The notes beneath the pieces were generated by a model. That model did not search any database. It was not told the origin of the DNA and saw only the letters and a list, made by a program, of their open reading frames with translations. Both the position numbers and the translations under genes were made by a program. A stretch of DNA of 43,232 nt, taken from the NCBI GenBank assembly GCA_020832665.1, contig JAFIEG010000036.1, positions 1 to 43,232 of the forward strand. The letters run 5' to 3'. Origin of the DNA: Pararhodobacter sp. GTDB lineage: Bacteria; Pseudomonadota; Alphaproteobacteria; Rhodobacterales; Rhodobacteraceae. Shown here one piece after another: positions 1 through 43,232 of this stretch. Position 1 is the first letter of the stretch. Each line of letters opens with the position of its first letter.

Positions 1-468
1 GCGGCAGAGGCCGAGGCGCGGGCTGCGGAAGAAGCGGCAGCGGCAGAGGCCGAGGCACAGGCGGCAGAGGAAGCGGCAGCGGCAGAGGCCGAAGCGCAGG
101 CTGCGGAAGAAGCGGCAACGGCAGAGGCCGAAGCTCGGGCGGCGGAAGAGGCTGCAGCGGCAGAGGCCGAAGCGCGGGCTGCGGAAGAGGCTGCAGCGGC
201 AGAGGCCGAAGCGCGGGCTGCGGAAGAAGCTGCGGCGGCAGAGGCCGAGGCGCAGGCGGCAGAGGAAGCGGCAGCGGCAGAGGCCGAAGCGCAGGCTGCG
301 GAAGAAGCGGCAACGGCAGAGGCCGAAGCTCGGGCGGCGGAAGAGGCTGCAGCGGCAGAGGCCGAAGCGCGGGCTGCGGAAGAGGCTGCAGCGGCAGAGG
401 CCGAAGCGCGGGCTGCGGAAGAAGCTGCGGCGGCAGAGGCCGAGGCGCAGGCGGCAGAGGAAGCGGCA
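1..468 (+). repeat. Nested tandem repeat: 39-bp unit inside a 195-bp super-unit
   Basis: Twelve consecutive 39-bp units encode the 13-residue unit A-A-E-A-E-A-(R/Q)-A-A-E-E-A-A. Units 2-6 (40-234) and units 7-11 (235-429) form two 195-bp blocks that differ at only one base, the A at 57 against G at 252. Unit 12 (430-468) begins a third block and then diverges. The repeat is in frame and lies wholly inside the OmpA-family gene. The array may continue upstream of the window. Confidence 0.95.
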
Positions 469-1605
469 GCGGCGGAAGCCGAAGCGCAGTCGGCCGAGGC
501 CGAAGCGCTTGCCGGGATCGATCTGGTCGATCCGACAGTTGCCGAAGATGACGAAGCGCCGGCAGCCGCGACGCCAGAGACGGCGGCCGCCCCCGAGGAG
601 GTGGTCGAGGAAACGCTCGACGCGCAGTCGATCCGCACCAGCGAGCAGGATTTCGCAACCGCCATCGGCGCTGCGGCAGACAGGGCCGCGCCGGGCAGCG
701 GGCGCAGCGGGCTGAGCAATCTCGAAACGGCGCTCCTGCTGGGCCTGGGTGCGATCGTTGTCGGATCGGTGCTGCGCAGTGGCGAGCGGGTGGTGGAGAA
801 TACGGGCGACCGCGTCGTGGTCGAGGGTCCGCGTGGCTTTGCTGTTTACAAGGATGACGACGCGCTCTTGCGTCAGCCGGGCGCGACGGTGCGCACGGAA
901 ACCTTTTCCGACGGGTCTTCACGCACCACGCTCGACCGGATTGACGGATCGCAGGTGGTAACGATCCGTGATTCGCGCGGGCGGGTGTTGCGTCGTGCCG
1001 CCCTCTATCCTGACGGCACGCAATACGAATTGTTCGACGATCTCGAACCGACGCCGGCAGTTGATGTGCGCGAGCTTCAGGCAAGGCGCCCGTCACGGCG
1101 CAGCCTGTCGGTGGCAGACAGCGATCTGATCACCTTGCGCGCGGCGATGCGCGAAGACATGGCCTATGACGTGGGCCGGACCTTCAGCCTGCGCCAGATT
1201 CGCGAGATCGAGCAGGTGCGAAGCCTTGTCCCGGCGATCGAGCTGGATACGATCACCTTCGCGACCGGCTCTGCCGCGATTCCCGCCGGGCAGTCGCGCA
1301 GCCTTGTTCGGCTGGGCATCCTGATCGAAGAGCTGCTGTTCGAGAACCCGCGCGAGATGTTCCTGATCGAAGGCCATACCGACGCGGTGGGGAGCGAAAG
1401 CTATAACCTTGCGCTGTCGGACCGGCGCGCGGAAACGGTGGCGCTTGCCCTGACCGAGGCTTTCCGCATCCCGCCTGAAAACCTGATCGTTCAGGGCTAT
1501 GGCGAATCCTTCCTCAGGGTGCAGACGCAGGCGGCAGAGCAACGCAACCGCCGCGCGACGGTGCGCAGGATCACCCCGCTGCTGCGCCAGATCGCGGCGA
1601 ACTGA
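1..1605 (+). CDS. OmpA-family envelope protein with Ala/Glu-rich repeat stalk (5' end missing)
   Basis: The frame is open from the first base of the window to a TGA at 1603-1605, so the N-terminus lies outside. The visible 534 residues are an Ala/Glu-rich repeat region (residues 1-156), an acidic linker, one hydrophobic segment (NLETALLLGLGAIVVGSVL, nt 718-774), a middle region rich in short beta-like stretches, and a C-terminal OmpA/MotB peptidoglycan-binding domain (nt about 1230-1590). The domain shows the motif GHTDAVGS, then YNLALSDRRAETV and a final NRRATVR. In this family the domain binds peptidoglycan noncovalently and ties the outer membrane or a trans-envelope complex to the wall. 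The GTG at 601 is internal and is not a credible start, because the repeat region upstream is in frame and coding. Which membrane holds the N-terminus cannot be judged here. No operon partner is visible downstream. Confidence 0.9.
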   Translation, partial: AAEAEARAAEEAAAAEAEAQAAEEAAAAEAEAQAAEEAATAEAEARAAEEAAAAEAEARAAEEAAAAEAEARAAEEAAAAEAEAQAAEEAAAAEAEAQAAEEAATAEAEARAAEEAAAAEAEARAAEEAAAAEAEARAAEEAAAAEAEAQAAEEAAAAEAEAQSAEAEALAGIDLVDPTVAEDDEAPAAATPETAAAPEEVVEETLDAQSIRTSEQDFATAIGAAADRAAPGSGRSGLSNLETALLLGLGAIVVGSVLRSGERVVENTGDRVVVEGPRGFAVYKDDDALLRQPGATVRTETFSDGSSRTTLDRIDGSQVVTIRDSRGRVLRRAALYPDGTQYELFDDLEPTPAVDVRELQARRPSRRSLSVADSDLITLRAAMREDMAYDVGRTFSLRQIREIEQVRSLVPAIELDTITFATGSAAIPAGQSRSLVRLGILIEELLFENPREMFLIEGHTDAVGSESYNLALSDRRAETVALALTEAFRIPPENLIVQGYGESFLRVQTQAAEQRNRRATVRRITPLLRQIAAN

Positions 1606-2156
1606 GAGCGCCCATCGGCAAAGGCTGGGCGCGCGGACCCGTGTATCGGTTTTCTGCGCGAGCCCTTTTGAAAGCGCGTATTTTGGGGAAGGGTTGGCGG
1701 AGTTGCTTGCTGGCTGAAATCGTCGAACCGCGCCCGAAACAAAGGCGTGCCGGGGCGCCCGGGTCGGGTTTGGCGCAAACCAGCGCGAGTGATGCGGCCA
1801 GTCCGGGAAGACGGCAGGGGTTGTCGATGAAGGGAACTCTCAAGCCATTCGGGCGGAATGCGCGATTGCCGGGTCCGAACAGGCGGAAGCTGGTTGAGGA
1901 AGCTGCGTTTCTGCGTCCGGGCAGATGCGCGAGGCGGCGTTGGACCGAATTCGACGCTCGGCCATGCTCAAGGTCACTACTTTGCAAATGGTGCTTCCTG
2001 CGCACCACCCCCATGCACCAATCGCGCTTTTCCAGGGCTTCGCGCGTACCGCAACCCCCGACGATCAGCACGCAGTGTCCACCCGGCTGCGCTGACACCA
2101 TGCGGTTAGTATGTTCTGCAACCAACATCAGCCGCGGGACCATCATGATCCCCAGC
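1606..2156. other. Gene-poor strip between the OmpA-family gene and an IS remnant
   Basis: I see no convincing gene here. Open frames exist on both strands but lack family resemblance, good ribosome binding sites and the strong third-position GC bias of the flanking genes. Base composition is more mixed than in the neighbouring genes. The minus frame ending near 1571 and the plus frame from 1641 overlap each other over almost their whole length, so at most one could be real. The strip probably consists of decayed sequence left by past insertion and deletion next to tRNA-Phe. Confidence 0.5.
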
Positions 2157-2267
2157 CATTATATCCCGCCAGCCGAAGCCGAAGCCAACTTCTATGCAGC
2201 TCTGGAAATTGAACCCATGGCTGCGTAACGAAGACAAATCAGCCTCCGGCAGACCCGGCGCGGTACA
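2157..2267 (+). mobile_element. IS3-family insertion sequence remnant: OrfB C-terminus and right terminal repeat
   Basis: The plus frame ending in TAA at 2226-2228 encodes YIPPAEAEANFYAALEIEP followed by MAA. This closely resembles the C-terminal tail of IS3-group OrfB transposases (the PPAEAEANFYAAL type). Twelve bases after the stop begins 2240-2267, whose reverse complement starts TGTACCGCGCCGGGT and ends in GCCGGAGGCTG, like the terminal inverted repeats of this IS group. No left end, OrfA or catalytic DDE region is present upstream, so only the right tip of the element survives. The boundary at 2157 is approximate. Recognition is from memory of the family and has not been searched. Confidence 0.7.
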
Positions 2268-2364
2268 CGTTGCTGGCTTTGGGGACGCCGTAGTTCCTTG
2301 CGAGTTGCTCGGCCGTGAAGAAGATGTTGGTAACGGAATTCTGTTCGTTCATTTGGGGCTCCAT
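2239..2364 (-). pseudogene. Short ORF apparently cut by the IS3 right end
   Basis: A minus-strand frame starts at ATG 2364 or, more likely, ATG 2352, which has GGAG six bases upstream. It reads MNEQNSVTNIFFTAEQLA, continues for about ten residues, then enters the IS terminal repeat, whose bases supply the last residues and the stop. This is what an IS insertion into the 5' part of a gene would leave. The remaining residues look like the start of a small DNA-binding protein, but I do not recognise the family. Its start overlaps the stop of the next upstream ORF in an ATGA arrangement. Confidence 0.3.
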
Positions 2365-2465
2365 ATCAGTAGCTCGGAGGACAGGCTGCGATGGGTCTTT
2401 CCGCATGGACAGACGAAGGTGCCGTTGGGATTTTCGTTCTGACTGAAGAAGCTTTTTCGGGTCAC
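2349..2465 (-). other. Possible 38-residue ORF with CPCGK motif
   Basis: The frame from GTG 2465 reads VTRKSFFSQNENPNGTFV, then CPCGKTHRS, and ends at TGA 2349-2351, which overlaps the ATG of the next ORF by four bases. The CxC pair followed by G-K-T-H recalls small zinc-binding proteins of phages and plasmids. No strong ribosome binding site precedes the GTG and the frame stays open upstream, so the true start is unknown. The ATGA coupling to the truncated ORF supports a former small operon. It could also be chance. Confidence 0.25.
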
Positions 2466-2583
2466 ATAGCGCCGCGTGCGACGTGGCTGGCTACCGCGTG
2501 CAAATTGTAGCCCCAGCGATGTTGGGCGAGCGAAGAGTGGCGCACGCCAGACTCAAAGACCCAATGGCTTCAATGCTTTGAAG

Positions 2584-2658
2584 TGGTGCCCGGGGGCGGA
2601 ATCGAACCACCGACACGAGGATTTTCAGTCCACTGCTCTACCCCTGAGCTACCCGGGC
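2584..2658 (-). tRNA. tRNA-Phe (anticodon GAA)
   Basis: Read on the minus strand, the sequence folds into a full cloverleaf. The acceptor stem GCCCGGG/CCCGGGC is perfect, the D stem is GCTC/GAGC, and the anticodon loop CTGAAAA carries GAA. The T stem GGTGG/CCGCC contains one G-U pair around the loop TTCGATT. The anticodon stem has one U-U mismatch. The discriminator base is A and CCA is encoded in the DNA (TGG at 2584-2586 on the plus strand). It stands alone. Its 3' end faces the gene-poor strip with the IS3 remnant. Confidence 0.97.
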
Positions 2659-2794
2659 ACGGGTGAGGGGCTTGCCCTCGGGTGGCCCGCTTCTTAGGCG
2701 AGCGCGCGCGGGGTGTCCAGAGGGATTTTTCGGGCTGCGGCGGCCGGGCCCGGAAAGGGGCGCATGGGCGCGTCCGGGGGCCGGGCGGGGGGCG

Positions 2795-3901
2795 TCAGTA
2801 TTGCGGTTTGGGCTCAGTGGCCAGTCGCGGCATCAGTGCCAGGCCGATACGGGCGACGATCACGGCCAGCACGATTCGCGCCAGATGGTGCAGCGTCACA
2901 TAGACGACCGCCAACTGCAGCGACAGCGCCACCAGTGACATCTCGCTGATGCCGCCTGGCGCGAAGGCCAGCAGAACCGCCGGCGCCGGCTCGCCCGTCG
3001 GCACCGCGAGCAGCATGGCGAAGATGCCGGCCAGGCCCAGCAAGGCGGCGACGCTGATCGCCGACAGCCACAGCGCCTGGAGCAGTTGCCGGCGGTCGAA
3101 ACCGCTGAAGCGCGCGCCCAGCGCCGTGCCCAACACGCCCTGGGTGAGAACCACCATCCAGCCCGGCGGTGCGGCCTCGGTCAGCCCGGCGACATGGGCG
3201 ATCGCGCTCAGCGCCAGTGGCCCGGCCAGCACCGCCGCCGGCAGCCGCAGCCGCGCCGCCCCCCACCAACCCAGCACCGCACAGGCGAGCAGGATTGACC
3301 CGTCGCGCGCATCCATTTGCCCTTCGCCGCCTGCCATCGCCAGCCCGGAGCTGCTGCCCACCGCCTGGCCCGAGAACAGCGCAAAGCCCAGCGGGATGAA
3401 CAGAATGCACAGGAACAGCCGCAGGAATTGCAGCATGATCAGCATGGGCATGGCGGCACCGGCTTTCTCGCCCAGATCCAGCGCTTCGATGAAGCCGCCG
3501 GGCATGGCCGCGAAGAAGGCGGTGCGCCCGTCGATACGCCCGAGACGACGGTAGAGCAGGAAGGACAGCGCATGCGCCAGCGGCACGAACAGCACCAGCC
3601 CCGCCAGGCTGATCCACCAGCGCGCGGCGTGGTCCAGGAAATCGGGCGGGAAATGTGCCCCGATCGCGACGCCGATTACCGGCACCAGCACGAAACGCCA
3701 TTTCTGCGGCACGGCGACGGGATGACCGAAGAGGCGCAGCCCGAAACCGGCGGCCAGGGCGGTGACCAGAAGCGAGCCGAAGAGCATGCCCAACGGCATG
3801 CCCGCCGCCAGCGCCAGCCCGCCGCCAAGCGCACCCAGCGCATAGGTGGCGGCGATGCCGCCGAACCGGAGCCCGGAGGAGAATTTTTTTAGATCCGGCA
3901 T
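2795..3901 (-). CDS. AbrB/AmoA-family integral membrane protein
   Basis: This 368-residue protein is almost entirely hydrophobic, with about ten predicted membrane segments in two similar halves. That is the layout of the family often mislabelled 'ammonia monooxygenase' or 'AbrB transcriptional regulator'. Each half carries a glycine-rich conserved patch: FFAAMPGGFIEALDLGEKAG in the first and LLAFAPGGISEMSLVALSL in the second. These paired PGG(I/F) motifs are diagnostic. The natural substrate is unknown, although some members were linked to resistance phenotypes. ATG 3901 (MPDLKKFSS) was chosen because the residues encoded upstream are proline/arginine-rich and arise from an intergenic repeat. 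No strong ribosome binding site is visible. The gene sits alone between tRNA-Phe and an intergenic repeat copy. Confidence 0.88.
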   Translation of the reverse strand: MPDLKKFSSGLRFGGIAATYALGALGGGLALAAGMPLGMLFGSLLVTALAAGFGLRLFGHPVAVPQKWRFVLVPVIGVAIGAHFPPDFLDHAARWWISLAGLVLFVPLAHALSFLLYRRLGRIDGRTAFFAAMPGGFIEALDLGEKAGAAMPMLIMLQFLRLFLCILFIPLGFALFSGQAVGSSSGLAMAGGEGQMDARDGSILLACAVLGWWGAARLRLPAAVLAGPLALSAIAHVAGLTEAAPPGWMVVLTQGVLGTALGARFSGFDRRQLLQALWLSAISVAALLGLAGIFAMLLAVPTGEPAPAVLLAFAPGGISEMSLVALSLQLAVVYVTLHHLARIVLAVIVARIGLALMPRLATEPKPQY

Positions 3902-3930
3902 GGGCAAGCCATTGGCCTTTCGTCGGGCAG

Positions 3931-4000
3931 TGCGGGGGGGCGCTGCCCCCCGTCGCCCTCGCCGGGCAACTCCCCCCGGCGGATTGCCGGCAAGATGAAA
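3931..4000 (+). repeat. Dispersed GC-rich intergenic repeat, copy 1
   Basis: The copy opens with a G-run hairpin built around GGCGCTGCCCCCC, continues through a variable middle to CTCCCCCCGG, and ends in GGCAAGATGAA. The same order of blocks recurs at 9283-9348, 15597-15713 (inverted) and 26781-26901. All copies lie between genes. Here it lies between the stop of the short-chain dehydrogenase gene and the start of the AbrB-type gene, both on the minus strand. Confidence 0.75.
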
Positions 4001-4043
4001 TGGCGCTGGAGGGGGGCGCCGCGATGCGCGGTGGCGGGGGCTG

Positions 4044-4811
4044 TCACATCTGCCCGCCCGCAATCTCGATGCACTGGCCGTTTACGCTTTCCGAACCGGG
4101 CAGGCACAACCACAGCGCCGCCGAGGCGACCTCGTCGGGGCGGATGAGGCGTTTGTGGCGGTTGGTCTTGACCATCATCGCCTGCGCCTCGTCCTGGCTG
4201 ATGCCGGCGCGGCTGGCGATCGATTCAGTGTTGCGGGTGACGATGTCGGTTTCGACATAGCCCGGGCAGAGCGCGTTGAAGGTCAGCCCCGAGCCCAGGA
4301 AATCCTCGGACAGGCCGCGCATCAGCCCGATCATGCCGTGCTTTGAGGCAGTATAGGCGGGCGCGCCCCTGAGCCCCTTAAGCCCGGCGACGGAGGCGAC
4401 GAAGATCATGCGCCCCCAGCCCTCGGCATGCATGCCGTTCAGGCAGGCCTGGGCGGTGAGCATGGCGCCGTCCAGGTTGATCGCCATCATGCGCCGCCAG
4501 AAGGCGAGGTCCATCTTGTGGATGGCCTTGCCCTCGGCGATGCCGGCATTGGGCACGCAGATGGTGACCGCGCCGCGCGCCGCGATGGCCGCTTCGCAGC
4601 CCGTGCGCAGGCTTTCCTCGTCGGCTACGTCCATCTGCAGCGGGTGCAGGCCCGGGAACTCGGCGGCAGCCGCTTCGAGCACGTCGAGGCGCCGGCCGGT
4701 GATGGTGACCGCTGCGCCGGCATCGGCAAGCGCGCGGGCGATGGCCAGGCCGATGCCGGTGCCGCCGCCGGTGATCAGGGCGTGGCGCCCGGCGAGGGGG
4801 GTATTGCTCAT
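4044..4811 (-). CDS. Short-chain dehydrogenase/reductase (SDR)
   Basis: The 255-residue protein is a classical SDR. The nucleotide-binding motif GGGTGIG is at residues 15-21, the NAG motif at 88-90 and the catalytic set at Asn112, Ser140, Tyr153 and Lys157 (YTASK). The fold binds NAD(P)H and oxidises or reduces a hydroxyl/keto group. Residues 10-40 suggest a preference for neither cofactor clearly. It resembles 3-hydroxyacyl-CoA and beta-hydroxy acid dehydrogenases, but the substrate cannot be fixed. ATG 4811 was chosen over ATG 4841 because AAGGAT lies at ribosome-binding distance before it and would be inside the coding region otherwise. It is divergent from the alcohol dehydrogenase gene at 4999, with a 187-bp shared upstream region. 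Confidence 0.92.
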   Translation of the reverse strand: MSNTPLAGRHALITGGGTGIGLAIARALADAGAAVTITGRRLDVLEAAAAEFPGLHPLQMDVADEESLRTGCEAAIAARGAVTICVPNAGIAEGKAIHKMDLAFWRRMMAINLDGAMLTAQACLNGMHAEGWGRMIFVASVAGLKGLRGAPAYTASKHGMIGLMRGLSEDFLGSGLTFNALCPGYVETDIVTRNTESIASRAGISQDEAQAMMVKTNRHKRLIRPDEVASAALWLCLPGSESVNGQCIEIAGGQM

Positions 4812-4998
4812 GTGATATCCTTCTTCACGCGTTTTGCGCAAAGCCTAGCGGGCAAGGTCGCGCTTGCCCAGATGTGCCGTGCTGCCGTGTCGTGACGTTG
4901 CGCGCCGGGGCAGGCGGTGGCTTGACCGCGGTTCGGGGGCGTGGCTTGCTGAGCGGGCAGGGGCCGGCGGAGGGCCCGTCAGGAGGGGAGTGGCAGTG

Positions 4999-6039
4999 AT
5001 GCGCGCGGCGGTCTTGCGGGAATACAATGCCGATCTGTCGATCGAGGCCGTGGCGGACCCGGTTTGCGAGCGCGACGGGGTGGTGTTGCGGGTGATGGCC
5101 TGCGGCATCTGCCGCTCGGACTGGCATGGCTGGGTGGGCGAGCATCCGCGCGTCAGGCCCGGGCAGATTCCGGGCCATGAATATTGCGGCGAGGTCGTCG
5201 AGGCCGGCCCCGATGCCGGCTGGGCGGTGGGCGAGCGGCTGATCGCGCCCTTCATCCTGGCCTGCGGGAAATGCGCCTATTGCCGCTCGGGGCATGCCAA
5301 TAACTGCACCGACCAGCGCCTGCCCGGTTTCAGCGAGCCGGGTGCCTGGGCGGAATACATCTCGGTGCCACGCGCGCATAATCTGGTGCGCCTGCCCGAG
5401 GGGATGGACCCGGTCACCGCCGCCGGGCTGGGCTGCCGGGTGACCACCGCCTGGCACGCGCTGACCGGCCGGGCGGCGCTGCAGGCGGGCGAGTGGCTGG
5501 CGGTGCATGGCACCGGCGGGATCGGGCTTTCCTGCCTGATCCTGGGCCGCGCGCTGGGGGCGCGGGTGGTCGTGGTGGATGTGGTGCCCGAAAAGCTGAG
5601 CCACGCGCTGGCGCTGGGTGCCGAGGCGGCGATCGATGCGCGCGAGGGCGATGTCGGCGAACGCATCCGTGCCGTGGCGGACGGGCAGGGGGTGCACGTG
5701 TCGGTCGAGGCGCTGGGGATCGAGGCGACGGTAAATGCCTCGCTCGACTGCCTGCGCCCGCTGGGGCGGCATGTGCAGGTGGGCATGCCGGTGGGGCATA
5801 CGGCGCGGATGATGGTGACCATGAGCGAGGTCTATCTGAAGAACCTGGCGCTTTTCGGCACGCGCGGCATGCCGGCCTGGCGCTACCCCGAATTGCTGGG
5901 GCTGATCGGCGCCGGGCGGGTGGATGTGTCGCCCCTGATCGCGCGGCGCGTGGGCTTGTCTGCTGTGTCGGACGAGTTGCGTGTCTTCAACGGGCCGGCG
6001 CCACCGGGGGTGGCGGTGATCGACGATTTTGCCGGCTGA
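4999..6039 (+). CDS. Zinc-dependent alcohol dehydrogenase (MDR superfamily)
   Basis: This 346-residue protein is a medium-chain zinc alcohol dehydrogenase. Catalytic zinc ligands are Cys38 (GICRSDWH), His60-Glu61 (GHEYCG) and Cys146. The structural zinc lobe is Cys89, Cys92, Cys95 and Cys103. The Rossmann glycine motif GTGGIG follows and a probable NAD-selecting aspartate ends the second strand (VVVVD). These features point to NAD-linked oxidation of an alcohol, but the substrate is not identifiable. AGGAGGGG at 4981-4988 precedes several possible starts. ATG 4999 (MRAAVLREY) matches the usual beginning of the family, with GTG 4996 as an alternative. It is transcribed divergently from the SDR at 4044-4811, which could act on the same substrate chain. 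Confidence 0.93.
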   Translation: MRAAVLREYNADLSIEAVADPVCERDGVVLRVMACGICRSDWHGWVGEHPRVRPGQIPGHEYCGEVVEAGPDAGWAVGERLIAPFILACGKCAYCRSGHANNCTDQRLPGFSEPGAWAEYISVPRAHNLVRLPEGMDPVTAAGLGCRVTTAWHALTGRAALQAGEWLAVHGTGGIGLSCLILGRALGARVVVVDVVPEKLSHALALGAEAAIDAREGDVGERIRAVADGQGVHVSVEALGIEATVNASLDCLRPLGRHVQVGMPVGHTARMMVTMSEVYLKNLALFGTRGMPAWRYPELLGLIGAGRVDVSPLIARRVGLSAVSDELRVFNGPAPPGVAVIDDFAG

Positions 6040-6070
6040 GCGCGTGGCGGCGGGGCTCCCGCGCCTTGTC

Positions 6071-6088
6071 GAGGCCCTGGCGGGCCTC
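6071..6088. other. Small perfect hairpin after the alcohol dehydrogenase
   Basis: GAGGCCC and GGGCCTC (7-bp arms) surround the loop TGGC, 32 bases after the stop codon. No T-run follows, so it would be at best a weak terminator or an mRNA 3'-end stabiliser. Confidence 0.35.
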
Positions 6089-6228
6089 TCCGCGGCTTGG
6101 GCCGGGCCGCGCGGCGGTGGCGCGTCTGCGACCGGGGCGCGGCTCCGGCCGCTGCGACAGGCGCCAGCATTGGCCGGCCGGGCTGGTCGGGAGCCCGGTT
6201 GCGACGGATTCGTCGTTACTGGACGGGT

Positions 6229-7392
6229 TCAGCGCGGGGCGTGGTTGCCGGCGATGGGCTGCGGCTTCATGTTGGTCATGCTGCGCCAGAGCCATTCCCA
6301 CGGTCCGACAAGGAAATGGCGGAACCACAGCTGCGCGAAGAGCAGGAGAAGCGCATAAAGCCCGGCCGCGACGGCCAGCACCGCCAGCGTGCCCAACTGG
6401 CCGATCAGCCCGAAACCCCAGCCATAAAAGATCAGCTGTCCGAAAACGGCCGACATCAGGTATCCGGTCAGCGTCATTCGCCCCAGCGGCGCAAGCAGCC
6501 AGCGCACGCCGCTGGCGGCCGGGCCGGCCAGCGCCGCACCGATCAGCAGCAGATAGCCCAGCGCCATGACCGGGCCTTGCAGGTTGAGAAGCGCCCAGAT
6601 TCCCTCGGCCTCGACCGCAAAGCGCAGCGCCAGCTTCATGAGCAGCCCGGCCAGCGTGAGCGCGAGCCCCAGCCCGAGCAGGCGCGCGCGGTTCTCGGCC
6701 AGCGCCAGCACCAGCCCGCTCTTGCCCGCGGCGAGACCCAGAAGGAACAGCCCCGAGAGCGTGAAAAGCCGTAGCACCAGCATGCTGTCGGCGCTTTCCG
6801 AGGCGTTCATGATCATGTGCCAGTTCTGGCGCAGCGTATCCGCGATTTGCGGCGAGGCATAGGCATCGAGGCTGTCGAGATGGCCGCGCGGCACCGGTGC
6901 TGGCGCGCCGTAACCGCCAAGCGCCAGCGTCAGCGGTGCGGCCAGGATCAGTGCCAGCGCCAGCGCGGTGATCAGCCGTGTGGGGAGGCGTGCGGCGAGC
7001 GGCAGGATCAGGCCGAGCAGGGCATAGGTCATCAGGATATCGGCCCAGAACAGGAACAGCGCGTTGAACAGCCCAATCAGGAACAGTGTTCCCAGCCGGC
7101 GGATGAACCGGCGCCCGGGCCGTTCATCGGCGGCAAGCGCCTTGTTCAGGATGATGCTGAAGCTGAAGCCGAACATGAAGGAAAACGCCGCCAGCGCCTT
7201 TCCATCGACGAAAATGCGCAGGAAGGCCCAGACCATGTGGTCAAAGGTGCCGAGCATCTCGGCGCGCATTTCGGGGGTCAGATAGGCCAGTCCCGAAAAG
7301 GTCATCATGTTCATGGCGATGACGCCGGCCAGGGCCACGGCGCGCAACGAGTCGATCAGGGCATGGCGGTCTTGTTTTGTCTGTTCAGCCAT
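6229..7392 (-). CDS. DUF418-domain integral membrane protein
   Basis: The 387-residue protein has about nine or ten hydrophobic segments and starts MAEQTKQDRHALIDSLRAVA, the usual opening of YeiB-like proteins. The C-terminal third carries the DUF418 block: APLGRMTLTGYLMSAVFGQL, then a YGWGFGLIG segment and a final FRHFLVGPWEWLWRSMT. The family is widespread in bacteria, located in the inner membrane and of unknown function. It is distantly related in topology to acyltransferase membrane proteins. No ribosome binding site consensus is obvious, but the start matches the family. It lies downstream of glpK on the same strand with a 323-bp gap and a possible terminator between, so co-transcription is doubtful. 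Confidence 0.9.
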   Translation of the reverse strand: MAEQTKQDRHALIDSLRAVALAGVIAMNMMTFSGLAYLTPEMRAEMLGTFDHMVWAFLRIFVDGKALAAFSFMFGFSFSIILNKALAADERPGRRFIRRLGTLFLIGLFNALFLFWADILMTYALLGLILPLAARLPTRLITALALALILAAPLTLALGGYGAPAPVPRGHLDSLDAYASPQIADTLRQNWHMIMNASESADSMLVLRLFTLSGLFLLGLAAGKSGLVLALAENRARLLGLGLALTLAGLLMKLALRFAVEAEGIWALLNLQGPVMALGYLLLIGAALAGPAASGVRWLLAPLGRMTLTGYLMSAVFGQLIFYGWGFGLIGQLGTLAVLAVAAGLYALLLLFAQLWFRHFLVGPWEWLWRSMTNMKPQPIAGNHAPR

Positions 7393-7715
7393 GCCGTCAC
7401 CTGCTTTCCGATCTCCTTGCGCCTACCGTGTCGTCCCAAATGCGAGGATCTACCGCACCCACTTCGGCGCGCAGGCGCGGTTCTGTTGCAATTCCAATAT
7501 TGGCTCTCGCGTGCAGGGTGTCCAGCAACCGGCCCCGGCGCCGGCAAAAACATGCTCAATTTCCGTTCACGGCCTTGTGATCGGGGCTTTGCGGCAGGGG
7601 CTGGGGTGGCGGAGTGAACCCCGCCCAGCGGGGTTTATGGAGGCGCCGGGAGATGCCCGATCCGGCAGGCGGCGGTTACGGCCCAAGCCTGGCGGTTCTT
7701 CCGCAAAATAACTGA
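7393..7715. other. Intergenic region between the DUF418 gene and glpK
   Basis: No gene is supported in these 323 bases. It holds the upstream region of the DUF418 gene, including a perfect palindrome CCAATATTGG at 7494-7503 about 100 bases before its start, and a strong hairpin at 7617-7635 that may end the glpK transcript. Confidence 0.6.
7617..7635 (-). terminator. Probable glpK terminator hairpin
   Basis: AACCCCGC and GCGGGGTT form an 8-bp perfect stem around CCA, about 80 bases downstream of the glpK stop on the minus strand. The following bases on that strand (TTCACTCC) are only weakly T-rich, so efficiency is uncertain. Confidence 0.45.
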
Positions 7716-9209
7716 TCAATCGCCGGCGGCGGCAATGGTGGCGCGCACCGCGTGTTGCCAGGCGCGGTAGCGCGCTTCGCGCTCGTCTTGCGCCATGGCC
7801 GGCTCGAAACGGCGCTCAGCCGCCCAGTCGGCGGCAAATTCATCGGTGCCGGCGCATAGCCCGGCGCGCGCGCCGGCCAGCCAGGCCGCGCCCAGCGCGG
7901 TGGTTTCCAGCACCTGCGGGCGGTCCACGGGGGCGCCCAGGATGTCGGCAAGGAACTGCATCGCGTAATCAGAGGCGCTCATGCCGCCATCCACCCGCAG
8001 CGTGCCGGCGCGCGCGGGGGCGCCGCTGCGCGCCCAGTCGTCCTGCATCGCCGCCCACAGGTCGCGGGTCTGGAAGCCCACGCTTTCGAGCGCCGCGCGC
8101 GCCAGCTCGGCCGGGCCGGCATTGCGCGTCAGCCCGAAGATGGCGCCGCGCGCAGCGGGCTGCCACCAGGGCGCGCCCAGCCCGGTGAAGGCGGGCACCA
8201 TGATCACCTGCTGCGCCGGGTCGGCCTGGCGCGCCAGCACCTCGCTGCGCGGCGCCGAGGCGATGATCTTCAGCCCGTCGCGCAGCCACTGCACCACGGC
8301 GCCGGCGATGAAGATCGCGCCCTCCAGCGCGTAGGTCACCTGCCCGTCGAGCCGGTAGGCGATGGTTGTCAGAAGCCGGTTATGCGAGGGCACGATTGTC
8401 GAGCCGGTGTTCATCAGCGCAAAGCAGCCCGTGCCATAGGTTGATTTCAGCATGCCGGGCTCGAAACAGGCCTGGCCGATGGTGGCGGCCTGCTGATCGC
8501 CCGCCACGCCGAGAATGGGGATGGCGCGGCCGAAGAGCGCGGCATCGGTGGTGCCGAACTCGGCGTTGCAATCAAGCACCTCGGGCAGGAGGGCGCGCGG
8601 CACCCCGAAAAGCCGGCACAGATCGTCATCCCAGTCGCCCCGGCGGATGTCGTAAAGCGCGGTGCGCGCGGCGTTGGTGGCATCGGTGACATGCGCGCGC
8701 CCGGCCGTAAGGTGCCAGATCAGGAAACAGTCGATGGTGCCGAAGGCCAGCTTGCCGGCCTCGGCGCGTTCGCGCGCGCCGGGCACATGCTCGAGCAACC
8801 AGGCGATCTTGCTGGCCGAGAAATAGGGGTCCAGCAGCAGCCCGGTGCGCCCGGTGACCAGGCTTTCCTGGCCCTCGTCGCGCAGGCGGTGGCACAGATC
8901 GGCGGTGCGCCGATCCTGCCAGACAATGGCGCGGTGAATGGGCTCGCCGCTCTCGCGGTCCCAGATCACCACCGTTTCGCGCTGATTGGTGATGCCGATG
9001 GCGCCGATCTCGCCGCCGGCCTTGTCGATGGCGCCCTGCGCGGTGGTGCGTACGCTTTGCCAGATTTCGGCCGGGTCATGCTCGACAAGGCCGGGGGCGG
9101 GGTAATGCTGGGCGAATTCCTTTTGCGCCGAGGCCACCGGGCGCAGCGTGCGATCGAAAACGATGGCGCGGCTTGAAGTCGTGCCCTGATCGATGGCGAG
9201 AATGTGCAT
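7716..9209 (-). CDS. glpK: Glycerol kinase
   Basis: This 497-residue protein matches FGGY-family glycerol kinase in length and motifs. It starts [19 protein letters not shown], which contains the N-terminal phosphate-binding loop. It then has the substrate segment [17 protein letters not shown], and the ATP-side motif [19 protein letters not shown] followed by STYGTGCF. The C-terminal FGGY-type segment is [19 protein letters not shown]. It phosphorylates glycerol to glycerol 3-phosphate in the cytoplasm. GGAGGGAAG lies just upstream of ATG 9209. No glpD, glpF or glycerol transporter gene is adjacent, so the pathway partners lie elsewhere. An intergenic repeat copy precedes the gene. Confidence 0.97.
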
Positions 9210-9282
9210 CGCTTCCCCTCCCTGCGCCTGGTGTCCCGGTCAAATGGGTGCCCGCAAGCGGGGCTTGCGTCAAGCGCCGCAA

Positions 9283-9348
9283 GGGGGGCGCTGCCCCCCG
9301 GTCCGCCTGACGGCGAGCTCCCCCCGGAGTATTGGGGGCAAGATGAAG
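9283..9348 (+). repeat. Dispersed GC-rich intergenic repeat, copy 2
   Basis: This is the most compact copy. GGGGGGCGCTGCCCCCC forms a hairpin at 9283-9299, followed by GTCCGCCTGACGG, CTCCCCCCGGAGTATTGGG and GCAAGATGAAG. It lacks the nested palindrome found in copies 3 and 4. It lies between hisN and glpK, both on the minus strand. Confidence 0.8.
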
Positions 9349-9432
9349 AGGAAGGGCGCCCGCCTGGGTGCGCGGGGCGGGTGGGTGGGAGCGCGGCCCG
9401 GCCGGCACCGGTGGCGGCAATCTGACCGCCCT

Positions 9433-10239
9433 TCAACCTTGTAGCAGAGCCATTGCTTCGGCGTGGATCTCGCCATTGGCCGCGGCCAGCACCTGCCCGC
9501 CGTGATGTGCCTTGCCGCCCTGCCAGTCGGTGACCAGCCCGCCTGCGGCCTCGATCACGGCGATCGGGGCGTGGATGTCATGCGCGCCCAGCCCTGCCTC
9601 GATCACCAGATCGATCTGGCCCGCCGCAACCAGCGCATAGGCGTAGCAATCGTTGCCGTAGCGTGTGAGCCGCGCGCGCGCGGCGACGCGTTTGAAGGCG
9701 GCGCGCTCGGCCGGGCTGCCGATTTCGGGGAAGGTGGTGAACAGCGTCGCCTGATCGAGCGGGCGCGGAGGGCGCGTGTGCAGGGCGGCCTTGCCCATCG
9801 GGCCCTTGACCCAGGCCTCGCCCAGCCCGCCCCAGAATCGTTCGCCGATATAGGGCTGATCGATGATGCCCAGCAGCGGTCCGGAGGCATCCGACAATGC
9901 GACCAACACCCCCCAGGTGGGCGTGCCGCTCATGAAACCGCGGGTGCCGTCAACCGGGTCGATGACCCAGGTGAACCCGCTTTCGCCGGCGCTGGCGCCG
10001 CCTTCCTCGCCCAGCACCGCATCATGCGGGCGCAGCCGTGCCAGCGCCGCGCGGATCGCGGCCTCGGCCTCGTGATCAGCGGCGGTGACGGGGTCGAACC
10101 CGCCGCCTGCATCCTTGTTGGCGGCATCGAGCCCCGGCTGGCGGAAGTGGCGCAGCACCACGGGGCGCGCGGCATCGGCAAGCGCGTGGGCGGTGCGCCA
10201 CAATTCGGCGGCGAGCGGGGCGGGGTAGGGGCTGTTCAT
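9433..10239 (-). CDS. hisN: Histidinol-phosphatase, inositol monophosphatase family
   Basis: The 268-residue protein belongs to the magnesium-dependent inositol monophosphatase superfamily. Metal-binding residues are Glu78-Glu79 (GEEGG), Asp94 and Asp97 (WVIDPVDGTRGF) and Asp221. The Thr-Arg-Gly/Ala-Phe version of the DPVDGT motif and the following GTPTWGVLVAL are typical of the HisN branch, which removes phosphate from histidinol phosphate in histidine synthesis. The third metal motif reads HDIHAP rather than the common WD motif, but the aspartate is kept. Other substrates, such as inositol phosphates, cannot be excluded. It lies 113 bases downstream of the XRE gene on the same strand. No other his gene is present in the window. 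Confidence 0.87.
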   Translation of the reverse strand: MNSPYPAPLAAELWRTAHALADAARPVVLRHFRQPGLDAANKDAGGGFDPVTAADHEAEAAIRAALARLRPHDAVLGEEGGASAGESGFTWVIDPVDGTRGFMSGTPTWGVLVALSDASGPLLGIIDQPYIGERFWGGLGEAWVKGPMGKAALHTRPPRPLDQATLFTTFPEIGSPAERAAFKRVAARARLTRYGNDCYAYALVAAGQIDLVIEAGLGAHDIHAPIAVIEAAGGLVTDWQGGKAHHGGQVLAAANGEIHAEAMALLQG

Positions 10240-10352
10240 GGATGGGCAGTCGCAGCTTCGCGAGATCCGGGCGTGGGGCAGAGAGGGCCGGAAGGCCCGA
10301 CCATAAACTGCCTAACGCGCGCCTCCCATGCCGGCAAGCCCTTGCGGGCGTC

Positions 10353-10706
10353 TCAGGCGGCTTGCGAGAGCACGCGCGCGAGGTCGAACAGGCGCTTTCG
10401 CTGTGCCTCGGGGATGGCGTAATAGGCGCGAACCAGTTCCATGGCTTCCTTGTTGCCCATGAAATCGGCCCTGTCGGCGCCGCTATCGCTCGTCAGCCCC
10501 TCATAGAAGAACTCGATTCCGACATCCAGCGTGCGCGCGATGTCCCAAAGCCGCGATGCGCTGACGCGGTTCATCCCGGTTTCGTATTTCTGAATCTGCT
10601 GGAACTTGATGCCCACAGCATCGGCAAGCTGCTGTTGGGTAATGCCGATCATCCAGCGCCGTTGCCGGATGCGCTTGCCGACATGAACATCTACCGGGTG
10701 TGCCAC
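10353..10706 (-). CDS. XRE-family transcriptional regulator
   Basis: The 117-residue protein has an N-terminal helix-turn-helix of the lambda-repressor class (residues about 10-65: RIRQRRWMIGITQQQLADAV, then KFQQIQKYETGMNRVSAS) and a short C-terminal helical tail. Proteins with this pattern are common in alphaproteobacteria and resemble small SinR/HipB-like repressors. The target is unknown. GTG 10706 was chosen because GAGGAG lies eight bases upstream, and the protein then begins at the conserved HPVDVHVGKR. The longer ATG 10877 start would encode an unrelated tail across the promoter region. A sigma-54-like promoter lies about 80 bases upstream. Confidence 0.9.
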   Translation of the reverse strand: MAHPVDVHVGKRIRQRRWMIGITQQQLADAVGIKFQQIQKYETGMNRVSASRLWDIARTLDVGIEFFYEGLTSDSGADRADFMGNKEAMELVRAYYAIPEAQRKRLFDLARVLSQAA

Positions 10707-10788
10707 TAAACCGTCTCCTCTTTGTGCTTTGGCCACCAGCCTTGCAGTGCCTCGTGGCGAGCTGCTGCCGATGGTTCTATTTGGATAT

Positions 10789-10806
10789 AAGCAATATTCG
10801 TGCCAA
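10789..10806 (-). promoter_or_regulatory. Sigma-54 (RpoN) type -24/-12 promoter for the XRE gene
   Basis: The minus strand reads TTGGCACGAATATTGCTT. It has the invariant GG and GC elements separated by exactly ten bases, and fits the RpoN consensus TGGCACG-N4-TTGC at every key position. It points toward the XRE gene, with a predicted start about 70 bases before its GTG. No enhancer-binding activator gene is near. Confidence 0.65.
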
Positions 10807-10930
10807 ACACGCCAACTCCGCAAATTTATTTTTCGCAGGGGGTGGGAAGCCTTCCCCGGTTGCGCTGTCGCGCACAATCTGCGGGTGATAATCCTAAAGG
10901 CGAGTTCGAGATTGCCGTTGCATCCAGTGC

Positions 10931-10996
10931 GGGATTTGCAATTTGCAACGGTTTTCGCTTATCAACCTGCGCGTGTGCTCTCGATTTGCAAATCCC
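10931..10996 (+). promoter_or_regulatory. TTTGCAA repeat cluster upstream of the quinone oxidoreductase
   Basis: Two abutting copies, TTTGCAATTTGCAA (10935-10948), and a palindromic TTTGCAAA (10985-10992) lie within 60 bases. GGGATTTGCAA at 10931-10941 and TTGCAAATCCC at 10986-10996 form a perfect 11-bp inverted repeat. Short-chain fatty acyl-CoA regulators (ScfR type, such as PccR of Rhodobacter sphaeroides, and the related RamB) bind TTTGCAAA-type sites. The assignment here is an inference. Confidence 0.5.
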
Positions 10997-11107
10997 AGCA
11001 AAAGGGTTCTTTACCTTGCCGTCACCTGCCAGCATGGTCTGCGCCGCAGGCAACAAGTGGCGCGCCCCTGCCATTGGCGCGCGCCGGCAGTGCAAGGAGA
11101 GAGATGC

Positions 11108-12103
11108 ATGCGCGCCTTCGTTCTGGCCTCAACCGACCAGCCACCCGAGCTGACCGAAATGCCCGTACCCGCCCCCGCCCCCGGCCGGGTGCGGCTGAAG
11201 ATCGCCGCTTGCGGTCTGAATTTCGCCGATCTGCTGATGGCCGAAGGCCGCTATCAGGAACGCCCGGCGCTGCCCTTCGTCATGGGCATGGAGGTGGCCG
11301 GCACCGTCGATGCGTTGGGCGAGGGGGTGACGGGGCTGGCGCCAGGCCAGCGCGTGGCGGCCTTTGCCGGTCAGGGCGGGCTGGCGGAATATGGCTGTTT
11401 TCCGGCAGATCGCTGCCTGCCTATCCCCGAAAACATGCCCTTCGAGCAGGCGGCGGGGTTTCTCGTTGCCTATGGCACCTCGCATGTGGCGCTGGCGCAT
11501 CGTGCGCGGCTGCGCGCGGGCGAGACGCTCATGGTGCTCGGCGCCGCCGGCGGGGTGGGGCTGACCGCGGTTGAAATCGGCGCCCGCATGGGGGCGCGGG
11601 TGGTGGCGGTGGCGCGCGGTGCCGAGAAGCTGGAGGTCGCACACAGGGCCGGCGCCGAGGTGCTGATCGACAGCGCCGGCAAGACCGAGCTGAGAGCGGC
11701 CTTCAAGGCGCTGGGCGGGGTGGATGTAGTCTATGACGCGGTGGGCGAGCCCGCGGCCTCGGCGGCGCTGCGCGCGCTCAACCCCGAGGGGCGGTTTCTG
11801 ACCATCGGTTTCGCCGGTGGGCAGGTGCCGCAATTTCCGGCCAATATCCTGCTGGTCAAGAATATCGACGTGATCGGCTTCTACTGGGGCGGCTATGCGG
11901 CATTCAACCCGCAGGTGATCGACGAATCGCTGGTCAGGCTGATCGACTGGTATGCCGAGGGCGGGTTGAAACCGCATGTCAGCCATGTCCTGCCGCTTGA
12001 GCGCACGGGCGAGGCGATGACGCTTTTGCGCACGCGCAAGTCAACCGGCAAGGTGGTGGTCACCATGGGCGAAGGGGGCGACGGCGACGGCGGCGCAGGT
12101 TAA
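11108..12103 (+). CDS. NADPH:quinone oxidoreductase-like protein (MDR, zinc-free)
   Basis: The 331-residue protein is a zinc-independent medium-chain reductase of the quinone oxidoreductase/zeta-crystallin group. The GroES-like half contains CGLNFADLLMAEGRYQ and PFVMGMEVAGTV. The Rossmann half has LGAAGGVGLTAVEIG, the AxxGGVG fingerprint of NADPH-preferring members. Zinc-ligand cysteines and the structural zinc lobe are absent, which separates it from the dehydrogenase at 4999. It probably reduces quinones or activated double bonds, such as enoyl or enone groups, in the cytoplasm. AAGGAGA at 11094-11100 precedes ATG 11108, which is preferred over the upstream in-frame ATG at 10943. The TTTGCAA cluster upstream hints at control by acyl-CoA levels. 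Confidence 0.92.
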   Translation: MRAFVLASTDQPPELTEMPVPAPAPGRVRLKIAACGLNFADLLMAEGRYQERPALPFVMGMEVAGTVDALGEGVTGLAPGQRVAAFAGQGGLAEYGCFPADRCLPIPENMPFEQAAGFLVAYGTSHVALAHRARLRAGETLMVLGAAGGVGLTAVEIGARMGARVVAVARGAEKLEVAHRAGAEVLIDSAGKTELRAAFKALGGVDVVYDAVGEPAASAALRALNPEGRFLTIGFAGGQVPQFPANILLVKNIDVIGFYWGGYAAFNPQVIDESLVRLIDWYAEGGLKPHVSHVLPLERTGEAMTLLRTRKSTGKVVVTMGEGGDGDGGAG

Positions 12104-12225
12104 GCGGCGGCCATTTCGGCCAGCGGGGCCGCAGACGGGGCCCCGGCAAGCCGCCGCATCGCGCTCGACTGAACGATGCGGACCGATTTGCCGAGAGTTT
12201 TACTTTGGCAACGGTCCGGTTTCGC

Positions 12226-12254
12226 TTGAAAAGCCGGGCTCGAGAAACGATATT
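12226..12254 (+). promoter_or_regulatory. Candidate housekeeping promoter for the BI-1/YccA gene
   Basis: TTGAAA (12226-12231) and GATATT (12249-12254) are separated by 17 bases and lie about 75 bases before the ATG. The -10 element matches the consensus at four of six positions. Confidence 0.35.
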
Positions 12255-12327
12255 GCGCTTAATCGCAGCACCCCCGGCATGAGGTCGGGGCCTTGTTGCG
12301 GCCGCAGATATCCAACGGAGGTTCTAC

Positions 12328-13104
12328 ATGGCCAACTATCAGTCGGTGCGTGCGGCCCAGACCGGCGCCCTTGGCGCCCGGATCGACGCCGGCCTGCGCG
12401 CGCATATGAACAAGGTCTACGGCACCATGGGCGTGGGCATGCTGATTACCGCGCTCGCTGCCTGGGCAATCGCGGGGCTGGCGACTTCGAGCGCGCCGAC
12501 CGCGGCCCAACTGCCCAACGGCACCTATCTGAGCGATCTGGGCGTGCTGCTCTACGGCACGCCGCTGCGCTGGGTGCTGATGTTCGCACCGCTTGCCTTC
12601 ATCCTGTTCGGCTGGGGGGCGCTGATGCGTCGGGCCTCGGCGGCGGGCGTGCAGTTGGGCTTCTTCATCTTCGCCACCGCGATCGGCGTGTCGCTCAGCT
12701 CGATCTTCCTGGTCTTCACCAGCTTCTCGATCGTGCAGACCTTCCTGGTCACCGCCATCGCCTTCACCGGGCTCAGCCTTTACGGCTATACCACCAAGCG
12801 CGACATGTCGGGCATGGGCACCTTCCTGATCATGGGCGTGATCGGCGTTCTGGTGGCGATCGTGATCAACCTGTTTCTGCAGTCGCCGGCCATGATGTTT
12901 GCCATCTCGGTGATCGGTGTGCTGGTCTTTGCCGGGCTGACCGCCTTCCACACGCAGCACATCAAGAACGAATATGTCGCCCATGCCGCGCAGGGCGATC
13001 AGGAATGGCTCGACAAGGCCGCCATCGATGGCGCGCTGATGCTCTATATCAGCTTCCTGAACATGTTCCAGTTCCTGCTCATGTTCCTCGGCTCACAGGA
13101 ATGA
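12328..13104 (+). CDS. Bax inhibitor-1/YccA family membrane protein
   Basis: The 258-residue protein has a soluble N-terminus of about 30 residues and seven hydrophobic segments, the topology of the BI-1/YccA/YbhL family. Family features include the first segment after NKVYGTMGVGMLITALAAW, the loop GYTTKRDMSGMGTFLIMGV and the last segment ending LYISFLNMFQFLLMFLG. Bacterial members sit in the inner membrane. YccA modulates FtsH protease and others act as pH-gated calcium leak channels. Which role applies here is unknown. CGGAGG lies about nine bases before ATG 12328. A strong terminator hairpin follows at 13158, and the gene appears to be a single transcription unit. Confidence 0.95.
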   Translation: MANYQSVRAAQTGALGARIDAGLRAHMNKVYGTMGVGMLITALAAWAIAGLATSSAPTAAQLPNGTYLSDLGVLLYGTPLRWVLMFAPLAFILFGWGALMRRASAAGVQLGFFIFATAIGVSLSSIFLVFTSFSIVQTFLVTAIAFTGLSLYGYTTKRDMSGMGTFLIMGVIGVLVAIVINLFLQSPAMMFAISVIGVLVFAGLTAFHTQHIKNEYVAHAAQGDQEWLDKAAIDGALMLYISFLNMFQFLLMFLGSQE

Positions 13105-13157
13105 GCCACAGGAAAGTGCGCCCCGGCTGACGCTGCGGGCCACGCCACGAAGGACAC

Positions 13158-13190
13158 AAGGGCCGGCGCCTCGGGTGCCGGCCCTTTCTG
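13158..13190 (+). terminator. Rho-independent terminator of the BI-1/YccA gene
   Basis: An 11-bp GC-rich stem (GGGCCGGCGCC with GGTGCCGGCCC, one G-U pair) closes on the loop TCG and is followed by TTTCTGTT. Two A-T pairs extend the base. It lies 54 bases after the stop codon. Confidence 0.85.
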
Positions 13191-13238
13191 TTGCGCCAGC
13201 CGGGTGCCGGGCCAGTTGCCGCGCCTACGCAGCGGAAT

Positions 13239-13272
13239 CGAAAAAGCGCGGCGCCTCCATGGCACCGCGCTT
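13239..13272 (-). terminator. Rho-independent terminator of the cytochrome c gene
   Basis: On the minus strand AAGCGCGGTGCC pairs with GGCGCCGCGCTT (one G-U) around ATGGA, followed by TTTTTCGATT. A second 9-bp hairpin, GCAAGCGCC/GGCGCTTGC (13289-13312), lies between it and the gene. Confidence 0.8.
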
Positions 13273-13342
13273 CTTGAATGGACAGCCGGCAAGCGCCATC
13301 AAAGGCGCTTGCGCGCGCCTGCGCTGACGGCAGTTGCGACGA

Positions 13343-13768
13343 TTACTCGCTCAGGCTCTCAAGATAGGCCCAGACATCCTCGGCGCCCGAACGCATCTGG
13401 AAGTTCATCGACGAACGCGCCGAGCTGTTGCCGGTGAATTCGCGCAGGAAGCCGGTCGGATCGGCCGTATAGGCGATGAAATTCTCGCGCGTCCAGACAA
13501 GATCATGCTCTTCGGCGGCGGCGACAAGGTCATTGCTGTAACGGAAACCTTCGACCGCGGCAGCCGGGGCATCCGCGATGCCGTAAAGATCAGGCCCCAC
13601 GCGCCCACCGCGCTGGATGGTCTCGCCATCGTCGCTGGTGATCATGTGACAGCTGCGGCACTGACGCCACTGGCGCTCGCCCTCTTCGGGGTCGCCGGCA
13701 AAGGCAATGGTGGCGGGCAGGGTCAGGGCGATGGCCGAGATTGCGGCAAGCACTGGTCTGATGGTCAT
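13343..13768 (-). CDS. Periplasmic class I cytochrome c
   Basis: The 141-residue precursor begins with a Sec signal peptide (MTIRPVLAAISAIALTLPAT, likely cut after AFA at residue 24). The haem-binding motif CRSCH is at residues 37-41. A methionine-rich C-terminal part (SSMNFQMRS, about residue 120) offers the distal ligand. The size and GPDLYGI segment fit cytochromes of the c2/c552 type, which shuttle electrons in the periplasm between the bc1 complex and oxidases or other partners. The exact partner is unknown. GAGGATC precedes ATG 13768. It is followed by a double hairpin terminator and seems to be monocistronic. Confidence 0.93.
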   Translation of the reverse strand: MTIRPVLAAISAIALTLPATIAFAGDPEEGERQWRQCRSCHMITSDDGETIQRGGRVGPDLYGIADAPAAAVEGFRYSNDLVAAAEEHDLVWTRENFIAYTADPTGFLREFTGNSSARSSMNFQMRSGAEDVWAYLESLSE

Positions 13769-13924
13769 GATGATCCTCTATTGGCTTTGCCGGGGAAATT
13801 CCCGCTGGCATCATCTTCCATGATAACGATTTCTCACATGCCGGCCAACCCGGCGCAAGCCTTTACCAACGCGGCCAAGCGCCGCAAATTGTCACATCCG
13901 CCTGATGGGCGCGTCGCTCAACGG

Positions 13925-14755
13925 TCAGGGTTTGAGCCGGAAACCGATGCGAAACCACCACCAGGCCAGCCCGGCCAGTGCCAGGGTGGTGGTCAGGCTG
14001 ACCGCCAGGCCCAGGAACGGGTCGCTGTCCGATACCCCCAGATAGCCGTGCCGCGCGCCGTCGATCAGATAGAAGACAGGGTTGAGCTGGCTGACGGTCT
14101 GCATCCAGACGGGCAGGGTGGCGATCGAATAGAAGGTGCCCGAGAGAAAGGCCAGCGGCATCACCACGAAATTCGTTATCGCCGCGATCTGGTCGAACTT
14201 GTTCGAGACGATACCCGCAACCAGCCCCATCGCCCCCAGCATGCAGGCTCCGATCAGGCAGATCGCGAACAACCATAACGGGTTGGCCGGCACCAGCCCG
14301 AGCGTCAGCCACAGCCCCAGTGCGATCACGCCGGCAACAACCAACCCGCGCGCTGCGCCGCCAGCGAGAAAGCCCAGCACCAACTCGCCCGGCGACAGCG
14401 GCGGCATCAGCGTATCGACGATATTGCCCTGCACCTTGGAGATCACGATGGAGGACGAGGTGTTGGCAAAGGCATTCTGGATCACGGTCATCATCAGGAT
14501 GCCGGGCGCCAGGAAGAAGGTGAAATCAACCCCCAGAACCGGCCCGCGCCCGGCCCCGATAGCCAGCGAAAAGACCGCCAGGAACAGCCCCGCCGTGACC
14601 AGCGGCGCGGCGATGGTTTGTGTCCATACCGCCAGAAAGCGCCGCGTCTCGCGCAAGGCCAGCGTCTGAAGCCCCAGCCAGTTCACCCGGCCGAAGCGCC
14701 GCTCGCCCATCCCCTGCCCGTTGCTGTGCATTCCGTTCACGCCTTTTCCTTCCAT
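13925..14755 (-). CDS. ABC-2 type transporter permease
   Basis: The protein, up to 276 residues long, has six hydrophobic segments and the ABC-2 permease pattern found in YadH, NodJ and polysaccharide or drug exporters. Landmarks are FFLAPGILMMTVIQNAFANT, SSSIVISKVQGNIVDTLMPP (the coupling region) and LSGTFYSIATLPVWMQTVSQ, followed by LNPVFYLIDGARHG. It should form an export channel in the inner membrane with an ATPase. No ATP-binding subunit is encoded next to it, so the partner lies elsewhere. The start is uncertain: ATG 14755, GTG 14740 (best spaced from AGGA), or ATG 14731. It is divergent from gcrA. Confidence 0.9.
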   Translation of the reverse strand: MEGKGVNGMHSNGQGMGERRFGRVNWLGLQTLALRETRRFLAVWTQTIAAPLVTAGLFLAVFSLAIGAGRGPVLGVDFTFFLAPGILMMTVIQNAFANTSSSIVISKVQGNIVDTLMPPLSPGELVLGFLAGGAARGLVVAGVIALGLWLTLGLVPANPLWLFAICLIGACMLGAMGLVAGIVSNKFDQIAAITNFVVMPLAFLSGTFYSIATLPVWMQTVSQLNPVFYLIDGARHGYLGVSDSDPFLGLAVSLTTTLALAGLAWWWFRIGFRLKP

Positions 14756-14847
14756 CCATGCATCGATAACCGGCCCGGGCGCAACAACACCACCCCGCCC
14801 ACCGGTGCAATCGCGGCGCAGACCCCATTGCCTTCGCCCGTGGCTCC

Positions 14848-14877
14848 TTGTATCTCACCGCGTCCCTTACTTAGTAT
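14848..14877 (+). promoter_or_regulatory. Candidate gcrA promoter
   Basis: TTGTAT (14848-14853) and TAGTAT (14872-14877) are 18 bases apart, about 75 bases before the gcrA ATG. No GANTC methylation site was noticed inside it. The match is moderate. Confidence 0.3.
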
Positions 14878-14949
14878 GGGGGCAAGCCTGCAACAGCCCC
14901 GCCGCGCCAAAAGGTCCGGCGCGGCGATTTCGACAGCCGGAGCCTTATC

Positions 14950-15576
14950 ATGTCCTGGACCGACGAACGTGTCGAACTGCTCAAGAAAATGTGGGTCGAG
15001 GGGCGCTCGGCATCGCAAATCGCCAAGGAACTGGGCTCGGTCACTCGTAACGCGGTGATCGGCAAGGTTCACCGGCTTGGCTTGTCGAGCCGCAACACCG
15101 CCGAAGGCACTGCCGATGCCGCCCCCGAAACTGCTCAGGCCGCTTCCCCATCCCCCGCCGAAGCATCGGCGACGGTGCGGGAACGCTCTGGTGCCGACGA
15201 GACCGAAACCGCCGTTGCCGACGCCGCGTCGGCCAGCGAGGCGCTCGAAGCCGCGCCCGAAGCCGAGGCCACACCCAGCCCCGTCATCCCCGGACGCCGG
15301 CCCATCGTGCCGGCGGGCCAGCCGCTGCCGCCGCAGCCCTCGGCCAACGAGATATCGCCCGAGGCGCTGGCCAATGTCCGCGAGATCGAGAAATCGGCGC
15401 GCAAGCTCAGCCTGATGGAACTCACCGAACGCACATGCAAATGGCCCATCGGTGACCCGGCGACCGATGATTTCTGGTTCTGCGGCCTGCCGGTAAAACC
15501 GGGCAAACCCTATTGCGAGGCGCATGTTTCGGTTGCCTTCCAGCCCATGCAGTCGCGCCGCGACCGCCGCCGCTGA
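14950..15576 (+). CDS. gcrA: GcrA cell-cycle regulator
   Basis: The 208-residue protein opens MSWTDERVELLKKMWVEGRS, then ASQIAKELGSVTRNAVIGKV, the DNA-binding helix-turn-helix of GcrA. It ends with the conserved C-terminal sigma-70-interacting domain (RTCKWPIGDPATDDFWFCGL, then a final PYCEAHVSVAFQP with paired cysteines). In Caulobacter GcrA is a sigma-70 cofactor that acts at promoters carrying methylated GANTC sites and works with CtrA and CcrM. The middle (residues about 50-135) is a low-complexity Ala/Pro/Glu linker, as is usual. It is divergent from the ABC permease gene and followed by an intergenic repeat with a very strong hairpin that could end its transcript. Confidence 0.97.
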   Translation: MSWTDERVELLKKMWVEGRSASQIAKELGSVTRNAVIGKVHRLGLSSRNTAEGTADAAPETAQAASPSPAEASATVRERSGADETETAVADAASASEALEAAPEAEATPSPVIPGRRPIVPAGQPLPPQPSANEISPEALANVREIEKSARKLSLMELTERTCKWPIGDPATDDFWFCGLPVKPGKPYCEAHVSVAFQPMQSRRDRRR

Positions 15577-15596
15577 ACTCGCCGGGGCAAACCGCG

Positions 15597-15713
15597 CCCC
15601 TTCATCTTGCCTGAAATACTCCGCCCGTTCCTTCGCTGAAATCGCTCCGGTGGAGCGATTTCAGCGAAGGAACGGGCGGAGCCCAAGCGCAGCGTGCGGG
15701 GGGCAGCGCCCCG
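15597..15713 (-). repeat. Dispersed GC-rich intergenic repeat, copy 3 (inverted, with nested palindrome)
   Basis: In reverse orientation this copy shows the same blocks as the others: GGGGCGCTGCCCCCC, a variable part, GGAGTATTTCAGGCAAGATG and AAG. Between them sits a 63-bp palindrome (15619-15681). It lies between the convergent stops of gcrA and the large histidine kinase gene. Confidence 0.8.
15619..15681. repeat. Perfect 30-bp inverted repeat with 3-base loop
   Basis: Bases 15619-15648 pair without a mismatch with 15652-15681 around the loop GGT. The arm contains GTTCCTTCGCTGAAATCGCT. Such a cruciform or RNA hairpin could stop transcription from both sides, although it lacks a T-run. A second copy with a degraded right arm is at 26823-26858. 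Confidence 0.95.
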
Positions 15714-15766
15714 ATACCTCACAGGGCCCACCCGCCCGCGCAAGGGCCCGCCCTCGCGGCCTTTCC

Positions 15767-18700
15767 TCAACCAGCCGCCGTCCGCCGGTCTTGCCTGGCA
15801 TGGTGGCCGATTTCCCGTGCCAGCGCCGCCTTGCGGAAGGGCTTGGGCAGGTGCCCGGCAAAGCCTGCGGCGATATAGCCCTCGACCTGATGGCGCATGG
15901 CATTGGCCGTCACCGCCAGCGCCGGCACCGGCGCGGCGCCGGCGTCGCGCTCGCGCTCGCGGATCGCGGCAAGGGCGCTGGGGCCATCCATCCCCGGCAT
16001 GGCGATATCGAGCAGCAGCAGATCGAATTCGCCGGGCCGAAACGCCTTGAGCACGTTCTTGCCATCGTCGCAAACCGTCACCGCAACCCCCAGCCCCTCG
16101 AGCATTCGCTGCAGGATCAGACGGTTGGTGCGGTTGTCATCGGCGACCAGGATGCGCAGCCCGGAAAGCTCGGCCGGTTCCTCGTTCTCGGGCGCGGGCG
16201 CATCCGCCTCTTCGCCCTCGGCGGCCGGGGCGGGCAGGGTCAGCCGGACGGTGGTGCCGAGGCCGGGCAGGCTGTCCAGTTCAATCTCGCCGCCCATTAA
16301 TTCCACCAGCCGGCGTGTGATCGACAAACCCAGCCCGGTGCCGCCAAAGCGGCGCGCGGTGCGACTGTCGGCTTGTTCGAACTCGTCGAAAACGCGCGCT
16401 ACCTGGTCGGAACTCATGCCGATGCCGCTGTCGCTCACGGCGATGTTCAGCCGCTCGCCCTCGATGGCGATGGTTAGCTTGACCTCGCCCTTTTTCGTGA
16501 ACTTGATCGCATTGCTGACCAGATTGTGCAGGATCTGCAACAGCCGGTCGGGATCGGCCATCCGCTTGCGCGCGCCGTTGCCGACGGTTCGCACCGCCAG
16601 CGAAATCCCCGTCGAGCGCGCGCGCAGCCGGTAATGCGCCTCGATCCGGCGCGCCAGCGCGGCGGGCTCAAAGGGCCGGCTCTGGATTTCCAGCTTGCCG
16701 GCCTCGATCTTGGCGAGATCGAGCAGATCGTTGAGGATGCTCAGCAACCCCTCGCCTGAATCGCGGATGGTTTCGACCATGCTGCGCTGCTCGTCGCTGA
16801 TCTCGCCCTCGGCGAGCAGTTCCGCCATGCCCAGAACACCCATCAGCGGGGTGCGCAACTCATGGCTCATATTGGCCAGGAAGCGCGATTTCGATTCGCT
16901 CGCCGCCTCGGCGCGTTCGACGGCGCGCACCAGTGGCGTGACATCTGTGCCAACCCCGCGATAGCCGGCGAAATGGCCCTCGGCATCGCGATAGGGGGTG
17001 CCCGAGACCCGGATATGAATTGGCCTGCCGTCATCGCGGCTCCGCATCTGATAGACAAAACCGGAATAGCTTTGGCGCGCCTGCTGGATCTGCCTGAGCC
17101 GCTCCCATTGCTCGCCTTCTCCGCCGGTGTTGCTGATCTCTTCGCGCCGCCGGCCGATGAGCTTGCTGCGGGGGACGCCGGTGGTGCGCTCGAAGCCTTG
17201 TGAGACATAGGTGAAGCGGCCCTCGGTATCCTGCTCCCAGAACCAGTCGTTGCTGATCTCGGCGATATCGGCCATTCGCTGCTCGGCGGCGCGGCGCTCG
17301 GCCAGCGCCAGTTCCAGCGCACCCTTGGCGCGGGTGAGCGCGGCCTCGCGTTCCTTGGCCTCGGTGATGTCGATCATGATTCCGCTCGCCGCTTCGGCCA
17401 GCCCGTTGTTTCCCCAGCGGCGCACCCAAGTCTTGCACATGACCCACACCCAACGCCCGCTCTTGTGGTGCAGGCGGAACTCGGTGGGAAAGGTGTCTTC
17501 CGAGCGTTCGCAGGCGGCGCGAACCCTGCGCTTTACCCCGTCGATATCTTCGGGATGGATCAACTCGAAGAGCCGCTCGATCGAAAAGGGCGCCAATTCC
17601 TCCAGATCGCGGCCCAGCATGGCGGCGAAGGTGTCGTCGATGGCGGTGCTGGGAATGGCGGTGTCGAATTCCCAGGTGGCAATCATCGTGCCTTCGAGAA
17701 TGGCGCTCAGGCGCTCTTCGGCCTGGCGCCGCTCGGTGATGTCGATATCGATGCCGCTCATGCGCAGCGCGCGGCCCTCGGTGTCGCGCTCGGTGACATG
17801 GCCGCGGGTCAGCACATGCACCCAGTGGCCCTGGCGGTGGCGCAGGCGCGCCTCGATCTCCAGCCGGTCGCCCTCGCCGGCCACGATCCGCGCCAGTTCC
17901 TCGTTGATGCGGGCATTGTCTTCGGGATGCGCGAGCATCGCCCATTTCTCTTTGGAATGCTCGGGCAGTTCGCTGCGCTCGTAGCCCAGCATCTGGAACC
18001 AGAAATCGTTGACCTCCTCGATATCGGCGGTCAGGTCCAGATCCCATGTGCCGATGCGTGCGCCGGTGATGATGTCGGCCAGGCGCTGCTCGGCTTGGCG
18101 CAACTTGGTGATATCGGTGCGCAGGCCGACATGGCCGCCATCGGCCAAGGCCGTGGCCGAAACGCGGATCACCCTACCATCGGCATAGACCAGTTCGTCC
18201 TCGAAGCCGGATTTACTGCTGGCATTGGTCAGCGCACGCTGTTTCCGCTGGGCGCCGTCAGGGGTGTGCATGTAAATGCCACGGGTCACGCCGGTAACGA
18301 TGATTTCCTGCATCGTCACGCCGGGGCGGATGATATCGGCCATCGCGGCGTTGATCTGGCGATAACGGCTGTTGAACAGAACCAGCCGGTCTTCGGCATC
18401 GAAGAGCACGAAGCCATCGTCGAGAGCCTCGATGGCAGCGGTCAGACGCCGATGCGCGGCCTCGGCGCGCCCGGCCATCTCGGCAAGCGCGTCTTCGTGG
18501 CGTTTTTGCTCGGTGATGTCGGTTTCGACCGACAGGAAACCCCGAAACCGGCCTTCCCGATCATGCCAGGGCTGCAGCGAAATGTCGATCCAGATATCGC
18601 TGCCGTTGGGGGCCAGCCTGTGGCCGGTAACACGCACCGGCTCGCGCGCGGCAACGGCGGCATCCACCGCTGCCATGGTCTGTGCGCTGGTCTTGGACCC

Positions 18701-19783
18701 TGTAAACTCGCGGATGCGCCGGCCGATCAGGGCCGAAAGCGGCTTGCCGATGCTTTTCTCGAAGGCCGGGTTGGCCCAGCGGATGCGCATGGCTTCGTCC
18801 AGGACAAGCACGAAATTGGTCATGTTGCGGGTCACGACGCCCAGCAACTCGTTTTGCTCCTTCTGCTCGTGCTCGTCAGTGATGTCGGCGATGCGAAGGA
18901 CAAATCCTGTCTCGCCGCGCGGGGTTGCGCGTCGCGCCGCCCTGAGCCGGAAGCGCCGCCGCCTGCCGCCGGTTTCCAGCCAGTATTCCACTGGCTTCGA
19001 CACGCCTCGTTCCAGCGCCTCGGCCATCGCCGCGCGCTTCAGCGCGGCAATATCGGCCGACAGGACATCCTCGAGCAAGCTGCCCAGGGTCTTGTCGGCC
19101 GGGGCGGCAAGCAGGTCGGGGTGGAGGCTGTGGATGTCGATATAGCGGCCCTCGGAATTTACCTCGAGCACGAGATCGTGCATCGCCGCCAGCGTCGCGC
19201 GCAGGCGTTCAACCGCCTCGCCCTGGGCCTCGCGCGCCCGCCCCAGCGCTGCTTCGGCCCGGTGGTGGGAAATGGCCGAATACAGCCCGTCGGCAATCGG
19301 GTGCAGGCGCGCCACCAAGTCGGCTTCGAAAGGATGGTCCGTTATGTGCCGGGAAAGGGCGATGACCCCCACAAAACTGCCGCCGCGTATCATCGGCACT
19401 GCAGCCACGCAGCGCGCTTCGAGCGACATCAGCAGCGCGCGCAGGGGGCTTTCGGGCAGTGCCGCGACATCGCCAAGCAGGACGTCCTGCCCGTTGAGCA
19501 ATGCCTCGGGCGTGAAGCCGTCTGCGTCCAGCGGCAGTTCGCGCAGCCTATCGCGAACGGGCGATACCCCTTCGGCGCACCATTCATGGCTGCAGTTCCA
19601 CAAACCGGCATCCTTGAGCAACACGCACAGGCGCTCGGCGCCCAGCCGGCTGCCGATCTCGGTCAGAACCAGCGCAATTTCGCCGTCCAAGGCGTGCCTT
19701 TCGGCTCGCAACAGTCGGCCGAGCGCTTCGATGACGACCTCTTGGTGAAGCAATGCTGGCCTGTCTGTCTGATTGGCTTTCAT
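15767..19783 (-). CDS. GAF/multi-PAS hybrid sensor histidine kinase
   Basis: This 1338-residue protein is a soluble-looking hybrid kinase with no membrane segment. An N-terminal GAF domain (about 25-185) is followed by about six PAS units (roughly 195-310, 315-435, 440-560, 565-685, 690-815 and 835-955). Several PAS units end in the PAC-like signature (D-I-T-E). The kinase core has His974 in MSHELRTPL, an N box (LHNLVSNAIKF), DSGIGM and GGTGLGLS. A C-terminal receiver domain has acidic residues DD, phosphoacceptor Asp1259 (LLLLDIAMPGMDG), the switch threonine in AVTANA and the lysine in LPKPF. It should pass phosphate from His974 to Asp1259 and then to an unseen HPt protein. Ligands are unknown. 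No response regulator gene is adjacent. It ends convergently with gcrA. Confidence 0.95.
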   Translation of the reverse strand: MKANQTDRPALLHQEVVIEALGRLLRAERHALDGEIALVLTEIGSRLGAERLCVLLKDAGLWNCSHEWCAEGVSPVRDRLRELPLDADGFTPEALLNGQDVLLGDVAALPESPLRALLMSLEARCVAAVPMIRGGSFVGVIALSRHITDHPFEADLVARLHPIADGLYSAISHHRAEAALGRAREAQGEAVERLRATLAAMHDLVLEVNSEGRYIDIHSLHPDLLAAPADKTLGSLLEDVLSADIAALKRAAMAEALERGVSKPVEYWLETGGRRRRFRLRAARRATPRGETGFVLRIADITDEHEQKEQNELLGVVTRNMTNFVLVLDEAMRIRWANPAFEKSIGKPLSALIGRRIREFTGSKTSAQTMAAVDAAVAAREPVRVTGHRLAPNGSDIWIDISLQPWHDREGRFRGFLSVETDITEQKRHEDALAEMAGRAEAAHRRLTAAIEALDDGFVLFDAEDRLVLFNSRYRQINAAMADIIRPGVTMQEIIVTGVTRGIYMHTPDGAQRKQRALTNASSKSGFEDELVYADGRVIRVSATALADGGHVGLRTDITKLRQAEQRLADIITGARIGTWDLDLTADIEEVNDFWFQMLGYERSELPEHSKEKWAMLAHPEDNARINEELARIVAGEGDRLEIEARLRHRQGHWVHVLTRGHVTERDTEGRALRMSGIDIDITERRQAEERLSAILEGTMIATWEFDTAIPSTAIDDTFAAMLGRDLEELAPFSIERLFELIHPEDIDGVKRRVRAACERSEDTFPTEFRLHHKSGRWVWVMCKTWVRRWGNNGLAEAASGIMIDITEAKEREAALTRAKGALELALAERRAAEQRMADIAEISNDWFWEQDTEGRFTYVSQGFERTTGVPRSKLIGRRREEISNTGGEGEQWERLRQIQQARQSYSGFVYQMRSRDDGRPIHIRVSGTPYRDAEGHFAGYRGVGTDVTPLVRAVERAEAASESKSRFLANMSHELRTPLMGVLGMAELLAEGEISDEQRSMVETIRDSGEGLLSILNDLLDLAKIEAGKLEIQSRPFEPAALARRIEAHYRLRARSTGISLAVRTVGNGARKRMADPDRLLQILHNLVSNAIKFTKKGEVKLTIAIEGERLNIAVSDSGIGMSSDQVARVFDEFEQADSRTARRFGGTGLGLSITRRLVELMGGEIELDSLPGLGTTVRLTLPAPAAEGEEADAPAPENEEPAELSGLRILVADDNRTNRLILQRMLEGLGVAVTVCDDGKNVLKAFRPGEFDLLLLDIAMPGMDGPSALAAIRERERDAGAAPVPALAVTANAMRHQVEGYIAAGFAGHLPKPFRKAALAREIGHHARQDRRTAAG

Positions 19784-19991
19784 GCGCGGTCAAAAAAGAT
19801 CTATTTTTTATGCCACATTTATGTTCGGCAGGGAAATTGTTTAGCAGCGAAACGAAACCCCAGTCATCGTCTAATTCTGTTTACGATTACTGCGGCGCAG
19901 CGACCGCCTTGCACTTACGGCGCGCGGGCGGCAATCTTCCATCTGCGCAGACAATGCGCCGATACAAGGCAATACAGTTGCGGAGAATGAC

Positions 19992-20882
19992 TTGCCCCAG
20001 CGCCCCGATACCCTTCCTGAGCAGCCACCCCCCGACGCCGAGGCACGCCGCGCCATCGCACCGGTGATCTGCTACCCGGTGGACGCGCTGCCGCAACCGG
20101 ACATTGCGCTTTATAGCACAGCTCGCCTTCAGGCGGAAACGATTGAGTGCCTGCGCGTGCCGCCACGCGAGGCGCGCGCCTTTCGCGTGAAGGCGGGGCA
20201 GTTCTTCCGCATCGCCTGCCCCGAGGGCTCGCAGGTGGGCGATCTGAACCTGTTTTCCGCCGCCGATCCGGCCGAGCGCTTTTTTTCCGGCAAGACCCGC
20301 GCGCTGCATGGAACACATCTGTCGGTGGGGGCGCGAATGTGGTCGTGTTTTCCCTTCCTGCGCCCGATGGCCACCATCACCGCCGACAGCCTGGCCTGGT
20401 ACGGCACCGACCCCTATGGCGGGCGCGTGCATGACGTGATCGGCACAAGATGCGATCCCTACACGCATTTTCTGCTCTCGGGCGGGCAGGAGTATCATCA
20501 TTGCTGCCATTCCAACCTGACCCGCGCGCTGGTCGCCGAGGGTTTCGCCCGCGAACGCGCCGAGGGCATGGTGCATGACGTGCTCAATGTCTTCATGTGC
20601 ACGGGATTTACCGCCGATAACGGTCAATATTTCATGAAGGCCAGCCCGGCACGGGCGGGTGACTTCATCGAGTTCTTTGCCGAGATCGATCTGATCGGCG
20701 TGCTGTCGGCCTGTCCGGGCGGCGATTGCGGGGCCGAGCATTCCTCGGATGCGGCGATATGCCACCCCCTTGAGGTGCAGGTGCTGGCCCTACCGCCGGG
20801 TGCGCTGGAAGGCTGGCGCCCGCCCGCGCGCAGTGGCTACAGCCGCAGCCACGGGCTGTTGGGCGAGGTTCCCCCGCCTTGA
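19992..20882 (+). CDS. DUF1989 (urea carboxylase-associated family) protein
   Basis: The 296-residue protein belongs to the DUF1989 family, recognised by KAGQFFRIACPEGSQVGDLN, the central YHHCCHSN and the near-invariant LSACPGGDCG. Relatives are encoded beside urea carboxylase or guanidine-degradation genes. Their biochemical role is unsettled, and the conserved Cys and His residues suggest a metal site. No urea or guanidine genes are visible here, so this is an isolated member. The start is TTG 19992: GGAGA lies five bases upstream and the nearby ATG at 19987 is out of frame. Upstream in-frame alternatives were not seen. It is divergent from the large kinase gene, with 208 bases between them, and 72 bases before the CapA pair. 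Confidence 0.87.
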   Translation: MPQRPDTLPEQPPPDAEARRAIAPVICYPVDALPQPDIALYSTARLQAETIECLRVPPREARAFRVKAGQFFRIACPEGSQVGDLNLFSAADPAERFFSGKTRALHGTHLSVGARMWSCFPFLRPMATITADSLAWYGTDPYGGRVHDVIGTRCDPYTHFLLSGGQEYHHCCHSNLTRALVAEGFARERAEGMVHDVLNVFMCTGFTADNGQYFMKASPARAGDFIEFFAEIDLIGVLSACPGGDCGAEHSSDAAICHPLEVQVLALPPGALEGWRPPARSGYSRSHGLLGEVPPP

Positions 20883-20954
20883 TCTGCCGCCCGCCCTGCA
20901 AGGGCATCTTGACGCAACCGGGCAAGGCATGGTCCCTTCAATTCAGGGGGCGGC

Positions 20955-22169
20955 ATGCGGTATCTGTATCTGTTCGTCTGGTTATCTGTTTTCGCCTTCG
21001 TGCCCGTATCGGCCGAGGCGCGCAGCCTGTGCCGGCCCGACCCGGCGGCGATTGCCCAGCGCAATGCCTGCGCAGGCAACACGCGCGTCTCGCTTGCCGT
21101 GGTGGGCGATGTGCTGTTGCATCGCCCGCTCGCCTGGCGCGGCTATGCGCGCGGCTTCGAAACCCTTTGGGGCAACACCATGCCCTGGTTTCGCGCCGCC
21201 GATATTGCCATCGCCAATCTCGAAGGCCCCACCGCGCCGGGCATCGCGCGCGACGGCCGCCGACTGCCTGATCCGGGCCCGGTTTTCGACGATGTTGTCT
21301 ATACCGAATATCCGCGTTTCAACTATCACCCGGTGCTGATCGACGCGCTGCGCGATGCGGGCATCGACATGGTGACCACCGCCAACAATCATGCGCTCGA
21401 TCGCGGCCCGACCGGGCTTGCGGCCACGATGGACGAGCTTGAAGCGCGCGGCATGGCCTTTGCCGGCACCATCCGTGCCGGTGCGCGGCGCGATTTCGCC
21501 CGCCGCCTGCCCACGGCGCTGGGCGAGATCGCCTTCATCGCCTGCAGCTATGGCACCAATGGCATTCCTGATCCGCATGGCCAGGTGCTTTTATGCCATG
21601 ACCAGCGCGCCGAATTGCTTGCGGCGGTGCGTGCCGAGGCCGCGCGCAGCGCCTTGGTGGTGGTGTTGCCGCATTGGGGTGTGGAATACAGCCACCGCCC
21701 CACGCGGGCCCAGCGCGATCTGGCGCGCGATCTGGTCGCCGCCGGGGCAATGGCGGTGATTGGCACCCACCCGCATGTCGCGCAGCCGGTGGAATGGCTG
21801 CAGGGGCCGGCGGGGCAGGCGCTGGTGGCCTATTCCACCGGCAATTTCCTGGCCGGGCAGGCGGAGCTGGCGCGCGCCTCCGGGCTGATGATCTGGGCCG
21901 AGGCCTGCGCCGATCCGCGCCGCGCCGGCCGCGCCACGATCGCCGGGGCGGGCTATCTGCCCACCCACCTTGATCTCTCGGGCCCCGATCCGGTACTGGT
22001 CATGCCCGGCCCCGACGCCGCCGGCACCGCTGCCCAGGGCCGCGCGCTGCTGGCGCGGGTGGCGGGCGGCGAGCATGATCTGTCTGCCGCCGCGCAGTGC
22101 CGAAGCGCGCGCCGGGTGTCGTCCGGCGCCAGTTCGGGCCCGGCTATGCCGCCGACCATCACGCCGTGA
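20955..22169 (+). CDS. CapA-family secreted protein, copy A
   Basis: The 404-residue protein has a Sec signal peptide (MRYLYLFVWLSVFAFVPVSA, cut near AEA) followed by a PGA_cap/CapA metallophosphatase-like domain. Motifs are VVGDVLLH, ADIAIANLEGPTAPG, TTANNHALDRGPTGL, LPHWGVEYSH, IGTHPHVAQPVE and AYSTGNFLAG. CapA proteins are tied to poly-gamma-glutamate capsule or wall-linked functions in Bacillus. In proteobacteria most members have no known substrate. No capB or capC genes are present. Cysteines cluster before and after the domain (SLCRPD, NACAGN, AQCRSA), which suggests disulfides in the periplasm. It is followed after 41 bases by a close paralogue. Confidence 0.9.
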   Translation: MRYLYLFVWLSVFAFVPVSAEARSLCRPDPAAIAQRNACAGNTRVSLAVVGDVLLHRPLAWRGYARGFETLWGNTMPWFRAADIAIANLEGPTAPGIARDGRRLPDPGPVFDDVVYTEYPRFNYHPVLIDALRDAGIDMVTTANNHALDRGPTGLAATMDELEARGMAFAGTIRAGARRDFARRLPTALGEIAFIACSYGTNGIPDPHGQVLLCHDQRAELLAAVRAEAARSALVVVLPHWGVEYSHRPTRAQRDLARDLVAAGAMAVIGTHPHVAQPVEWLQGPAGQALVAYSTGNFLAGQAELARASGLMIWAEACADPRRAGRATIAGAGYLPTHLDLSGPDPVLVMPGPDAAGTAAQGRALLARVAGGEHDLSAAAQCRSARRVSSGASSGPAMPPTITP

Positions 22170-22210
22170 ACCTGCCCGCAACGCCTGAGCAAACGAGGGG
22201 AGCCCCGATA

Positions 22211-23449
22211 ATGATACACCGCGCCACTTCCTGGTTTCGCGGCCTAGCCTGTGCCGCCGGGCTTGTCCTTGCGCTACTTGCAACTCCGGCCAACGCCTCG
22301 GGCGAGGTCTGCCGGCCCGCCGCCGCCGCGCTGCCCGTGCTCAATACCTGCCGGGGCAGCGACCGCATCTCGCTGTCGGTGGTGGGCGATGTGCTGCTGC
22401 ATTCGCCACTGCAGCGGCGCGGCTATGCGCGCGGCTGGGGCGATGTCTGGGGCACCGCCGCGCCCTATTTCCACGCCGCCGATATCGCCATCGCCAATCT
22501 CGAGGGACCCACCGCGCCGGGCTTTGTACGCGGTGGCCGCCAGCGGCGCGACCCGGGCCCGGTCTTCGACAATGTGGTGTATCAGGGCTATCCGCTGTTC
22601 AACTATCACCCCTCGGCAATCGACGGGCTGCGCGAGGCCGGGATCTCGCTGGTGACGCTGGCCAACAACCACGCGCTTGATCGCGCGTCCTCGGGGCTGA
22701 ATGCCACCATGGACGAGCTTGACGCGCGCGGCATGCCCTTTACCGGCACCATCCGCCCCGGCGCGCCGCGCGATTTCTTCCTGCGCGTGCGCACGCGCAT
22801 GGGGGTGATCAGCTTCATCGCCTGCACTTATTCCACCAATGGCATCCCCGACCCGCACCGCCAGGTGCTTATGTGCTACCAGAACCGCGACGAGTTGCTG
22901 GCCATGGTCGGCACCGAGGCCGCGCGGCCAGGCACCGGCGGGGTGATCGTGCTGCCGCATTGGGGGGTGGAATACAGCCACCACCCCATCGCCCGCCAGC
23001 GGGCGCTCGCGCGCGATCTCATCGCCGCGGGTGCCATGGCGGTGATCGGCACGCACCCGCATGTCGTGCAACCCTTCGAGACCTATCCGGGCCCGATGGG
23101 TACCGGCTTTGTGGCCTATTCCACGGGCAATTTCGTCTCCAACCAGCGCGGGCTGGCGCGCGCCACCGGCATCATGGCCTGGGCCGAGATCTGCCGCGCG
23201 CAAAGCGGCGTCGGGCTGGCGCTGGCCGGGGCGGGCTGGCTGCCGCTGCAGATGGTGTCGGACCGCCATGGCCGCACGCTGACCTTTCCGCCGCCGGGCG
23301 TCGGGGGCTTGGGCGGGCAGGGGCGCGCGTTGGTGGAACGGGTGATCCCGGGCCATGACGTTTCCGACTCGGTGCGCTGCGCGCGGCCTGCGCGCGCCAG
23401 CCGCGCGGCGCGCAGCGGCTGGGAACAACAGGTGCCGGACGGGCCTTGA
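22211..23449 (+). CDS. CapA-family secreted protein, copy B
   Basis: The 412-residue protein is a paralogue of copy A. It has a signal peptide (ATSWFRGLACAAGLVLALLA, cut near ANA) and the same motifs in the same order: VVGDVLLHSP, ADIAIANLEGPTAPG, LANNHALDRASSGL, LPHWGVEYSHHP, IGTHPHVVQPFE and AYSTGNFVSN. The paired cysteines (EVCRPA, NTCRGS, VRCARP) are also kept. The N-terminal extension from the ATG 22211 site matches copy A, and GAGGGG lies ten bases before that ATG, which is why the in-frame start at 22097 inside copy A is not used. The two genes form a tandem duplicate and are likely co-transcribed. Confidence 0.9.
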   Translation: MIHRATSWFRGLACAAGLVLALLATPANASGEVCRPAAAALPVLNTCRGSDRISLSVVGDVLLHSPLQRRGYARGWGDVWGTAAPYFHAADIAIANLEGPTAPGFVRGGRQRRDPGPVFDNVVYQGYPLFNYHPSAIDGLREAGISLVTLANNHALDRASSGLNATMDELDARGMPFTGTIRPGAPRDFFLRVRTRMGVISFIACTYSTNGIPDPHRQVLMCYQNRDELLAMVGTEAARPGTGGVIVLPHWGVEYSHHPIARQRALARDLIAAGAMAVIGTHPHVVQPFETYPGPMGTGFVAYSTGNFVSNQRGLARATGIMAWAEICRAQSGVGLALAGAGWLPLQMVSDRHGRTLTFPPPGVGGLGGQGRALVERVIPGHDVSDSVRCARPARASRAARSGWEQQVPDGP

Positions 23450-23647
23450 TACCGGATTCAGGCGATTGGTTCGAACATAACAGCGGTTATCCCCGCCCGT
23501 GCTGGCGCACGTGCCGGGCGCCGCCCGTGCCGGCGAAGCGATCAACCGTATCGTGTAGGAGACGAAATCCGATCGAGCAGATCGGGCATGGCGGGATGGA
23601 AACAGGGGCAACATTACCCTTGCGGGCGCGCCGGGAGGCTGGCGGCT

Positions 23648-24295
23648 TCAATCCTCGCGCTCCAGCGCCGCCGCTTGCCGCGCCAGGCGCTCGATGCCGG
23701 CCCAGTCACTCGCGCGCAGCATGGCCGTGGGTGCCACCCAGCTGCCGCCCACGCAGACCACATTGCCCAGCCGCAGCCAGTCCGCCGCGCTTTCGGCGGT
23801 TATGCCGCCGGTAGGGCAGAACGACGCCTGCGGCAGCGGGCCGTGCAGTGCCGACAGCATGGCGCGGCCCCCCGCCGGCACTGCCGGAAAGAATTTCAGC
23901 ATCCGGTATCCCGCTTCCAGCAAGGCCATCACCTCGCTGGGTGTCGCCGCGCCGGGCATCAAGGGCAGGCGCTGGGCCGCGCAGGCCGCCATCAGCCCTT
24001 TCGTCACCCCTGGCGAGACGGCGAATTCCGCCCCCGCCGCGCGCACCCGCGCCGCGTCATGCGCCGACAACACCGTGCCCGCTCCGACGCGAGCACCCGG
24101 CACCGCTGCCATCGCCGCGATCGCCTCGATGGCACAGCCGGTGCGCAGCGTCACCTCCATCACCGGCAGCCCCCCCGCCACCAGCGCCCGCGCCAGCGGC
24201 ACCGCGTGGCGCAACTCTTCCACCACCAGCACCGGGATCACCGGCGCGATGCGGCACAGGGTCATCATGGCATGGCTTTGCAGGGCAGGGGTCAT
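23648..24295 (-). CDS. eda: KDPG aldolase (2-keto-3-deoxy-6-phosphogluconate aldolase)
   Basis: The 215-residue protein is a class I KDPG/KHG aldolase. Catalytic residues are Glu47 (MEVTLRT), Arg51 and the Schiff-base lysine Lys134 (RMLKFFPA). Phosphate-binding glycines are in GAGTV, PTGGI and GGSWVAP. It splits 2-keto-3-deoxy-6-phosphogluconate into pyruvate and glyceraldehyde 3-phosphate, the last step of the Entner-Doudoroff pathway. The 6-phosphogluconate dehydratase gene (edd) is not next to it. GAGGAG lies six bases before ATG 24295. It ends convergently with the CapA pair, and a GC-rich intergenic block precedes it. Confidence 0.95.
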   Translation of the reverse strand: MTPALQSHAMMTLCRIAPVIPVLVVEELRHAVPLARALVAGGLPVMEVTLRTGCAIEAIAAMAAVPGARVGAGTVLSAHDAARVRAAGAEFAVSPGVTKGLMAACAAQRLPLMPGAATPSEVMALLEAGYRMLKFFPAVPAGGRAMLSALHGPLPQASFCPTGGITAESAADWLRLGNVVCVGGSWVAPTAMLRASDWAGIERLARQAAALERED

Positions 24296-24404
24296 GGCGC
24301 GCTCCTCGGCTCGGCCCTATCCAGCCACGAGCCGGGGCCGGGCGCAACCGCCCGCATCAAAGTTTCCCGCGAATGAATAGCAAGCGCCCCGGGGCGAAGC
24401 GGAC

Positions 24405-24490
24405 CCGGGGGCCGGCGGCCCCCGGCGCGCCCACCCCCCCCCCAGGGGGGCCCGGGGCCCCCCCCCGCGCCGAGCCCCCTCGATGGGGGC
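24405..24490. repeat. GC-only block with C10/C9 runs and stacked hairpins
   Basis: Within about 85 bases lie a 9-bp hairpin (24405-24413/24417-24425), a run of ten C (24434-24443) followed by A and six G, a second run of nine C (24458-24466), and GCCCCC/GGGGGC (24474-24479/24485-24490). It lies between the gcdH stop and the eda start and contains no gene. Confidence 0.75.
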
Positions 24491-24527
24491 GAGGCGCGCC
24501 ACCTCCTGTCATGAAGCGCGATATCCC

Positions 24528-25760
24528 TCAGAAGAACGCCTGCAGCCCGGTCTGCGCCCGGCCGAGGATCAGCGCATGCACATCATGCGTGCCCTCATAG
24601 GTGTTCACCGTCTCCAGGTTCAGCATGTGGCGGATCACCTGATACTCTTCGGAAATGCCGTTGCCGCCATGCATGTCGCGCGCCGCCCGCGCGATATCCA
24701 GCGCCTTGCCGCAATTGTTGCGCTTGATCAGGCTGATCATCTCGGGCGCGGCGCGCGCCTCGTCCATCAGCCGCCCCACCTGCAGCGCGCTGTGCAGGCC
24801 CAGGGTGATCTCGGTCTGCATGTCGGCCAGCTTCTTCTGGAAAAGCTGGGTCTGCGCCAGCGGCTTGTCGAATTGCTTGCGCTCCAGCCCGTAGCCGCGC
24901 GCCGCGTGCCAGCAGAATTCGGCCGCACCCATCGCGCCCCAGGCGATGCCGTAGCGCGCGCGATTCAGGCAGCCAAACGGCCCCTTCAGCCCCTCGACAT
25001 GGGGAAGCAGCGCCTCTTCGCCGACTTCCACGCCATCCATCACGATCTCACCGGTGGTCGAGGCGCGCAAGGAAAGCTTGCCCTCGATCTTCGGCGCGCT
25101 CAGCCCCTTCATGCCCTTTTCCAGCACGAAGCCGCGGATGCGCCCGCCATGCGCCTCTGACTTGGCCCAGACGACAAAGACATCGGAAAAGGGCGAGTTC
25201 GATATCCACATCTTCGAGCCGTTCAGCCGGTAGCCCGTCGGGGTCTTCTCGGCGCGGGTCTTCATGCCGGCGGGGTCAGAGCCGGCATCGGGCTCGGTCA
25301 GACCGAAACAGCCGATCAACTCGCCCGAGGCCAGCCCGGGCAGGTATTTCTTGCGCTGCTCCTCGCTGCCATAGGCGTAAATCGGATACATCACCAGCGA
25401 GGACTGCACCGACATCATCGAGCGGTACCCCGAATCAACGCGCTCGATCTCGCGCGCGACAAGGCCATAGGTGACATAGCCGGCGCCAAGCCCGCCATAT
25501 TCCTCGGGTACGGTGGTGCCCAGAAGCCCGGCCTCGCCCATCAGACGAAAGATTTCCGGGTCGCTCTTTTCCTCGCGATAGGCCTCGATCACGCGCGGCT
25601 GCAGCACGTTTTGCGCGAACTCATGCGCCGCGTCACGCAGCATGCGCTCGTCCTCGCTGAACTGGCTTTCCAGTGCCAGCGGGTCGTCCCATTGAAAGCG
25701 GCCCAGATCGGGCTGGTCCTTGGGCTTGAGGGCGGGACGGTCGGTGGATTGGTCAGCCAT
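24528..25760 (-). CDS. gcdH: Glutaryl-CoA dehydrogenase
   Basis: The 410-residue flavoprotein is an acyl-CoA dehydrogenase of the glutaryl-CoA type. Landmarks are the FAD and substrate loop [40 protein letters not shown], the subfamily segment [16 protein letters not shown], and [20 protein letters not shown] with catalytic Glu389. Arg in ARYG is the residue that favours glutaryl-CoA in the family. It oxidises and decarboxylates glutaryl-CoA to crotonyl-CoA in lysine, tryptophan and aromatic breakdown, feeding electrons to ETF. AAGGA precedes ATG 25760. It is divergent from a LysR gene, and a symmetric site in the shared region suggests direct control. Confidence 0.95.
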
Positions 25761-25842
25761 GGCAATTCCTTTCAGGCTTGAAGGATTGCCGAGGTAATAA
25801 CATGAGACATCGGCGCTGAAAATCGATAAAACGGCGCAAAAA

Positions 25843-25859
25843 TATTACCAAGGGTAATA
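25843..25859. promoter_or_regulatory. LysR-type operator between gcdH and the regulator gene
   Basis: TATTACC and GGTAATA form a perfect 7-bp inverted repeat around AAG, just before the LysR start at 25865. An extra half-site GGTAATA lies at 25793-25799. T-N11-A symmetry is typical of LysR binding sites. Confidence 0.6.
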
Positions 25860-25864
25860 CATCG

Positions 25865-26779
25865 ATGCAAAGACGCCTTTTACCGGGCATGTCGGCACTG
25901 CTGGCTTTCGACGCGGTGGCGCGCACTGGCTCGTTCAGCGCCGCGGCGCGCGATCTGGACCTGACGCAGGGCGCGGTGTCGCGCCAGGTCATGGTGCTGG
26001 AGGAAAGGCTGGGCGCGGCGCTGATCGCGCGCGGTGCGCGCCGGGTGCGACTGACCGAGGCCGGTGCGGGTTACGCAACAAAGGTGCGCGCCGCGCTCGA
26101 GATGCTGGGCCAGGGCGCGATGGAGGCGCTGGGCAAGGCGCCGGAAAAGGGGCTGAAGCTGGCCATACTGCCGACCTTCGGCACGCGCTGGCTGATGCCG
26201 CGCATCCCCGGATTCGTGCGCCGACACCCCGAGATCACACTGCAATTCGCCACCCGCATCGGCCATTTCGACCTGGCCGCCGAAGGTATCGATGCTGCCA
26301 TCCATTCCGGACGCGCCGACTGGCCCGGCGCCAGGCTGACGCTTTTGATGAAAGAAAGCGTGCTGCCGGTGGCGGCGCCGGCGCTGCTGCAGGGCGGGCG
26401 CGACTGGCGCGACCTGCCAGTGCTGGCGCTGGCCTCGCGCCCCAATGCCTGGGCGGAATGGCGCGCCGTGCGCGGGGCAGGGCGCGCAACGGAGCGGCGC
26501 GGGGGTGTCGCCGCGCCGGTGCCGGTGATGCGCTTCGAGCAGTTCGCCACGCTGGCGCAGGCGGCAGCGGCGGGGATGGGGCTGGCCCTGATGCCGGCCT
26601 TCCTGATCCGGCCCGAGCTGGAATCGGGGGCGCTGGTGGCGCTGGATGAAGAGGTGCCTAGCGGATCGGGTTATTATTTCGTCGAGCCCGAACCGGCGCC
26701 GGGGGCGCGGCACAAGCGCGCGGTGGCGCTGTTTCGCGACTGGCTGCTGACCGAAGTGGCGCGCGATACGGTGGTGTAG
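25865..26779 (+). CDS. LysR-family transcriptional regulator
   Basis: The 304-residue protein has an N-terminal winged helix-turn-helix (MSALLAFDAVARTGSFSAAA, then RDLDLTQGAVSRQVMVLEER) and a periplasmic-binding-like effector domain (about residues 95-300). It resembles the GcvA-like subgroup. Its position divergent to gcdH, together with the palindrome in the 104-base shared region, suggests that it controls gcdH, perhaps sensing glutarate or glutaryl-CoA, as divergent LysR genes beside gcdH do in pseudomonads. The effector is inferred, not shown. ATG 25865 was chosen because it fits the family start. The operator lies so close to the ATG that autorepression is likely. Confidence 0.9.
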   Translation: MQRRLLPGMSALLAFDAVARTGSFSAAARDLDLTQGAVSRQVMVLEERLGAALIARGARRVRLTEAGAGYATKVRAALEMLGQGAMEALGKAPEKGLKLAILPTFGTRWLMPRIPGFVRRHPEITLQFATRIGHFDLAAEGIDAAIHSGRADWPGARLTLLMKESVLPVAAPALLQGGRDWRDLPVLALASRPNAWAEWRAVRGAGRATERRGGVAAPVPVMRFEQFATLAQAAAAGMGLALMPAFLIRPELESGALVALDEEVPSGSGYYFVEPEPAPGARHKRAVALFRDWLLTEVARDTVV

Positions 26780-26780
26780 A

Positions 26781-26901
26781 GGAGGGCGCTGCCCCCCGTC
26801 CGCCTGCAGCTGGGCTTCGCCCGTTCCTTCGCTGAAATCGCTCCACCGGAGCGATTTCCGGGCGCTCGGAACCCCCCGGAGTTTTTTTGGGCAAGATGAA
26901 G
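26781..26901 (+). repeat. Dispersed GC-rich intergenic repeat, copy 4 (partial nested palindrome)
   Basis: The copy reads GGGCGCTGCCCCCCGTCCGC, a variable stretch, the left arm GTTCCTTCGCTGAAATCGCT, a degraded right arm (only 11 bp still pair, 26834-26844 with 26848-26858), CCCCCCGGAGTTTTTTTGGG and GCAAGATGAAG. It lies between the convergent ends of the LysR gene and soeC. Confidence 0.8.
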
Positions 26902-26923
26902 GGCGTGGGAAAGCGGTCTGGGT

Positions 26924-27799
26924 TCAGTCGCGCCCGTAATAGAGGCTGACGACATGTTCGGCCTCGGCGAAGAAGAGCCAGCGCGCGGCCAGCACGCCGG
27001 CGATGTGCAGCGCGCTGGCGGCGAGGATGGCCGCCGGCGCTGCGGGCCAGAGCCAGATCATGATCGCGGGCAGGATCGTGGCGCAGATGAGAGCCACCAC
27101 GCGCAGTTTCAGCGCGTGTTTGCGCGCCACGACATGCACCATTTCGCGCATCAGGTAGTTGCGCCCGCTATGTGGCGGTTCCAGCAGCCGAACCAGCCCG
27201 CGCCCGCCCAGCCCGGTGGCGGTTTCCGCGCTCGAACCGGCGGCGCGGAAACGCAGATCGCCCAGCACCCAATGCGCCACCAGCGCCAGTGCCAGCCAGG
27301 CCAGCAGAAGCTGCGCCAGCGCCGCGATGCCGGTGATCAGCGCGGCGCCGGCGAGTGCGGCGAGCAGGAATACCGCCGGCCCGCTCCAGTGGTTCCAGCG
27401 CGGCACCGCCTTTATCTGGGCGTAGATCATCGAGGTGGCGAGCACCGTCATCAGCGAAAGGAACGCGCCGAGCATGCCGAAGCCCTCGAGCGGCGTGGCG
27501 AAGAAGGTCAGGCTCGCCGCATGGGGCGCCATGAACAGCAGCGCCGCCGCCGCCAGCACCGCTTCGCGCGAGAGCCAACTGCTGCGCCACTGGCTGAAGG
27601 CCTTGAGCGCGCGTTCGGGGTGGCCCAGATGAAAGGCCGAGGCCGCCAGCCCGGCCAGCGCCAGCCCGTAGCCGAGGCCAAACCAGAAAAAGGCCGCCCA
27701 GCCCGTGGGCCAGACCAGCCCCACGCCCAGATAGGTGAGCAGGCCAAAGCCAAGGCCCGAAAAGGTGGTGAAGAAGATCAGCGAGGGGGCGGGGTGCAT
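26924..27799 (-). CDS. soeC: SoeC-like membrane anchor subunit of sulfite dehydrogenase
   Basis: The 291-residue protein belongs to the DmsC/NrfD-type quinone-linked anchors. It starts MHPAPSLIFFTTFSGLGFGL, the usual DmsC-like opening, and has about eight membrane segments. The segment AASAFHLGHPERALKAFSQW contains the conserved histidine pair and SWLSREAV follows it. It should anchor SoeA-SoeB on the cytoplasmic face of the inner membrane and pass electrons to quinone. ATG 27799 shares one base with the soeB stop (TGATG), so the two are translationally coupled. The Soe assignment rests mainly on the SoeA partner. Without it the protein would be called DmsC-like. Confidence 0.85.
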   Translation of the reverse strand: MHPAPSLIFFTTFSGLGFGLLTYLGVGLVWPTGWAAFFWFGLGYGLALAGLAASAFHLGHPERALKAFSQWRSSWLSREAVLAAAALLFMAPHAASLTFFATPLEGFGMLGAFLSLMTVLATSMIYAQIKAVPRWNHWSGPAVFLLAALAGAALITGIAALAQLLLAWLALALVAHWVLGDLRFRAAGSSAETATGLGGRGLVRLLEPPHSGRNYLMREMVHVVARKHALKLRVVALICATILPAIMIWLWPAAPAAILAASALHIAGVLAARWLFFAEAEHVVSLYYGRD

Positions 27800-28548
27800 C
27801 AGAGCTTCTCCAGCGTGCGGTCGATCCAGCCCAGAAAGCCGCCCAACCCCTCGGTGGAGGGCTCGCACAGCGCCGCGAGATTGGCCGGCGGCTCGGGCAG
27901 CCGGTCGCGCGGGCGCGGGGGCAGGTATTTGTTCACCGGTTTCGTGCCCTGTTCGGGCATCAGATCAAAGCCGCCGCGCTCGGTCACCAGCTGGCTGACC
28001 GCGCTTTCAGGATCGCCCAGATCACCGAAATGGCGCGCGCCAGCGGGGCAGGTGCGCACGCAGGCGGGTTCGCGGTCTTCCTCGGGCAGGTTGTCGTTAT
28101 AGATGCGATCGACGCAAAGCGTGCATTTCTTCATCACGCCGGCCAGCGCATCCATCTCGCGCGCGCCATAGGGGCAGGCCCAGGCGCAAAGCCCGCAGCC
28201 GATGCAATCGCTTTCATTGACCAGCACGATGCCATCCTCGGCGCGCTTGTAGCTGGCGCCGGTGGGGCAGACGGTGACGCAGGGCGCATCCTCGCAATGC
28301 AGGCAGGATTTGGGGAAATGCACCACCATCGGCGGGGCGTCGGGTGGCGTGACCTCGAAGCTGTGGATGCGGTTGAGGAAGGTGCCCTCGGGCGCGGCGC
28401 CATAGGCGTCGGTATCCGATAGCGGCGCGCCGTAGTTTTCCGTGTTCCAGCCCTTGCAGGAGATCACGCAGGCATGGCAGCCGACGCAGGTATCGAGATC
28501 GATCACCAGGCCAAGCTTGCGGTCGGTGCGTTCGGGTAGGCTGGTCAT
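27799..28548 (-). CDS. soeB: SoeB-like iron-sulfur subunit of sulfite dehydrogenase
   Basis: The 249-residue ferredoxin-like protein has four [4Fe-4S]-type cysteine sets: CVGCHACVISCKGWN, CLHCEDAPCVTVCPTG, CIGCGLCAWACPYG and CTLCVDR with a later CVRTCPAG. This is the layout of DmsB/PsrB/SoeB electron-transfer subunits. No twin-arginine signal is present, which agrees with a cytoplasmic enzyme. ATG 28548 starts inside the stop of the methyltransferase gene (ATGA overlap of four bases), and the stop overlaps the soeC start. The C-terminal 45 residues (proline-rich) extend beyond the last cluster. It should transfer electrons from SoeA to SoeC. Confidence 0.9.
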   Translation of the reverse strand: MTSLPERTDRKLGLVIDLDTCVGCHACVISCKGWNTENYGAPLSDTDAYGAAPEGTFLNRIHSFEVTPPDAPPMVVHFPKSCLHCEDAPCVTVCPTGASYKRAEDGIVLVNESDCIGCGLCAWACPYGAREMDALAGVMKKCTLCVDRIYNDNLPEEDREPACVRTCPAGARHFGDLGDPESAVSQLVTERGGFDLMPEQGTKPVNKYLPPRPRDRLPEPPANLAALCEPSTEGLGGFLGWIDRTLEKL

Positions 28549-29216
28549 GCTTCGCTGCCCTGCTGGTTGGGGTGTTCGTGCCGGCGATAGGCGATGTAGC
28601 TTTTCGCAATGCCGAGCTTGCGCTCGGTCCAGATGCGCCCGCCGGGAAAGAGCTGCTCCATCTCGCCCCGGCTGATGACGGTGGTGGTTTCGACCATCTC
28701 GGTCCAGGCCGGCAACTTGCGCCGCCAGCGCCGGATGAGGGTGCGTTGCAGCCAGCCGGGATAGAACCACCAGAAGGGCATCATGGTATGCGCCTCGACG
28801 GGAAACCAGATCGAGGGGGTCTGCACCCAGTAGGAAGGCGCCATCCGCTGCACCTCGCGCGCCATGGCCTGGCGGCGCGCGGCATCGCCGACATGTTCGA
28901 TCACGCTGTTTGAAAAGGCAATGTCGAAGCCCTGATCGGGCAGCGCGGCCAGGTCGCAGGCATCGCCTTCGAGCATGGTGATCTTGTGATGCGATTGCGG
29001 TTGGCCGGGCGGGTTCGAGCCCGGCAGGTTGACCACCGTGATATCGAGCGGCGTGGCAAGGTCATTCCAGAATTCGGGTGTGCCGCCCAGATCGATGACG
29101 CGCTCGCCACCCCTGATCTGCATGCGCCGGGTGAACTCCTCCATGCGCCGGCGGCGCGCGGCGGCGGAAAAGGGCTTCTTGACGCGAAGCAGGAAGTGAA
29201 AGAGCGCGTATCTCAC
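28545..29216 (-). CDS. Class I SAM-dependent methyltransferase inside the soe operon
   Basis: The 223-residue protein has a methyltransferase fold. The SAM loop is VIDLGGTPEFW (about residues 40-50), an acidic residue ends the next strand, and FDIAFSNSVIEHVGD is the Methyltransf_11/25 post-II motif. The C-terminal part (SYWVQTPSIWFPVEAHTMMP, then FWWFYPGWLQRTLIRRWRRK) is aromatic and basic, as if it contacted a membrane or a large substrate. GTG 29216 was chosen because GGGGA lies seven bases upstream. The upstream in-frame ATG at 29369 would overlap soeA. The substrate is unknown. It lies between soeA (88-base gap) and soeB (4-base overlap), so it is co-expressed with the enzyme. Confidence 0.85.
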   Translation of the reverse strand: MRYALFHFLLRVKKPFSAAARRRRMEEFTRRMQIRGGERVIDLGGTPEFWNDLATPLDITVVNLPGSNPPGQPQSHHKITMLEGDACDLAALPDQGFDIAFSNSVIEHVGDAARRQAMAREVQRMAPSYWVQTPSIWFPVEAHTMMPFWWFYPGWLQRTLIRRWRRKLPAWTEMVETTTVISRGEMEQLFPGGRIWTERKLGIAKSYIAYRRHEHPNQQGSEA

Positions 29217-29304
29217 AGCCGGTCCCCGTGCGCTGCCGGCCGTGGCTGGGCGGTTCTGGCCGCTTTGGGCGGCGCGTTGCTTGCGCGAGGGCAGCAGGGC
29301 ACGT

Positions 29305-32124
29305 TCATCCCCCCGTTTTCTGCGCGACGCTCTGCGGGCCGCGACCCACGGGCGATTGCTGCGGCGCATGGGCGGGCTCTGAAGGGCCGCCTGGCGGGGC
29401 CTTCTCGATCTTCACGCGCAGGTCGAACCATGCCGCCTGGCCGGTGACCGGGTCGGAATTGGCCCAGCGATGCCCGTCGCCCGATTGCGGCAGAAGTTCG
29501 TGGATCAGGTGATTGAGCAAAAAGCCCTTCTCTGCCTCGGGCGCATCCTCGCCCAGTGCCCAGGCGCCACGGCGCTTGCCGATGGCGTTCCATGTCCAGA
29601 CGGTGCGCGGGTTGAGCGCGTCCATCCGCGCCACCGGCAGCTTGATGCGGCCATGCGGCGAGGTGAGCCATGCCCAGTCGCCCTCGGCAAAGCCGTGTTC
29701 GAGCCAGACCTGTTTCGACACATAGAGCGGGTTGTGGCCGTGGATCTGACGAAGCCAGGCGTTTTGCGAGCCCCATGAGTGATACATCGCCATCGGCCGC
29801 TGGGTGAGCGCGTGCAAAGGGTATTCGGCCGGGTCGATGCGCGATTGCTCGAAGGGCGGGTACCAGATGGGCAGTGGATCGAGGGTTTCGATGATGCGCT
29901 CGCGCAGGTGCTCGGGCGGCTGCTGGCGGCCATGCCCTTCGGCGGCGCGCTGGAACTTCGCCAGCGGCTCGACCCAGAGATTGAACAGATAGGGCTGCGG
30001 TGCGTCATAAAGGCCGCGCTCGACGGCCCAGTCCTGATAGGCGGCGTTCCAGGGTTTGAAGAATTGCGCCTCTTCGGGGATATGGTCGATGAAGAAACCG
30101 CCATTCTCGATATAGCGCTCAAGTTGCGCCGGGTTTGGTGCGCCGCGGCCCTTGCCGCTGCCATCGGCCCCGCGCCAGCCGGCGAGCGGGCCCACGCCGG
30201 GGCGGCGTTCATGGCTGACGATGTAATCGGCATAGTCGCGGAATTTGGGGCCGCCGTCATCGGCAACCATGCCGGGCAGGCCCAGCCGGTGGCCGAGATC
30301 GAGCAGCACCGACTGGAAGGGGCGCACGCCCTCATGGCCCGGGCGCTCGGGCTTAACCACAGGCCATCGGATGGAATCGGCCAGTGCCTCGGCCTCGCAG
30401 ATGGGGCGATCGAGCAGCGAGATGCAGTCATGGCGTTCCAGATAGGTGGTGTCGGGCAGCACCAGATCGGCATAGGCCACCATTTCCGATGAATAAGCAT
30501 CAGAGTAGATGATGTGCGGGATGACATATTCGCCGCTGTCATCCTGGTCGGTGAGCATCTCCATCACCGCCGACGTGTTCATCGACGAGTTCCACGCCAT
30601 GTTGGCCATGTACAGAAACAGCGTGTCGATGCGGTAGGGATCGCCGGCATGGGCGTTGGAGATGACCATGTGCATCATGCCATGCGCCGAGAGCGGGTTT
30701 TCCCAGGTGAAGGCCTTGTCGATGCGTTTGGGGCTGCCGTCGTCGTGCAGAAGCAGATGCTCGGGGCCCAGCGGATAGCCCAGATGCGGGCCGTCTAGCG
30801 GCTGGCCGGGGGTGGCGCTGCCATGCGGGCGCGGGTGGCCCTCAGGCGGCTTGGGGTAGGGCGGCTTGAAGCGAAAGCCGCCGGGCACCTCGACCGAGCC
30901 CAGCAGGATCTGCAGCACATGCAGCGCGCGGCAGGTCTGAAAGCCGTTGGAATGCGCCGCGATCCCGCGCATGGCGTGAAAGGCCACGGGGCGGCCGGTC
31001 ATGCGCTCATGGCGCTGGCCGCGAAAATCGGTCCAGGGCCGCTCGATAGTGATTTCTTCCTCGAAGGCCACGCGCGCCAGTTCGGCGGCCAGCGCGCGAA
31101 TGCGCGGCGCGGGGATGCCGCAGCGCTCGGCCACCGCCTCGGGGGCGTATTCGGGCGAAAGGTAGCGCGCGCCCATCAGGCGCAGCACGGTTTCATGGCC
31201 CTGCCATTCGGCACCCGGGTCGGGCTGCACGCCAGGAGCGTTCCAGGGCGCGGGCTCGCCGCTGCGGCGGTCAAGCACCATCGGCGTGCCGGTGCCGTCG
31301 CGCAGGAACAGGCCCTTCTCGGCACCTTCGCCCGTCTGCACCAGAAAGGGCGCGTTGGTGTAGCGGATCAGGTAATCGAGATCGATCCTGCCGGCGCCCA
31401 TCAGCACATGGATCAGCGAAAGGATCAGCAACCCGTCGGTGCCCGGCGTGATGCCAAACCAGTCATCGGCCACGGCATTGTAGCCCGAGCGCACCGGGTT
31501 CACCCCGATCACCCGCGCCCCGCGTGCCTTCAGCCGGCCGATCCCCATCTTGATGGGGTTGCTGTCATGATCCTCGGCCACGCCAAAGAGCATGAACAGC
31601 TTGGTGCGCTCCCAATCGGGCTGGCCGAACTCCCAGAACGCCCCGCCCATGGTGTAGATGCCTGCCGCCGCCATGTTGACCGAGCAGAACCCGCCATGCG
31701 CGGCCCAGTTGGGCGTGCCATAGGCCTGTGCCCACCAGCCGGTGAAGCTTTGCGACTGATCGCGCCCGGTGAAGAAGGCCAGCTTTTCGGGCGCCTTCTC
31801 GCGCAACGGCTTCAGCCACGACACCGCCAGTTCCAGTGCCTCGTCCCAGGTGATTTCCCGAAACTCGCCCGAGCCGCGCGGGCCGACCCTTTTCAGTGGC
31901 GCGCGCAGCCTTGCGGGGCTCAGATGTTGCATGATTCCGGCCGAACCCTTGGCGCACAGCACGCCCCGGTTTACCGGATGCTCGCGGTTGCCCTCGATAT
32001 AGGCAACCTTGCCGCCCTTCATGTGCACGTTGATGCCGCAGCGGCAGGCGCACATGTAGCAGGTAGTCTTGCGCACCTCGTCCGATACCGGTGGCGACAG
32101 CTCCAGCGCTGGCTGGCGATGCAT
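29305..32124 (-). CDS. soeA: SoeA-like molybdopterin subunit of sulfite dehydrogenase
   Basis: The 939-residue protein belongs to the DMSO reductase/CISM superfamily. The N-terminal cluster is Cys22-x2-Cys25-x3-Cys29-x27-Cys57 with an extra Cys27. Then come GFCSVNMAAAGIYTMGGAFW, GVNPVRSGYNAVADDWFGIT and a C-terminal pterin-binding part with SWGSQNAWLRQIHG. There is no twin-arginine signal, so it should stay in the cytoplasm, as SoeA does. SoeABC oxidises sulfite to sulfate and reduces quinone in sulfur-oxidising and roseobacter-group bacteria. Related thiosulfate, polysulfide and DMSO reductases are exported, which argues against them. GAGGAAG lies before ATG 32124, which is preferred to ATG 32235. 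It is first in the operon and divergent from clpP. Confidence 0.85.
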   Translation of the reverse strand: MHRQPALELSPPVSDEVRKTTCYMCACRCGINVHMKGGKVAYIEGNREHPVNRGVLCAKGSAGIMQHLSPARLRAPLKRVGPRGSGEFREITWDEALELAVSWLKPLREKAPEKLAFFTGRDQSQSFTGWWAQAYGTPNWAAHGGFCSVNMAAAGIYTMGGAFWEFGQPDWERTKLFMLFGVAEDHDSNPIKMGIGRLKARGARVIGVNPVRSGYNAVADDWFGITPGTDGLLILSLIHVLMGAGRIDLDYLIRYTNAPFLVQTGEGAEKGLFLRDGTGTPMVLDRRSGEPAPWNAPGVQPDPGAEWQGHETVLRLMGARYLSPEYAPEAVAERCGIPAPRIRALAAELARVAFEEEITIERPWTDFRGQRHERMTGRPVAFHAMRGIAAHSNGFQTCRALHVLQILLGSVEVPGGFRFKPPYPKPPEGHPRPHGSATPGQPLDGPHLGYPLGPEHLLLHDDGSPKRIDKAFTWENPLSAHGMMHMVISNAHAGDPYRIDTLFLYMANMAWNSSMNTSAVMEMLTDQDDSGEYVIPHIIYSDAYSSEMVAYADLVLPDTTYLERHDCISLLDRPICEAEALADSIRWPVVKPERPGHEGVRPFQSVLLDLGHRLGLPGMVADDGGPKFRDYADYIVSHERRPGVGPLAGWRGADGSGKGRGAPNPAQLERYIENGGFFIDHIPEEAQFFKPWNAAYQDWAVERGLYDAPQPYLFNLWVEPLAKFQRAAEGHGRQQPPEHLRERIIETLDPLPIWYPPFEQSRIDPAEYPLHALTQRPMAMYHSWGSQNAWLRQIHGHNPLYVSKQVWLEHGFAEGDWAWLTSPHGRIKLPVARMDALNPRTVWTWNAIGKRRGAWALGEDAPEAEKGFLLNHLIHELLPQSGDGHRWANSDPVTGQAAWFDLRVKIEKAPPGGPSEPAHAPQQSPVGRGPQSVAQKTGG

Positions 32125-32346
32125 GCACTTCCTCCCCTGCTGCGCCTCGTCGCGCCGCTCAATCCCGGCCCGCGGCAGATTCGCGGGCACCGTTTTCGGG
32201 CATTCATGGAACATGTTTCTTGCATGACTGTCCATGCCCCTTGCAGGGCCAGTCTGACAGGGATGATCAGTCCAGACGCGGCATGCTCCATCACCCCTAA
32301 TGGTGACGGGCCCGCCCCTTGCGGGTGGCAGGCCGGCGGGCTAAGT

Positions 32347-32370
32347 CTTGCGCAAGGTTTGGCGCCTAGG
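32347..32370 (+). promoter_or_regulatory. Possible sigma-32 (RpoH) promoter for clpP
   Basis: CTTGCG (32347-32352) and CCTAGG (32365-32370), 12 bases apart, resemble alphaproteobacterial RpoH promoters (CTTG and CCTAT-type elements), about 30 bases before the clpP ATG. clpP is a usual heat-shock gene. The -10 element is imperfect. Confidence 0.35.
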
Positions 32371-32401
32371 GTCGAACCGTTCCGAAATACGAGGCCGAGC
32401 G

Positions 32402-33031
32402 ATGCAAGACCCCATTGAGACCTACATGAACCTCGTTCCCATGGTCGTGGAACAGACCAGCCGCGGCGAGCGCGCCTATGACATCTTCTCGCGCCTGCTG
32501 AAGGAGCGGATCATCTTCGTCACCGGCCCGGTGCATGACGGCATGGCCAGCCTTGTGGTGGCGCAGCTTCTGCACCTGGAAGCCGAGAACCCGTCGAAGG
32601 AAATCTCGATGTATATCAACTCGCCCGGTGGCGTGGTGTCGTCGGGGCTGTCGATTTATGACACGATGCAATACATCAAGCCGCGCATCAGCACGCTGGT
32701 GGTGGGGCAGGCGGCCTCGATGGGCTCGCTTCTGCTTTGCGCGGGCGAGAAGGGCATGCGCTTCTCGCTGCCCAACAGCCGGATCATGGTGCACCAGCCC
32801 TCGGGCGGGTTTCAGGGCCAGGCCACCGACATCTCGATCCACGCGAAAGAGATCCTCGAACTCAAGGACCGGCTCAACAAGATCTATGTCAAGCATACCG
32901 GCCAGGACTACGAGGTCGTGGAAACCGCGCTCGAGCGCGACAACTTCATGACCGCCGAAAAGGCGCGCGACTGGGGGCTGATCGACGAGATCGTCGAAAG
33001 CCGCGGCAAGGCCGAACCCAAGGAGGGGTAA
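32402..33031 (+). CDS. clpP: ATP-dependent Clp protease proteolytic subunit
   Basis: The 209-residue protein is a typical ClpP serine peptidase. The catalytic triad is Ser106 ([11 protein letters not shown]), His131 ([10 protein letters not shown]) and Asp180. The N-terminal segment [20 protein letters not shown] gives the axial loop region and has no obvious long propeptide. ClpP forms a 14-subunit barrel that degrades proteins fed by ClpX or ClpA. It is cytoplasmic and, in alphaproteobacteria, needed for CtrA turnover and cell-cycle progress. ATG 32402 follows GAGGCCGAGC at a rather short distance. clpX follows on the same strand after 126 bases, which leaves room for an independent clpX promoter. 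Confidence 0.97.
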
Positions 33032-33157
33032 GGCCAGCCCAGCATCGGCCGGGCGAACAAAGGCAAGTTTTGCATTGCCCCCCCGCGCCGTGTGGCCTAG
33101 TTTTCCACAAAGGCCCGTCAGAAGGCCAACCCAGATCCTGCGAGCACGAGGTAACGA

Positions 33158-34432
33158 ATGGCTCATTCTTCCGGCGGCGACAGCAAGAATACGCTGTACT
33201 GCTCATTTTGCGGCAAGAGCCAGCATGAGGTGCGCAAGCTGATTGCGGGCCCGACGGTGTTCATCTGCGATGAATGCGTCGAGTTGTGCATGGACATCAT
33301 CCGCGAGGAAACCAAGGGCTCGGGGCTGAAAACCACCGATGGCGTGCCCACCCCGCGCGAAATCTGCGCGGTGCTCGATGATTACGTCATCGGCCAGGAA
33401 CATGCCAAGCGCGTGCTCTCGGTGGCGGTGCACAACCACTACAAGCGGCTCAACCATTCCGGCAAGGCGGGCAAGTCGGGCGAGGTGGAGCTGTCGAAAT
33501 CGAATATCCTGCTGATCGGCCCCACCGGCTGCGGCAAGACGCTTCTGGCGCAGACTCTGGCGCGCATTCTGGATGTGCCCTTCACCATGGCCGACGCCAC
33601 CACGCTGACCGAGGCGGGCTATGTCGGCGAGGATGTCGAGAACATCATCCTGAAACTCCTGCAGTCGAGCGAATACAATGTCGAGCGCGCCCAGCGCGGC
33701 ATCGTCTATATCGACGAGGTCGACAAGATCACGCGCAAGTCCGACAATCCCTCGATTACCCGCGATGTCTCGGGCGAAGGGGTGCAGCAGGCACTTCTGA
33801 AGCTGATGGAAGGCACCGTGGCCAGCGTGCCGCCGCAGGGCGGGCGCAAGCATCCGCAGCAGGAGTTCCTGCAGGTGGACACCACCAATATCCTGTTCAT
33901 CTGCGGCGGCGCCTTTGCCGGGCTCGACCGGATCATCGCCCAGCGCGGCAAGGGCTCGGCCATCGGCTTCGGCGCCGATGTCAAGGACGAGGCCGACCGC
34001 ACGATCGGCGAGACGCTCAAGGCGCTGGAGCCCGAGGATCTGCTGAAATTCGGCCTGATCCCCGAATTCGTGGGACGTCTGCCGGTGGTTGCCACGCTCA
34101 CCGATCTCGACGAGGACGCGCTGGTTACCATCCTGACCCAGCCCAAGAACGCGCTGGTCAAGCAGTATCAGCGGCTGTTCGATATCGAGGGGGTCGAGCT
34201 GAGCTTCACCGAAGAGGCGCTGCGCGCCATCGCCAAGCGCGCCATCGCGCGCAAGACCGGGGCGCGGGGGCTGCGCTCGATCATGGAAGATATCCTGCTG
34301 GATACCATGTATGAGCTGCCCGGCATGGACAATGTTGCCGAGGTGGTGGTGAACGAAGAGGCTGTCAGCGCCGGTGGCAGTCCGCTTCTGATCTATTCCG
34401 ACAACAAGCGCGAGCCGGTCTCGGCGGGCTGA
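33158..34432 (+). CDS. clpX: ATP-dependent Clp protease ATP-binding subunit ClpX
   Basis: The 424-residue protein starts with the zinc-binding dimerisation domain (Cys15, Cys18, Cys37, Cys40). The AAA+ module has Walker A GPTGCGKT (121-128), Walker [10 protein letters not shown], sensor and arginine-finger segments and the [18 protein letters not shown] tail typical of ClpX. The pore loop is GYVG. It unfolds tagged proteins and threads them into ClpP. Length and order match the family. GAGGTAACGA precedes ATG 33158. The gene follows clpP in the standard arrangement. A large hairpin lies downstream. Confidence 0.97.
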
Positions 34433-34676
34433 TCGGGGCGGGCGGGTGCCCCGGCAGACGCGTATTCGACATCGCGTCACCGGGGGCGTCGTTGCGTGCG
34501 ATACCGTTTATCGGTCAGTTGCACCGGATGCAGCCGCCGCCGAGCTTAAGGCATTCGGCTGCCTTGGCGGCGGGCACATGAACCCGGCTGAACGCAACAC
34601 GCCATGTTCTGACGGAACCGAACTCTAATAGAAGTGCCATAACGCTAAGCTTTAGCAACAGCTTGCACGCCGTTCT
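34433..34676. other. Intergenic region after clpX with a bulged hairpin
   Basis: No gene is supported. CCGCCGCC (34534-34541) pairs with GGCGGCGG (34566-34573), and inside it AAGGCA (34548-34553) pairs with TGCCTT (34560-34565) around TTCGGC, leaving a six-base bulge on one side. There is no T-run, so this is not a standard terminator. It lies between the convergent ends of clpX and the aminotransferase gene. Confidence 0.5.
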
Positions 34677-35858
34677 TCACTCAATCCAGCGCCTCGCAAA
34701 CGCGCCGATCAGGGCGCAGGCGCGGGCCGTGTCCTCGTCCGATGCGTTGAGCGCCACGCGCAGCCAGCCCTCGAGACCCGCGCCGAATGAGGCGCCGGGC
34801 ATTGCCGCCACGCCAGTTTCATCGAGCAGCGCCAGCGCGAAGCGCTCGGAATCGCCGCACAGGGCGCTTATGTCGATCAGTGCGAACATGCCGGCTTCGG
34901 GCCGGTGCACGCGCAGCCCTGCCACCCCGTCAAGCGCCGCGTGGATGATCGAAGCGCGCCGCGCCATGCGCGCCGCCATTGCCGGGGCCGGGCTTTGATC
35001 GGGCTCGCGCAGCGCTACTGCCGCCATATCGGCGATGAAGGGCTGCGAGCCGAAGAGCATGGTTTCCGACAGCGCCAGCGCCCGGCTGCAGAATTCCGCC
35101 GGCCCGCACAGCCAGCCGGCACGGAAGCCCGGCGCGGCATGCGATTTCGAAATCGAGCCGGCCACGACGACGCGCGCCTCATGCGCCGGGTCGGCCAGTG
35201 CCGAGGTGAAGACCGCATCGCCATGCGTCAGCAGGCCATAGACCTCGTCCGAGACGATCCACAGATCATGCGCTTCCGCCAGTTCGCTCAGCGCGCGCAG
35301 GTCATCGGGGGTGAGCACCGCGCCGGTGGGGTTGTGCGGGGTGTTGAGAAACAGCACGCGCGTCGCGGGCGTTATGGCGCGCGCCACATCCGCGGCGGCC
35401 AGGCGAAAGCCGGTTTCGGGCCGCAGGCGCACCGGCACCGGCACCGCGCCCGGCGCGCGGATCAGCCCTTCATAGGTGGCATACATCGGATCGGCCAGGA
35501 TGACCTCGCTGCCGGGTTCGCACAGCGCCATCAAGGCCAGATAGAGCGATGTCTGCGTGCCCGGCAGGCACAGGAAGCGGTCGCTGCCGATCTCGCGGCC
35601 GGTCAGGGTACGGAAATGCGCCGAAAGGGCCCGGCGCAGCACCGCCTCGCCGCGGCCATTGGAATAGCCGGTGCGCCCGGCGTGCATGGCGGCGGCGGCG
35701 GCTTCGATCAGGTAGCCGGGGGTGGGGATGTCGGGCTCGCCAATGGTCAGGTTCAGCACGGTTTTACCGGCCTGGCGGCGCCTGATCGCGGCGACATGAA
35801 GCGCCCATTTGTCGGAGCCAAGCCCGGCGAGCCGGTCGGTGATAGTGGCGTATCTCAT
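34677..35858 (-). CDS. Class I/II aminotransferase (aspartate aminotransferase type)
   Basis: The 393-residue protein is a fold-type I PLP aminotransferase. Motifs are LTIGEPDIPTPG, the cofactor residues in TPHNPTG (Asn176), Asp204 and Tyr207 (SDEVYG), the Schiff-base Lys238 (GSISKSHAAPGF) and Arg246. It resembles aspartate/aromatic aminotransferases and related enzymes of the same class. The natural amino-group donor cannot be fixed from sequence. The start MRYATITDRLAGLGSDKWAL fits the family. No strong ribosome binding site precedes ATG 35858. It is divergent from the alpha/beta hydrolase gene, with an AT-rich promoter region between. Confidence 0.92.
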   Translation of the reverse strand: MRYATITDRLAGLGSDKWALHVAAIRRRQAGKTVLNLTIGEPDIPTPGYLIEAAAAAMHAGRTGYSNGRGEAVLRRALSAHFRTLTGREIGSDRFLCLPGTQTSLYLALMALCEPGSEVILADPMYATYEGLIRAPGAVPVPVRLRPETGFRLAAADVARAITPATRVLFLNTPHNPTGAVLTPDDLRALSELAEAHDLWIVSDEVYGLLTHGDAVFTSALADPAHEARVVVAGSISKSHAAPGFRAGWLCGPAEFCSRALALSETMLFGSQPFIADMAAVALREPDQSPAPAMAARMARRASIIHAALDGVAGLRVHRPEAGMFALIDISALCGDSERFALALLDETGVAAMPGASFGAGLEGWLRVALNASDEDTARACALIGAFARRWIE

Positions 35859-36157
35859 GGCGTGTCCACAAGGCTGAAGTTACGAAGAATTTTGGCAAGA
35901 TACTGAAAACATAATGAAAACAAAATGTAAGGCATTATAATGTCTGACATAAAGCGGGTTGAAGTCTTACATTCGATGATTGCTCCGCCGGCGTCGGACC
36001 GGTGCGCATCATGGTGAATTGCCGCCGCGCCTGCAACGTGTTTTCGCGGGCCGCCCTTATGGCCCCTTTCCGGACGGGTTTTCTGCTCCGCTCTACCCCC
36101 ATTGCCCGCCTCGTCGCGCCATGCTCTATTGGCGCCGCTCAACTTGAGGGAGGGGGC
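35859..36157. other. AT-rich divergent promoter region
   Basis: These 299 bases hold no supported gene. Bases 35876-35975 are strikingly AT-rich for this genome. ATTATAAT at 35934-35941 contains a TATAAT on both strands, and so could serve as the -10 element of either divergent gene. No clear -35 partner was found on either side. Open frames in the right half of the region are extensions of the hydrolase frame and are not supported. Confidence 0.5.
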
Positions 36158-36979
36158 ATGCCCAGGTTCACCGCCGCCGATGGCGCCAGTCTGCATTACA
36201 GTGATGAGGGGCACGGCATTCCGCTGCTGTGCCTGGCCGGGCTTACCCGCAACAGCAGCGATTTCGACCATCTTGCCCCGCATCTGCCGCCCCTGCGCCT
36301 GATCCGCATGGATTACCGCGGGCGCGGCAAGTCTGACTGGACGGGCGCCGAAACCTATACCGTGCCGCAGGAAGCCGCCGATGCGCTGGCGCTGCTCGAT
36401 CATCTGGGCCTCGAATCGGCGGCCATTCTGGGCACCTCGCGCGGCGGCTTGATCGGCATGTTCATCGCTGCCATCGCGCTTGACCGTCTGCGCGGGCTGA
36501 TCCTCAACGATGTCGGCCCGGCGCTCGACCCGCACGGGCTGGAGCGAATCCGCGAGTATGTTGGCCGCCGCCCCGCCGCGCGCAGCCATGCCGAGGCTGC
36601 CGTGGCGCTGGAACGCAATGCCGACGGCTTTGCCAATGTCCCCGCCAGCCGCTGGATGGAAGAGGCACAAAGACGTTTCGTCGCCACCAACCAGGGGCTC
36701 GATATCGATTATGACCCGGCGCTGCGCAGCGCCTTTCTCAAGGCGCTGGACGAGCAGCAGGGCGATCCGTGGCCGCTTTTCGACAAATGCTGCTCCAAGC
36801 CGCTGGCGCTCATTCGCGGCGCCAATTCCAATCTGTTGACCCAGGCGGTGGCCGACGAGATGCTGCTGCGCTGCCCCGAGATGATCTATGAGGAAGTGCC
36901 CGATCGCGGCCATGTGCCGTTTCTTGACGAGCCCGAGGCACTGCGAGCCATCGATCGCTTTCTCGGGCAGCTCATATGA
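36158..36979 (+). CDS. Alpha/beta hydrolase
   Basis: The 273-residue protein is an alpha/beta hydrolase. The oxyanion region is LLCLAGLTRNSSDF, followed by RLIRMDYRGRGKSDW, the nucleophile Ser94 in GTSRGG and the catalytic His252 in DRGHVPFLDEPEALRAID. Substrates in this group range from esters and lactones to enol-lactones, and the specific one is unknown. ATG 36158 was chosen over ATG 36012 because GAGGGAGGGG sits directly upstream and the family begins there. The stop overlaps the next start by four bases (ATGA), so it is co-translated with the threonine dehydratase gene, which suggests a shared function in metabolite clean-up or amino-acid breakdown. Confidence 0.9.
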   Translation: MPRFTAADGASLHYSDEGHGIPLLCLAGLTRNSSDFDHLAPHLPPLRLIRMDYRGRGKSDWTGAETYTVPQEAADALALLDHLGLESAAILGTSRGGLIGMFIAAIALDRLRGLILNDVGPALDPHGLERIREYVGRRPAARSHAEAAVALERNADGFANVPASRWMEEAQRRFVATNQGLDIDYDPALRSAFLKALDEQQGDPWPLFDKCCSKPLALIRGANSNLLTQAVADEMLLRCPEMIYEEVPDRGHVPFLDEPEALRAIDRFLGQLI

Positions 36980-37938
36980 GCGACATCGCCGCGATCGAAG
37001 CCGCTGCAGGGCGGTTGAAAGGCCATGCAAGGCGCACGCCGCTACTGTCCTCGCCCTTTCTGGACGAGATCGCGGGCAGGCGCGTGCTGGTCAAGGCCGA
37101 GTGCCTGCAGCATACCGGGGCCTTCAAGTTTCGTGGCGCGTGGAATGCGCTTTGCGCGCTCGCCCCGAAGGGTGTTGTCGCGTTTTCCTCGGGCAATCAC
37201 GCGCAGGCGGTAGCGCTGGCGGCGCGGCTGAAGGGGGTGCCCTCGGTGATCGTCATGCCTGCCGATGCGCCGGCGATCAAGATCGCCAACACACGCGCGC
37301 TGGGCGCCGAACTGGTGCTCTATGACCGCGAGAAAGAAGACCGCGACGCCATCGGCGCGGCGCTGGCCAGCGAGCGGGGCTTTGCGCTGATCAAGCCTTT
37401 CGACATGGAAGAAGTCATTGCCGGGCAGGGCACCACAGGGCTGGAGATCGCCGAGCAGGCCGGGGCCGAGGGCGTGGCGGGCGCCGATGTGCTGGTGCCT
37501 TGTGGCGGCGGCGGGCTGAGCGCGGGCATCGCGCTGGCGCTGGAGGCGCGCGCGCCGGGGCTAAGGGTGCGCACCGTCGAGCCCGAGGGCTTTGACGATG
37601 TCGCGCGCTCGCTCGTTGCCGGTCGGGCGCTGGGCAACGTACCTGGCGGGGCTTCGATCTGTGATGCGCTCATGGCGCCGCAGGCCGGGGCGCTGACCTG
37701 GCCGGTCATCCAACGCCTGTGCGGGCCGGGGCTTGTGGTGGGCGAGGATGCGGTGCTGCGCGTCATGGCGCTGGCCCATGACCGGCTGAAGATCGTGCTC
37801 GAACCCGGCGGTGCAGTGGCGCTGGCGGCAGCACTGGCCAGCACGGGCGCCGGGTCAATCGAGGGTGAGGCGGTGATCGTCGTCGCCTCGGGTGGCAATG
37901 TCGACCGCGCGGTGATGGCGCGGGCGCTGGAATCGTGA
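36976..37938 (+). CDS. Threonine dehydratase/serine racemase-type PLP enzyme
   Basis: The 320-residue protein is a fold-type II PLP enzyme. The Schiff-base lysine is Lys51 in HTGAFKFRGAWNA. The substrate loop is SSGNHAQAVALAA and the phosphate-binding glycine loop is VPCGGGGLSAGI. It lacks the C-terminal regulatory domain of biosynthetic IlvA, so it fits catabolic threonine dehydratases, serine racemases or threo-3-hydroxyaspartate ammonia-lyases. It should remove ammonia from a hydroxy amino acid or racemise serine. ATG 36976 overlaps the hydrolase stop. The DUF167 gene follows after 13 bases, so the three form a compact run. Confidence 0.92.
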   Translation: MSDIAAIEAAAGRLKGHARRTPLLSSPFLDEIAGRRVLVKAECLQHTGAFKFRGAWNALCALAPKGVVAFSSGNHAQAVALAARLKGVPSVIVMPADAPAIKIANTRALGAELVLYDREKEDRDAIGAALASERGFALIKPFDMEEVIAGQGTTGLEIAEQAGAEGVAGADVLVPCGGGGLSAGIALALEARAPGLRVRTVEPEGFDDVARSLVAGRALGNVPGGASICDALMAPQAGALTWPVIQRLCGPGLVVGEDAVLRVMALAHDRLKIVLEPGGAVALAAALASTGAGSIEGEAVIVVASGGNVDRAVMARALES

Positions 37939-37951
37939 CCGGGCGGCGGTG

Positions 37952-38215
37952 ATGGCAAGGCCGCGCCTGCCTGACCTTTCGTCCCTGGTAAGGCCTGGCG
38001 CGCGCTTTGCCGTAAAGGTGGCGCCGCGCGCGAGCGAAAACACCCTGGAAACCGGCGAGGTGCTGCGCATCCGTGTCACCGCCGCGCCCACCGATGGCAA
38101 GGCGACCGAGGCCGCGCGGCGGTTGCTGGCGCAGGCGCTGGGCGTGGCCCCCACGCGGCTGTGCCTGATTCGCGGCGAGACCAGCCGCGACAAGCTGTTT
38201 CAGCTCGACGACTGA
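37952..38215 (+). CDS. DUF167/YggU family protein
   Basis: The 87-residue protein matches the DUF167 (YggU) family: a core of RFAVKVAPRASENTL, then RIRVTAAPTDGKATEAARRL and a final LIRGETSRDKLFQL. The fold is small and alpha/beta, the cellular role unknown, and it is often encoded near other small housekeeping genes. ATG 37952 is taken, with GTG 37949 just before it equally possible. It is the last gene of the hydrolase/dehydratase run and its last 16 bases overlap the end of the convergent gene at 38200. Confidence 0.9.
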   Translation: MARPRLPDLSSLVRPGARFAVKVAPRASENTLETGEVLRIRVTAAPTDGKATEAARRLLAQALGVAPTRLCLIRGETSRDKLFQLDD

Positions 38216-38469
38216 TCGGGGCCCTGATCGACCGTGTCGGCCGGGCGCATGCGATAGATGCCCTCGGGCAGGTTCAGTGCCGCGCGCAATTCGCGCAGCT
38301 GCGTGGGCGAGAGGGTGATCTTCATCACCTGATCCGATTGCGGGTCATATTGTTCGACCGTCACGCATTCGGCGAAGGCGTTGACGGTGATGTCTTCCTG
38401 CAAGGGCGGCGCGCCCTCGTCCACGAGGGTAATGACGGTTGCGTCGAATTCGTGCTCGATGGTGAACAT
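38200..38469 (-). CDS. Small conserved protein of unknown function
   Basis: The 89-residue protein starts MFTIEHEFDATVITLVDEGA and has a compact body with an acidic, beta-like N-terminal half and a helical LSPTQLRELRAALNLPEGIY segment. I do not recognise a named family, but the shape and codon use look like a genuine small soluble protein conserved in related bacteria. The C-terminal ten residues are low complexity. It is convergent with the DUF167 gene and overlaps it by 16 bases. No strong ribosome binding site precedes ATG 38469. Its function is unknown. Confidence 0.75.
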   Translation of the reverse strand: MFTIEHEFDATVITLVDEGAPPLQEDITVNAFAECVTVEQYDPQSDQVMKITLSPTQLRELRAALNLPEGIYRMRPADTVDQGPDQSSS

Positions 38470-38633
38470 GGGGGCATTCTAGCGTATTGAGGCGGGTCAA
38501 GAAACAGCGCTTGAGTGAGCAGGCCGGTCTGGCGCATCTGCAGGATTGGCAATTTTGCCCAACCTGCGACAATGGGTATTGCCGGGGCTGGCGGCGGGCG
38601 CGCCATGCCGCGCCGCCTGTTGCCGGCGCCGGT

Positions 38634-40112
<1,479 letters not shown>

Positions 40113-40409
40113 TTGCGTCCGTCGGTTACGGCATCGGGCCGTAATGAGTATATGGGACGCCTGTCTTGTCGCGCCCCGCCATCGCTTTCCCGGCCATCAT
40201 GGCCACTGCGCCGGGGTATCTCAAATTCGCCTGACGGTCAATTGCGGCTGCAAACCTGCTCGATTGTGGCGCAAAGATGGCGGCAATTGGCGGGCCTGCC
40301 ATGATCAACCAGAATTTAACCCTGATTTCGCCGCGAACGCTCCCAAGAGCGGACGCAATCGAAGGCGAGAAACGGTTAACGCCAATTATAACAATTGAAA
40401 GTTGTTCCC
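40113..40409. other. Upstream region shared by helicase and diguanylate cyclase genes
   Basis: No gene is supported in these 297 bases. It is the divergent regulatory region of the helicase (minus) and the GGDEF gene (plus). It includes AT-rich stretches near 40310-40400 (GAATTTAACC and CCAATTATAACAATTG) that could hold promoter elements. I saw no clear sigma-70 pair. Confidence 0.5.
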
Positions 40410-41339
40410 ATGGTTGCCAGTGCCCTTGCCAGTGCCCTTGTCAGCGCACATGACCTTGCCGGCGTGCATGCCGACCAGCCTGATGAACCTGTCGGCGAGG
40501 CGCAGCGCGCGCCTGGCCAGTGCGCGCCGGCCCCCGATGCGGGGCCTGCCCAGTCGCGCTTCGAGCCGATTGCCTCGCTGATCAAGTCGATCTTTCATGT
40601 TCCGGCGGTGACGATCACGCTCAACGGCACCCCCACGGTGCCGATCCGGGGCATCTATCGCTCGTTTCTTGAAATCCCGCTGATCCGCAAGCCAGGGAGC
40701 GAAGAGGCCGAAGTCATCGGTGCCCTGCGCATTCTTGATACCGCCGAGCGGCAGTTCACCGATCACGATTGCACCCTGCTTGAGGGTTTCGCGAATCTGG
40801 TTGTCGAGCAGGTCGAGCTGTGGGCCGAGGCCACCCGCGACGTGCTCACCGGCACCATGACCCGCCGCGCCTTTGTCGATGCGCTCAAGAAGACCCATGC
40901 AGCGCATCAGCGCCATGGCGGCAATGCCGTGCTGGTGATCTTCGATCTCGATCACTTCAAATCCATCAATGACACCCATGGCCATGGCGTCGGCGATGCC
41001 GTGCTCAAGCAGGCAGCCCGCGCGGTGCGCCGCGAATTGCGGGTCGAGGACAGTTTCGGCCGGATCGGCGGCGAGGAATTCGCCGTGATCCTGGAAAACG
41101 CCACTGCCGCCAGCGCCGCCGAGGTCACCGAGCGCATCCGCGCCGCCATCGAGCACGAACAACTGCCGGGTGGCGAGGATATCGGCTTTACCGCCAGCTT
41201 CGGCGTGGCCGCGCTGTCGGCGGTGATGGTCTCGACCGAAGAGTGGATGGAAGCGGCCGATGGCGCGCTCTATCGCGCCAAGGAATCAGGGCGCAACCGC
41301 CTGTGCGTGGCGCAACCGCCGGCCGTGGCGCTGAACTGA
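40410..41339 (+). CDS. Diguanylate cyclase with degenerate GAF domain
   Basis: The 309-residue protein has an N-terminal flexible part, a GAF-like domain shortened at its start (residues about 40-135: ITLNGTPTVPIRGIYRSFLE through TLLEGFANLVVEQVELW), and a C-terminal GGDEF domain (about 140-300). The catalytic signature is GGEEF and the metal/nucleotide segment is FDLDHFKSINDTHGHGVGD. An RxxD motif (RVED) lies exactly five residues before GGEEF, so the c-di-GMP inhibitory site is intact. It should make c-di-GMP in the cytoplasm under feedback control. ATG 40410 was taken. TTG 40395 in frame is possible. It ends convergently with a secreted-protein gene. Confidence 0.93.
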   Translation: MVASALASALVSAHDLAGVHADQPDEPVGEAQRAPGQCAPAPDAGPAQSRFEPIASLIKSIFHVPAVTITLNGTPTVPIRGIYRSFLEIPLIRKPGSEEAEVIGALRILDTAERQFTDHDCTLLEGFANLVVEQVELWAEATRDVLTGTMTRRAFVDALKKTHAAHQRHGGNAVLVIFDLDHFKSINDTHGHGVGDAVLKQAARAVRRELRVEDSFGRIGGEEFAVILENATAASAAEVTERIRAAIEHEQLPGGEDIGFTASFGVAALSAVMVSTEEWMEAADGALYRAKESGRNRLCVAQPPAVALN

Positions 41340-41357
41340 GCGACACCCTGGCCTTGC

Positions 41358-41783
41358 TCAGCCTCGCACATTGCTGCGCGAGGTGTTGTGGCTGCGCCCC
41401 GAGCTGCCATCCGGGTAGATTTCCAACTCGCAGGTGAGGCGCCGCGCCGTGCCGCTGGTGGCGCGGGCAGGGCGCGAACTGCGTTGCATGCAGTAGCGGA
41501 ACACATGCGAGAAGCGGTGATCGGCTTCGACCACGCGCATCTCGCTTGACCCGGCATTATCGCCGGCAAAGCCGCCGCGCCCGGCGCACAGGGCAGGCCC
41601 GTCGACGGAAAGGCCGACGCGCTGCCCGCGATAGCCGAAAACCGTGCCGTCGGCACAGATCACCGCATAGCCGCCGGTTCGCACTTCATAGGCCGTCCAG
41701 CCCAGCGCCGGGGTTGCGGCAAGGAACGCGGCGGCGGCGCCGAAAGCGGCGGCTTTTTTCATGGCTTTGGGCGAAAAGGTCAT
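41358..41783 (-). CDS. Small secreted protein of unknown function
   Basis: The 141-residue protein has a clear Sec signal peptide (FSPKAMKKAAAFGAAAAFLA, cut near ALG at residue 28) and a mature part with four cysteines (VICADG, ALCAGR, YCMQRS and LTCELE) that could form two disulfides. I do not recognise a family. ATG 41783 was chosen over ATG 41801 because AAGAGGAGGAT lies five bases upstream of it and would otherwise be coding. The gene stops 18 bases from the diguanylate cyclase stop, so the two are convergent. It likely works in the periplasm or is released. Confidence 0.8.
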   Translation of the reverse strand: MTFSPKAMKKAAAFGAAAAFLAATPALGWTAYEVRTGGYAVICADGTVFGYRGQRVGLSVDGPALCAGRGGFAGDNAGSSEMRVVEADHRFSHVFRYCMQRSSRPARATSGTARRLTCELEIYPDGSSGRSHNTSRSNVRG

Positions 41784-41935
41784 CCCATCCTCCTCTTGCA
41801 TCGAAAAGACATGTCGCCAGCCTAGACCAATCAGGCACGTCAGACGATAACCGCGTGACGTTACCCGATAACGCCAGCCCTCGGGCGGGCCGGGCGCCCT
41901 TGCCGGCGGCGCGGCGCTGACCTATACGCGCGGCC

Positions 41936-43232
41936 ATGGCGCAGATGACCCAGCCCAGCCCCACCAACCGCCCCGAACTGCCGCCCGAGATTGCGCGGCG
42001 GCGCACCTTTGCCATCATCAGCCACCCCGATGCCGGCAAGACCACGCTGACCGAGAAATTCCTGCTCTATGGCGGCGCCATCCAGATGGCGGGCCAGGTG
42101 CGCGCCAAGGGCGAGGCGCGGCGCACGCGTTCGGATTTCATGCAGATGGAAAAGGATCGCGGCATCTCGGTTTCGGCCTCGGCGATGTCGTTCGATTTCG
42201 ACGGGCATCGCTTCAATCTGGTCGATACGCCGGGTCACAGCGACTTTTCCGAAGATACCTATCGCACGCTTACCGCCGTCGATGCCGCGATCATGGTGAT
42301 CGACGGCGCCAAAGGGGTGGAAAGCCAGACCCGCAAGCTGTTCGAGGTCTGCCGGCTGCGCGACCTGCCGATCCTGACCTTTTGCAACAAGATGGACCGC
42401 GAGGCGCGCGATACCTTCGACATCATCGACGAGATTCAGGAAAACCTCGCCATCGACGTGACCCCTGCTTCGTGGCCCATCGGACAGGGGCGCGAATTCA
42501 TCGGCTGCTTCGATCTGCTGCATGACCGGCTGGAGCTGATGGACCGCGCTGACCGTAACAAGGTCGCCGAAAGCATCCGCATCGAAGGGCTCGATGACCC
42601 CAAGCTGGCCCGGCATGTGCCCGCTGAACTGCTCGAACAGCTGCGCGAGGAGATCGAGATGGCGCGCGGGCTGCTGCCGGGATTCGACATGCAGGCGGTG
42701 CGCGAAGGCACGCTGACCCCGATCTGGTTCGGCTCGGCGATCAACTCCTTCGGCGTGAAGGAACTGATGCAGGGTGTCGCCGCTTATGCCCCGCCGCCGC
42801 AGGTGCTGAACACCGACAAGCGCCAGGTCGCGCCCGAGGAAAGCACCGTCACCGGCTTCGTCTTCAAGGTGCAGGCCAACATGGACCCCAAGCACCGCGA
42901 CCGCGTGGCCTTTCTGCGCCTCGCCTCGGGCCATTTCACGCGCGGCATGAAGCTGCACCATGTGCGCGCCGGCAAGCCGATGGCGGTGTCTAACCCGGTG
43001 CTGTTTCTGGCCGCTGACCGCGAACTGGCCGAAGAGGCCTGGGCGGGCGACATCATCGGCATCCCCAATCACGGGCAGCTGCGCATCGGCGACACGCTCA
43101 CCGAGGGCGAGTCGATCCGCTTCACCGGCATTCCCTCTTTCGCGCCGGAACTGCTTCGCACCGCGCGCGCGGGCGATCCGATGAAGGCCAAGCATCTGGA
43201 AAAGGCGCTGATGCAATTCGCCGAAGAGGGCG
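41936..43232 (+). CDS. prfC: Peptide chain release factor 3 (3' end beyond window)
   Basis: The frame runs to the last base without a stop, giving 432 residues of a protein that is usually about 530. The GTPase motifs are IISHPDAGKTTLTEKF (G1), the switch region RTRSDFMQMEKDRGISVSAS, DTPGHSDF (G3) and FCNKMD (G4). The RF3 domain II region follows, starting near ESTVTGFVFKVQANMDPKHR. RF3 is a GTPase that removes RF1 and RF2 from the ribosome after peptide release. ATG 41936 (MAQMTQPSP) or the in-frame ATG 41945 is the start, and neither has a good ribosome binding site. The upstream 152 bases hold no gene. Confidence 0.96.
   Translation, partial: MAQMTQPSPTNRPELPPEIARRRTFAIISHPDAGKTTLTEKFLLYGGAIQMAGQVRAKGEARRTRSDFMQMEKDRGISVSASAMSFDFDGHRFNLVDTPGHSDFSEDTYRTLTAVDAAIMVIDGAKGVESQTRKLFEVCRLRDLPILTFCNKMDREARDTFDIIDEIQENLAIDVTPASWPIGQGREFIGCFDLLHDRLELMDRADRNKVAESIRIEGLDDPKLARHVPAELLEQLREEIEMARGLLPGFDMQAVREGTLTPIWFGSAINSFGVKELMQGVAAYAPPPQVLNTDKRQVAPEESTVTGFVFKVQANMDPKHRDRVAFLRLASGHFTRGMKLHHVRAGKPMAVSNPVLFLAADRELAEEAWAGDIIGIPNHGQLRIGDTLTEGESIRFTGIPSFAPELLRTARAGDPMKAKHLEKALMQFAEEG

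Follow-up and report, generated by a model that had tools for sequence, protein, structure and literature searches.

A two-level tandem repeat in the spacer of a predicted OmpA-type wall anchor from Pararhodobacter sp., and its turnover among homologues

The first 468 nt of contig C100 (JAFIEG010000036.1) of a Pararhodobacter sp. draft assembly (GCA_020832665.1; 157 contigs, 4.19 Mb) consist of twelve full direct 39-bp repeats in an open reading frame. This raises the questions of what kind of protein carries such an array, how the array was built, and what it may be kept for. "The window" below is the whole stretch of DNA analysed, 43,232 nt of this contig. The window starts at the first base of C100, i.e., the contig begins within the array (1-468, + strand), which is cut there by the contig end.

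Each full unit encodes (A/T)AEAEA(R/Q)AAEEAA, and a degenerate thirteenth and final unit follows (469-507, +). In the window, TRF reports a 39-bp period in 12.5 copies and a 195-bp period in 2.5 copies, with 97% matches. The longer period reflects two 195-bp blocks of five units each, 40-234 and 235-429 (together 40-429, +), with a single mismatch between them, at position 57. Units five places apart differ on average at 0.57 of 39 bases, compared with 4.50-5.67 at lags of 1-4, 6, and 7; under permutation of unit order, 3 of 200,000 arrangements were equally good (P 1.5e-5). Differences among the window units are largely synonymous; in addition, the seventh residue of the unit is R or Q and the first A or T. 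Residues 1-156 comprise 94 A, 48 E, 7 R, 5 Q, and 2 T, with no lysine and a net charge of -41. A preliminary description had proposed 39-bp units grouped in 195-bp blocks, two near-identical blocks, synonymous and R/Q variation between units, and a lysine-free, acidic, alanine-rich stalk; each of these points holds, with the A/T difference to be added and position 57 as the sole difference between the blocks. Only some 2.2-2.5 blocks are visible, because C100 begins inside the array.

The window holds the 3' part of the ORF (1-1605, +; 534 codons and a stop); the start codon is on contig C154. This contig breaks off within the same array at its base 22215, in the reading frame of the window ORF, and its end (22185-22215) is an exact match to window positions 1-31 (+), a 31-mer of which the window and the C154 stretch examined each contain a single copy. 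The C154 part, 252 codons counted from a methionine, has a signal-peptide-like start (judged by eye), a head with two cysteines (LLCLDESEPPC), degenerate Ala/Glu sequence, and then seven full units and a 31-base partial one. A lipoprotein was rejected, the apparent cleavage site, again by eye, being without cysteine. Extension of the locus upstream had been proposed. The array does continue on C154, but the block order seen in the window (R Q Q R R at unit position 7) does not: the C154 units read R R Q R Q R R, and the 195-bp duplication therefore belongs to the 3' part of the array. If the overlap is the true junction, the joined protein would have 776 residues and 19 full units, a working figure only and provisional because copies may be missing at the contig break. 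Elsewhere in the genome, a gene at G000:C51:1-1250 (L011) is likewise cut by a contig end, starting within an array of 13-residue units, EEAARAEAERQAA. It has no Pfam match at E up to 1e-5, and was tried and rejected as a donor, with 71% DNA identity over 192 bases.

The protein is predicted to run from a signal peptide through a cysteine-pair head, an acidic Ala/Glu spacer, a Gly-rich segment, and a beta domain to an OmpA domain. The last of these, an OmpA C-terminal-like peptidoglycan-binding domain (PF00691), is predicted at 1255-1551 (+), with 55.1 bits against a gathering cut-off of 27.2. The 50 listed of 81 Foldseek matches with E ≤ 0.001 are titled OmpA-like, Pal, YfiB, MotB-type, or similar periplasmic domains. 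Residues D461 (the D of HTD) and R475/R476 are invariant in all 40 rows of alignment A2 (L060, with a stop codon within its stretch, was excluded), and by phmmer they align with HTD and R(R/A) in domains of solved structure. In OmpA-like domains, the conserved Asp and Arg are the residues that bind diaminopimelate.

Between array and OmpA domain, the end of the spacer (residues 158-194; 472-582, +) is predicted to be disordered, with AlphaFold2 pLDDT below 50; pLDDT is below 50 at residues 220-248 as well. A conserved element, VVEETLDAQSIRTSEQDF (601-654, +), overlaps a predicted beta-strand at residues 200-205 (mean pLDDT 89 for 201-210), and contains R39 and S41 of alignment A1, both invariant in 14 of 14 sequences. 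The hydrophobic Gly-rich segment NLETALLLGLGAIVVGSVL (718-774, +; Kyte-Doolittle mean 1.78 over 19 residues) is modeled with low confidence; it is possibly a membrane-associated helix. It is followed by a beta-strand-rich domain common to the family (residues 263-346; 787-1038, +), whose only Pfam match is sub-threshold (DUF3509, 19.1 bits; cut-off 25). This domain has repeated DG(S/T)-type hairpins, belongs to no named family, and is present in the aligned relatives.

Pfam searches on ten flanking ORFs (three on C154, two in the window, three beside L045, and two beside L046; chosen by the author, with neighborhoods unaligned) found no gene common to the places tested. Seven of the ten had matches, to an AraC-type regulator, an AbrB-type protein, a short-chain dehydrogenase, IF-3, an amidohydrolase, an acyl-CoA dehydrogenase, and a P450; three had none. 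Farther along the window are a 1338-residue hybrid histidine kinase with GAF, several PAS, HisKA, HATPase, and receiver domains (15770-19783, -), a PGA_cap family (capsule synthesis protein) gene (20955-22166, +), and a 12-bp tandem repeat (3.8 copies, 87%) in the 3' part of a DEAD-box helicase gene (38718-38762).

The conserved C-terminal part of the protein (C-part) has many relatives: a search of GTDB contigs found at least 547 related stretches. The titles of the best 80 name Rhodobacteraceae/Rhodobacterales organisms, or metagenome bins labeled as such or as Alphaproteobacteria or Proteobacteria, the genera being assigned to their family here from general knowledge. Within the window's family, 139 of 394 genomes drawn match the C-part at E ≤ 1e-60. 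Of 18 genomes from the genus, 13 (among them that of the window) have a match at E below 1e-70; the remaining five, which are 64-85% complete, match weakly, via the OmpA region only. Relatives are also found on 32 plasmid records, all at <60% identity and mainly from Paracoccus, Ensifer, and Sinorhizobium; 21 of these matches were fetched and 20 used for strain comparison, L157 being dropped for undefined bases.

For comparison of spacers, 122 homologues were found, of which 10 without a recognizable start were dropped to leave 112; removal of 9 duplicates left 103 (drawn from L013-L024, L030, L042-L121, and L122-L150). Starts and cleavage sites were assigned by a custom rule, not a signal-peptide program. 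While the C-part is conserved, head and spacer together range from 164 to 470 residues (median 316.5; 112 homologues). The spacer is net acidic in 100 of the 103 and not in the other three, with median fractions of 0.27 for Ala and 0.006 for aromatic residues. It is lysine-free in 38, and proline makes up at least 8% of it in 37 and at most 3% in 20. Acidity does not extend to every relative: the spacers of rhizobial relatives are Lys/Arg-rich. Downstream of the signal peptide, cysteines are even in number in all 103 homologues: none in 13, two in 67, four in 17, six in four, and eight in two. Where there are two, both are nearly always within the first 110 residues (66 of 67), with seven residues between them in 36. 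Even numbers can be read as a sign of disulfides formed outside the cytoplasm; the Paracoccus and rhizobial relatives compared have no cysteine.

Vertical inheritance within the genus was considered and rejected: no clade smaller than the full tree of 104 tips holds all members of the genus. In this tree L123 (support 0.899) and L122 (0.999) are grouped with the window copy, and the C60 copy is placed elsewhere; so far as the tree goes, paralogy or transfer is likely. The C60 copy is a second full family member in the same genome (L030; G000:C60:220-2082, -), 52% identical in the C-part and in a different clade from the window copy; its spacer has a 156-bp block of its own (1.9 copies, 95%). 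Two further candidates for membership are RSP_1033, which belongs to the OmpA family and was seen together with DalA (PMC10470522), and the OmpA/MotB proteins reported from Dinoroseobacter vesicles (PMC7901474).

Tandem repeats are frequent in these spacers. TRF arrays scoring at least 50 are found in 88 of 103 spacers, compared with 34 of 103 codon-shuffled spacers and 5 of the genes' own C-parts, counts that are not independent since the homologues are related, and for which it should be kept in mind that short-read assemblies can lose repeats. With weak arrays in that many shuffled spacers, only the stronger ones count. Strong arrays (score at least 200) occur in 34 of 103 spacers and in no shuffled spacer or C-part; 69 spacers lack a strong array, and in 15 of the 103 TRF reports no array, so that repeats are frequent yet not needed. 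The best period is a multiple of three in all 88 cases, and among the 57 arrays scoring at least 100 unit lengths run from 6 to 54 residues. A heptad or coiled-coil period was rejected, multiples of seven residues making up 8 of these 57 arrays, the chance share; the observation that a 13-residue unit is no heptad multiple was thus right, and extends to a family without heptad preference. Fifteen of 103 spacers, and no shuffled one, have two-level arrays, that is, overlapping periods of which the longer is an integer multiple of the shorter, at least 3 points better matched, and itself at least 80% matched, with the short unit present at least four times and a score of at least 100. The window passes with 39/195 bp; other examples are L099 (18/54 and 18/162 bp) and L069 (15/75 bp).

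The units themselves turn over. The two nearest orthologues, L122 and L123, are each 78% identical to the window protein over the C-part. L122 has thirteen copies of a 13-residue unit of the window type, with M or I at position 2 in every one; in the window genome, each of the 19 full units, 12 from C100 and 7 from C154, has A here. Mean distances between units, out of 39 bases, are 5.1 within the window genome and 5.7 within L122, and 11.3 between the two. L123 has units of 63 and 132 bp instead, though the tree places it nearer to the window copy than L122. In ten non-duplicate pairs with C-parts 86-98% identical, head-plus-spacer length differs by 3 to 88 residues (14 to 88 in the four Limimaricola pairs among them). 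The C-part is conserved and the units are replaced, so the spacer is being rebuilt, with the copies in one genome evolving together. The species-specific residue in L122 and the lag-5 permutation test both support the earlier suggestion of recent block duplication or conversion.

How fast is this turnover? A head and a wall-attached end separated by near-identical tandem repeats are also found in the Periscope Proteins (SasG, Rib, Sgo_0707, CdrA), where, according to PMC8201768, the repeats are mostly folded domains, their number varies between strains, and near-identical repeats are the kind most variable in number. By analogy, repeat number here could change rapidly within a species, tuning how far a putatively surface-exposed N-terminal head projects from the cell. 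The array does consist of long, highly identical tandem repeats, and a C-terminal wall-binding domain and an N-terminal head are present. However, its 13-residue, low-complexity units are predicted as one continuous helix rather than a rod of folded domains. The head seen on C154 is short, with two cysteines; the Periscope Proteins have an N-terminal ligand-binding domain on the cell surface. The window's species (with its array broken) and the genera of L122 and L123 are represented by one genome each, and strains were compared using complete replicons of distant relatives. Among C-parts at least 98.9% identical, five Ensifer (including, by name, Casida A and a derivative) have one spacer length and no change in repeat number, and three Sinorhizobium have identical spacers with no length change. 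Three Paracoccus at the same identity differ by single-codon indels only; their arrays are weak, so they test little on repeat number. At 94% C-part identity, E60 and CTYH.Ch1 (L169), both labeled Ensifer adhaerens, are separated by one 90-bp gap, the length of a unit, in addition to gaps of 16, 23, and 3 bp; between E60 and Ensifer sp. PDNC004 (96.7%) the difference is 36 bp, which is not a unit. Between Ensifer adhaerens M8 (L160) and NER9 (L159), length is unchanged, with 17 differences in a 73-base tract (bases 449-521, in the spacer, with the first base of the gene numbered 0). The M8 tract is nearer to NER9's neighboring unit (8 differences) than to its own place (17), and these clustered differences look like conversion between repeats. 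Taken together, these comparisons speak for slower turnover, and against fast, phase-variable length change, in the relatives concerned; for the window protein, a strain-variable stalk of the Periscope kind is unlikely.

A second possibility is that the spacer acts as a structural ruler: one rigid alpha-helix, defined in length, that would set the distance between peptidoglycan and membrane. AlphaFold2, with a 40-sequence alignment in which only the query row covers the array, predicts one helix over residues 2-159, with ten-residue pLDDT means of 91-96 up to residue 140, then 82 and 60. In a charged single alpha-helix, E and K/R alternate at i/i+4 along the chain. The R-type units (R at position 7; 7 of 12 in the window) have an E3-R7-E11 ladder of i/i+4 contacts within the overall charge of -41 over 156 residues. 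Summed over these residues, the charge moment is 0.013; with the charge stripe thus evened out, a continuous coiled-coil face is not expected. A precedent for such a measuring function is Lpp, whose length sets the inner-to-outer-membrane distance in E. coli (PMC5736177). Against this, the proline-rich spacer of a relative, L067, has no predicted helix or strand (ten-residue pLDDT means 36-60, residues 1-190) ahead of a folded C-part of the same kind as the window protein's. Helix is thus one of several solutions: the long single helix of the preliminary description finds support as a prediction for the window protein, and not as a trait of a family in which 37 of 103 spacers have at least 8% proline. 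The head-plus-spacer differences of up to 88 residues within closely related pairs also fit poorly with a defined length. As a straight helix, nineteen units would extend about 37 nm (0.15 nm per residue), which is more than the width of the usual periplasm, so a rigid perpendicular ruler is improbable. Production of the 195-bp duplication by the assembler at an unresolved repeat is very unlikely, for even though the window starts exactly at a contig end inside the array, in a draft of 157 contigs where the C51 array is similarly cut, base 57 distinguishes the two blocks, C100 continues from the array into unique sequence, and two-level arrays are found in other assemblies (e.g., L099, in a record titled complete genome).

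Comparison with better-known proteins shows where the family differs. With Pal, YfiB, OmpA, and OprF it shares, by Pfam, Foldseek, and phmmer, the PF00691 C-terminal domain with its HTD and RR residues; unlike these, the window protein places a long spacer of repeats and an additional beta domain ahead of the OmpA domain, lacks a cysteine at the apparent signal-peptide end (by eye, C154), and, in the part encoded by the window, is modeled without a beta-barrel. Its best NCBIfam match is the YiaD family glycine zipper/OmpA-like lipoprotein (NF053611), which it resembles in having a hydrophobic Gly-rich segment ahead of the OmpA domain (for YiaD, judged by name). Membership was rejected, with 53.8 bits against a cut-off of 175 and a match confined to the OmpA domain. 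The domain II spacers of TolA and TonB, as described in PMC12204202, belong to envelope proteins as well, and are also of variable length (110-335 residues in TolA) and of changing helix/proline character. TolA, however, has an N-terminal membrane helix and a C-terminal domain of its own, in place of a signal-peptide-like start and an OmpA domain, and in the window protein the repeats are homogenized at the DNA level. TolA membership was also rejected: Pfam gave no TolA match at E up to 1, an OmpA domain was found, and the N-terminus on C154 is signal-peptide-like by eye. At the DNA level, the array recalls the higher-order repeats of satellite DNA, in which, through concerted evolution, a block of several diverged units is duplicated as one; in contrast to satellite DNA, it is short and in frame within a single bacterial gene.

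The repeat is probably best explained as the spacer of an exported, peptidoglycan-anchored protein, rebuilt by recombination and kept for its length and its soluble, mostly acidic character. The array, the second half of the gene, the conserved C-part, and the exchange of units among relatives are all observed; export, peptidoglycan binding, and a tether role are inferred. The OmpA domain would hold peptidoglycan, and the spacer would let the head or the hydrophobic segment reach another partner in the envelope. Relatives that keep the wall-binding end and rebuild the spacer suggest that length and composition outweigh sequence; if constraint does fall on length and character in this way, recombination would therefore be free to keep making new units. 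Unequal recombination and conversion between copies could continually generate and amplify these, sometimes stacking them into a second-level period. In the window genome, the outcome would be an array of 13-residue units whose 3' part has recently been duplicated as a 195-bp block.

The protein is best placed among known repeat-stalk and linker proteins, as a variant in which the spacer of an OmpA-type wall anchor is built of repeats; in a partial coverage of the literature, by title or the opening of the abstract, no paper concerns repeats in this OmpA-spacer family. Lpp homologues are absent from most Alphaproteobacteria (PMC10470522), which leaves room for other tethers. More tentatively, and with some doubt, this wall-anchor family, which is without a name, widespread in Rhodobacteraceae, and also found in rhizobia, might use its recombination-driven spacer as an evolvable tether, selected on reach and solubility only and perhaps replacing the fixed-length Lpp. 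Every lineage would then go on renewing its spacer through the formation and stacking of new repeats. With one conserved anchor and many separately rebuilt spacers, the family is a natural series in which the needs of an envelope spacer (length, charge, helix, or sequence) become testable, and, within single bacterial genes, it provides many replicate cases of how higher-order repeats form.
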